A stretch of DNA of 42,509 nucleotides from Lachnospiraceae bacterium (GTDB lineage: Bacteria > Bacillota > Clostridia > Lachnospirales > Lachnospiraceae), in NCBI GenBank assembly GCA_021200475.1, contig JAJQGP010000046.1, forward strand, positions 1-42,509, read 5' to 3'. Under the pieces are notes generated by a model that was not told the DNA's origin, made no database searches, and was given only the letters and a program-made list of their open reading frames with translations. Shown piece by piece: positions 1 through 42,509 of the stretch. How positions within the stretch are numbered: position 1 is the stretch's first letter; the number at the start of each line of letters is the position of its first letter. The position numbers were made by a program, and so were the translations under genes.

Positions 1-11
1 GTGCTAAAGGA

Positions 12-41
12 TTGACAGGATAAGATTTCACTAGCTGTTAT
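12..41 (+). promoter_or_regulatory. possible sigma-A promoter upstream of cspA
   Basis: A perfect -35 hexamer TTGACA at 12-17 is followed, 18 nt later, by TGTTAT at 36-41, a fair -10. The -10 falls inside the left arm of the long inverted repeat at 25-87, so the start site and the hairpin cannot both be used by the same transcript in full. The assignment is by consensus only. Confidence 0.35.
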
Positions 42-93
42 AGATTATGAAATGTGCCGCCTTGTAATCTATAACAGTTAGTGAAATTTTTTT
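25..93 (+). terminator. long inverted repeat followed by a T run
   Basis: Arms 25-47 and 65-87 are complementary over 23 nt with a single G/A difference (a G-U pair in RNA), separated by 17 nt. The right arm runs into seven Ts (87-93). It looks like an intrinsic terminator for a gene to the left of the window. The stem is unusually long and AT-rich, so it could also be a mobile palindromic repeat or a cold-responsive leader structure for cspA, which starts 36 nt later. Confidence 0.5.
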
Positions 94-128
94 CCGGTTA
101 AATAGCAATATTTTGAGGAGGTACCGAG

Positions 129-329
129 ATGAATAAGGGTACAGTGAAATGGTTCAACGCAGAGAAGGGTTACGGCTTTATTACAGGAGAAAACGGATCC
201 GATGTATTCGTACATTTTTCTGCAATCCAGGGCGAAGGCTTCAAGACCCTCGAAGAAGGACAGGCAGTTTCTTATGATTTGACAGAAGGCGCTCGCGGAA
301 TGCAGGCTGCTAACGTGGTAAAGCTTTAA
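129..329 (+). CDS. cspA: CspA-family cold shock protein
   Basis: A 66-residue single cold-shock domain, the standard length for the family. It binds single-stranded RNA and DNA and is known to act as an RNA chaperone that melts mRNA structure. The two RNA-binding motifs are plain: RNP1 KGYGFI at residues 13-18 and RNP2 VFVHF at 26-30, on a five-strand OB fold beginning GTVKWFN. The start is set by a strong GAGGAGGT ribosome binding site seven nt upstream. It is monocistronic: a long hairpin lies upstream and a GC-rich intrinsic terminator directly downstream. Which condition induces it cannot be read from the sequence; many Csp proteins are not cold-induced. Gene symbol given for the family. 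Confidence 0.95.
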
Positions 330-343
330 GAATATTGGTTGCC

Positions 344-382
344 AAAAAGAGCGCTGTCGCGTGACAGCGCTTTTTCTTTTTT
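344..382 (+). terminator. intrinsic terminator of cspA
   Basis: A perfect 9-bp stem AGCGCTGTC / GACAGCGCT (350-358 and 363-371) with a 4-nt loop, preceded by five As and followed by TTTTTCTTTTTT. A textbook Rho-independent terminator. Confidence 0.9.
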
Positions 383-389
383 ATGCACA

Positions 390-484
390 TAGCCGGGTAA
401 GGAGTTTTGCGGCTAAAGCCGCACACGGCTCGCGCAGGCGGATAGGGGAGAGAGAACTCCCCTATCCGATTGCGCACGGCCGCA
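390..484. repeat. intergenic palindromic repeat, family C, copy 1
   Basis: A roughly 95-bp unit that recurs at 10291-10384 with about 80-85% identity by eye. It has the order AGCCGGG, a GCGGCTAAAGCCGC hairpin, a CGGCTCG box, then an 11-bp stem (440-450 with 457-467, GGATAGGGGAG / CTCCCCTATCC). Both copies sit directly after an intrinsic terminator of a plus-strand gene. It contains no open frame of note. Confidence 0.7.
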
Positions 485-565
485 TAAGGAATATTTCCGG
501 CTAACGCCAGACGCGGCCGGCGCAGGCGAGCAGGAGCCGATGAGCCGCCTCCTGCTCGATCGCAC
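482..565. repeat. family C repeat, diverged tandem copy 2
   Basis: It follows the same layout as the preceding copy (AAGGAAT, CGGCTAACGCC, GGCGCAGGCG, stem, GATCGCAC). The main stem has a different sequence, CGAGCAGGAG / CTCCTGCTCG (527-536 with 549-558). Conserved scaffold with a swapped but still complementary stem argues for a structured element. It ends at the stop codon of the flavodoxin gene and may act as its 3' hairpin. Confidence 0.55.
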
Positions 566-988
566 TTACAGCTCCTTCGCCAGCTTCTCGCCCAGCGCCG
601 TCAATGCCTGCTCTGCTTCATCGTCCGGCGCGTCGGCACAGATCACGCCCTCCCCGTTCACTACCACAGCGCCCGCTTTCTCCATACGGTCAACCCAGTT
701 GCGCATCCACTCGCCGTCTCCCCATCCATAGGAGCCAAACAGGCCGATTGTCTTGCCGCTCACATTCTTCTCAAGCTCTGCCACAAACGGTTCTACGATG
801 GTCTCTTCCAGTTCTTCATCTCCCATCGCCGGGCAGCCAAGTGCAAATGCTTTTTCATCCGCAAGATCTGACGGAGTAATATCCTCCATCGATATTGCCT
901 TCGCATCCCCGGCTCCTTTTACCACAAAATCTGCCATAGACTCTGTGTTGCCTGACCCACTCCAGAAAACTACTTTTAACTCTGCCAT
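566..988 (-). CDS. flavodoxin
   Basis: A 140-residue short-chain flavodoxin, a small FMN-binding electron carrier that replaces ferredoxin when iron is scarce. The phosphate-binding loop WSGSGNTE is at residues 9-16 and the isoalloxazine-contacting loop SYGWGDGEWM is near residue 84. The ATG at 988 is chosen because AGGAGG lies just upstream; an earlier in-frame ATG would overlap the gene before it and has no ribosome binding site. It is the last gene of a three-gene operon with DUF3793 and DUF2325 proteins, separated from the former by 19 nt. The shared promoter has a palindromic operator, consistent with induction by metal starvation (inference). FMN binding is well supported; redox partners are not identifiable here. 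Confidence 0.93.
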   Translation of the reverse strand: MAELKVVFWSGSGNTESMADFVVKGAGDAKAISMEDITPSDLADEKAFALGCPAMGDEELEETIVEPFVAELEKNVSGKTIGLFGSYGWGDGEWMRNWVDRMEKAGAVVVNGEGVICADAPDDEAEQALTALGEKLAKEL

Positions 989-1007
989 TTTTTCATCCTC
1001 CTGATTG

Positions 1008-1589
1008 TTATATACAGGCACCGGCCATCCGAAAGTCTTTCCAGATGTCGGATATCCTCATCCCCTGGCTGCATAAGTCCAGCGCCTTTTTCCGCGCTGT
1101 CTCATACAGTTCAAAAACACGGCTCGCATAAGCCACATCATCGTATACCTTCCAATAACCAGACAGCTTAAAATTCTGTCCTTTATTTTCAACAAATCCC
1201 CTCACATCCGGGAGCGGATACCCGAAAAAAAGGCCCATTTCATGCGGAAATTCCCCTTTTTCATCCTTATAGCACCGAAACCGCCGCGCGAGAAAAGACA
1301 GAACCAAATCCAGCGGAAGCGTTTCCACGCCATAACCACATTCCCTCAGATAGGCCTTCTTCCCGGCATCCGAAAGTATCTGCTCCAGTTCCTCCGGCTC
1401 ATATAAAAGCCAGTAATCCTTTTGGGCCGAGGTATACAGAAGATACGCACACAAACTCGTCCCTTTCAACACATGTGCCAGCCGCTTCTGGTTGCCCTTT
1501 TCCAAAATCAGCAGATTGGATGGTTTGATTCCGGCAATCACCGGGGCACACTGCTGTCCAAGCACATAACCCATTGCCTCAGTTCCCAT
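1008..1589 (-). CDS. DUF3793 family protein
   Basis: A 193-residue soluble protein matching the DUF3793 family of Clostridia, whose function is not established. No signal peptide or membrane segment is seen. Family-like stretches include the N-terminal APVIAGIKPSNLL, the central GVETLPLDLVLSFLARRF, and FPHEMGLFFGYPLPDVRGFVE; these conserved blocks suggest an enzyme or binding fold. The start at 1589 has GGAGGG eight nt upstream; ATG codon 6 is an alternative. It lies between a DUF2325 gene and a flavodoxin gene, an arrangement recurrent in Clostridia and usually linked with iron or heme metabolism (established neighbourhood; role inferred). Three cysteines near the ends (positions 14, 47, 103 region and the penultimate residue) could bind metal, but no motif is recognisable. 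Confidence 0.85.
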   Translation of the reverse strand: MGTEAMGYVLGQQCAPVIAGIKPSNLLILEKGNQKRLAHVLKGTSLCAYLLYTSAQKDYWLLYEPEELEQILSDAGKKAYLRECGYGVETLPLDLVLSFLARRFRCYKDEKGEFPHEMGLFFGYPLPDVRGFVENKGQNFKLSGYWKVYDDVAYASRVFELYETARKKALDLCSQGMRISDIWKDFRMAGACI

Positions 1590-1652
1590 GCATGATTCCC
1601 TCCTTCTCTCCTATCTTCTGCACTTTAACAGCCGCTTATACTCCAATACATT

Positions 1653-1943
1653 TCAAAAGCTGTGTGAAACATGCTCGTTGAGCAGGTCTTCCAGTGCCGT
1701 CGCACTGCTGGAATGACAGCGGAGCACCGGTATCCTGTTCCGCTTCGCTTCCTGCAGGGTGCTGCGCACCATCTTATGCGACACTGTATTCGTAAATAAA
1801 ATAAACATATCCGGAGTCCCCAGCTTTTTCCGGATTGCGCCGCTTTCCTTCGCAAAAACCTTCGCTTTACAGCCATAATCCCTGCAGATTCCTTCGTACT
1901 GACAAACCATGCCCTCATTGCCGCCGATAATCACAACACTCAT
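1653..1943 (-). CDS. DUF2325 domain protein
   Basis: A 96-residue protein with the DUF2325 pattern: a hydrophobic strand followed by GGNEGM (MSVVIIGGNEGM), a central DMFILFTNTVSHKM block, and a C-terminal RCHSSSATALEDLL resembling nucleotide- or small-molecule-binding Rossmann-like folds. Biochemical function is unknown. The ATG at 1943 is chosen because GAGGAGG is six nt upstream; that ribosome binding site lies inside an upstream in-frame extension, which is therefore unlikely to be translated. It is first in the operon DUF2325, DUF3793, flavodoxin, about 130 nt downstream of the promoter at 2089-2117. Co-regulation with a flavodoxin hints at a role in metal stress (inference). Confidence 0.85.
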   Translation of the reverse strand: MSVVIIGGNEGMVCQYEGICRDYGCKAKVFAKESGAIRKKLGTPDMFILFTNTVSHKMVRSTLQEAKRNRIPVLRCHSSSATALEDLLNEHVSHSF

Positions 1944-2071
1944 ACGTATCCTCCTCGTATCCAGATTCATGCTAACGAAATTCGACCTTTTTCCATATCA
2001 GCATTCAAGCTGTTTCTAAAATGATTCGATAGTAAGTTTTATATAACCTGTAATCGTTTATTAAAACAAGA

Positions 2072-2087
2072 GTTAGATTATGCTAAC
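2072..2087. promoter_or_regulatory. putative metal-repressor operator
   Basis: On the minus strand the sequence reads GTTAGCATAATCTAAC, an inverted repeat with 5-bp arms (GTTAG/CTAAC) spaced by six. It begins one base after the -10 hexamer and covers the expected transcription start, the classic place for a repressor. The TTAG...CTAA form resembles DtxR/IdeR-type sites more than a Fur box. The regulator is not in this window. Confidence 0.45.
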
Positions 2088-2088
2088 C

Positions 2089-2117
2089 ACTATAACATCC
2101 CATAACCTGTTTGTCAA
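2089..2117 (-). promoter_or_regulatory. sigma-A promoter of the flavodoxin operon
   Basis: On the minus strand TTGACA (2117-2112), a 17-nt spacer, and TATAGT (2094-2089). Both hexamers are close to consensus. It drives DUF2325, DUF3793 and flavodoxin after a leader of about 140 nt. Confidence 0.75.
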
Positions 2118-2139
2118 GGGAAAAAACATGATGTTTTTC

Positions 2140-2168
2140 TTGCCATCCACAACACGCAATGTTAAAAT
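2140..2168 (+). promoter_or_regulatory. sigma-A promoter of the PRiA4_ORF3 gene
   Basis: TTGCCA (2140-2145), a 17-nt spacer, TAAAAT (2163-2168). It lies 38 nt upstream of the start codon and is divergent from the flavodoxin-operon promoter. Confidence 0.65.
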
Positions 2169-2205
2169 GGCATTATAAAACAAAAGAAAGAGCAGAGGTG
2201 CCCTT

Positions 2206-4548
2206 ATGGCCGGATACATTGTTAAAGTTACCATTGAATATACACACCCGCCTGTCTGGCGGCGGATTGTCCTGCCGGAGGGCATTGCTTTTTATAGCCT
2301 GCACCGGATTCTTCAGACGGTCTTCGGATGGGACGATGAGCATTTACATGATTTCCGGACTTCGGACGGCATCTGCATTTCCCTTCCGGAAGCAAAAACC
2401 AGTGGAGACGAGTTAAGTGAAAATACAACAACAGTCGACGAATTTCTGAAATCCGGCAGATGGATCCGTTATACCTACGATTTCGGCGATGATTGGCGTC
2501 ATAAGGTTGTCTTCGAAAAGGAAGACCCGACTTACGATAAGAGATATGCGACCGTCCTCAAGGCAAAGGGAGACAATTTTATGGAAGATACTCCCTGGGA
2601 TGAAGTCGACTCCAACCGCCGCCCTTTCTCGATCGAGGCGGCAAACGCCGCGCTGGAGAAAATGCAATTTTCCCAAAAAAAGGCCATCAAAAAGCAGACC
2701 GAGGCTATGCAGCTTAAAGATGATCAGAAAAAAATCAAAGACACCCTTGCCGCAGTTCAGAAGCTCTACAGGGAAAATGGGAAAGCTCCAAAATCCAACT
2801 ATGATATAATTCAGGAGATTTACAGCGGTACCTTTGACATAAACGAACTGCTCCCGGCCAAAAACACGGAAACAGTAGAAATCCGGGACAGTTCAACCGA
2901 TACAAAAATCGATTCTGCCGTAAAAACTTGGGGTATGTTTGCGTCTGCCATGCAAGAAATGGAATCCACATCGTCCGGCAACAAAACATCCAGAAAAAAA
3001 GCTTCGTCAAAACCCGGCAATGGCTATGTCCAGATGACACTTCCGGGATTCGATGAACAGAAACCGGAACGCACAAAAGCAGTCGACAGCATCTTTCCGC
3101 CGGAAGGTTATCGGATTGACGTAGTCCGGTCTGAAAAAACGGCTCAGGAGATTCTCTCCCGCGAAGACGGGAAAAGGCTGCGGGAATTCTGTAAGTTTTC
3201 CGCCGTGGAATCATCCTCCCTACGCGGAAATGTCAGCAAGCGGAAAATGGCCGGACTGATCCACGATGTTTTCCGGGAACACCCGGAATGCCTGTATTAT
3301 ATTTTTTCGATTGACCAATATAAATGGGTTCACCTGAATTGCTTTTCAAATGCTGTGAATGTCCCGCTCCCCGAAAGCTTTGATGCAGTTGGAAAACTCC
3401 TCAGTCTCGGGTTTGCCGAAATCCAGTACTGGATGGAAGGCGGAGTAAAAGTTGCAGAGATTTCTGTGGCGGCAGACCTGGCTTCTATTCTGCCAAATGA
3501 AAAGGGTAAAAAATTAAAAAGATTCTATAACCTGATCGAAGCTAATGCCAGAAAGTTAAATGATCTGCTGGCACTTTATGGTGGTGTGAAAACAGACGAA
3601 CTCTTTCGTCTCTACCCGAATTATTTTGAACGCTGTGATACGCTGCCGGATTTTCTCCGCTTTGTATACTGGCACTGCCGCTATAATGGCTTTCTCTTTA
3701 CCGGAACCAACGAGCATGGGGAAAACTTCATGATTCACCCCGTTTTTGAACCATCCGCTATCGTAATGCAATCTCTGAAACACCCGGAGATTCCCTGCAA
3801 AATCTTCTCAAAAGAGGAACTTGGGGATTTGAACGGCGGATACTGTTGTTTTTCTGCACCCTGGGGAGCTTATTTCGCGAACCTCACACTGCACCTTCAG
3901 GATCAGCAGGCAGGCGAGATCGATTCCCGCATTACAGACACACTGCGGAAAGTCATGGAAGGAAGCACACTGAATGAAATCCTCACAAGCTGCCGGAAGC
4001 ATCTGGATATTCCGGATCACACCGGCATGGATGATGAAATCAGCCTTTGGGAAACCTCAATGGAGCTGGCGATGGAGACGCCGCTGCCGCTCTTCCATGG
4101 CTATAGTCGGTATGAAGCAATGGCGCAGTGGGACATTGACATAAACGGAATTGCCCTTTTCCCTGCCCAGGGAAAAAAGAAAAAGATCACAAAAAACACT
4201 GCCCTTACAGAACTGTCGCCCGAACAACAGCTGGAATTATACAGCTTATATTATGAGGATGATACTGAGCCTGAAGACTACGACCAGTTTATGAAAAAAA
4301 TCGGATGCTCGAATTATTCGGTGCGTTATCTGAAAATTGAAGAGCAGATGCTGAGAGGCGACTTTATAAAAGCGGAAGCAGAGACAAAACTTCTGATCAA
4401 AGAAAGCGGACACCAGGAGTTCGCTGTACTGCTCGACGAAATGAAAGAATACCGCGAGTTGGCGGCGGAGGATTATGAGGAAAGCGGCGCTTTCTCAGAC
4501 ACAGAGCTTGATGCGCTAATCGAAGAACTGTTCCGCCATCCGCATTGA
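2206..4548 (+). CDS. large protein with N-terminal PRiA4_ORF3 domain
   Basis: A 780-residue cytoplasmic protein. Residues 1 to about 140 match the plasmid pRiA4b ORF-3-like domain (IS1096 passenger family): the PPVWRRIVLPEGIAFYSLHRILQTVFGW start and the YTYDFGDDWRHKVVFE block are diagnostic. Residues 150-290 are a charged, low-complexity linker with little order. The remainder, to the acidic C-terminus, is a helical region without a recognised motif, seen in longer members of the family in Clostridia. The function of the domain is unknown. The ATG has an AGAGGTG ribosome binding site six nt upstream. It is monocistronic with its own promoter. Despite the family's plasmid and transposon name, no mobile-element hallmark is next to it. 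The assignment of the N-terminal domain is firm, that of the rest is not. Confidence 0.85.
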   Translation: MAGYIVKVTIEYTHPPVWRRIVLPEGIAFYSLHRILQTVFGWDDEHLHDFRTSDGICISLPEAKTSGDELSENTTTVDEFLKSGRWIRYTYDFGDDWRHKVVFEKEDPTYDKRYATVLKAKGDNFMEDTPWDEVDSNRRPFSIEAANAALEKMQFSQKKAIKKQTEAMQLKDDQKKIKDTLAAVQKLYRENGKAPKSNYDIIQEIYSGTFDINELLPAKNTETVEIRDSSTDTKIDSAVKTWGMFASAMQEMESTSSGNKTSRKKASSKPGNGYVQMTLPGFDEQKPERTKAVDSIFPPEGYRIDVVRSEKTAQEILSREDGKRLREFCKFSAVESSSLRGNVSKRKMAGLIHDVFREHPECLYYIFSIDQYKWVHLNCFSNAVNVPLPESFDAVGKLLSLGFAEIQYWMEGGVKVAEISVAADLASILPNEKGKKLKRFYNLIEANARKLNDLLALYGGVKTDELFRLYPNYFERCDTLPDFLRFVYWHCRYNGFLFTGTNEHGENFMIHPVFEPSAIVMQSLKHPEIPCKIFSKEELGDLNGGYCCFSAPWGAYFANLTLHLQDQQAGEIDSRITDTLRKVMEGSTLNEILTSCRKHLDIPDHTGMDDEISLWETSMELAMETPLPLFHGYSRYEAMAQWDIDINGIALFPAQGKKKKITKNTALTELSPEQQLELYSLYYEDDTEPEDYDQFMKKIGCSNYSVRYLKIEEQMLRGDFIKAEAETKLLIKESGHQEFAVLLDEMKEYRELAAEDYEESGAFSDTELDALIEELFRHPH

Positions 4549-4562
4549 TTTATTTGTAACGA

Positions 4563-4691
4563 TTCACAACAGCAGACCACAGGTCTACGCTTCGATCGAC
4601 GCTAAGCAAACGTCCACTGGACGTTCAGCGCCGCCTTCTTCGAAGGCTATATGCCGCTTACTCGTCATTGTCTGAGGCTTGATGTTCTGAA
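4563..4691. repeat. intergenic palindromic repeat, family A, copy 1
   Basis: A 129-bp element with imperfect terminal inverted repeats (TTCACAACAGC at 4563-4573, GATGTTCTGAA at 4681-4691). It shares the exact 18-mer CCACAGGTCTACGCTTCG (4577-4594) with the copy on the other side of ppiB, in the opposite orientation. Internal short hairpins include GTCCACTGGAC and CCTTCTTCGAAGG. It fills most of the 239-nt gap before the cyclophilin gene. Confidence 0.7.
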
Positions 4692-4787
4692 CTGTACCAT
4701 TTATTTAACAAAGTTCACACCCGGCGCCAACAGAACACATCTGGCACCAGTGTATATAAAACAAAGAGAAGGAAAGGAATCAAAACA

Positions 4788-5309
4788 ATGGCACAGAATC
4801 CAATTGTAACAATTACCATGGAAAACGGAGATGTGATGAAGGCGGAGCTGTATCCGCAGATCGCACCTAACACGGTAAATAACTTCATCAGTCTCGTAAA
4901 GAAAGGTTTTTATGACGGCCTGATCTTTCACCGCGTGATCAAGGGCTTTATGATCCAGGGCGGCTGCCCACAGGGGACAGGCACGGGCGGACCAGGCTAT
5001 TCGATCAAGGGAGAGTTTGCCCAGAATGGCTTTGTCAACCAGTTAAAGCACGAGCCAGGCGTCCTCTCCATGGCGCGCGCCATGCATCCAAATTCGGCAG
5101 GCAGCCAGTTCTTCCTGATGCATAAGGCTGCTCCGCATCTGGATGGCGCGTATGCGGCATTCGGAAAAGTCACCGAGGGTATGGAGATCGTCAATAAAAT
5201 CGCCGAGACTCCGACCGATTTTCGCGACCGCCCGATGACCCCGCAGCGCATCGCCGCGATGACTGTGGAGGCCTTTGGCGTGGATTATCCGGAACCGGAG
5301 AAGATGTGA
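4788..5309 (+). CDS. ppiB: cyclophilin-type peptidyl-prolyl cis-trans isomerase
   Basis: A 173-residue cytoplasmic cyclophilin that speeds cis-trans isomerisation of X-Pro bonds during folding. The full family core is present: FHRVIKGFMIQGG (catalytic Arg in FHRV), GTGTGGPGYSIKGEF, LSMARAMHPNSAGSQFFL, LDGAYAAFGKV. There is no signal peptide, so it is the cytosolic PpiB form. The start is supported by AAGGAAAGG about ten nt upstream. A short C-terminal extension after VEAFG (VDYPEPEKM) is common. It stands alone, flanked on both sides by inverted copies of the family A repeat, which may provide processing or termination signals. Identification is secure; substrates are unknown. Confidence 0.95.
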   Translation: MAQNPIVTITMENGDVMKAELYPQIAPNTVNNFISLVKKGFYDGLIFHRVIKGFMIQGGCPQGTGTGGPGYSIKGEFAQNGFVNQLKHEPGVLSMARAMHPNSAGSQFFLMHKAAPHLDGAYAAFGKVTEGMEIVNKIAETPTDFRDRPMTPQRIAAMTVEAFGVDYPEPEKM

Positions 5310-5392
5310 GAAGTGCGCAAAACACAGACCCAGATCTTTCCTGACCGTTCAGAAACAAAGCAAAGATCCGTGACCTGCTATTTTATTACCCG

Positions 5393-5487
5393 TTCAGAAC
5401 AGCATCGCGATGAGCGGGCGCGGGACATCCAGTGGATGCCCAGCGCCGACCGAAGCGAAGCGTAGACCTGTGGCCCGCTGTTCTGAA
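5393..5487. repeat. intergenic palindromic repeat, family A, copy 2 (inverted)
   Basis: A 95-bp element with perfect 11-bp terminal inverted repeats TTCAGAACAGC (5393-5403) and GCTGTTCTGAA (5477-5487). It contains the hairpin GACATCCAGTGGATGCCC and the 18-mer CGAAGCGTAGACCTGTGG (5456-5473), the reverse complement of the 18-mer in copy 1. It lies in the convergent gap between ppiB and the epimerase gene. Confidence 0.75.
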
Positions 5488-5508
5488 TCATTACATTTTC
5501 CGATACAA

Positions 5509-6426
5509 TCATCTGATCTCTACTGTCCACGTGTTTTTATAAGTCCCGCCTTCATCCAGGCCGATCAGATCCGCCTGGCAGGAAAGATCCTCAATAATCC
5601 CATCACGCGACGGCAGCGATGTCCACGGTTCTACGCACACATAAGGCGCCTCTTTGCCGGTCGCATGCCAGAATCCGATATAAGCAAAATCCGGATAGTG
5701 AACGGTAACGCTGTGTTTCCCCTTATCGCTTGCGATCTTTACGGTCTTTGGCGCGTGCTTCAAAACCACAGCGTCATGGTCAAACAGCTCGTGATGGAGC
5801 GGGATCCTCCGATTGTCCTCCAGAGGGTACAACTGATCCCGGCCGGTCAGGAAGCAGGTGTCAGTAAAGCCCACCTGATACGGATGGGAAGGGCGGTCAA
5901 ATTCGAGATAATAGTCCTCAAATGACAGGCCTTCATCCAGCGGCACTCGAAAACCAGGATGCCCGCCGACGCCAAAATACATACGCTCCGTCCCTGTATT
6001 TTCAACTGTGTTCGTAATCACAAGCATACTGCCCTTAAGCGCGTAGGTAATCCGATAGACAAAGTCAAACGGGTATTGTTCCCTGGTCTGTTCGTTGCTT
6101 GCAAAACGAAATGTCATTTCATCCGCCGTAAGAAGTACGTCATTCGCTTCCGCGTTCTGTACATAACAGGACGGCGTTTCCATCACCAGCGTATGGTACT
6201 TGACCAGCCCATGCCGCTTCATATGGTAAAATTCTCCATTCAGCGTAAAAGTCTCGTCAGTCAGTCGGGCAATGTACGGAAACAGGTTCGGCGCTTTTCC
6301 GCTCCAGATGGCGGGATCGGCCTGCCACAGATACTCCAGGCCCTCCGCACTCCTGACCGACTGTAATTCGGCTCCCGCATCGCTGGCAGTCACAGTAAGG
6401 TACTCGTTTTTGATCGTGTAATTCAT
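5509..6426 (-). CDS. aldose 1-epimerase family protein (LacX-like)
   Basis: A 305-residue cytosolic protein of the galactose mutarotase fold, LacX-like branch, which interconverts alpha and beta anomers of sugars or sugar phosphates. Seen: PNLFPYIARL near residue 50, the region around HGLVKYHTL, the family FGVGGHPGF block (catalytic His in GGHPGF), and a late Glu in VCVEPWTSLP, the usual general base. Three consecutive ATG codons are present; the third is chosen because it lies seven nt from GAGGAGG, whereas the first is one nt away. It converges on ppiB. The neighbour behind it (LprI-like protein) gives no functional hint, so the sugar is unknown. Confidence 0.9.
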   Translation of the reverse strand: MNYTIKNEYLTVTASDAGAELQSVRSAEGLEYLWQADPAIWSGKAPNLFPYIARLTDETFTLNGEFYHMKRHGLVKYHTLVMETPSCYVQNAEANDVLLTADEMTFRFASNEQTREQYPFDFVYRITYALKGSMLVITNTVENTGTERMYFGVGGHPGFRVPLDEGLSFEDYYLEFDRPSHPYQVGFTDTCFLTGRDQLYPLEDNRRIPLHHELFDHDAVVLKHAPKTVKIASDKGKHSVTVHYPDFAYIGFWHATGKEAPYVCVEPWTSLPSRDGIIEDLSCQADLIGLDEGGTYKNTWTVEIR

Positions 6427-6579
6427 CATCATTCCTCCTCAAACATGTTTTTTCATTCTGCCGGCCTTTCCCCACTTTCCGAAATCAAAAGAGTACAGCC
6501 GGCCTGTTCCTATCCCGTTTTTCAGTTCTGTTTTTTGCTAAAAGGGAAGCTTCGTCCCCCTCATCCGCGTTATAATCTG

Positions 6580-7827
6580 TCAGGAAAGCTTCTCTAACAG
6601 GACATACACCCGTTCCTTCGTCATCTCTGCGCCAGTCGTATTTTCCACATAAGGCTGCATGGTGCCGCCTTCAAATTCGGCTCCCGCTGCGGCGATCGCA
6701 CTTTCCTTTTCCGTAATCCAGGCAATCTCCTCTTCGGTCAGCGCAGCCATCTCTTCCTCCGGCAGACTGTCCTTCAGATACCCCCACAGGACATTCAGAA
6801 TGTCATCCCAGATCTGATACATTTCATAAGAAAGCTGATTCAGCTCACTCTGAGAGAGCGAATCATTATCCAGCTGATCAACGATCGCTTCCGCTTCCAC
6901 ACTGGCCGCTTCCACTTCCTCAATGGCCTGCTGCTTCCGTGCAGAAACCGTCTCAGCCACGCCTAACTTCTCTGCCACCTCTGACAAAGCTGTATACGGG
7001 ATTTCCAAATATTCATGAGAATTTAATATAGCAGATGCTTCCTCCTGCGAGATGGGAGTGCTGTGATCCTCCCATTCGTCTGTGGTACTGTAAAAGTAAG
7101 GATTCTCTTCATCTTCCCACGCATCGTAGAGAACAGCTTCTGTCAGCTCCAGTTCCGTACCTGTAAAGGTATAAAAGGCGTTGGACGAACAGAACGCACC
7201 CGAGGAGCCTTCACAGGCAATTGTTCCATCCATGCACAGATAGAAACGCCCTCTCTCCGCACTGGCAGTGACCTGCACAAGCTCCTCTTCTTTTATCGTA
7301 TAAAAATCATAAAACATTCCCTGATAGGCGTCCTCAGCCTCACTCACCTGCCCGACCAGCAATTCTTCCGTGCCATCGCCATCCACGTCCATCAGGAAAT
7401 ATCCAAATTCCTCCGCAGAAGACAGATATCCGGTAAGATAGCAGAGGCCGTTCTCGTCAAACCCGGAAGCATCCCACCCGGCATTCAGGCCGGTAAGGTA
7501 AAGCTGCAGGATTTCATCATATTGCACAAAGCCAGTAACGGAAGCTTCACTGCTTTCCTCATTGCCTTCCCCACCGGATACTTTCTCAGATGCTTCCGTC
7601 TCCTCACTTCCTATTACAACAACGCTCTCTTCTGTCTGTAACGGATCGCTTTCGTTTTCCTCATTTTCTTCTTCCACGATCAGTATTCCAGACAAATCCT
7701 CCGCCTGCACTGTGAGTACGGCTGCATCTGAGATGCATGCGGGGAGAACTCCCGTATTTCCCTGCGATACTGCAAGCACGACGCCGGCCAAAGCCACAGC
7801 TGCTGTCACTGCCTTTTTTCTTTTCAT
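6580..7827 (-). CDS. secreted protein with C-terminal LprI-like (DUF1311) domain
   Basis: About 415 residues from the chosen ATG, beginning MKRKKAVTAAVALAGVVLAV, a clear signal peptide. A strongly acidic, Glu/Ser-rich stretch follows to about residue 105. The middle (about 110-310) carries FLMDVDGDGTEELLVG, a calcium-loop-like DxDGDG segment found in secreted repeat or beta-propeller proteins. The C-terminus (about 330-410) with WDDILNVLWGYLKDSLPEEEMAALTEEEIAWITEKE-type spacing resembles lysozyme-inhibitor LprI / DUF1311. No good ribosome binding site precedes the ATG; AGGAGG lies six nt before an in-frame CTG thirteen codons upstream, so a longer start is possible. Role in the envelope is inferred only. 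Confidence 0.7.
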   Translation of the reverse strand: MKRKKAVTAAVALAGVVLAVSQGNTGVLPACISDAAVLTVQAEDLSGILIVEEENEENESDPLQTEESVVVIGSEETEASEKVSGGEGNEESSEASVTGFVQYDEILQLYLTGLNAGWDASGFDENGLCYLTGYLSSAEEFGYFLMDVDGDGTEELLVGQVSEAEDAYQGMFYDFYTIKEEELVQVTASAERGRFYLCMDGTIACEGSSGAFCSSNAFYTFTGTELELTEAVLYDAWEDEENPYFYSTTDEWEDHSTPISQEEASAILNSHEYLEIPYTALSEVAEKLGVAETVSARKQQAIEEVEAASVEAEAIVDQLDNDSLSQSELNQLSYEMYQIWDDILNVLWGYLKDSLPEEEMAALTEEEIAWITEKESAIAAAGAEFEGGTMQPYVENTTGAEMTKERVYVLLEKLS

Positions 7828-8001
7828 ACACGTTTCGCTGTTTTCGCACAGGTTTTTCCTCCTGTGTGAATCCGCTCCTCCTTCCCAGTTCACCGGACGG
7901 CAGGTTCTTTTGAACCTCGTTTTCGTCCTGCGGACGGAATATTTCCCGCACACATAACCCTGATTTTTTCTGCGTGAACCTGCCAGACCATATATAAGCC
8001 G

Positions 8002-8030
8002 AGTATAGCAATAATCTTTTTGTATTGCAA
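8002..8030 (-). promoter_or_regulatory. sigma-A promoter of the LprI-like gene
   Basis: On the minus strand TTGCAA (8030-8025), 17 nt, TATACT (8007-8002), with TG just before the -10 (extended -10). The leader to the ATG is about 165 nt and contains an AGGTTC/GAACCT hairpin around 7905-7920. The rest of the 7828-8438 gap holds no gene. Confidence 0.7.
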
Positions 8031-8126
8031 CGAAGAAACCCTTAAGTTTTTCTCAAATTCACGCAATTTTCTCCCTTTTTTACAAAAAATTAATGAATTT
8101 CATTTTTTCTTTGGAACTATCTTTGA

Positions 8127-8156
8127 TTGACAATTTGGCCCCGGCAATCATATAAT
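8127..8156 (+). promoter_or_regulatory. sigma-A promoter of the amt-PII gene
   Basis: TTGACA (8127-8132), an 18-nt spacer, TATAAT (8151-8156): both hexamers are perfect. The leader to the coding start is about 275 nt, long enough for post-initiation control. Confidence 0.75.
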
Positions 8157-8161
8157 ATCTT

Positions 8162-8207
8162 CAACAACGAAGGCGTTGGAGATTTTTCTCCGGCGCCTTT
8201 TCTGTTG
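8162..8207 (+). promoter_or_regulatory. 5'-terminal leader hairpin of the amt-PII transcript
   Basis: The transcript should begin near 8163. AAGGCGTTGGAG (8170-8181) pairs with CTCCGGCGCCTT (8188-8199) through two G-U pairs and a hexaloop. Outer CAACA/TGTTG pairs (8162-8166 with 8203-8207) extend it, and TTTTCTG follows the stem, so it may be a weak attenuator. A competing small hairpin CAACG-AAGG-CGTTG would break the 5' arm. No ligand or binding protein is identified. Confidence 0.4.
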
Positions 8208-8438
8208 TCCGAATTCCGGGCGGCTGGCTTTTATGATTCATAATTGCCTTTTGAAATTCTACGGATAACATAATCTTTTTGTCTGTATGCATATGCCGCT
8301 GCAATCGGATTTCGGCTGCCAGGAAAAACGGACGGCAGTGCCGGGATTTCCGCCAAAGATCTGGCCAGGCGGAGATTTCGGACGGAAACAGCGCAAAGGG
8401 CAGTCATGCCCGGCGCATCGAAAAGAGGAGGAGATATT

Positions 8439-10181
8439 ATGACAGAAGAAATTTTAAGTGCCATTAACGGAGAAGTATTTGGCGTCTGGTTCCTGATCGG
8501 CGCTGCGCTTGTATTCTGGATGCAGGCTGGCTTCGCAATGGTAGAGGCCGGATTTACACGGGCGAAAAATACCGGTAACATCCTCATGAAGAACCTGATG
8601 GATTTCTGTATCGGAACCATTATGTTCATCCTGATTGGCTTTGGACTGCTGCTCGGTGAAGATCTGGCTGGCTTCATCGGGAAACCAGGATTTGATATTT
8701 TCACGAGCTACCAGGATTTTGACTGGTCGAACTTCGTATTCAACCTGGTATTCTGTGCGACGACCGCTACGATCGTTTCCGGAGCCATGGCAGAGCGTAC
8801 CAAATTCTTATCGTATTGTATTTACTCAGCGGTTATCTCCGCGTTGATCTACCCGATTGAAGCACACTGGATCTGGGGCGGCGGCTGGCTTGCCCAGCTT
8901 GGCTTCCATGATTTTGCCGGTTCCTGCGCCATTCATATGGTCGGCGGTATCTCCGCTCTGATCGGCGCAAAAATCCTTGGGCCGCGTATCGGAAAGTTTG
9001 AGAAAGATAAATCCGGCAACATCACAAAGGTAAACGCCTTCCCGGGACACAACCTCCCGCTCGGCTGCCTCGGCTGCTTCATCCTCTGGCTTGGCTGGTA
9101 TGGATTTAACGGCGCGGCCTGTACAAGTGTAGAACAGCTTGGTTCTGTTTTTCTGACCACAACGGTCGCTCCGGCTACCGCAACGGTCGTATGTATGATT
9201 TTCACCTGGATCAAATATGGCAAGCCGGATGTTTCCATGTGCCTGAACGCTTCCCTGGCAGGCCTGGTAGCCATCACTGCTCCATGCGATGTGACGGACT
9301 GCTTTGGCGCTCTGGTCATTGGCGCAGTTGCCGGATTGCTCGTTGTATTCGGCGTATGGCTTCTTGATAATAAGCTTCGCATTGACGACCCGGTCGGCGC
9401 AGTTGCGGTGCATATGATGAATGGTATCTGGGGTACGATCGCGGTTGGTCTGTTCGCTACCACCTCCGCCCCCGGCAATGACACGCTCACCGGTCTCTTT
9501 TACGGCGGCGGTTTTGGCCTTCTCGGAAAACAGCTGACTGGCTTCGTAGCTGTAGCAGCGTGGACTGCTGTCATGATCACTATCACATTCTCTGTCATCA
9601 AAGCCATTTTCGGTCTGCGTGTTTCGGAAGAAGAAGAAATCCTTGGTCTGGACGCCACCGAGCATGGACTGCCGAGCGCATATGCAGGCTTCAGTATCAT
9701 GGATGTTTCCAATACTTCCATGAGCGTCAATGCCAATACACAGCTTGGCAGCGACGACTATGTAACTGCTTCGAAGGCGCAGAAGGACGCAGCTGTCCAG
9801 GTAGTAAAGGCTCCGATGTCCGAGACAGGTATTTACAAGGTATCGATTATTGCCAGACTGTCCCGCTATGACGTGCTGAGAAAGGCCATGAATGACATCG
9901 GCGTAACCGGCATGACGGTAACACAGGTCATGGGCTGCGGCATCCAGAAGGGTGCAGGCGAGAAATACCGTGGCGTTGAGCTTGATGCGACACTGCTTCC
10001 GAAGGTAAAGGTTGAAATTATCGTTGGCAACCTGCCGGTAGATACGGTCATTGAAACCGCTAAGAAAGCACTTTACACCGGCCACATCGGCGACGGTAAG
10101 ATCTTCGTTTATAACGTGGACAGAGTTGTGAAAGTTCGTATCGGTGAAGAAAACCTGGCAGCGCTCAACGACGTAGAGTAA
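8439..10181 (+). CDS. amt: ammonium channel fused to a C-terminal PII regulator
   Basis: 580 residues. The first 410 are an Amt/Rh ammonium channel of about eleven membrane helices (AGFAMVEAGFTRAKN, EAHWIWGGGWLA, LPLGCLGCFILWLGWYGFNGA, DDPVGAVAVHMMNGIWGT with the pore His). After a linker, about 463-575 is a complete PII domain: GIYKVSIIARLSRYDVLRKAM, T-loop GEKYRG, LPKVKVEIIV, TGHIGDGKIFV, VVKVRIGEE. The channel and the soluble regulator that normally plugs it are thus one chain. T-loop Tyr510 corresponds to PII Tyr46, but the uridylylated Tyr51 position is Leu515, so control is presumably by ATP/ADP/2-oxoglutarate binding only. Start: GAGGAGG eight nt upstream; an earlier in-frame ATG is rejected. 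Single gene with promoter, structured leader and terminator. Confidence 0.95.
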   Translation: MTEEILSAINGEVFGVWFLIGAALVFWMQAGFAMVEAGFTRAKNTGNILMKNLMDFCIGTIMFILIGFGLLLGEDLAGFIGKPGFDIFTSYQDFDWSNFVFNLVFCATTATIVSGAMAERTKFLSYCIYSAVISALIYPIEAHWIWGGGWLAQLGFHDFAGSCAIHMVGGISALIGAKILGPRIGKFEKDKSGNITKVNAFPGHNLPLGCLGCFILWLGWYGFNGAACTSVEQLGSVFLTTTVAPATATVVCMIFTWIKYGKPDVSMCLNASLAGLVAITAPCDVTDCFGALVIGAVAGLLVVFGVWLLDNKLRIDDPVGAVAVHMMNGIWGTIAVGLFATTSAPGNDTLTGLFYGGGFGLLGKQLTGFVAVAAWTAVMITITFSVIKAIFGLRVSEEEEILGLDATEHGLPSAYAGFSIMDVSNTSMSVNANTQLGSDDYVTASKAQKDAAVQVVKAPMSETGIYKVSIIARLSRYDVLRKAMNDIGVTGMTVTQVMGCGIQKGAGEKYRGVELDATLLPKVKVEIIVGNLPVDTVIETAKKALYTGHIGDGKIFVYNVDRVVKVRIGEENLAALNDVE

Positions 10182-10247
10182 GTGCAGCTACATCAATAAC
10201 AGGCAATTGTAAAAGCAGCATCTGTGCACAGCCTCCTTGCGCACAGC

Positions 10248-10282
10248 AAAGGCTCCGGTGTAAATACCGGAGCCTTTCTTTT
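10248..10282 (+). terminator. intrinsic terminator of amt-PII
   Basis: A perfect 12-bp stem AAAGGCTCCGGT / ACCGGAGCCTTT (10248-10259 with 10266-10277) and a 6-nt loop, then TCTTTTAT. Confidence 0.9.
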
Positions 10283-10290
10283 ATACACAG

Positions 10291-10384
10291 AGCCGGGCAA
10301 GGAGTTTTTGCGGCTAAGGCCGCACCCGGCTCGCACAGGCGGAGAGGGGAGAAGGGCGTTCCCCTATCCGATTTCACACAGCCG
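10291..10384. repeat. intergenic palindromic repeat, family C, copy 3
   Basis: It matches 390-484 through AGCCGGGcAAGGAGTTTTTGCGGC, GGCCGCACCCGGCTCG, CAGGCGGAGAGGGGAG and CCCCTATCCGATT. The stem is partly eroded (GGAGAGGGGA against TCCCCTATCC). As with copy 1, it follows directly after a plus-strand terminator. Confidence 0.7.
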
Positions 10385-10444
10385 CGTGCAGAATTTAAGG
10401 TTTACACCATACGCACGCAACACAGATGGGCAGAATTCAAACAA

Positions 10445-11326
10445 CTACGCATTCAGCTCCGTCGCCGCCCCATAAAATATCAGGGAAAGCATCCCCGGTC
10501 CGGTGTGCGCACCGATCACCGGACAAAGCATCGTAATGCGCACATCCGCGTCCGGATTGATTTTCAACACCATCTCTTTCAATTCCGCCGCCGCATCCTT
10601 GCAGTCCGCACAGCAGATGTAGGCCGCATTGCCAAATTTGGAATCATATCGATCCTTATAATAGTCCGCCAGAGCGCGCATCGCCTGACGGCTGCCCCGC
10701 TTTTTCGCCACGGATACCAGTTTGCCCTGTGCGTCAATGGTCAGCAGCGGCTTGATGCTCAGCGCGGAGCCGACAATCGCTGTCGCCGCCGAAATGCGTC
10801 CGCCGCGGCGCAGGTAAACCAGGTCTTCTACCATAAACCAGTGATTGAGGTACGTGAGGTTCTCCCGCAGCCAGGCCGCGTTTTCCTCCAGTGTCATCCC
10901 TGCCTCCCGGTTTTTCGCCGCCGACTCGGCAAGCATCCCCATACCGCCGGTCGCAGAGAGACTGTCTATCACTTCAATATTCACGTTCTCATACTGCTCT
11001 TTCATCGTCTCTGCTGCCAGCAGCGCGGACTCATAGGTCTTACTGAGGCCGCTCGAAAGCGCGATGTACAGAATGGAAGTTCCTTCTTTCAAATACGGCC
11101 CAAAGGTTTCCTCATACTGATAAGGCGTGATCTGGCTGGTCTTTGTCGCTACATTCTGGCGCATGCTTTCATAAAAATAATGCATCCGCTCATCGCTCTC
11201 CGGACCTGTTGCGAGAAAGGTCTCGCTGCCGAGCACATATTCCATCGGGACAAAACGGATCCCATAATGTTCCGCTATTTTCGGATCAATATCCAGGGAC
11301 ATATCTGCAAAAATCTCATAATTCAT
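10445..11326 (-). CDS. DegV family fatty-acid-binding protein
   Basis: 293 residues, the usual DegV length. DegV/FakB proteins bind one fatty acid and, with the kinase FakA, present it for phosphorylation in phospholipid synthesis. Typical blocks: the N-terminal FADMSLDIDPKIAEHYGIRFVPM, KTSQITPYQYEETF (the TSQ motif), ILYIALSSGLSKTYESA (ligand-carboxylate loop SSGLS), IEVIDSLSATGGMGML, and LVYLRRGGRISAATAIVGSALSIKPLL. The start is supported by AGAGGA nine nt upstream and by the promoter at 11412-11440. No fakA is in the window. It stands alone, downstream of the BadF-family gene with a 200-nt gap. DegV fold is certain; the exact lipid is not. Confidence 0.92.
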   Translation of the reverse strand: MNYEIFADMSLDIDPKIAEHYGIRFVPMEYVLGSETFLATGPESDERMHYFYESMRQNVATKTSQITPYQYEETFGPYLKEGTSILYIALSSGLSKTYESALLAAETMKEQYENVNIEVIDSLSATGGMGMLAESAAKNREAGMTLEENAAWLRENLTYLNHWFMVEDLVYLRRGGRISAATAIVGSALSIKPLLTIDAQGKLVSVAKKRGSRQAMRALADYYKDRYDSKFGNAAYICCADCKDAAAELKEMVLKINPDADVRITMLCPVIGAHTGPGMLSLIFYGAATELNA

Positions 11327-11411
11327 ATTCTTTTCCTCTCGCTGGTATCTACTCTGCCTGCCAGAATCACTGTCATTTCATCCAGTGCAGGCAGCTCCTT
11401 ATGCTGCCCTC

Positions 11412-11440
11412 ACTATACTATATCTCAAATCTTCTGTCAA
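11412..11440 (-). promoter_or_regulatory. sigma-A promoter of the degV-family gene
   Basis: On the minus strand TTGACA (11440-11435), 17 nt, TATAGT (11417-11412). About 80 nt upstream of the start codon. Confidence 0.75.
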
Positions 11441-11466
11441 CGGTACTGCTCCGTGCCTTCCCGGTT

Positions 11467-11525
11467 CCAGATCACACCCCTGACCATGCAGCATGTGTGC
11501 GGTCGGGTTATGGCCAGTAACCTTT
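11467..11525. repeat. partial family B palindromic repeat
   Basis: A 59-bp stretch related to the half of family B that ends GGTCGGGTT...CAGTAAC, with the inverted pair CCCTGACC / GGTCGGG. It matches 32031-32085 in opposite orientation (TTACTGGcCAtAACCCGaCC against TTACTGGtCAcAACCCGgCC). It lies just beyond the end of the BadF-family gene and may act as its 3' hairpin; no T-rich terminator is seen. Confidence 0.5.
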
Positions 11526-11529
11526 CCCG

Positions 11530-14500
11530 TCAATGCGCGGTCGCCAGTCTGCTGCTGTGCTGCCCGTGCTTTTTTTCTTTTGAAACCTTACCGATCTCTG
11601 CCGCGTGGCTGTCGCCCTTCGCGTTCATAATCAGCATTTGCAGACGATTCTCAATGTTCGCGAAGCTGACATCCGGGTCATAATCCAGCGGCAAAATCTG
11701 CGCGTCCGGGTAGATTTCTTTCAGCCTCTTGGAGATGCCGCGCCCGACCACATGGTTCGGCAGACAGCCAAAGGGCTGCAGGATGACAAAGGCTCGGCAG
11801 CCTTTCTTCGCATGATGCAGAATCTCACCCGGAATCAATACGCCCTCGCCGGCATCGAACGTGTGATGGATAATCGGGTCGCTGTCATGCACCAGCTCCG
11901 GCAGCCGGGCCGGCCGCTCATAGAGCGGATGCTCACACGCGATGGAGTCAGAAACATTATGCGCAAAATCAAACACCTCATTCGCCGTCGCCGGCCATGC
12001 CTTTTCCGTCAGCTTCCGGTCCAGATGGTATTCTTTGTTCTGGGCATTCTGATAAAAATAGGTTTTCTGAATGACGTCCGTCATTTTTGCCTCAATGATC
12101 TCAAACCCGTTCTTTTCCAGATAATCCTCGATGTCATGATTCGCACCCGGGTGGAAGTTCAGCAGGTATTCTCCGACAATCAGTACGCGCGGCTTCGGGT
12201 GGGAACGGTCATAGTCAATATTTTTCATGAGCTCGATTCCTTTTTTGAAGCCACGCCGCGCGCCGTTCAGGCCATGCTTTTCCAGACCAGAGATCAGCTC
12301 ATCCATCGCCGCCTCAAAGGCGCGGTTCGCGCTGCCCGGCACCTTCTCATACGGGCGAATCTTGCGGAGCAGCTCCTCCAGCTCATCAATCATCGGCAGA
12401 CAAAAAGCGATCTTTATGGATGCAAGAAGACTCAGCTTATACCCCGGGTGAAGGTTGTGGTAATCCACGTCATCATTCGTCACAATCGCCACATGGCTGT
12501 ATCCCGCGTCATCCAGTGCCTTGCGCAAAAGCGCACTGTAATGCGTCAGACGGCAGTCGCCGACGTATTTTGCCATCGCAATCGTGACGTCTTTATCATC
12601 GTATTTGCCGCTCCGCAATGCGGCGAGCGCTTCTCCAATCACGATCTGCGCCGGAAAACAGATATCATTATGTACATACTGTTTGCCAAGACGGATTGCC
12701 TCCTCGCGGCCCACATCCAGCGGCTCTGCTTTCATATGGTGCTGACTCCCCATCGCGGCGGCCATCAGGCGCGCAAACGCATGGGAGGTATTGGGCACAA
12801 GCAGGATTTTTTCCCTCCGGTCTGCTTTGGTAAACTTGACCGGATACGGATCTGGCAGCTCATGCACCCGCAGCGCCTCTTTTTTACGGCGGCGCATTTC
12901 CACCGTCTCCACAAAGGAGCGGACGCGGATACGCAGCGGCCCCTGGATGTCGCTTTCGTCCACCTTCAGAACCAGCGGCGTCTTGCCAGAGATTTCCTTC
13001 ATCATACGGATAATCTCATCAGACAGGTAGGCGTCATGGCCGCAGCCGAAGCTGACAATCTGCACATATTCCAGGTGTTCACTCTGCGCCGCGAGGATTG
13101 CGGTAGAAAGCATCCGCGCGTGGTAATTGTTTACAATATCCAGGCGGCTCCTGCTCAGATCTACTTTATCGATGCCAGGCACAGAATCCGCAGTCAGCAC
13201 CGGAATGCCAAGGCTCGTAAACATCTCCGGCAGATCATGATTCACCAGCGCGTCATTCTGGTAAGGACGAGAGGCCAGCACCACCGCATAGCTTCCATCT
13301 TTTTCCACCTGGTCGATGATCTCCTGACCAGCTTTTTTCAGCTCGCGCGAAAAGGTCTCCTGTGCTTCGTCTCCGGCTGCAATCGCCTGCATCGTCTCTT
13401 CCGCCGGAATGCCAAAGGTCTCATTCATATATTTTGTCAACTGACGATTGCGGTCCGTCGTTTTATGCCAGTGGAACAATGGTGCATCAAAGGGAATCCC
13501 CCAGCGTTTTTCCGGATTATCCGAATTGCGGATCACAATCGGATAGCCTTTCACCACCGCACACATGGACTCGCTCGTCTTCTCTGTATTTTCCGAATGC
13601 ACCGTTGTAATCGAAGGCATGAAAATGCGGTCCACAGAACCGTCCTTCGCGCAGCGAACTTTCTTGGACGATTCGTCCTGCCGCCGAACGAAGTGAGGGG
13701 GCGTTTCCACAGCACCGTCCTTATTTTTCCCCTTTTCCACCAGGTTCCGGATGTGTCCGTGAACGAGCTTGGCCGGGAAACAAACGGTATCCGAAATCAC
13801 AGCGGAAAGACCGTTCTCATAAATTTTCCGTGTGCTCTTATCTGAAATGCGCACGTCAAAACCGAGCGATTTCCAGAACGTCGTCCAGAACGGCATCGTC
13901 TCCCAGAAGGAAAGCACACGGGGAATGCCAATCGTAATGCCGCGCGCTTCTTTGCTTACTTTCGGATATGGATATTCGCGGAACAAAAGCTCCTCGCGCA
14001 GCCGGAACAGGTTCGGTACGCGGTCTTTTTCCGCTTTCTTTTCTTTCAGCTGTTCGCGCACGTGCACATCCTTCGGGTCGCCCAGGATCTCCCCCCGCTC
14101 ACAGCGATTGTTCGTAATCCAGGAATTCCCGTTCGAAAAGCGGACAATCGTGCGCTTGCAGTGATTGGTGCAGAACGGGCACGGAGAATTGGATTCCTGT
14201 GTATAAGAAAACTGCTCAACCGCATCCAGACCGATAAAGGTACGCGCAAAGCCTTCTGCCGCCGCACAATGCTCTTTCGTCAGCAGTGCCGCGCCGATCG
14301 CGCCCATCAGCCCCGGATAGGGTGCCCTTGTCACTTCACGGCCGGTGTACTGCTCCAGTGCGCAGAGCACTGCGTCATTCTGAAAGGTACCGCCCTGTAC
14401 AACAATCGTATCGCCGAGAGAATCCAGATTCGATATCCGAATCACCTTTGTAAAAACATTTTCTATGATAGAACGGCAGAGCCCTGCCATGATATCGCCG

Positions 14501-16200
14501 GACTGCTTGCCGTTTCGCTGTTCTGTAACAATGCTGCTGTTCATGAATACCGTGCAGCGGCTGCCAAGGACCGCCGGCTGCTTCGAAGCAAAGGCGGTCT
14601 TCGCGATCTCCTTCACCGGAATATGCAGGGAAGAAGCAAAGTTCTCCAGAAAAGAACCGCAGCCCGAGGAACAGGCTTCATTGACGACAATATTCGTAAC
14701 AATCCCGTGATCCACCCAGATGGCTTTCATATCCTGACCGCCGATATCCAGAATAAAGGTCGCGTCATCCACATACTTTGCCGCCGCTCTTGCATGCGCA
14801 ACGGTCTCCACCATATGACATTCTGTGCTCCACGCCTTTGAAAAAAGCATCTCACCGTATCCGGTCGACCCGGCTGCAAGAATGGACAGCTCGGCTCCCG
14901 CCGCACGGTAACGATCCCGAATCGCAAGAAGCGCTTTTTTCGCAACCATCAGAGGCTCTCCCTCATTCGGCGAATAAAAAGAATCCAGAATATTCTCCTG
15001 TTCATCCATCAGAACAAATTTCGTCGTTGTACTGCCGGAATCAATGCCCAGATACGCGCGGACCTTCTCCCCTGGCTGCGGCTGATAAGGCGTACACTCT
15101 TTCAGCGTATGGCGTGCCAGAAAACGCTCCTGTTCTTCCTCTGAGGAAAAGTACGGCTTTGAAGGGTCATACGTCCCAACGGCCGCCGTCCCCGCAGAAC
15201 CCCCTGCAGAATCTCCCGGTGCACAGGAATCCGCAGCAGCTGACGTTGCCTGCCCGCCATTCTTCCGGCAGTGAACCTCCGTGGATGGACCGTCCTGCCG
15301 CTGACCGGAGTGAGCGGGCATTTCCAGCCGCTCCCGCAGCTGCCCGGGCGTGTATTCCGACGTGCGGGCGGCAAACATGTTCTCCAGTGACAGTGCCGCA
15401 CCATAAGCAATCATAATCTCCGGCCGTTCCGGGATCAGAGTTTCCTCCGGGGAAAGTCCCAGCCGCTCAGCAAATACTCCGATCAGCCTAGGATTAAAGG
15501 TCAGCGGTCCGCCCTCGAAAACAACCGGTTTCTCAATATCAAGCCCCTGTGTCAGACCGCCGATGGTCTGTTTCGCGATCGCGTGAAATGCCGAGAGCGC
15601 CAGATCCTGCCGGGAAACGCCCTGATTCAGAAGCGGCTGGATATCCGTCTTCGCGTACACACCGCACCGACCGGAAATATCGTAAACACAGCTTCCCTGC
15701 GCCGCGAGTGCATTAAATTCCTCTACAGGCGTCTTCAGAACCTTCGCGATCTCATCAATAAACGCACCGGTACCGCCCGCGCAGCTGCCATTCATACGCA
15801 TATCGCTCACATTCAGCGCGCCGGTCGCCGCGTCCCGATGAAAGAAAATCATCTTCGCGTCCTGACCGCCCAGCTCAATCGCCGTCCCTACCTCCTGATA
15901 ATACACGCGCAGCGCAATCGAATTCGCCACAACCTCCTGTATATAGGGAACTCCCAGGCGTTTCGCAATTTCACCGCCGCCTGAGCCGGTCAGAGCCAGC
16001 CGCAGCACGGCGTCCGGAAAATTCTCCATAAAAGCGTCGAGCGCTAGGCACACACTATGTACCTGCGCCGCGTTATGTCGTCTGTAATCAGAATATAATA
16101 TCTGCTTTGTCTCCGGATCCGTCACAACAATCTTTGTCGTCGTAGACCCTACATCAACACCAACCAGAAATGGCCGGGAACCTGATGCTTTCTTTGGCAT
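11530..16200 (-). CDS. giant 2-hydroxyacyl-CoA dehydratase activase-family protein (BadF x2 + DUF2229)
   Basis: A 1556-residue cytosolic protein. Domain 1 (about 10-290) and domain 2 (about 380-650) are both BadF/BadG/BcrA/BcrD ASKHA ATPases, with phosphate loops VGVDVGSTTTK and GIDSGSTTTK. Activase-type cysteines are retained in MNGSCAGGTGAF plus SGRCGVY and in NEACSSGCGSF plus LGSRCTVF, so one or two [4Fe-4S] clusters are expected. A CPFCTNHC motif follows (about residue 682), then DUF2229 (GITIGIPRVLSFWETMPFW) and a long HgdB-like C-terminal region. Known activases drive ATP-dependent one-electron transfer to dehydratases; the substrate of this fused family is unknown. No dehydratase genes adjoin it. 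Two 24-residue repeats are inserted at about 294-316 and 833-857. The ATG follows AAGGAG at a spacing of about ten. Confidence 0.88.
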   Translation of the reverse strand: MPKKASGSRPFLVGVDVGSTTTKIVVTDPETKQILYSDYRRHNAAQVHSVCLALDAFMENFPDAVLRLALTGSGGGEIAKRLGVPYIQEVVANSIALRVYYQEVGTAIELGGQDAKMIFFHRDAATGALNVSDMRMNGSCAGGTGAFIDEIAKVLKTPVEEFNALAAQGSCVYDISGRCGVYAKTDIQPLLNQGVSRQDLALSAFHAIAKQTIGGLTQGLDIEKPVVFEGGPLTFNPRLIGVFAERLGLSPEETLIPERPEIMIAYGAALSLENMFAARTSEYTPGQLRERLEMPAHSGQRQDGPSTEVHCRKNGGQATSAAADSCAPGDSAGGSAGTAAVGTYDPSKPYFSSEEEQERFLARHTLKECTPYQPQPGEKVRAYLGIDSGSTTTKFVLMDEQENILDSFYSPNEGEPLMVAKKALLAIRDRYRAAGAELSILAAGSTGYGEMLFSKAWSTECHMVETVAHARAAAKYVDDATFILDIGGQDMKAIWVDHGIVTNIVVNEACSSGCGSFLENFASSLHIPVKEIAKTAFASKQPAVLGSRCTVFMNSSIVTEQRNGKQSGDIMAGLCRSIIENVFTKVIRISNLDSLGDTIVVQGGTFQNDAVLCALEQYTGREVTRAPYPGLMGAIGAALLTKEHCAAAEGFARTFIGLDAVEQFSYTQESNSPCPFCTNHCKRTIVRFSNGNSWITNNRCERGEILGDPKDVHVREQLKEKKAEKDRVPNLFRLREELLFREYPYPKVSKEARGITIGIPRVLSFWETMPFWTTFWKSLGFDVRISDKSTRKIYENGLSAVISDTVCFPAKLVHGHIRNLVEKGKNKDGAVETPPHFVRRQDESSKKVRCAKDGSVDRIFMPSITTVHSENTEKTSESMCAVVKGYPIVIRNSDNPEKRWGIPFDAPLFHWHKTTDRNRQLTKYMNETFGIPAEETMQAIAAGDEAQETFSRELKKAGQEIIDQVEKDGSYAVVLASRPYQNDALVNHDLPEMFTSLGIPVLTADSVPGIDKVDLSRSRLDIVNNYHARMLSTAILAAQSEHLEYVQIVSFGCGHDAYLSDEIIRMMKEISGKTPLVLKVDESDIQGPLRIRVRSFVETVEMRRRKKEALRVHELPDPYPVKFTKADRREKILLVPNTSHAFARLMAAAMGSQHHMKAEPLDVGREEAIRLGKQYVHNDICFPAQIVIGEALAALRSGKYDDKDVTIAMAKYVGDCRLTHYSALLRKALDDAGYSHVAIVTNDDVDYHNLHPGYKLSLLASIKIAFCLPMIDELEELLRKIRPYEKVPGSANRAFEAAMDELISGLEKHGLNGARRGFKKGIELMKNIDYDRSHPKPRVLIVGEYLLNFHPGANHDIEDYLEKNGFEIIEAKMTDVIQKTYFYQNAQNKEYHLDRKLTEKAWPATANEVFDFAHNVSDSIACEHPLYERPARLPELVHDSDPIIHHTFDAGEGVLIPGEILHHAKKGCRAFVILQPFGCLPNHVVGRGISKRLKEIYPDAQILPLDYDPDVSFANIENRLQMLIMNAKGDSHAAEIGKVSKEKKHGQHSSRLATAH
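13631..13722. repeat. in-frame palindromic insertion element in the BadF-family gene, copy 2
   Basis: About 75 nt encoding ETPPHFVRRQDESSKKVRCA (residues about 833-857). It is flanked by a 17-nt direct repeat TCCACAG(A/C)ACCGTCCTT at 13631 and 13706, exactly 75 nt apart. Its centre is the perfect palindrome GGACGATTCGTCC (13667-13679). The unit also occurs at 15251-15320 in the same orientation and reading frame. Confidence 0.65.
15251..15320. repeat. in-frame palindromic insertion element in the BadF-family gene, copy 1
   Basis: About 70 nt encoding EMPAHSGQRQDGPSTEVHCR (residues about 294-316), alignable residue by residue with the second copy. Ends are inverted repeats TGCCCGC (15251-15257) and GCGGGCA (15314-15320). 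The core stem GGATGG/CCGTCC differs from GGACGA/TCGTCC of the other copy by compatible changes. Confidence 0.65.
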
Positions 16201-16225
16201 ACCTTCACTGCTCCTTCAATATATA

Positions 16226-16247
16226 GTAAACGACGTAAGTCGTTTAC
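16226..16247 (-). promoter_or_regulatory. leader hairpin of the BadF-family gene
   Basis: A perfect 9-bp stem GTAAACGAC / GTCGTTTAC with a 4-nt loop, in the 5' untranslated region 25 nt before the start codon. No T run follows on the minus strand, so it may affect mRNA stability or translation. The remainder of the 308-nt gap (16201-16508) holds the two divergent promoters and no gene. Confidence 0.4.
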
Positions 16248-16319
16248 CCTGTTTATCCTGTCGTAATCCTGCGATATCTGTTTCCCGTTTCTGACTGGGA
16301 GAAATCGCCCGCTTTATGT

Positions 16320-16347
16320 ATTTTAACATGAGGTAAAACTATGTCAA
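16320..16347 (-). promoter_or_regulatory. sigma-A promoter of the BadF-family gene
   Basis: On the minus strand TTGACA (16347-16342), 16 nt, TAAAAT (16325-16320). Confidence 0.65.
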
Positions 16348-16431
16348 GTGAAAAAACGCTAAATTACTGCACTTGGGCGGCCGTAAAAATTTGGGTTTTT
16401 CCTGACTGCTTCATTTTACCATAACTTTACG

Positions 16432-16460
16432 TTGCTTTTTTCCTTATTCTGTTGTATCAT
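16432..16460 (+). promoter_or_regulatory. sigma-A promoter of the CNNM/CorC gene
   Basis: TTGCTT (16432-16437), 17 nt, TATCAT (16455-16460), with a TG two bases before the -10. It is 48 nt upstream of the start codon. Confidence 0.6.
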
Positions 16461-16508
16461 ACGCTCTAAAGATTAATTTACAGCATTTTAAAAAAGGGAG
16501 ATGATCTT

Positions 16509-17828
16509 TTGGCATCGGATGACGCCAGTGGGCTACTATTGATTATTTTACTTATTTTACTTATTTTATTCTTTTTATCCGCGTTCTTTTCTTCCGCGGA
16601 AACTGCTCTGACGACCGCAAACCGGATTCGTCTGCAGTCGCTTGCGGATGAAGGAGATAAGCGTGCTCTTACTGTTCTCAAAACGGTGGAAAACCGTTCT
16701 AAGCTTCTGAGTACCCTTTTGATTGGAAATAACCTTGTGAATAACTTTCTCTCTGCACTGACCGCATCCCTGGCCATTAAACTGGTGGGAGACGGTTCCG
16801 TCAGCATCGCAACCGCTGTCCTTACGATTCTGATCCTGATTTTTGGAGAGATCACACCGAAGACCATTGCTTCCAATTACCCGGAAAAGCTGGCTTTATT
16901 GTATTGCCCGGTCATCAGCGTACTGATGAAGCTGCTGACGCCGGTGATTTTCATTATCAATTCCGTCTGCAGTCTGCTGCTTTTGCCATTTCACATTGAT
17001 CTGAACGGTTCCATGGAACCGGTAACAGAGCAGGAGCTGCGTACGTTTGTTGATGTCAGCCACCAGGAAGGTGTAATTGAAAAAGAAGAGCGCGAGATGA
17101 TCTACAATGTTGTAGATTTCGGCGATTCTCTGGTCAAGGATGTCATGGTTCCCCGCTCAGAGGTAGTCATGATCAGCGACACAGATACCTACGATGAGAT
17201 TAAGCAGACATTTCGCAGTGAAAAATATTCACGGCTTCCTGTTTACCATGAGGATCCATCCCACGTCATTGGTATCCTGAACATAAAAAAATTTTTCTGC
17301 TACGACGGCGGATGGGACTTTTCTCTGGAAGAAGCCATGTATAAGCCCCATTTTTCCTACGAATTCAAAAAGACAGCCGATCTGCTGGATTCCATGCGGG
17401 AGGATTCCGCCAGCCTGTCGGTGGTACTGGACGAATATGGAGAAACCGTCGGCATCGTTTCTCTCGAAGACCTGCTCGAAGAGATCGTCGGAGATATCCG
17501 GGACGAATACGACGAGGATGAGGCAAACCAGATCCGTAAAATATCCGACCGCGAATATCAGATCGAAGGATCGGTCAAGCTGGATGATATCAACGATACG
17601 CTTGGCCTGTCTCTGGAGTCCGAGGCCTGTGACTCGATCGGCGGCCTGGTCATCGAGCTGCTCGATGATCTTCCGGAAGAGCAGGATGCGGTCACCATGG
17701 AGAATGGCACACAGCTTCTGGTTCTGAAAATGGAGGAGAATAAGATTGAACTTGTAGAACTGCTGCTGCCGGAATCTGCGTCAGGAAAGACCGAAGAAGA
17801 AGCATCTGCCGCATGTGATATCGGATAG
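16509..17828 (+). CDS. CNNM-type membrane protein with CBS pair and CorC domain
   Basis: 439 residues. An N-terminal CNNM (DUF21) domain of about three to four membrane helices occupies residues 10-180, with the family ETALTTANRIRLQSL and FGEITPKTIASNYPE blocks. Two CBS domains (about 200-325) include VMVPRSEVVMISDTDTYDEI and VVLDEYGETVGIVSLEDLLEEIVGDI. A C-terminal CorC/HlyC domain follows (REYQIEGSVKLDDIND). Members are old 'hemolysin' annotations; related proteins export Mg2+ or Na+ and adenine nucleotides bind the CBS pair. The start is TTG, chosen because GGGAG lies eight nt upstream and no ATG fits. It is monocistronic with promoter and terminator, convergent with trkH. Transported ion inferred only. 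Confidence 0.92.
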   Translation: MASDDASGLLLIILLILLILFFLSAFFSSAETALTTANRIRLQSLADEGDKRALTVLKTVENRSKLLSTLLIGNNLVNNFLSALTASLAIKLVGDGSVSIATAVLTILILIFGEITPKTIASNYPEKLALLYCPVISVLMKLLTPVIFIINSVCSLLLLPFHIDLNGSMEPVTEQELRTFVDVSHQEGVIEKEEREMIYNVVDFGDSLVKDVMVPRSEVVMISDTDTYDEIKQTFRSEKYSRLPVYHEDPSHVIGILNIKKFFCYDGGWDFSLEEAMYKPHFSYEFKKTADLLDSMREDSASLSVVLDEYGETVGIVSLEDLLEEIVGDIRDEYDEDEANQIRKISDREYQIEGSVKLDDINDTLGLSLESEACDSIGGLVIELLDDLPEEQDAVTMENGTQLLVLKMEENKIELVELLLPESASGKTEEEASAACDIG

Positions 17829-17858
17829 GGAACGTACCCGCCCCTGTGCACGAACAGC

Positions 17859-17899
17859 AAAACTGCCGTCAGTCCATTCAGGACCGGCGGCAGTTTTTT
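17859..17899. terminator. bidirectional intrinsic terminator
   Basis: AAAACTGCCG (17859-17868) pairs with CGGCAGTTTT (17888-17897) and is followed by TT on the plus strand. A-rich and T-rich flanks on both sides let it serve the CorC-type gene and the converging trkH. Confidence 0.85.
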
Positions 17900-17906
17900 C
17901 CATTTA

Positions 17907-19343
17907 TCATTTTCTCCACGTTCCCCGCGAGAACAGAATCAGCATCGGATACAGTTCCAGACGTCCCGCCAGCATATCGAAAATCATTACCAGCTTCGAG
18001 AGATACGAAAACCCGCCAAAGTTTCCGGTCGGCCCGACCACCTCCAGGCCAGGGCCGATGTTGTTCAGGGTTGCCGCTACCGCGGTGAAATTCGTTGTAA
18101 AATCATAATTGTCAATCGAAACAACCAGAAGCGACAGCGCGAACACCGCTGCATAGGCAACCAGAAATACATTCACAGAGCGCACGGTAGACTGCTCAAT
18201 CACGTGCCCGTCAATCTTCTGCTTCCGAACATGATGAGGATGTACAATCACATCAAGCTCATTTCGGATCGAGCGGACCAGAATCATAATACGCTGCACC
18301 TTAATGCCGCCGCCCGTGCTGCCCGCACACGCGCCAATGCACATCAGAAGCATCAGAATCGTCTTGGAAAGCGACGGCCACTGGTCAAAATCCGTGGTAG
18401 CGAAGCCGGTAGTCGTAATGATTGTCGCCACCTGAAACGCCGCCTGCTGGATGGTCTCCAGCACACCGTCAAACATCCCATAGATGTTGACCGAAATCAG
18501 CACAACCGAAGTCAGAATAATCAGCAGGTAAATCCGCACCTCTGTCATCCCGAACGCGGCCTTCCACTTCTTTTTCCAGAGCAGATAGTAAAAGCTGAAA
18601 TTCACACCGAACAGAATCATGAACACCGTTGTCACAATCTGCAGATATGTATTATAGCTCGCCATGCTGTCATTCCGGATCCCGAAGCCGCCTGTGCCAG
18701 CCGTGCCAAATACGGTAATCAGGGAATCAAACAGCGGCATGCCGCCTAGCAGTAAAAGAACCAGCATGAGCAGACTCAGAGCCACATACATGCGATATAA
18801 AAGCCCTGCGGTCCCCTTTACCTTCGGTACCAGCTTGCCCACCGAAGGTCCCGTGCTCTCTGCTTTCATCATATACATATTGCCGCCGCCCGCCAGCGGA
18901 AGAATCGACATGATAAAGACCAGTACGCCCATACCGCCGATCCAGTGCGTAAAGCTGCGCCAGAACAGCAGACAGTGGGGCAGGGATTCCACATCTGAGA
19001 GAATGGTAGAACCAGTGGTTGTAAAACCCGATACCGTCTCAAACAGCGCGTCAATATAGTTCGGGATCGCTCCCGCAATCACAAACGGCAGCGCGCCAAA
19101 CGCGCTGAGTACAATCCAGCACAGAGATACCGTCAGGAATCCCTCCCGGGCGTGCATTTTCTTTTTCTCGGGGCCTTTCAGCGACAAAAGAAGTCCCGCC
19201 GCCACGCAAAAGCCCATCCCGGAAAGCAAAGCAAAGCCTTCCTGCTCCCGGTAAATCAGGGCAATTACCAGAGCCGGAAGCATCAGTCCGGCCTCCAGAA
19301 TCAAGACCCATCCAAGTATGTATCGGATTAATTTATAATTCAT
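17907..19343 (-). CDS. trkH: TrkH-family potassium uptake membrane subunit
   Basis: 478 residues, about ten hydrophobic segments, the normal size of TrkH/KtrB. It forms the K+ translocating channel in the membrane and is gated by the cytosolic TrkA ring. The four pore-loop repeats with their filter glycines are visible: VSGFTTTGSTI, FGTAGTGGFGI, ITTTGFATTD and TLNNIGPGLE. The first helix pair starts at MNYKLIRYILGWVLILEAG. The start is the first ATG, with AGAGGA about eleven nt upstream. The trkA gene is 103 nt upstream on the same strand, and a 62-bp palindromic repeat lies between them. Expression as a trkA-trkH unit is likely. Na+ coupling cannot be judged. Confidence 0.93.
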   Translation of the reverse strand: MNYKLIRYILGWVLILEAGLMLPALVIALIYREQEGFALLSGMGFCVAAGLLLSLKGPEKKKMHAREGFLTVSLCWIVLSAFGALPFVIAGAIPNYIDALFETVSGFTTTGSTILSDVESLPHCLLFWRSFTHWIGGMGVLVFIMSILPLAGGGNMYMMKAESTGPSVGKLVPKVKGTAGLLYRMYVALSLLMLVLLLLGGMPLFDSLITVFGTAGTGGFGIRNDSMASYNTYLQIVTTVFMILFGVNFSFYYLLWKKKWKAAFGMTEVRIYLLIILTSVVLISVNIYGMFDGVLETIQQAAFQVATIITTTGFATTDFDQWPSLSKTILMLLMCIGACAGSTGGGIKVQRIMILVRSIRNELDVIVHPHHVRKQKIDGHVIEQSTVRSVNVFLVAYAAVFALSLLVVSIDNYDFTTNFTAVAATLNNIGPGLEVVGPTGNFGGFSYLSKLVMIFDMLAGRLELYPMLILFSRGTWRK

Positions 19344-19365
19344 ATCTGTACTGTCCTCTTCGGTT

Positions 19366-19427
19366 GTTACAGGTCACACCATAGTCAGATTTACCTTATG
19401 TCAACCACTATAGGTGTGACCTATAAC
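19366..19427. repeat. 62-bp palindromic element, family D, copy 1
   Basis: 15-bp terminal inverted repeats GTTACAGGTCACACC (19366-19380) and GGTGTGACCTATAAC (19413-19427) with one difference. The AT-rich interior contains TTACCTTATGTCAACCAC. A second copy is at 32139-32199 in the opposite orientation, with a similar interior. It sits between trkA and trkH. Confidence 0.8.
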
Positions 19428-19446
19428 GGCAGCATCCACGTTCGTT

Positions 19447-20805
19447 CTACTCCAGGATATCCTCAATATCTCCGAGTCCTTTCTCCTGCGTGACAATGAT
19501 CACACTGTCGCCGGCCTGCATCTGATCGGCGCCTCGCGGAATAATGTTTTTCCCCTGGCGGTAAATGCAGGCCACCAGAATTCCCTTGCGGATCGGAAGA
19601 TCCTGCAAAGTGGTATCTGTCACGCGTGATTTCGAACGGATGATGAATTCCAGCGCCTCCGCCTTCCCGTCGATGATCTTATGCAGCGTCTCCACATTGC
19701 TTCCAAATGTGTTTTTCATGGAACGCGCATAGCGAATAATCATCTCCGCCGTGATATCCTTCGGATGGACGATTGTATCCAAGTCCAGCTCCCGGATCAC
19801 CTCGTCAAAAGCAATCCGGTTGATTTTCGTGACGATTTTTCTCTGTCCCTCGATTTTCTTCGCATACAGAGATATCAGAATATTTTCTTCATCAATATTC
19901 GTCAGAGCCGCAAATCCTTCGTACTGTTCCAGTCCCTCTTCCAGCAGCAGCTCCTTATCCGTACCGTCTCCATGGACGATCGTCGCTTTGGGAAGCATCT
20001 CGCTGAGAGCCTCACAGCGCTCATAGCTTTTCTCAATAATCTTGACCCGGATCCCGACCGCCTGTAGCAGCACGGTCAGATAGTAAGCCAGCGGACTGCC
20101 GCCGACAATCATAATATTTTTCACCTGATTGGAAAGAATTCCCACCTGACGGAAAAACTGATTTGCATCCGTGCTTCCCGCTACAATCGCGATCTGATCC
20201 TTCTCCCGCAGTACGGTATTGCCATCCGGAATAATCAGCTCCTCCCCCCGCTCAATTGCGCAGATCAGGATATTGCTGTGAATCTTGCGGGGCAAATCCG
20301 CAATCCGCAGTCCGTCCAGCACCGATCCCTCCCGAAGGCGGAACTTCAGGATATCCACGCGGTTCTTTGCAAACGAGTCCACATCAATCGCGGACGGGAA
20401 TTTCAGGTTCCGCGCAATCTCCAGCGCAGCCGCCATATCCGGGTTGATAATCATGGAGATGTGAAACTTATCCCGGATAAAACCAATCTCCGAATGATAT
20501 TCCGGATTTCGCACCCGTGCGATGGAATGACATTTGCCACCGTCTTCTGCCAGCAGACAGCAGAGCAGGTTGATCTCATCGGACCCCGTGACTGCGATCA
20601 GCAGATCAGCGGTCTCAATCCCGGCTTCCACCTGTGTTGAATGGCTCGCGCCATTTCCTGTGATCCCCATCAGGTCATACTGACCCGATATATCCTCCAC
20701 GAGGTCTTCCTTTTTGTCTATGACCGTGACATCATTTTCCTCGTCGCAGAGCTCTGCGGCCAGAGCCGTACCCACCTTGCCCAGACCTATAATAATGATC
20801 TTCAT
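19447..20805 (-). CDS. trkA: TrkA potassium uptake regulatory protein
   Basis: 452 residues built from two RCK modules, the full TrkA form. Each has a Rossmann nucleotide-binding half (MKIIIIGLGKVGTALA at the start; NIMIVGGSPLAYYLTVLLQ near residue 228) and a C-terminal TrkA_C half (about 135-220 and 365-450). The first half has the acidic residue after strand 2 (VTVIDKK) typical for NAD(H). TrkA rings on the cytosolic face gate TrkH in response to NAD(H) or ATP/ADP. It is the promoter-proximal gene of the trkA-trkH pair. The start ATG has GAAGG very close and GGGAG further up, so initiation may be weak. Identification is secure. Confidence 0.94.
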   Translation of the reverse strand: MKIIIIGLGKVGTALAAELCDEENDVTVIDKKEDLVEDISGQYDLMGITGNGASHSTQVEAGIETADLLIAVTGSDEINLLCCLLAEDGGKCHSIARVRNPEYHSEIGFIRDKFHISMIINPDMAAALEIARNLKFPSAIDVDSFAKNRVDILKFRLREGSVLDGLRIADLPRKIHSNILICAIERGEELIIPDGNTVLREKDQIAIVAGSTDANQFFRQVGILSNQVKNIMIVGGSPLAYYLTVLLQAVGIRVKIIEKSYERCEALSEMLPKATIVHGDGTDKELLLEEGLEQYEGFAALTNIDEENILISLYAKKIEGQRKIVTKINRIAFDEVIRELDLDTIVHPKDITAEMIIRYARSMKNTFGSNVETLHKIIDGKAEALEFIIRSKSRVTDTTLQDLPIRKGILVACIYRQGKNIIPRGADQMQAGDSVIIVTQEKGLGDIEDILE

Positions 20806-20883
20806 CCTTCTTATCTCTCCCGTAAAAAATTACCCGTACTGTTCCGTACCTTTCCAGCTGCGCAAATTCCCGACCGCCGTTTT

Positions 20884-22101
20884 TCAAAGACATTCTTTGC
20901 CAAGTTTTGCAAACTCCGGCAGGGAATTCACGATCGTATCGTAGGATACGCAATACGCCAGACGTACATAACCCGGACAGGCAAATGAGCTGCCCGGCAC
21001 AATCAGAATATGGTATTTTTTCGCCGCATTCACAAACGCGGTCTCGGCAGCGACGGCATCTGCTTCACCGCCCGCAGTCTTTGCAGCCGGCACCTTCAGC
21101 CATAAATAGAACGCGCCCTGTGGGCGGACACAGGTAAAGCCAAGCCCGGTCAGTCCCTCATAAAGGGTCTTGCGATTCCTGTCATAGAACGCGAGATCCG
21201 CCTGGCAGTCCACGCATCTGCCAACTGCCAGCTGAATCAGAGACGGCGCATTCACACAGCCGCTGATGCGGTTCGCGATCGTCGCGGCATCAATTGTCAG
21301 GGCACTCTCTTCCACTTCATCCGGAATCAGCACATAACCGATGCGCTCTCCCGGAAGAGAGAGAGATTTACTATAAGAATAAACCACAATCGTATTGTCA
21401 TAATATTTTGTCACAAACGGAACCGTCGCCCCGTCAAACACCAGCTCCCGGTAAGGTTCGTCGGAAATCAGATAAATCGCGTGTCCGTACTCCTTCTGCT
21501 TTTCCCCGAGAATCGCCGCCAGTGCCCCGATCGTCTCTTCTGAATAAACCACACCGGTCGGATTATTCGGATTATTGATAATCACCGCCTTTGTCTTTGC
21601 GGTGATCTTAGCCCGGAATGCCTCCTGGTTGATCTGAAAGGTTTCCGGGTCCGGATCTGCCGTTATCAGCACACCGTCGTAATTCGTCACATACGCGCGA
21701 TACTCCAGAAAATATGGTGCAAACGTGATCACCTCATCTCCGGGGTTCAGCAATGTCTTCAGCGCAACATTCAGGCCGCTCCCGGCCCCTACTGTCATGA
21801 TCAGATTCCGCCCGCCGAATTTCGTGCCAAACCGCTGGTTCAGATTCTCTGCGATCGCCTCGCGCACTTCCGGATAACCTGCATTACTCATGTAGCCATG
21901 TACAAAAAGCGGGTCCTCCTCATCCAGAATATCCTTAATCGCCTGATTTACCCGCTGCGGCGCCGGTACATTCGGATTCCCCAGACTGAAATCATAGACC
22001 TGATCCGCACCGTAAAGCTCCGCCATTTTCTTTCCTTCCTCAAACATCATGCGGATCGCGGAATTGTTTGCGAGGAAAGGACGCATTTTTTCTGAAATCA
22101 T
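20884..22101 (-). CDS. class I/II PLP-dependent aminotransferase
   Basis: 405 residues, fold-type I aminotransferase. It transfers an amino group between an amino acid and a 2-oxo acid via pyridoxal phosphate. Seen: FSLGNPNVPAPQ near the N-terminus, the glycine-rich cofactor loop TVGAGSGLNVALKTLL, NNPNNPTGVVYSEE, YLISDEPYRELVF (Asp for the PLP nitrogen), the Schiff-base Lys in VYSYSKSLSLPGERIGY, and the substrate-carboxylate Arg in CPGYVRLAYC. The ATG at 22101 (GGGGG nine nt upstream) is chosen; an in-frame extension of 52 codons would run through a palindromic repeat and aligns with nothing. It is separated from spoVAB by 234 nt with its own promoter. Substrate could be aspartate or aromatic amino acids. 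Confidence 0.93.
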   Translation of the reverse strand: MISEKMRPFLANNSAIRMMFEEGKKMAELYGADQVYDFSLGNPNVPAPQRVNQAIKDILDEEDPLFVHGYMSNAGYPEVREAIAENLNQRFGTKFGGRNLIMTVGAGSGLNVALKTLLNPGDEVITFAPYFLEYRAYVTNYDGVLITADPDPETFQINQEAFRAKITAKTKAVIINNPNNPTGVVYSEETIGALAAILGEKQKEYGHAIYLISDEPYRELVFDGATVPFVTKYYDNTIVVYSYSKSLSLPGERIGYVLIPDEVEESALTIDAATIANRISGCVNAPSLIQLAVGRCVDCQADLAFYDRNRKTLYEGLTGLGFTCVRPQGAFYLWLKVPAAKTAGGEADAVAAETAFVNAAKKYHILIVPGSSFACPGYVRLAYCVSYDTIVNSLPEFAKLGKECL

Positions 22102-22137
22102 TTGTAATATCCCCCTGTAAATTCGTAACTCTGTTCC

Positions 22138-22250
22138 GAACAGCATCTGGCCAGCAAAATCGCTTCGCGAGGAGCCAGATGCCTGCAACCTCTGCGTTTT
22201 CGCCTCCGACTGCACTGCAAGTACGTGGTCGGGCGTAAACAGTAACGATG
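22138..22250. repeat. intergenic palindromic repeat, family B, copy 1
   Basis: About 113 bp made of two hairpins. The first is GCATCTGGC (22143-22151) with GCCAGATGC (22174-22182) around ATCGCTTCGCGAGG. The second is CGCCTCCGAC with GTGGTCGGGCG, then CAGTAAC. It aligns with the reverse complement of 32031-32138, where the first stem reads GCATCCGGC/GCCGGATGC, a compensated base-pair change. It lies in the leader of the aminotransferase gene. Confidence 0.7.
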
Positions 22251-22267
22251 CCTTCAACTTCGGCTAT

Positions 22268-22296
22268 ACTTTACTACAACCCTACCTCCTTTTCAA
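22268..22296 (-). promoter_or_regulatory. promoter of the aminotransferase gene
   Basis: On the minus strand TTGAAA (22296-22291), 17 nt, TAAAGT (22273-22268). Transcripts would carry the family B repeat in their leader of about 160 nt. Confidence 0.5.
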
Positions 22297-22335
22297 GCCT
22301 ATTTTCCCGAAAATCCATTTTAATACCTTCCTTCT

Positions 22336-22749
22336 TTATCCCAGATGCCGGAAAAAGAACAGCAGGCTCCCTGTCACCTTCCCGGCCGCAAGCGCAATCA
22401 CCAGCCAGCTTACATTCTGCGAAATGCCCAGTTTCCTGCTGTAAACCGGAAAAATGTCAACAATCTCCGCAAGAGCCATGATCCAGCCGCCGATAAAGAT
22501 TCCAATAAAAAGTCCCGCTGGTACCAGCATCCACGCCCCGCCTGCCAGTTTAAAATCAAACAGGGTGACCACATCTCCGGCCATGGCCCCCAGAAAAATT
22601 GCATCCTCATACCACAAAATCTGCCGCGCAGTATGTGAAATGCCAATAAAACGCGTCAATATTCCAAGTCCGATCATAACGGACGCCACTCCGCCCGCCA
22701 CCAGAAAACCAGACGCAAATCCAACGATGACCGCCAATACCTGTCCCAT
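22336..22749 (-). CDS. spoVAB: stage V sporulation protein AB
   Basis: 137 residues with four hydrophobic segments, matching SpoVAB in length and sequence (VGFASGFLVAGGVASVMIGLGILTRF; LWYEDAIFLGAMAGDVVTLF; WLVIALAAGKVTGSLLFFF). SpoVA proteins act in the inner forespore membrane, where the channel imports dipicolinic acid during sporulation and releases it at germination; SpoVAB is an accessory subunit. The gene follows spoVAA with a 62-nt gap that holds a small inverted repeat. AAAGGT and GGAAG precede the ATG. The SpoVAC, AD and AE genes are not here. Expression should depend on the forespore-type promoter at 23692-23721. Confidence 0.9.
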   Translation of the reverse strand: MGQVLAVIVGFASGFLVAGGVASVMIGLGILTRFIGISHTARQILWYEDAIFLGAMAGDVVTLFDFKLAGGAWMLVPAGLFIGIFIGGWIMALAEIVDIFPVYSRKLGISQNVSWLVIALAAGKVTGSLLFFFRHLG

Positions 22750-22783
22750 TCTTCCGGCACCTTTCTACATTTTTTGATCACCA

Positions 22784-22821
22784 TTCAGAGCAGCAGGCGG
22801 TCTGCGGCCTGCTATTCTAAA
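22784..22821. repeat. mini palindrome, deletion form of family A
   Basis: TTCAGAGCAGCAGGC (22784-22798) and GCCTGCTATTCTAAA (22807-22821) are inverted repeats that match the ends of the family A elements, with almost no interior. It overlaps the last codons and stop of spoVAA. Confidence 0.5.
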
Positions 22822-23503
22822 TCGTGGCTCTTTGGGGCAGCAGTTCCTCCCCGCTCCTCTTTTTTCTCCTGCGTATGCTTCCTCTCATCTGCCTCAATCA
22901 CCGTCGTATCGACATCGTTCTCATAGACCCGCATCTGCACCTGCAGCGGTGTTGGCTCCGCCTGGTTCTTCCTGCGCGCAAAATGGTGGAAAAACAGCAG
23001 AATTCCCAGACCTACTCCAATGGAATAAGGAATCTCCAGCAGCATAGCCCCTCCCGAAGACGCTCCGGTCAGCAGCTCATACAACCGTGCAAACAAATCC
23101 GTCATCCCCACATCCATATGAAATGCCATAATCGAGAAGGCCGCTCCAAAAAAGACAGAAAACAAATCAGCACGGTTTTAAAACCGCTCCAGATCCGTTC
23201 CGGGCCTCCTTCCCCCACAGAAGGCTTTTCCACTGTCAGGATAAAATCCGTCTCACCGAGATTATTCACCGCAATCTTCGGGTATTCCTGCCAGATGACA
23301 GGCAGCACATCCATCAGAGAATATACATAGCGTCCTGGCCCGTGTATCCGCTCTGTCGGCAGCCGCAGAGTCTTCACCTTATTTTCCGTCGGTTTATCTG
23401 CGCAGCAAATCTGTGCAAGTTCGCCCAGGCGGACAGACGCTGCCCCTCCGGAAATCCTCACATTCTTATCGATTTTCAGGTAAAGCGTATCTGAAGCACC
23501 CAA
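22812..23503 (-). pseudogene. spoVAA: stage V sporulation protein AA, interrupted by a frameshift
   Basis: SpoVAA is a partner of the SpoVA dipicolinate channel. The N-terminal domain is read in one frame (SDTLYLKIDKNVRISGGAAS through NNLGETDFILTVEKPSV), then FKTVLICFLSF runs into the wrong frame. The family continuation FFGAAFSIMAFHMDVGMTDL through PTPLQVQMRVYENDVDTT lies one frame away and ends at 22812. The junction is a run of six As on the plus strand (23148-23153); seven would restore frame. The coding strand there reads U UUU UUG, a canonical -1 slippery heptamer. No ATG suits the first part; TTG at 23503 is the best start. A second single-base change near 23499 could join it to the small frame upstream. 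Genuine decay, programmed shift and sequence error are all possible. Confidence 0.75.
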
Positions 23504-23660
23504 AGCTGTCCCATCTCCCTTCCAGATTTTTTTCTGCCCGCACAAGCTCCGCATTATCCGGCCGGCTTGTCCGCACCCCCATATAATACCAGGCACAGAT
23601 CACACACAGAAGCACAAGAGCCAGCACCAGCAGCAAATACCATTTCGTCATTTTTTTCAT
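23466..23660 (-). CDS. small membrane ORF preceding spoVAA, or its displaced N-terminus
   Basis: A 64-codon frame beginning MKKMTKWYLLLVLALVLLCVICAWYY, one strong membrane or signal segment, then a polar tail. It starts 25 nt after the forespore-type promoter and overlaps the start of spoVAA in another frame. Removing one G from the GGG at 23498-23500 would fuse its SFG to ASDTLYLK of SpoVAA. It could therefore be a membrane-anchored N-terminal extension lost by frameshift, or a separate small protein. The ribosome binding site is weak. SpoVAA proteins usually lack such an extension. Confidence 0.35.
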   Translation of the reverse strand: MKKMTKWYLLLVLALVLLCVICAWYYMGVRTSRPDNAELVRAEKNLEGRWDSFGCFRYALPENR

Positions 23661-23691
23661 AGGATTGTTTTCCGTCTTAATGATTTGTCCC

Positions 23692-23721
23692 TAGTATTCC
23701 CGGAAGTTCGCAAAATAATAC
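23692..23721 (-). promoter_or_regulatory. sigma-F/sigma-G type forespore promoter of spoVAA-AB
   Basis: On the minus strand GTATT (23721-23717), exactly 15 nt, then GGGAATACTA (23701-23692). The latter fits the sigma-F -10 pattern GGnnAnAnTA at every fixed position, and sigma-G overlaps it. Placement before a spoVA gene supports the call. Confidence 0.6.
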
Positions 23722-23837
23722 GCCTGCGGTCGTGCAGAAGACGGCTTTGCCCAGTCCTGCTGTCTGCGCGACCGCATCTGACGTTAACCGGAAATATTCT
23801 TTGCGCAGCTGGAAAACACCTCTCGCAGCCATGCGCA

Positions 23838-23888
23838 GAAAAGGATCCCTTCTGCCACAAAGAATACCGGCAAAAAGGATCCTTTTTC
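23838..23888 (-). terminator. hairpin after deoC
   Basis: GAAAAAGGATCC with a GCC extension pairs with GGC and GGGATCCTTTTC, forming an inverted repeat 26 nt past the deoC stop; the stem's own 3' arm ends in TTTTC. The rest of the 253-nt gap 23661-23913 shows only the spoVAA promoter and no gene. Confidence 0.5.
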
Positions 23889-23913
23889 ACTGCTTTCGTC
23901 TATCCAGACTTTA

Positions 23914-24582
23914 TCACTGCTGTGCTTTCGCGATTTTTACAATACGGCTCGTACCAAGCCGGGAAGCGCCCAATTCCAGAAAATGCGCTGCGTCGTCAAG
24001 GGAGGAAATTCCTCCGGCAGCCTTGATTTTCACGTTGCTGCCTACGTGTTTCGCAAACAGGGCGACGTCCTCGAAGGTCGCGCCTCCTGTGCTGAATCCG
24101 GTAGATGTTTTGATAAAGTCCGCACCTGCTTCCGTAACAATCTCGCAGAGGCGGATCTTCTCCTCCTCCGTCAGCAGGCAGGTCTCAATGATCACCTTCA
24201 GAATTTTGCTGCCGCAGGCCGCCTTCAGCGTACGGATTTCATCCAGAAGACAATCATAGTTCTGATCTTTCACCCAGCCGATGTTAATCACCATGTCAAT
24301 CTCGTCCGCGCCGTTCGCAATCGCGTCCTTTGTCTCGAATTCCTTAACCGCAGTCGTCTGATAGCCATTCGGGAATCCGATAACCGTGCAGACGGCCGGA
24401 GTATCCATCGATGCCAGACGGTCAAAATAATCCCTGACCTGCTTTACATAGCTCGGCGGAATACACACAGACGCCGTTTCGTATTTCACCGCGTCATCAC
24501 AGATCTGCTGAATCTGTTCCCAGGTCGCGCTCTGCGAGAGCAGCGTGTGGTCTACATGCCGAAGTATTTCTTTTAGTTCCAT
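23914..24582 (-). CDS. deoC: deoxyribose-phosphate aldolase
   Basis: 222 residues, class I aldolase of the TIM-barrel DeoC family. It cleaves 2-deoxyribose 5-phosphate to glyceraldehyde 3-phosphate and acetaldehyde, the last step of deoxynucleoside catabolism. The catalytic set is complete: Schiff-base Lys158 in [14 protein letters not shown], Asp96 in DEIDMVIN, Lys187 in KIKAAGGI, and VDHTLL at the N-terminus. GGAGG lies six nt from the ATG. It sits 26 nt behind the binding-protein gene of the ABC importer, as the last gene of that run, followed by a hairpin. This suggests the importer may bring in deoxyribose or a nucleoside, though the importer looks like the oligosaccharide class. Confidence 0.96.
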
Positions 24583-24608
24583 TTTGGTTCCTCCTTTTTC
24601 TTATCGTA

Positions 24609-26279
24609 TTAGCTCTCCTGTTTTTTCTTCTTCACCGCCTGCCACAGGAAAGAGAGCAGAATCAGCGCCCACACCGCAGCAAGGCCCGCCAGCAGAATCA
24701 CAGAGGTCTGCGGCAGCGGTCCGAGGTCTTTTAAACCGCCGGAATCCTCATCCGTCGTCTCAATCTGATCGAGGCGATAGAGCGAAGTCACATCATCATA
24801 AAGGGTCTCGAAATAAGCGTCGTCAATGGTTTCCCCGCGTCGGGCTGACTTTGTCGTATTCTCAATCAGCTGCCCGGCCGCACTGCGCAGGGAGGTGGAG
24901 CCGTTAAAAACTTCCGTCGTAAAGGTATTTTCAATGTTTTCCAGCAACAGCTTTGCAGCATCAATCTTCACGCTGTAGTAGGTCGAATTGTCCTCTCCTG
25001 ACCGGGACAGATAGTCCTGGTACTCGTCAGACTCCTGTGCTTTTGTCGTAACCGGAAGATACCCCTCCGTCTGAGAATATCCAATCTGCACCTCGTTCGT
25101 GAGAAGATACTGTGCAAACAGCCAGGACGCGAGCACTTCCTGGGAATCCTCTTTATTAAAGATACAGATGGATGGTCCCTGTGAGATCATCTGTACATTC
25201 TCCGTATCATACTGGGGAACCGCCATCACCACCGTTTCAAATTCTACCAGCTTGTCTTCGCTGATGTCAAGCAGCGGCGCATCCGTTCCCATCCAGGTAG
25301 CTCCGGCAGTCGAGTCGATGGCAAAAATACACTGCCCTGCGTTGAGGAAGTTGGCTGGATATCCGGAAATCTTGAAAGTGGAAAATTCTCTTTCTTCCGC
25401 ACGCGCCGCAATCTCATACAGCAATTCCGTCGTTGTGTCATTGAAGAGCAAAACGTCCCCCTCTGCGGTCGAATACCCGGCATCCAGCTGTTTGAGCATC
25501 GTGATCATCATGTTGTCCGTGGATTTGTAAATAAACGGAATCATCACACTCTGCCCATTCACGACAAAATTTCCATCCTCATCCTTCTCCATCGCCGCAT
25601 CACAGACTTCCCAGATAAAATCCCAGGTCAGCGTCTCCGGAAGTTCAAAGCCAAGCGCCTCAACATACGTCTTATTCACATAGCAGGCTTCTGTGGACCG
25701 CATATACGGAAGCGCGTAATAATATCCGTTGATCTGACATTCGTCCAGAAACTGCGACACTACCTCATCCACCGTCGGGGAGTCAAAAGCCAGCTCACTT
25801 CCTCCCAGTCCGTATTTTTCATCCGTCATCAGGTTATCCAGCGCTACCACCTGGTTATCACCGGTCAGGTAGGTTGCGATGTGATCCGGGTACGTAATGC
25901 AGACATTGGGCGTCGTATCCGTCGCAATGTTCGTAATAACATCGTTATAAATATCCGAGTAATCCGTATACAGCCGGATATTCACCGTAATATTCGGATA
26001 CAGCGCTTCAAAATCTTCAATCGCTTGCTCATAGATCGCCACCTGGCTCTTATTCGTATCATTCTTCGCCCAGAAGGTAATCTCATAGTCACGCGAAGTG
26101 TCAAACTCCTCCGGAACCTCAAAGGCCTCCTTCGTCTCCTGCGAACCGTGGCATCCAGTCAGTAAAACCATGCAAAAAATAATCAGCAGCGCCGCCAGAA
26201 CGCCGCGCCGCGCCCCAACGCCAGAGCTGTCCAGCCTTCCATTGCGTTTCCCTATCTGTTTCACCGTGTCTCGTCTCAT
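24609..26279 (-). CDS. carbohydrate ABC transporter substrate-binding lipoprotein with C-terminal membrane helix
   Basis: 556 residues, family 1 extracellular solute-binding protein. A lipoprotein signal ends in LLTGC, giving a lipidated Cys43, and the mature protein opens with YEITFWAKNDTNKSQ, typical of sugar binders. Unusually, the far C-terminus has a second hydrophobic helix (VILLAGLAAVWALILLSFLW) followed by AVKKKKQES, a stop-transfer sequence, so the protein should be tethered at both ends. The ATG at 26279 is chosen because AGAGGA lies six nt upstream; a TTG eight codons earlier is less likely. It is downstream of its two permease genes with a 154-nt gap holding a CATCGCA/TGCGATG hairpin (26338-26356), perhaps a stability element, and 26 nt ahead of deoC. 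The ligand is not known. Confidence 0.9.
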   Translation of the reverse strand: MRRDTVKQIGKRNGRLDSSGVGARRGVLAALLIIFCMVLLTGCHGSQETKEAFEVPEEFDTSRDYEITFWAKNDTNKSQVAIYEQAIEDFEALYPNITVNIRLYTDYSDIYNDVITNIATDTTPNVCITYPDHIATYLTGDNQVVALDNLMTDEKYGLGGSELAFDSPTVDEVVSQFLDECQINGYYYALPYMRSTEACYVNKTYVEALGFELPETLTWDFIWEVCDAAMEKDEDGNFVVNGQSVMIPFIYKSTDNMMITMLKQLDAGYSTAEGDVLLFNDTTTELLYEIAARAEEREFSTFKISGYPANFLNAGQCIFAIDSTAGATWMGTDAPLLDISEDKLVEFETVVMAVPQYDTENVQMISQGPSICIFNKEDSQEVLASWLFAQYLLTNEVQIGYSQTEGYLPVTTKAQESDEYQDYLSRSGEDNSTYYSVKIDAAKLLLENIENTFTTEVFNGSTSLRSAAGQLIENTTKSARRGETIDDAYFETLYDDVTSLYRLDQIETTDEDSGGLKDLGPLPQTSVILLAGLAAVWALILLSFLWQAVKKKKQES

Positions 26280-26433
26280 AATATATCCTCTGGTTTTCCT
26301 CAATTCCGTTTTTCCCGCCCTTCAAAGACCATCCGTTCATCGCAATTCCTGCGATGCCTCCATTTTCAGACTATTCTGCTGCCTGCCCGTCTTTTTCAGC
26401 TTCTGCGCGTTGCTTTGCCGCCATCCTTTGGCA

Positions 26434-27309
26434 TTACGCTTTCAGGCCGCCACGGGATACCCCCGCCATGATCTGCTTACGGAAAATCAGAAACAGCACA
26501 ATCAATGGCACGGAGATCACTACCACCGCTGCCATCATCGCCGGAATATTTTCCCGTCCGAATCCATTTTCCCGGATCTCCTGTATTCCGTTCGACACCA
26601 GATAATAGTTCGGGTCATCCGTAATCAGGCGCGGCCATACGTAAGAATTCCAGCACTCAATCACCTTCAGAATCGTGACGGTCGTCATCGTCGGCTTAGA
26701 GATCGGCAGCATCACCTTCCACAGATACTTAAAATCCGAAGTTCCATCCACCTTTGCGGCATAATACAGACTGTCCGGGATCTGCTCAAAATTCTCCTTC
26801 AGCAGATAAATATAGAAGACCGACGTCACCGAAGGCAGAATCAGTCCGGCATAGCTGTTCCGCAAATTCAGATTTGTGATCGTCACAAAATTCGTGATAA
26901 TCACCAGCTCATTCGGGATCATCATCAGTGAAAGGAAAAACACAAACACCAGATTCTTCCCGCGAAACTCCAGCCGTGCAAAGGCAAACGCCGCCAGCGT
27001 AATCACTGCCAGCATCAGCACCGTTGTCGCCACCGCGAAAAGCAGCGTATTTGCCAGATAACGCGCCAACGGCACCTCCGTAAACGCGTCCGCGTAATTC
27101 TGCAGAGTCGGCGTCAGCGTAAAAAACTTCGGAACAGACTCCGAGCTGTACTCACTGTAGCTTTTCACCGACGTCAGCACCATCCAGTAAAACGGAAACA
27201 GCACAATCAGCGCCCACAGCGCCAGAAACACTCCCTTAACGGCGCCCAGAATGCGTGAACCAATTTTCTCCCTCCGTTCGGCCTTTCCAAAATCAAATGC
27301 ACGTTCCAT
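26434..27309 (-). CDS. carbohydrate ABC transporter permease (MalG type)
   Basis: 291 residues, six membrane helices. The family EAA loop, which docks the ATPase, is YYAAKVDGTSDFKYLWKVMLP near residue 190. Features of the MalG/UgpE branch are the N-terminal ALIVLFPFYWMVLTSVK and the C-terminal MAGVSRGGLKA. It pairs with the MalF-type permease 21 nt upstream to make the channel for the sugar importer. The unusually polar first 25 residues precede helix 1. The ATG is preceded by an adequate purine stretch. Substrate unknown. Confidence 0.93.
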   Translation of the reverse strand: MERAFDFGKAERREKIGSRILGAVKGVFLALWALIVLFPFYWMVLTSVKSYSEYSSESVPKFFTLTPTLQNYADAFTEVPLARYLANTLLFAVATTVLMLAVITLAAFAFARLEFRGKNLVFVFFLSLMMIPNELVIITNFVTITNLNLRNSYAGLILPSVTSVFYIYLLKENFEQIPDSLYYAAKVDGTSDFKYLWKVMLPISKPTMTTVTILKVIECWNSYVWPRLITDDPNYYLVSNGIQEIRENGFGRENIPAMMAAVVVISVPLIVLFLIFRKQIMAGVSRGGLKA

Positions 27310-27330
27310 CTCGTTCCTCCATGCGTCCCT

Positions 27331-28230
27331 TCACTTTTTCTTCCTGCTCACCATCAGATTAATGCACGTAATAGTCAGTATAATCACAAACAGGATGATC
27401 GCCGCCGCGCTGGCGTACGAAGGATATCCGCCGCTGTCGCCATAGAGCATATCATATACATATCCGACGATCGTGTTCATCTCAGCCGCGTTCAGATCCG
27501 TACCAAAGAGCGCAACCACATCGCTGTATGCCTTAAACGCACCGATGAAGCCGGTAATCACCAGGTAAAAAATCATCGGAGAAATCATCGGCAGTGTGAT
27601 CCGGCGGAAGATCCGGAAGCTGGAGGTGCCATCCACCCGCGCAGCCTTATAGTAATCCTCATTGACGGAAGCGAGCGCACCCGTCAGAATCAGAATTTTG
27701 AACGGCATGACAACCCAGATCGTATAAACGCACAGGACAAACATTTTTGCCCAGTACGGTCCGTCGATAAAGTCTACCGCACTGCCCCCAAAGAATTTGA
27801 TCAGCTGATTCACCAGACCATCGCTGTAAGCCGTCTGTTGAAATAAAATCATAAACACCAGACCAACTGCCAGCGTGTTGGTCACATAGGGCAGAAAATA
27901 AATGGTCTGCAGAAGATTCCGAAACCGTCTGATAGAGCACAGCGCAACCGAAATCAGCAGGGCGATGCCAGTCGAGAGTGGCACTGTGATAATCACAAGA
28001 ATAAACGTATTTTTTACAGCCTGCATAAAATAAGGGTCATGCAGGACGTAGGAGTAATTATAAAGTCCAATGCCGTAATAAGTCTGAGAGGTAAAATTAT
28101 ACCCCTCCTCAAAAGAGTAAATAAAGACATCAACCAGCGGATATACCAGAAACACCCCCAGGAACACAATCGCCGGAAGAAGGCACAGCCAGCCCTTTAT
28201 ACCGTCAAAACGCCCTTTCGCCATATTCAT
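27331..28230 (-). CDS. carbohydrate ABC transporter permease (MalF/UgpA type)
   Basis: 299 residues, six membrane helices, with the short-N-terminus UgpA/MsmF architecture. The EAA loop is YYKAARVDGTSSFRIFRRITLP near residue 205. The opening GWLCLLPAIVFLGVFLVYPL is typical. AGGAGG sits seven nt from the chosen ATG; a second ATG two codons on is possible. Its ATG overlaps the stop of the ATPase gene (ATGA), implying translational coupling. Partner of the MalG-type permease downstream. Confidence 0.93.
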   Translation of the reverse strand: MNMAKGRFDGIKGWLCLLPAIVFLGVFLVYPLVDVFIYSFEEGYNFTSQTYYGIGLYNYSYVLHDPYFMQAVKNTFILVIITVPLSTGIALLISVALCSIRRFRNLLQTIYFLPYVTNTLAVGLVFMILFQQTAYSDGLVNQLIKFFGGSAVDFIDGPYWAKMFVLCVYTIWVVMPFKILILTGALASVNEDYYKAARVDGTSSFRIFRRITLPMISPMIFYLVITGFIGAFKAYSDVVALFGTDLNAAEMNTIVGYVYDMLYGDSGGYPSYASAAAIILFVIILTITCINLMVSRKKK

Positions 28231-29468
28231 CGCCGTGCCTCCTGTCTGTCCGCCGGTTCCGCATGCGCTGCGTCTGCCGCATCGGGAGCCGCATGCGCGT
28301 TTTCCGGCCTGTTATGATAGCTGTCCGCTGCGCAGGAAGCAGCTTCTCCCAGTAATCCACACCGGATGCGCGCTTCTGTCTTTTTATCAAAAAGGAACAC
28401 TTTTTCCGGCCGCAGCGCAAAACGAACCGTCGGGCGCGACGTATCTACCCGGCTTTCTGTGCTGATGATAGAACGGACGGTCGGATTCACCGATGCCCGA
28501 TTCCGGGAAAGGACACTGATGTCGCGTCCCATCACCTCAACACCGCCAAGGTCACAGACAAACGGTCCATCCTCGCGCAAAAGAAAACCTTCCGGGCGAA
28601 CACCGACCCAGACCTCCTGCTCGGCATTTGTCCGCTGCCCGCTTTCCCCCTGCACCCTGAGGACCCGGTTCTCTCCAATAAAAAGCCAGCCGTCCCGCAG
28701 CCGTCCCTCGAACACATTGATCGGCGGCGTTCCGAGAAACTTTGCGACAAACAGATTCGCCGGGCTGTCATAGACCTCCTGTGGTTTTCCAGTCTGCTGT
28801 ACCACTCCTTCCTTCATCACCACAATCCGGTCTGAGATACTCATCGCCTCATCCTGGTCGTGCGTCACAAAAATCGTCGTAATACCGGTTTCCCGCTGAA
28901 TCCGGCGGATCTCATCCCTCGTCTGCAGCCGCAGTCTCGCATCCAGATTCGAAAGAGGCTCATCCAGAAGCAGTACTCTCGGCTGCTTTACCAGAGCGCG
29001 CGCAATCGCCACCCGCTGCTGCTGGCCGCCGGACAGCTCCGCCGGCCGCCGATCCATCAGCTGATCGATCTGTACCAGATGCGCCGCCTCATCCGCCATT
29101 TTCCGCATCTGTTCCTTTGACAGCCGATCCTTTCCCTTGCGGTTCTCCAGTGGGAATAAGATGTTTTGCCGTACCGTCAGGTGCGGGTACAGCGCATAAT
29201 TCTGAAACACCAGCCCAATGCCGCGATGCTCCGGCGCCAGGTTCGTCACATCATCTTTTCCGAAAAAAATTTTCCCTTCTGTCGGCTTCAGCAGTCCGCT
29301 GATCAGATTCAGCGTCGTACTTTTCCCGCAGCCGGATGGCCCGAGTAGCCCGATCAGCTCCCCGTCCGGGATTGTAAACGTAAAATCATTTACCGCAACG
29401 ACTTCTTCCTTCTTTTTCCGGTCGCGCCCCGGAAATTTCATCGTTAAATTCTTTAAAACAATCTCCAT
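28227..29468 (-). CDS. ABC transporter ATPase (UgpC/MsmK/MalK type)
   Basis: 413 residues. The nucleotide-binding domain holds Walker A GPSGCGKST (43-51), signature LSGGQQQRVAIARAL (145 onward), Walker B VLLLDE (165-170) and switch H203 in FVTHDQDEAM. The rest is the MalK-type regulatory beta-domain (VFEGRLRDGWLFIGENRVLRV, VWVGVRPEGFLL, VRFALRPEKVFLFD). It ends with an Ala/His/Asp-rich tail of about 40 residues not typical of the family. Start: GGGAGG five nt before ATG 29468; longer frames upstream run through the promoter. It is the first gene of the importer operon. In most Clostridia one MsmK serves several importers, so a dedicated ATPase is notable. Confidence 0.93.
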   Translation of the reverse strand: MEIVLKNLTMKFPGRDRKKKEEVVAVNDFTFTIPDGELIGLLGPSGCGKSTTLNLISGLLKPTEGKIFFGKDDVTNLAPEHRGIGLVFQNYALYPHLTVRQNILFPLENRKGKDRLSKEQMRKMADEAAHLVQIDQLMDRRPAELSGGQQQRVAIARALVKQPRVLLLDEPLSNLDARLRLQTRDEIRRIQRETGITTIFVTHDQDEAMSISDRIVVMKEGVVQQTGKPQEVYDSPANLFVAKFLGTPPINVFEGRLRDGWLFIGENRVLRVQGESGQRTNAEQEVWVGVRPEGFLLREDGPFVCDLGGVEVMGRDISVLSRNRASVNPTVRSIISTESRVDTSRPTVRFALRPEKVFLFDKKTEARIRCGLLGEAASCAADSYHNRPENAHAAPDAADAAHAEPADRQEARR

Positions 29469-29568
29469 TGTTTCCTCCCTGCGCCCCGCATTCTCCATCC
29501 GGGTACTTACTCCGGAACTCTGCCAAAAAGAAACTCGTTTCCGGACAGCTGTTCTCTGGTTCGTGATC

Positions 29569-29574
29569 ATTATA
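29569..29574 (-). promoter_or_regulatory. extended -10 promoter of the sugar ABC operon
   Basis: On the minus strand TGCTATAAT: a perfect -10 with the TGn extension, about 95 nt before the ATPase start. The -35 region is poor (TATCAT-like), which suggests dependence on an activator or on the extended -10 alone. Confidence 0.6.
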
Positions 29575-29576
29575 GC

Positions 29577-29610
29577 ATTCTGTTTGAAAAAATGATACAG
29601 CAAACAGAAT
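29577..29610. promoter_or_regulatory. inverted-repeat operator candidate at the sugar ABC promoter
   Basis: Perfect 10-bp arms ATTCTGTTTG (29577-29586) and CAAACAGAAT (29601-29610), 14 nt apart, spanning the -35 region just upstream of the -10. Likely a dimeric regulator site; the regulator is not in the window. Confidence 0.5.
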
Positions 29611-29655
29611 TTTTATCCGCTGCATATACCTTCAAACACAAAATAAGTAACAACC

Positions 29656-29680
29656 CGGAACAGCAGGCCGCTGTTCTGAA
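29656..29680. repeat. mini palindrome, deletion form of family A
   Basis: GGAACAGC-AGGCC-GCTGTTCTG: the two ends of family A brought together with five bases between. It lies between the glyQS terminator and the sugar-operon promoter. Confidence 0.5.
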
Positions 29681-29693
29681 CGGTTGCCAAAAG

Positions 29694-29723
29694 AAAACCC
29701 CCGGATAACCAGCTCCGGGGATT
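29694..29723 (-). terminator. intrinsic terminator of glyQS
   Basis: On the minus strand ATCCCCGGA pairs with TCCGGGGGT across an 8-nt loop, followed by TTTTCTTTTGG. It starts 26 nt past the glyQS stop. Confidence 0.85.
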
Positions 29724-29748
29724 CTGTTCCTTTTTCGTGCAGTGGCTT

Positions 29749-31137
29749 TTACCACGCAAATTTCTCCTCAAAATACGCTTTCAGGTCTTCGATCTTTATG
29801 CGTTCCTGCTCCATGCTGTCACGGTCGCGCACCGTCACGGCACCGTCTGTCTCAGAATCAAAGTCATAGGTCACACAGAACGGAGTGCCGATCTCATCCT
29901 GTCTGCGATAACGTTTGCCGATGTTGCCGCGGTCGTCAAATTCGCAGTTGTAATATTTTGAAAGCTCTGTATATACCTTCTCGGCGCCTTCGTTCAGCTT
30001 TTTGGAGAGCGGCAGCACGCCGATCTTAACCGGAGCGATGGCCGGGTGGAAATGAAGCACGGTGCGCATGTCCCCGCCTTCGAGTTCCTCCTCATCATAC
30101 GCGCTGCACAAAAATGCCAGCACGACACGATCCGCACCGAGGGACGGCTCGATCACGTATGGGATGTATTTCTCCTTCTTTTCCTCATCAAAATAAGTCA
30201 TATCCTGGCCGGATGTATTCTGATGCTGTGTCAGGTCATAGTCGGTACGGTCTGCGATACCCCAGAGCTCGCCCCAGCCGAACGGAAACAGGAACTCAAT
30301 ATCGGTCGTCCCCTTGCTGTAGAAGCAAAGCTCTTCCGGATCATGGTCGCGCAGGCGCAGCTCACTCTCATTCATGCCCAGCTTTTTCAGCCACTCAAAG
30401 CAGAAGCTTCTCCAGTACTGGAACCAGTCGAGATCCGTCCCCGGCACACAGAAAAACTCCAGCTCCATCTGCTCAAACTCACGGGTGCGGAAGGTGAAGT
30501 TTCCCGGCGTGATCTCGTTACGGAAGGACTTTCCGATCTGTGCGATGCCGAACGGCAGCTTTTTGCGGGAAGTACGCTGTACATTTTTAAAGTTCACAAA
30601 TATACCCTGCGCGGTCTCCGGACGCAGATAAACCGTATTCTTCGCATCCTCCGTCACACCCTGGAAGGTCTTGAACATCAGGTTAAACTGACGGATATCG
30701 GTGAAATTGTGTTTGCCGCAGGATGGACAGGGAATCTTATGTTCCTCAATGTAATCCCGCATCTCTTCCTGAGAAAACGCATCTATCGGCTTGTCCAGTG
30801 TCAGCCCCTGTTCCGCACAATAATCTTCAATTACCTTATCCGCACGGAAACGCTCATGGCACTCCTTGCAGTCCATCAGCGGATCCGCGAAACCGCCGAG
30901 ATGACCGCTGGCGACCCAGGTCTGCGGGTTCATCAGAATCGCGCAGTCCACGCCGACATTGTATGGATTTTCGCGCACAAACTTCTGCCACCAGGCTTGC
31001 TTGACGTTATTTTTAAGTTCCACGCCAAGGTTCCCGTAGTCCCAGGTATTCGCCAGGCCGCCGTAAATCTCTGAGCCCGGGTATACGAACCCTCTTCCTT
31101 TTGCGAGCGCTACGATTTTTTCCATTGTCTTTTCCAT
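29749..31137 (-). CDS. glyQS: glycyl-tRNA synthetase, single-chain alpha2 type
   Basis: 462 residues, class II synthetase of the homodimeric type that charges tRNA-Gly. It begins [36 protein letters not shown] as usual. Other marks are [19 protein letters not shown]-type text (here VASGHLGGF), the motif-2 region [25 protein letters not shown], and motif 3 [11 protein letters not shown] zinc-binding CKEC...CPSC pair lies in the insertion. The C-terminal anticodon-binding domain ([15 protein letters not shown]) is complete. Start: GAGGAG six nt before ATG 31137; a 68-codon in-frame extension is rejected. It closes the era-recO-lipoprotein-glyQS run. No T-box leader fits in the 79-nt gap before it. 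Confidence 0.96.
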
Positions 31138-31216
31138 AATGTTCTCCTCTCCACTTTGTATCCCTGACTCTGCGCAGGAATAATGAAACGATTTGTTCCG
31201 TACCTTCGCAGGAACC

Positions 31217-31918
31217 TTACTCACAGATGATATATACGCGGTTCGCCTCTTTCTGTTCCGCGTACGTTGCCTCCTCGCCCTCATATACTTTGCTTGACGG
31301 AAGCACCAGAGCCTCTGTCCCTTCCTGCTCTCCGCTCGCATTTACCGTATCGGCAGAGAGCATCTCTGCATTTGTACTGATAAAGGTCACTTCATTTTCC
31401 TCAAAATGCACTTCCATCGGCGCCTGAACAATTACGACTGTCGCAGACATGTCCTCAAACACTTTCGTGTAGCTCACCGCACTGCCGGACACCTCTCCCT
31501 CCGTCACCCGGTAAAAGGATCCGTCAAACAGGTAACCTTCCAGCTGCGCATTGATGATCGAACCGCAGTAAAACTCTACATTATTAAACTCCGCATAGTC
31601 TTCCGCCGATGAAAACCAGAGTTTTAACGTCACCGCACTGCCGTCATTGTCAAATTTCTCCACCTTAATGGAATCCGCGCCATGCTCAGAATTGTATTCC
31701 GCCACCTCCGAGCTGATCATCGACTCCAGCTCCGTCACATCATAGTACGACTGATCCAGTGTCTCCTGCACAATTTCAGTTATACTCCCGTCCTCCGCTA
31801 TCGAAATCGCATCGGAGGACTCCGACGTCCATTCCGTCTGGTCGACCACATCACAGCCGCCAAGCAGCATCACAACTGCCATAAGCACCGCCACTGCAGC
31901 TCTTTTCTTCGCCCTCAC
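31217..31918 (-). CDS. conserved lipoprotein of unknown function
   Basis: 233 residues with an N-terminal signal [22 protein letters not shown] and lipidated Cys22. The mature part is acidic, with beta-rich segments such as [26 protein letters not shown]. No catalytic motif is recognised. Similar small lipoproteins sit near glyS in Lachnospiraceae (general knowledge of the neighbourhood, not checked). It lies 79 nt before glyQS and after a repeat-filled gap following recO. A role at the outer membrane face is inferred from the lipobox only. Confidence 0.75.
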
Positions 31919-32030
31919 TGAATTCTTTCCTCCTGGTTCCTGTCAATATCAATAAAGCATTATACCGTTAAATGACCACTGTTTCAACTCTTTTTTCCGC
32001 CAATTCAGAAAACAGGTAGTTGTGGCCTGC

Positions 32031-32138
32031 CGGTTACTGGTCACAACCCGGCCACGCATCTGCTGCGTGGTCGGGTTGAAAACGTAGTGACAGCAAGCAT
32101 CCGGCTCCATCGCGTAGCGATTTAATTGGCCGGATGCC
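32031..32138. repeat. intergenic palindromic repeat, family B, copy 2
   Basis: Inverted relative to 22138-22250. It has the stem AACCCGGCCACGCA / TGCGTGGTCGGGTT with a 5-nt loop, and GCATCCGGC (32097-32105) with GCCGGATGC (32129-32137). It abuts the family D element. Together they fill most of the 317-nt gap 31919-32235, which holds no gene. Confidence 0.7.
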
Positions 32139-32199
32139 GTTATAGGTCACACCTGTAGTGGCAAAGATAACGTAAATTGGTCAGGGTGTGACCTGTAAC
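32139..32199. repeat. 61-bp palindromic element, family D, copy 2
   Basis: Terminal inverted repeats GTTATAGGTCACACC (32139-32153) and GGTGTGACCTGTAAC (32185-32199). The reverse complement lines up with 19366-19427 along the whole length. Confidence 0.8.
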
Positions 32200-32235
32200 G
32201 CCTGCCGTGCAAAACAGCAGGATTGCAGCACGAAT

Positions 32236-32898
32236 TCATTCGGCAATCTGCCGCAGAATCTCCAGTGACTTGAATTTACGGTCAATCGAAATACTGTTAT
32301 AGTGATCCTGCACCCGACGGAATTCCGCAAAGACCTCTGGCTGCAGTGTGAATCGATACAGCTTCTGCACCGGAGCGTGTATCACATAAGAAATCGCATA
32401 GCGCGTGGACTCCTGCAGAGACGAATCCGATGCCGTTTCATAGGGATATTCCCCGTTTTGCACCATTGCTTTCATCTCAAAAATACAGCGAATCAGCTCA
32501 TTGTCCGGCTGCGGCTTCGGCAGAGCGCGCAGGGTCGCATACAGCAGATTCAGCATCTGCGAGGCATCCAGGTTTTCTCTCGTATAATAGTCCGCAAGCT
32601 CCATAAAATAGCAGGCGTAGCAGGAGGCCACAATGTCTTCGCGCACCTCGCGGAAAAAATCAGAAATCTCTGCCTGCACCAGCGTATAGGCATTTCTTCC
32701 CTCATACACCGTAAAGGTGCCAAGTGCGAATGGGGTCGCCGCCGCCAGCAGCGGACTGTTGGGTTTGCGTGCGCCCCGCGCAAAGGAAGTGATTTTCCCC
32801 CGTTCTTTGGTCAGAAGGATGGTCCGCTTATCGTACTCCCCCGCAGGTACGGCCGAAAGCACCATGCCTGTTACTTTCAAAGGGTCGCTCATTGTCAC
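32236..32898 (-). CDS. recO: DNA repair protein RecO, zinc-ribbon-less form
   Basis: 220 residues. RecO binds single-stranded DNA and RecR and loads RecA in the RecFOR pathway. The N-terminal OB fold (VTGMVLSAVPAGEYDKRTILLTKERGKITSFARGARKPNS) and helical core (LNLLYATLRAL, IRCIFEMKAMVQNGEYP) are clear. The Cys4 zinc ribbon that normally follows NGxxP in Firmicutes is absent: the sequence jumps to YETASDSSLQESTRYAISYV, making the protein about 25 residues short. The start is GTG 32898 four nt after AAGGA; ATG 32892 is an alternative. It lies 16 nt after era, a conserved gene order. Confidence 0.93.
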   Translation of the reverse strand: MTMSDPLKVTGMVLSAVPAGEYDKRTILLTKERGKITSFARGARKPNSPLLAAATPFALGTFTVYEGRNAYTLVQAEISDFFREVREDIVASCYACYFMELADYYTRENLDASQMLNLLYATLRALPKPQPDNELIRCIFEMKAMVQNGEYPYETASDSSLQESTRYAISYVIHAPVQKLYRFTLQPEVFAEFRRVQDHYNSISIDRKFKSLEILRQIAE

Positions 32899-32914
32899 GC
32901 CATCCTTTCCTGAA

Positions 32915-34042
32915 TTATCCCAATTCTGTCTTATCGTAGCCGAAATTTTTGATCATATAATCACTGTCGCGCCAGTCCTTCTTTACTTTCACCCAGAGCT
33001 GAAGATTGACTGGTTCTTCCAGCATCTGCTCAATTTCATAGCGTGCCTGCGAGCCAATTTTTCGCAGCATCGCGCCCTGTTTGCCGATTACCATACCCTT
33101 ATGGGATTCTTTTTCACAGATAATCGTCGCTTCAATATCCATGATCCAGTCCGAGTTTTCACGCACATCCACCTCTGCCTGTGCGCGGCGGCCAAGAGTG
33201 CCGTCCTGACCTGTCGTGTCCGCGCCGGCATGCCCTTCTGGCACTTTGCCATCTGCATTTGTCTGGTTTGCCGCCTGTGGCTTCCCGCTTTTTCCATCAT
33301 GCATATGTTCGTGGCGGTGCTTCTTCCGCACGGCATCCGCCCGTTTTTCCCGGTGCTTCTGGCTGCCTGCAGGCCGCTCCTTCATGACTTCGATCGAGAC
33401 CGCGATCCCATGCGGAATCTCTTCTTCCATGCAGCGCAGCGTTTTCTCCCGGATCAGCTCCGCTACAATCTGCTTCTGCGGCTGGTCGGTCACGGTATCG
33501 TCGTCATAATACTTCGGTCCATACGGCAGACAGCGGAAAATCGCGCGGATCACCTCATCCATATGCAACCCGCGCAGCGCGCAGACCGGTATCACGGCAT
33601 CAAAATCCAACAGCCTGCGGTAAACGTCCAGATAGCGTGGAATCTCCTTTTTTTCCACCGTATCCATTTTATTCAAAATCAGAATGACTGGAATCTTCAG
33701 ACTGCGAAGCATCTGCGCAATGTGCTGATCGCCTCCGCCGATGGTGTCGGCCGGCTCCACCAGCCACAAAACAACATCCACTTCCCGCAGCGTCGACTCC
33801 GCCGCCGTCACCATATATTCGCCCAGCTTATTTTTCGCTTTGTGGATTCCAGGCGTATCCAGAAAAATGATCTGTCCCTGTTCGGAGGTATAAACGGTCT
33901 GGATCCGATTTCGCGTCGTCTGCGGCTTATTTGACGTAATTGCAATCTTCTGGCCGATCAAATGGTTCATCAGTGTCGATTTTCCAACGTTCGGCCGTCC
34001 GATCAGGGTCACAAAGCCCGATTTAAAATTTGCGTTTTCCAT
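32915..34042 (-). CDS. era: GTPase Era with a 75-residue histidine-rich insertion
   Basis: 375 residues against the usual 300. Era is an essential GTPase that binds the 3' end of 16S rRNA during 30S maturation. The GTPase domain is standard: G1 GRPNVGKST (15-23), G3 DTPG (62-65), G4 NKMD (124-127). The KH domain has its GxxG at 320-323 (VIGKQGA), and the end WVKVKKDWRDSDYMIKNFGYD is invariant. Between EVMKERPAG and DIEATIICE, in the connection to the KH domain, residues 226-300 are an insertion with KKHRHEHMHDG and Gly/Asn/Gln-rich text. The frame is open throughout, so it is translated. It sits eight nt behind the M16 protease gene. Confidence 0.95.
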   Translation of the reverse strand: MENANFKSGFVTLIGRPNVGKSTLMNHLIGQKIAITSNKPQTTRNRIQTVYTSEQGQIIFLDTPGIHKAKNKLGEYMVTAAESTLREVDVVLWLVEPADTIGGGDQHIAQMLRSLKIPVILILNKMDTVEKKEIPRYLDVYRRLLDFDAVIPVCALRGLHMDEVIRAIFRCLPYGPKYYDDDTVTDQPQKQIVAELIREKTLRCMEEEIPHGIAVSIEVMKERPAGSQKHREKRADAVRKKHRHEHMHDGKSGKPQAANQTNADGKVPEGHAGADTTGQDGTLGRRAQAEVDVRENSDWIMDIEATIICEKESHKGMVIGKQGAMLRKIGSQARYEIEQMLEEPVNLQLWVKVKKDWRDSDYMIKNFGYDKTELG

Positions 34043-34050
34043 GCTGCTCC

Positions 34051-37000
34051 TTACTCAGTATCTGCTCCGGCGAGCGACCTGACAGAACCAAACAGCTCCG
34101 CCGCCCCCTTTATTTTCTCCTCATTTCCGACTACGCAGATGGCCTCCGCGTCAAGAATACTCTGTACAAGCGGTGCCAGTGCGCGGATCTGCTCCGGCGT
34201 AGCAGACAGGACCTCATCCCTCTCCCGCTGTACTTCCTCTTCTGTAATCCCCGTGAAATACGCGTTCAGAGAGCGAGACCCCTTCATCGCCGGAGTCAGC
34301 GGGGTATCCATATCGCTGATCGCTCCGATCACATACTTCGTCATCTCGCGCTCATCCGCATCAAACGCACGCAGATAAGCCGGAACACCTTCAAACACTT
34401 TATTTGTCCCGCCCAGATGCGGATCCCGGTAGGAGACAAAGAAGGAATCGCCTCTTCGGTGGAACGAGCACATACATCCGTATGCCCCTCCCTTTACGCG
34501 GATATTTACCCATAGATATTCATAACTCATCAGCACCTTCAGAATCTGCAGCGTCCCTGTATACGTAAATCCCGCCGCTTTAAAGTTCCCGGCGCGCGCT
34601 ACATACTGTACCTGTCCCGGAGTCGTAAATCCTTCATTCTTCTTCTCCAGATCAAACCTCCTGCCGGATCGTCCAATGCCGTTCTCATTTATTTCCCGGC
34701 CAGCGGACACTGTTTTCGCCTCGCCTGCATCGGCTTTCTCCTCTGAGACAGTCGTCGTTTCCGGCAAATTCTGCACAAACGCAGACAGCGGCACACGCAG
34801 TGCTTCCAGTCCCTCCTGATCGGAAGTCACGCTGACAAACAGATTTTCTCTTGTAAACAATTTTTCACTGAGTGTGCGCAGCTTCTCTTTGAGCGCTTCT
34901 TTCTTCTCCTCGAAATGCTTCTCGAGGTCCGCCACCAGATCATAAAACGCAATTCCGCTCACTGCATCGTTAAATGCACATATTTCGGACAGATAGGAAA
35001 GTGCCCGTCCAGCCGCAGCCTGATGCCCGGCGGAAGCCAGCTGCATCGACTGGCGCGACTCCAGCTTTGCGATAATCTCGTAGAGACGCTTGTCATCGTC
35101 AAACCTCGAAGTAAGAATTTCCTTCGACATCTCCAGCGCATATGGAAGCTTCTCATAGAGCACCCTGGCGCGAATCCCCATAAACGCTTTTACCGCGGTA
35201 TCCCTTTGCCTGGTCTCAGAGTCTGGCTGCCCGGCGGAAACCCTCGCCTGCGAAGGCGCGGCCGGAACGGAAAATACACTGATCCCTGCGGAAATACCGC
35301 CCGTATTCATATTGATATCATTATTCAGGTCGCCGTAAGTGAAATGCTCTGTGTCTACCATGCCAAGCACTGCCTTGAGTATGCCAAGGTAGCCCAGATC
35401 ATCCACAGAGACTGCATCCGCGTCAAAAAGCAGATCCAGGTAAGAAATCCCGTTGGTAAACACATCGTGATGCAGAATCTTTACCCCGTCCCACACCAGC
35501 TCTGTATTTTCAAAAGGTGCGGCCTTCTTTCCAATATCCGCACGAGTCAGCATCGGAAGCTTTTTCAGTTCCTCCGGCGTAGACGGAGTTTCCTGAAATT
35601 CACGCAGTCTCCCGGTGGCTGCGATCATTTCCTCAATCTGTGTATCGTTTAAAGTTGCCTTATACGCATTTAGCTTTTCGCGCAGAGCCGCGTCATTCCT
35701 TGCCGTCAGTCCGCGCTCCGGAGCAAGCGTCACCAGAGACGCATGTGTGTTATCCAGCAGATATTTCTGAATCAGATCCTCAAAATAGGAGGATTCCGCA
35801 TGTTCACGAAGCGCAGCATAGACATCCAGCTGCTTCAGATAGGAAAATGCCGCATCGTCGTCATACAGCCAGCTGTCAAACGTATCCAGCCCATAAATCA
35901 ATCCCTTCGGCGCAGAACCATAATCCGCCTCGCGGAATTTAAATTCCATAGAATTGATGCCCGCGTACAGCGCTTTTTTATCAATTCCTTCTTTTACAAT
36001 CTCTTCCAGCGTCTCCCGGATCACCGCAAGGAAGCGCTCGGTATCCTCTTCATTTGCATTTTTTGCGACAATGCTCATATACGGCTGGTAGAGTCCGCTC
36101 CCGTAATCGCCCATGATGTCATTGCCTATTCCCGCATCCAGCAGCGCCTGCTTCAGCTTCGCGCCCGGCGCGGACAAAAGAGCATACTCCAATACTGCAA
36201 AAGCGTTCGAAAGCTCCACCTCCGGACCGGTTCCAATTACCACATTCCATGTGAGGTACGTATTATTTTCCAGGTCATCCTCTTCTGAAATCGGATAGCT
36301 TCTGCGCACTCTGTGCAGTTCCCCAAAAGGCTCCTGCAGCGCAATTGCCGGCATTTCGCTCTTCGCATCCTGCCCCTGGGATGGCAATTCAAAGGCACAC
36401 AGATACTCCCGGTCCAGCCAGAGCAGCCGCTCCTCAATATCCATATTTCCATAAAAATAGATATAGCTGTTCGACGGATGATAATACTTTTTATGAAAAG
36501 CCAGAAAATCCTCATACGTCAGATCCGGAATATTCTGCGGATTGCCGCCCGAATCCACACCATAGACCGTATCCGGAAACAGGCTGTTCATAATCTCACG
36601 CTCCAGCACATCCTCCGGAGAAGAATACGCTCCCTTCATCTCGTTGTAAACAACTCCGTTGATCTCTATCTCATCCGCTGCATCCTCCAGCTGATAGCTC
36701 CAGCCTTCCTGACGGAAAATCTGCTCGTTTCGGTAAATATTAGGATAGAAAACTGCGTCCAGATAGACATCCATCAGATTGCAAAAATCCTTATCGTTGC
36801 AGCTTGCAATCGGGTACACGGTCTTATCCGGGTAGGTCATCGCGTTCAGAAAGGTATTCAGTGATCCCTTCACCAGCTCTACAAACGGATCCTTCATCGG
36901 GAATTTCCGGCTTCCGCAAAGTACACTGTGCTCCATAATATGCGGCACACCGGTATTATTCGTCGGCAATGTCTTAAAGGCAATGTCAAATACCTTATTC

Positions 37001-37131
37001 TCATCCTCGTTCTGAAGCACCAGAACACGCGCCCCGCTCTTTTTATGGCGAAGCAGATAACCATCCGAGTGAACATCCCCAATCCACTCATGCTGCAGCA
37101 GCTCATACTGCGGAAGTATCTCCATATTCAT
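34051..37131 (-). CDS. M16C metalloprotease (presequence-protease/insulinase-like)
   Basis: 1026 residues, a full two-half M16C peptidase that forms a closed chamber degrading short unfolded peptides. The inverted zinc motif HxxEH is HIMEH at 64-68, and the third ligand is Glu164 in NEMKG, 100 residues on, as in PreP. No signal peptide, so cytosolic. Family blocks include KGSLNTFLNAMTYPDKTVYP and GGAYGCMCSFHRRGD. Two polar insertions interrupt conserved text: SQARVSAGQPDSETRQRDTA near residue 630 and a stretch of about 30 before FDLEKKNEGFTTPGQVQ. The start ATG overlaps the stop of the DUF1461 gene by four nt (ATGA) and AAGGA precedes it. Part of the DUF1461-M16-era-recO operon. Confidence 0.93.
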   Translation of the reverse strand: MNMEILPQYELLQHEWIGDVHSDGYLLRHKKSGARVLVLQNEDENKVFDIAFKTLPTNNTGVPHIMEHSVLCGSRKFPMKDPFVELVKGSLNTFLNAMTYPDKTVYPIASCNDKDFCNLMDVYLDAVFYPNIYRNEQIFRQEGWSYQLEDAADEIEINGVVYNEMKGAYSSPEDVLEREIMNSLFPDTVYGVDSGGNPQNIPDLTYEDFLAFHKKYYHPSNSYIYFYGNMDIEERLLWLDREYLCAFELPSQGQDAKSEMPAIALQEPFGELHRVRRSYPISEEDDLENNTYLTWNVVIGTGPEVELSNAFAVLEYALLSAPGAKLKQALLDAGIGNDIMGDYGSGLYQPYMSIVAKNANEEDTERFLAVIRETLEEIVKEGIDKKALYAGINSMEFKFREADYGSAPKGLIYGLDTFDSWLYDDDAAFSYLKQLDVYAALREHAESSYFEDLIQKYLLDNTHASLVTLAPERGLTARNDAALREKLNAYKATLNDTQIEEMIAATGRLREFQETPSTPEELKKLPMLTRADIGKKAAPFENTELVWDGVKILHHDVFTNGISYLDLLFDADAVSVDDLGYLGILKAVLGMVDTEHFTYGDLNNDINMNTGGISAGISVFSVPAAPSQARVSAGQPDSETRQRDTAVKAFMGIRARVLYEKLPYALEMSKEILTSRFDDDKRLYEIIAKLESRQSMQLASAGHQAAAGRALSYLSEICAFNDAVSGIAFYDLVADLEKHFEEKKEALKEKLRTLSEKLFTRENLFVSVTSDQEGLEALRVPLSAFVQNLPETTTVSEEKADAGEAKTVSAGREINENGIGRSGRRFDLEKKNEGFTTPGQVQYVARAGNFKAAGFTYTGTLQILKVLMSYEYLWVNIRVKGGAYGCMCSFHRRGDSFFVSYRDPHLGGTNKVFEGVPAYLRAFDADEREMTKYVIGAISDMDTPLTPAMKGSRSLNAYFTGITEEEVQRERDEVLSATPEQIRALAPLVQSILDAEAICVVGNEEKIKGAAELFGSVRSLAGADTE

Positions 37132-37880
37132 ATCATTTTTCCTTCTTTCTTTTCTCTATGATTTTTCGCAATCCCTGCCCGGCGCAATCGCCCATATAAA
37201 ATCCCTGTCAGTATTCCACCCAGGAATAAAATTAACAAAATTGCCGCGGCACAGTGCGCAAAAAACGCATCTGGTAAAATCAGAATCACCGGGTCTGTGA
37301 CCGGGTCAAACAGCCAGTAATCATTCTGAAAAAAAATCTCATGGAAGCGGGTAAAAAAAGAATCCCAGTTCACAGCCGCCAGAATTCCCAGAACAACCGG
37401 AATCGCGAATGCGAAAACAGACAACAGCTTCAGCGCTTCCATATTCGCTGCAAGCCTGGATCGCTGCTTTTTTTCTTTTTTTCCGGATGGTTTTCTTTTC
37501 GAAAATCTCTTACGCCAGACGACTGTCGCCACGCAAAACACCGCCAGTATCACACCCGTCACGAAAAATGTCACCTGCAGCGCCACAAAAATCTGCTTTA
37601 CTTCTCTGAAATGTGTCGCTGCATTTTCCGACATCGGAAAATCCGGAAACTCCAGCTCATCTACGTCTTTGATCAACAGGTTATAATCAATCAGCGCGTC
37701 ATAATTCGCCCGGATCACTTCCTCCGAATAACCAGTCTCGCTCTCCAGATTCAGGTATCCAATATCAAAATAATAAATCTCACGCAGATTCAATACCAGA
37801 GTCACGGAAAAGCTGATCAAAAACAGGAAACCCGCCAGCGCCAGCAAAAGATTGCCCAACGTCAGAGTTTTTTCTTTCAT
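37128..37880 (-). CDS. DUF1461 / TIGR01906 family integral membrane protein
   Basis: 250 residues with four membrane helices (about 8-33, 98-122, 152-175, 208-230). An extracellular loop of about 65 residues contains FDIGYLNLESETGYSEEVIRANYDALIDYNLL, the region that identifies the family. Between helices 2 and 3 is a basic cytosolic loop (RKRFSKRKPSGKKEKKQRSR). Function is unknown; some relatives are linked to lipoprotein N-terminal modification (Lit-type proteins), which is only suggestive here. AAGGAAG lies six nt before ATG. It is the first gene of the operon driven by the promoter at 37973-38001. Confidence 0.88.
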   Translation of the reverse strand: MKEKTLTLGNLLLALAGFLFLISFSVTLVLNLREIYYFDIGYLNLESETGYSEEVIRANYDALIDYNLLIKDVDELEFPDFPMSENAATHFREVKQIFVALQVTFFVTGVILAVFCVATVVWRKRFSKRKPSGKKEKKQRSRLAANMEALKLLSVFAFAIPVVLGILAAVNWDSFFTRFHEIFFQNDYWLFDPVTDPVILILPDAFFAHCAAAILLILFLGGILTGILYGRLRRAGIAKNHREKKEGKMI

Positions 37881-37972
37881 GCTGCACTTCCTTTCTGTCC
37901 GTCCTCAAACCTTTCTGTTCCTGAAACCTTCCGTATCGGTTTTCGCTCCGCTGCCAATGCCATCTCCCGGTT

Positions 37973-38001
37973 ATAGTATCACAAAATAATTCTCTTGTAA
38001 A
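37973..38001 (-). promoter_or_regulatory. sigma-A promoter of the DUF1461-M16-era-recO operon
   Basis: On the minus strand TTTACA (38001-37996), 17 nt, TACTAT (37978-37973), with a TG before the -10. Confidence 0.6.
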
Positions 38002-38005
38002 ACAG

Positions 38006-38043
38006 AAATCGGACAGAATGCATACACACATTCTGTCCGATTT
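38006..38043 (-). terminator. intrinsic terminator of the surface-protein gene
   Basis: A perfect 14-bp stem AAATCGGACAGAAT / ATTCTGTCCGATTT with a 10-nt loop, then TTTCTGTTTT on the minus strand. It separates the surface-protein gene (ending 38169) from the next operon's promoter. Confidence 0.85.
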
Positions 38044-38168
38044 TCTAAACATCTACCCGGTCATTCGTTTTCTGTCTTTCCAGGAGTCTCAGCCGTCCCT
38101 GCGAACCGCGTCCCGGCGGATTCCATTACTGCCGTCTCTGCAACAGGAATCTGATCCGCACGAGCTCC

Positions 38169-41078
38169 TTATCTCTCATTTTTTCTTCTGCGGATAAATA
38201 CCACCAGCAGAATGACAAAGATCAGGCATGCTACAATCGCCACCGCCGCTACGGTAAAGAGTGGAGTCGAATCGCCCGTTTCAACGGATTCAAGCGAAGT
38301 CACAATATTAAATGTGACTGAGGTTGTGGAGGTCGTACCATCCGCCATCCAGGAGCTTCCGTCATATACCTGTCTTGCAAAAGTCACATTCAGTGTATAT
38401 TCCCCGGTCGACTTGATCGACATCGATGTCTCATACGGAGAGGAAGACCAGGTATTAGAAACATTGCCGATCGAATATCCGGTCGGTACAAAGCGAATGT
38501 CGCCCGGATTCGGATTGGTATTGGACATGCCGGCTCCCACCGGTGTAAAGGTCAGCTTCTCATTCGCTACATAGGACCCGCCCGACGTAATACCGCTGAT
38601 ATAATTATCCGATGCGGTCGGTCCATCCTCATAAGAAGCTGAAACAGTCACATCACTGGCTGGCATTGTAAAGGTGGTCGTTGCTCTGGATGCGTCCGCG
38701 AATGTTACATTACCGCTTGTCGCTGTCCATGTACTGAATTCCATACCGCTCGCAGGATAATTCGAAGTAATGGTAACTGTGTCGCCATAGTAATAATAGC
38801 TCTGGCTGCTGCTGCCGTTTTCGACTGTAACCGCATACTGCACCTGCTTATAAACTGCCGTCAGAGTCACATCCGCAGCCGGCATTGTGAACGTCGTCAC
38901 AGAAGCGGATGCGTCTGTAAGAGTCACATTCTGCGTATCTACCGTCCAGTAATCAAACGCATAACCCGCAGCCGGCTCAGCAGCTGTGATCGTAATCACA
39001 GTACCCGCAACGCTCTCCGTATAGTCAGCAGTGCCATTTGTGAGGGTAATACTGTACGACACCCCCGTATAATTTGCCACAAAGGTCATATTCTCTGTAA
39101 CGGTCACTGTAACCGTGGAGGAAGCCGCATCCTTGCCAAGGTCATACGTGCCGTCATTGACAGTCCAGCCGGAGAATTCCTCTCCGTTCGCACTCGCATT
39201 TGCTGTCACAGTCACCTGTGTGCCTTCCTCATAGGAATGCTCGGTGTAAGAACCGTCCAGCAGACCATTGGAAACCTTCACTGTATAAGTATTCGGAAGG
39301 CTTACATAAACCGCCGTAACTTCCACGTCGCCATCCGGCATCGTAAAGGTCGTCGTCGCTGAAGTCTCATTTGCGAACGTCACCGCCGTCGAACCGGTAC
39401 TCGACCAGTGATCAAACTCCATCCCATCCGGCGCCGTCTCAGCGGCAATGCTCACAGTACTGCCATACTCAAACGCACCGGTCGTCGCTCCTGAACCAGT
39501 CGTACCACTGACTACCGTCACTGTATGGGTAGCCACATCAAAGATCGAAGAGAGAGAAACCTCTCCTGCCGGCATCGTGAACGTCCATGTCCCATCGCCG
39601 ACTGCGCTCAGGGTAATCGCCGCATCGTTCGTAATCATCCAGCTGGAAAATACCGTCCCTGTGGAAGCTGCCGGCTGCGCGACTGTCACCGTGTCGCCAG
39701 CCGCGTAATTGCCAACGAGTGTTCCATCCACCGTCACCGCATAAGTCAACGCCGGTGTCTCTGTCTGCGTCTCGGACTCTGTCGCCGTCGTCTCGGACTC
39801 CGTCGCGGTCGTTTCAGAAACGGTCGTTTCATCGGTCACGTCAATCACCACAATCTCATCCGAAGCATCAGCCGTATCCGCTGTCGCAGCTGTCTCTGTC
39901 GCCGCTATTGCATAGCTGCCCAGGATCGTCACGTCCGCTGAGGGCATCATAAAAGTGATCGTCTGCTGCGTCAGGTCATCTAACGCCACATTCAGGGACG
40001 CCACATACCAGGATGAAAAGGTATAGCCGTCCAGCTCCTCCGCAGTCAGCGTAACCGTATCGCCTTCCGCATAAGTATAAGTTTCTGTTTTCGCGTAATC
40101 ATCCGCGCCTGTATCATAATTCACTGTCAGAGTCAGATAATTGATCTCTGCTGCGGCAACCGCATCCTCACCGATCACTACCACCTCTGCGGAAGCCGCA
40201 GAAGTATCCGCTGACGAATCGGAACTGCCTGCATCTGCAGTTGTATCTGACGAATCGACAACCGTCACGTCGGAGCTGTCCGTTGTCGTTGTGTCAGCTG
40301 CTGCGTCGGCATCCGTTTCCACATTCTCATCGGCGGCAGCTGTGCCATCCTCAGCGGCTGCGTCAGCGTCTTCGCTGCCATCCTCCGCATTTTCTTCCGT
40401 CGCCTCGGTGTCTTCCGCAGTGCTCTCCTGATAGGTCGCAGTAACCGTAAGCTTCGTACCAGGCATGGTGATAGTTGTCTCCGCACTGGACGGATCCGCA
40501 ATCACCACATCGTCCTCCGAGTCGATCACCCATTCCGCGAACACATATCCCTCATCCGGCTCCGCTGCCGTAATCGTCACCGTCTCGCCGCTCTGATAAT
40601 ACGCAACATCCTTCTCCGGATCCTCTTCCGTCATCGAGGCTTTCTCTTCATCCGTGAGCGTATAATGATTCCCTGTCGTCGCCCCCTGATCCGATGTCCA
40701 CGCGGACACGGATGTGCCATCAGCCACAGTCAGCACATAACCGGCCGGGGTCAGCTGGATCGAGGCGGGAGAAGTAACGGAACCATCTTCCGCAACCACA
40801 GCCTCCGTATAAGTTACCAGATAAGCCGTGTCCTTGTCGGAAGAATTTGTCCAGGTGCCATTCTCCGCACTGAATGTTCCCTCTTCCGTCGTAATCGTAA
40901 TCACCGTACCATCCGCAATCCCTGTCAGGCTGTCGCCCGGGAAGAGCACGGTCTTCTGCTCACTCGTGCTCACTGCGGAGGCTTCATAAGAAGTCGCTGC
41001 CATCACCTGTGCCGCCGGAACACACCCCATCACGCAGCAAAGCAGCAGGCTCAGAATCTTTCTCTGCATTTTTTTCAT
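38169..41078 (-). CDS. surface protein with seven InlB-B-like repeats and a C-terminal anchor
   Basis: 969 residues. A signal peptide (MKKMQRKILSLLLCCVMGC...AQVMAA) leads to about seven divergent InlB B-repeats of 70-80 residues. Each has the pattern Y-[AST]-V-T-V-x-N-G, YxxGDTVTITA, GYxFxxW and TTTFTMPxxDVTVTAxY. A low-complexity acidic Asp/Thr/Ala stretch (about 220-310) separates repeats one and two, and a short repeated TATESET-type linker separates two and three. A last domain without repeats precedes VETGDSTP, then a membrane helix and RRRKNER. That order resembles sortase substrates of the TGD type, though no exact LPXTG is present; a simple membrane anchor is possible. Own promoter and terminator. 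AGGTAGGGGG precedes ATG. Likely adhesin or scaffold (inference). Confidence 0.88.
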   Translation of the reverse strand: MKKMQRKILSLLLCCVMGCVPAAQVMAATSYEASAVSTSEQKTVLFPGDSLTGIADGTVITITTEEGTFSAENGTWTNSSDKDTAYLVTYTEAVVAEDGSVTSPASIQLTPAGYVLTVADGTSVSAWTSDQGATTGNHYTLTDEEKASMTEEDPEKDVAYYQSGETVTITAAEPDEGYVFAEWVIDSEDDVVIADPSSAETTITMPGTKLTVTATYQESTAEDTEATEENAEDGSEDADAAAEDGTAAADENVETDADAAADTTTTDSSDVTVVDSSDTTADAGSSDSSADTSAASAEVVVIGEDAVAAAEINYLTLTVNYDTGADDYAKTETYTYAEGDTVTLTAEELDGYTFSSWYVASLNVALDDLTQQTITFMMPSADVTILGSYAIAATETAATADTADASDEIVVIDVTDETTVSETTATESETTATESETQTETPALTYAVTVDGTLVGNYAAGDTVTVAQPAASTGTVFSSWMITNDAAITLSAVGDGTWTFTMPAGEVSLSSIFDVATHTVTVVSGTTGSGATTGAFEYGSTVSIAAETAPDGMEFDHWSSTGSTAVTFANETSATTTFTMPDGDVEVTAVYVSLPNTYTVKVSNGLLDGSYTEHSYEEGTQVTVTANASANGEEFSGWTVNDGTYDLGKDAASSTVTVTVTENMTFVANYTGVSYSITLTNGTADYTESVAGTVITITAAEPAAGYAFDYWTVDTQNVTLTDASASVTTFTMPAADVTLTAVYKQVQYAVTVENGSSSQSYYYYGDTVTITSNYPASGMEFSTWTATSGNVTFADASRATTTFTMPASDVTVSASYEDGPTASDNYISGITSGGSYVANEKLTFTPVGAGMSNTNPNPGDIRFVPTGYSIGNVSNTWSSSPYETSMSIKSTGEYTLNVTFARQVYDGSSWMADGTTSTTSVTFNIVTSLESVETGDSTPLFTVAAVAIVACLIFVILLVVFIRRRKNER

Positions 41079-41139
41079 AGTATACCCCCTACCTTTCGTC
41101 TCATTTCATGCAAATGGATTCAGCATTTGAGATACTGCG

Positions 41140-41145
41140 ATTATA
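41140..41145 (-). promoter_or_regulatory. extended -10 promoter of the surface-protein gene
   Basis: On the minus strand TGCTATAAT, a perfect extended -10, about 60 nt before the start codon. The -35 (TTTGTT) is weak. Confidence 0.55.
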
Positions 41146-41207
41146 GCATAGCGGTCTGGAAAACAAATGATGGTTTTTCTGTGATTTTCTTAAGAAATGG
41201 TTAAAAT

Positions 41208-41590
41208 GTAAGTGGGACGATAAGCCGGGTTCTGTCGTGGGTGATCATCTATCCAGGCCTGTCGTTGCCGACAGGCTCGAGCGACCTACCTGAGGCTGAC
41301 GGGCCGTCTGCTCCCTGTCCCGGACACGCCGGAAAACAGGGATTTCGCCTCGTTGCGGTCTTGCTTCGGATGGGGTTTACATATGCCGTCTCTGTTGCCA
41401 GATACGCGGTAGTCTCTTGCACTGCCCTTCCACCCTTACCGGCCCGAAGGCCGGCGGTTCATTTCTGTTGCACTGTCCCTGGAGTCGCCTCCGCCGGACG
41501 TTATCCGGCATCCCTGCCCTGTGAAGCCCGGACTTTCCTCGTCTGGTGTCTTTCAACTTCTGCCAGCCGCGATCACCTGTCCCACTTACG
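41208..41590 (-). ncRNA. rnpB: RNase P RNA, bacterial type A
   Basis: About 383 nt. It is the catalytic RNA that trims the 5' leader of precursor tRNAs. The ends pair as the P1 helix: GTAAGTGGGAC at both 5' and 3' edges in inverted form (41579-41589 and 41208-41218). The universally conserved P4 strand GAGGAAAGTCCGGGC is at 41540-41526. The 3' conserved box ACAGAACCCGGCTTAT is at 41235-41220. Further agreement: AACAGAAATGAACCGCC, GGTAAGGGTGGAAGGGC, GTGCAAGAGACTACCGC. Exact ends are set by the P1 helix. Promoter just upstream; the surface-protein gene follows downstream. Confidence 0.95.
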
Positions 41591-41596
41591 TGGCGT

Positions 41597-41625
41597 ATTC
41601 TATCACATTCTTTCTTTTTTGGCAA
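41597..41625 (-). promoter_or_regulatory. sigma-A promoter of rnpB
   Basis: On the minus strand TTGCCA (41625-41620), 17 nt, TAGAAT (41602-41597), placing the start a few bases before the P1 helix. Confidence 0.75.
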
Positions 41626-41679
41626 CCGCCCGGAGCGGCATCGAACGGCTGCCACCTGCGACCTGTTATTCTAAGTAAC

Positions 41680-42509
41680 TCACTTTTCAAAACACCCGCC
41701 CCCGATAAATTCGCGAATTAACGAATTGTTCGGGATCGCATCGCCTGGAATCGGCAGAAAATAATCCAGAAATTTCAGCAGACGCTTGGCCTCCTCGTAC
41801 TCTGGCTCCTCTGGCCGGATGGAAAAGAGAAGCGGTTCCGCGTACTGCTTCAGCACAGCGAGCTCATAAATCAGCGTAGAATTAAAAATATAATCCGCGG
41901 ATTCCTGGAAGGGAAAGATATAATTCGCCTCTCCGCGCCGCACGGACGGCCACATGGCAATCGTCCCCCGCGCATCGGTACCGCGCATACGGGCGTCGCG
42001 CACCATCCGGCGAAGAAGCCGGCCATCCGTCGTCGGGATGCGGTTGTGCTCGTCAATGTTCAGCTGCGTGAGGGCGCTGATGTAGATCTTTACCTTATGC
42101 TCCGCATCCAGACGCCAGGTCAGCTGATCGTTCAGACAGTGAATCCCTTCGATAATCAGGATGTCCTGTTCTCCCAGCTTTGTAAAATTTCCTTTGTACT
42201 CACGCCGTCCGGTCTTGAAATTAAACATCGGAAGCTCTACGCGCTCTCCCTGAAGGAGCGCCAGCATATCTTCATTCAGCTTTTCCACATCAATGGCTTC
42301 CAGGCATTCGTAGTTCGGTTTCCCATCCGCGTCGATGGGCGTGCGTTCCCGATCAACAAAGTAATTGTCCGCCTCGATCGGATGCGGCTTCAGGCCATGT
42401 ACGGACAGCTGCGTGGAGAGACGATGGGAAAAGGTCGTTTTCCCGGAAGAGGATGGACCCGCAATCAGAATCACCCGCTTTTCAGGCGACGCAGCAATCT
42501 GAGCCGCCA
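41680..42509 (-). CDS. nucleoside kinase of the uridine kinase family, 5' part outside the window
   Basis: At least 276 residues are visible; the frame is open to the window edge, so the start lies outside. The phosphoribulokinase/uridine kinase fold is clear: P-loop LIAGPSSSGKTTFSHRL, base/ribose-binding EADNYFVDRERTP, DILIIEGIHCL (Walker B-like), RLLRRMVRDARMRG (lid). In Clostridia this domain is usually the C-terminal half of a roughly 550-residue protein whose first half resembles threonyl-tRNA synthetase TGS and editing domains; the upstream residues AAQIAASPEKRVILIAG fit that junction. It phosphorylates a nucleoside, presumably uridine/cytidine, with ATP or GTP. An internal GTG at 42474 without a ribosome binding site is not the likely start. 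Confidence 0.88.
   Translation of the reverse strand, partial: AAQIAASPEKRVILIAGPSSSGKTTFSHRLSTQLSVHGLKPHPIEADNYFVDRERTPIDADGKPNYECLEAIDVEKLNEDMLALLQGERVELPMFNFKTGRREYKGNFTKLGEQDILIIEGIHCLNDQLTWRLDAEHKVKIYISALTQLNIDEHNRIPTTDGRLLRRMVRDARMRGTDARGTIAMWPSVRRGEANYIFPFQESADYIFNSTLIYELAVLKQYAEPLLFSIRPEEPEYEEAKRLLKFLDYFLPIPGDAIPNNSLIREFIGGGCFEK

Follow-up and report, generated by a model that had tools for sequence, protein, structure and literature searches.

We consider it highly likely that GA-cis, Rfam family RF02987, is a small non-autonomous mobile element, made of two hairpins, that enters reading frames and has spread through one lineage of uncultured bacteria, which is probably the Lachnospiraceae. 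Its copies are dispersed, occupy sites that are filled in one genome and empty in another, add a regular net length, share a structure and lie in open frames. These observations support a preliminary description of the DNA studied here, in which two segments of one gene were read as insertions of a mobile palindromic element. The window, by which we mean the whole stretch of DNA that was analysed, is a contig of 42,509 nucleotides from a Lachnospiraceae bacterium, the 3.2-Mb genome of which is denoted G000. It also contains a bacterial class A RNase P RNA (41205-41588, minus strand).

GA-cis in a BadF-type gene

The gene that harbors the two segments and the parts of its two element copies are listed below. 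R1 denotes a covariance model that was built from 13 copies of the element.

11530..16200, minus strand: host gene, acyl-CoA dehydratase activase (BadF/BcrAD type) with DUF2229, 1556 aa (open reading frame; Pfam PF01869 and PF09989; TIGR00241)
13633..13712, minus strand: copy 2 of the element, the peptide being read on this strand and Rfam GA-cis being the plus strand of the same stretch (RF02987 38.5 bits, cut-off 34.7; R1 68.1 bits)
13648..13722, minus strand: 75 bp absent from genomes G010, G015 and G031 (alignments; 13631-13705 is an equal choice owing to the direct repeat)
13706..13722, minus strand: left copy of the 17-nt direct repeat at copy 2 (one mismatch to the right copy)
13631..13647, minus strand: right copy of the 17-nt direct repeat at copy 2 (present once in the G010 empty site)
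13680..13702, minus strand: 5' hairpin of copy 2, GCC.CC...GG.GGC (ends approximate, by eye from the alignment; covarying-pair analysis)
13637..13675, minus strand: 3' hairpin of copy 2, variable stem (ends approximate, by eye from the alignment; fold; covariation in other copies)
15252..15329, minus strand: copy 1, degenerate (R1 22.2 bits, E 3e-4, window alone with filters off)

The two copies contribute related peptide segments in the same frame, as had been claimed. Residues 293-316 are encoded by copy 1 (window 15253-15324) and residues 832-855 by copy 2 (window 13636-13707), compared with the limits of about 294-316 and 833-857 originally proposed, and the unit is wider than the 24 residues then assigned to it, with a size of about 80 nt per copy. 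The two 72-nt segments have 51 bases in common, compared with 35 for the runner-up among ungapped 72-nt stretches on either strand of the window when matched to copy 2. A search of the genome with copy 2 and its flanks returned 16 matches, including itself and copy 1 (E 1.9e-7, 77% over 65 bp). Copy 1 was not reported in the window by Rfam at the gathering cut-off, was absent from the genome-wide matches of both RF02987 and R1, and was missed by R1 at E≤0.001 in the stretch L005. The linker that surrounds it (window 15166-15324) is strongly variable among relatives in both length and sequence. None of three element peptides matched a Pfam or NCBIfam family at E≤1.

The preliminary description knew of no named element of this sort in the Lachnospiraceae, but the element already carries a name, since copy 2 is the Rfam GA-cis RNA, with the peptide encoded by the opposite strand. 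The RF02987 cut-off was reached, over the whole model, by copy 2 and by 32 places in the genome. GA-cis reportedly goes back to work by Weinberg and others in 2017. The family is typed in Rfam as 'Gene; sRNA', and in the excerpted text of the Rfam paper it is named once, in a table (PMC11701678).

Each copy is composed of two separate hairpins, of which the 5' one is constant (GCC.CC / GG.GGC), and the 3' one has a stem that varies between copies yet remains paired. A stem that changes compatibly between the two copies had been proposed (GGACGA/TCGTCC and GGATGG/CCGTCC); these letters are present, but the covarying stem shared by the element is a different one, formed in copy 2 by AATCGTCC and GGACGGTT. 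In the 13-sequence alignment, pairing is maintained in 97.2% of the cells, and both sides have changed in 10 of 19 pairs. The covariation score for these copies is 0.348 compared with a mean of 0.127 after shuffling, none of 500 shuffles scored as high, and the score falls to 0.078 or less once the partner is slid, a control that favors the structure because the structure was drawn from the same 13 sequences. The folding energies of seven copies are ordinary when compared with shuffled sequences (z from 1.08 to -1.72), and the structure therefore rests on covariation. The conserved ends of the element, nTGGAA and GCT, have no complementarity, and there is hence no terminal inverted repeat. Copy 1 does possess the inverted ends TGCCCGC/GCGGGCA that had been pointed out. 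The direct repeat described at copy 2 is indeed 17 nt long, with its copies 75 nt apart, but contains a single mismatch. A loose text pattern, initially used for finding copies, was dropped in favor of R1 because it also matched BadF homologues that lack an R1 copy.

Dispersal and empty sites

The many further copies that the preliminary description had anticipated were found, both inside open frames and outside long ones. R1 gave at least 53 matches in G000, with 150 of 1666 candidates scored, and RF02987 at least 37 at E≤0.001, with 150 of 227 candidates scored, 32 of these matches being above the cut-off. In a survey of 194 genomes, for which 21 RF02987 candidates were scored per genome so that the counts for single genomes saturate, RF02987 was matched in at least 27: G000 itself, 22 further members of its genus and 4 genomes from other genera of the family. 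There were no RF02987 matches in 14 control genomes. Among named genomes, an exact pattern for the element was found in 24 stretches, 18 of them titled Lachnospiraceae and 6 Clostridiales; a related exact pattern had no matches in viral contigs.

The element also occurs in tandem. Of 13 tandem spacings, six are of 78 bp and four of 75 bp (10/13); the pair at L168, which lies inside a 593-aa open frame, is spaced by 76 bp, and spacings of 69 bp (L102) and 79 bp (L009) are both outside long frames. Tandem arrays are present at L203 (G021:C52), with a unit of 78 bp, and at L204 (G062:C54), where the unit of 82 bp was measured by eye in a stretch of only 801 bp. In genomes G065 and G067 (L190-L202), GA-cis-like stretches lie within a larger repeat that has several hairpins and near-identical copies. 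This repeat may be a relative of the GA-cis element, and the high-scoring G065 and G067 copies, being embedded in it, were judged unsuitable as a guide to the exact ends. Dispersed repeats of a different sort, each about 90 bp long and with a similarity of 79-98% between G000 and G010, were seen at L019:962-1053, L042:803-889 and L043:2924-3010 (coordinates in the orientation of each stretch).

A Pfam scan of ten host proteins in G000 identified a Mur ligase, the alpha subunit of DNA polymerase III, an aminotransferase, two rhamnosidases, a helicase C domain, an AAA-ATPase-like protein, a permease, a BD-FAE match and one protein without a name. The HHH_6 family is present in two G000 genes, one of which is the DNA polymerase host. 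The murF host, which has two adjacent copies in G000 and one in G010, is the sole G000 match above the murF cut-off. The element thus sits, with the frame unbroken, in a cell-wall gene that is expected to be essential.

Sites that are empty in sister species, as the preliminary description had predicted, were found by alignment of the flanks. At copy 2, the reading frame is present minus 75 bp in G010, G015 and G031, and the BadF-type protein of G010 is 97% identical to that of the window. The BadF gene of G031 contains a further copy (R1 65.4 bits), inserted between YPYPK and GITIGIPRVL at a site that is empty in the window, in G010 and in G015. Copy 1 is shared with G010, has a diverged counterpart at the corresponding position of G015 and of G031, and is lacking from both G013 and G021. 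The orthologues therefore do not all carry both segments. The proposed check, of whether both are clean insertions, was answered positively for copy 2 and not for copy 1, for which a clean empty site is not demonstrable because the linker is too variable in the other relatives.

The flanks of other copies were searched for in four relatives and in G010 stretches and were then aligned base by base. Among the 30 loci examined (L017-L046), a match across the joined flanks was obtained in 19, of which 16 were kept as clean; the three left out of the 19 are L027 (ragged), L034 (which matched another array) and L044 (a tandem, net 63). In all 16 cleanly aligned copies the net length, measured against at least one relative, is 75 or 78 bp: 75 bp for L017, L019, L022, L024, L026, L030, L033 and copy 2 (L046), and 78 bp for L021, L025, L028, L031, L032, L037, L038 and L043. 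Some single comparisons deviate from these values. The totals are 87 for L017 against L159, -17 for L024 against L163, 90 for L031 against L164, and 58 for L021 against L162, the last being due to an end gap of the alignment. At L017 a total of 75 includes a large gap of 78, at L024 a total of 75 includes one of 74, and the large gap at L025 is 79 against L161. An open frame of at least 285 aa surrounds 15 of the 16 clean copies, and L026 is at the end of a 345-aa frame. Some sites scored as empty may have lost a copy by deletion rather than never having been filled. At L022, the sites in G010 and G031 resemble the left flank joined to the right, whereas those in G015 and G008 do not.

Possible mode of movement

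The extent to which the flanks overlap on the empty site is variable, unlike the duplication of constant length that a classical transposon produces. For copy 2 the overlap is 17 bp against G010 and 11 bp against G015 and G031; it is 14 bp at L037, 7 at L030, 5 at L032, 4 at both L022 and L026, 3 at L043, 1-2 at L019 and 0 at L025. Negative values, where bases are lost or ragged, were obtained at L017, L021, L024, L028, L033 and L038, and the overlap at L031 is unreadable because of its tandem.

The element was presumably moved by an enzyme acting in trans. A narrower form of this explanation, which we regard as possible but doubtful, is that GA-cis moves in the manner of an IS200/IS605 derivative or a REP element, its single-stranded form being cut by a trans-acting Y1 (HUH) enzyme. 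The two separate hairpins near the ends of the element would fit such a route, as would the overlap of 0 at L025 and, against G008, at L022, the overlap of -2 to -3 at L028 and the head-to-tail units with spacings that are mostly 75 or 78 bp. The overlaps of 17 and 14 bp at copy 2 and L037 argue against it, as does the distribution of the enzyme: the Y1 transposase family (PF01797) had no matches in G000, G013 and G031, all rich in the element, and one to three in the carriers G001, G008, G010, G014, G015, G021, G027 and G033. The enzyme may have disappeared once the element had spread.

The longest overlaps have a further property. For copy 2 (in G010) and L037 (in G015), the empty site already contains the right arm of the variable hairpin, so that the left arm added by the insertion is reverse-complementary to sequence at the target. 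The copy 2 sites of G015 and G031 contain only part of this right arm. An older scar or chance would also explain a right arm that preceded the insertion. If the left arm were copied from the target, a mobile element would here be making its hairpin by a novel route. We entertain, as a speculative extension only, the idea that the element is tuned for translation, by its length, its frames and its relation to GA, and colonizes coding DNA including essential genes, with a left arm that is perhaps copied from the target.

Reading frames and relation to known elements

A total of 88 copies from the own genome, its relatives and named metagenome bins were analysed for their position; some represent the same site in related genomes and are not independent. 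They were drawn from 89 chosen places, consisting of 88 of the 125 R1 rows and one overlapping place of the genome search. Repeats of one place, rows below about 47 bits, cut rows, L085, L086, L105 and one of L184 (50.8-51.4 bits) were excluded. Sixty of the copies are contained in an open frame of at least 200 aa that is clearly the longest at its site; the assignment is ambiguous for 11, and 17 are without such a frame. Among the 60 clear copies, frame A (ETPP...) is used in 28, frame B in 10, frame C in 3, and 19 are antisense. Frame A is free of stops in 78 of the 88 copies; for the five remaining frames this number is between 59 and 68. An insertion would lengthen the gene by 75 or 78 bp, both of which are divisible by three, and several stop-free frames are usual; such an insert of 25 or 26 residues would leave the frame open. 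Copies that broke a gene were presumably lost, and we infer that selection acts on the length of the element and that the inserts are translated and tolerated in loops and linkers. The length of the model hit, taken modulo 3, did not separate copies in long frames (52/71) from those elsewhere (11/17). A relaxed length outside genes is suggested, from a few loci only; L035, which is outside long frames, shows small indels relative to its counterparts in G031 and G015.

The element tends to lie before a GA dinucleotide. In the 78 of 88 copies that could be counted (the others had an N, an edge or a tandem neighbor), with positions counted from the last conserved GCT, a GA begins at +4 in 28 copies and at +1 in 13; each of the other twelve positions accounts for 2 to 10 copies, with 3 each at +2, +3 and +5. 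In these genes a GA that follows G most often opens an Asp or Glu codon, and this accounts in good part for ETPPxxxRRQDxPS being the commonest frame. In the 27 long open frames of the window, the GA of GGA occupies codon positions 1-2 in 642 of 1693 cases (38%) on the sense strand, compared with 616 of 1693 (36%) for GGA on the other strand. A good part of the frame bias is thus accounted for by the position of GA, with no need to invoke selection on the peptide; as the sole cause of the bias, such selection is weakened by the 38% figure.

These positions also bear on what GA-cis is. That it is a functional cis-regulatory or small RNA, with its presence in genes incidental or serving regulation from within, is suggested by the strong covariation and by membership in an Rfam family, in which it is listed as an sRNA. 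The hairpins of mobile elements can covary too. Most of the copies studied here are in long open frames, the 28 copies in frame A have their Rfam strand antisense to that frame, and the sites differ between sister species. As judged from sequence, the positions of the copies argue against GA-cis acting as RNA, and we consider this reading very improbable. That copies arise without movement of a DNA element, through recombination or gene conversion among genes with a repeat peptide in common, is more improbable still: tandem arrays exist and the peptide end KVRCAKDGS is common to copy 2 and the G031 insert, but the named hosts belong to different families, copies occur as well on the opposite strand, in different frames and away from long frames, and filled and empty sites differ by one element length.

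As a mobile element, GA-cis may be compared with several known systems. The preliminary description had likened it to the palindromic elements of Rickettsia (RPE), which are small dispersed palindromic DNAs with an open frame, inserted in-frame in unrelated conserved proteins (PMC10969869, PMC2229807), and for which a high frequency of in-frame insertion is described in the excerpted text of PMC10969869. The likeness holds for entry into genes, since GA-cis inserts a shared peptide in-frame in unrelated protein genes. It does not extend to size or to terminal repeats: RPE are 105-146 bp long, with terminal inverted repeats of 12 bp in Table 1 of PMC2229807, whereas GA-cis contributes a net 75 or 78 bp and has two separate hairpins in place of terminal inverted repeats. 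In addition, the 24 stretches matched among named genomes carry Lachnospiraceae or Clostridiales titles, not Rickettsia.

In-frame fusions with other open frames, which GA-cis resembles, are reported in the same source for the 107-bp Correia element, ERIC and YPAL; all three are listed with target duplication, and Correia and ERIC, but not YPAL, with terminal repeats (PMC2229807). GA-cis has no constant duplication. The CIR elements of Caulobacter, as described in that source, share with it the lack of a terminal inverted repeat and ends that form separate stem loops, but have stops in all six frames and were not found in genes (PMC2229807). GA-cis differs from REP/RAYT systems in that G000 has no PF01797 match and the copies are mostly genic (60/88) rather than extragenic, and from MITEs in the strict sense by having neither terminal inverted repeats nor a target duplication of fixed length. 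Palindromic candidate RNAs that covary and overlap coding (cas) genes at similar positions, some of them in Firmicutes, have been described (PMC9067536); compared by description, these are tied to cas genes, with no mobility proposed in the excerpted text. Neither mobility nor in-frame insertion of GA-cis is reported in the titles or the opening lines of abstracts retrieved from the open-licence literature.

The habit of in-frame insertion seen in Rickettsia would thus have a counterpart in another lineage, with dozens of copies in a single genome and with single-copy hosts such as murF. The number of copies and the single-copy hosts make it testable, by strain comparison and proteomics, how selfish DNA makes new protein segments. 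If our interpretation is true, the reading of the Rfam family would also change, with GA-cis being mobile DNA rather than an RNA, or as well as one.
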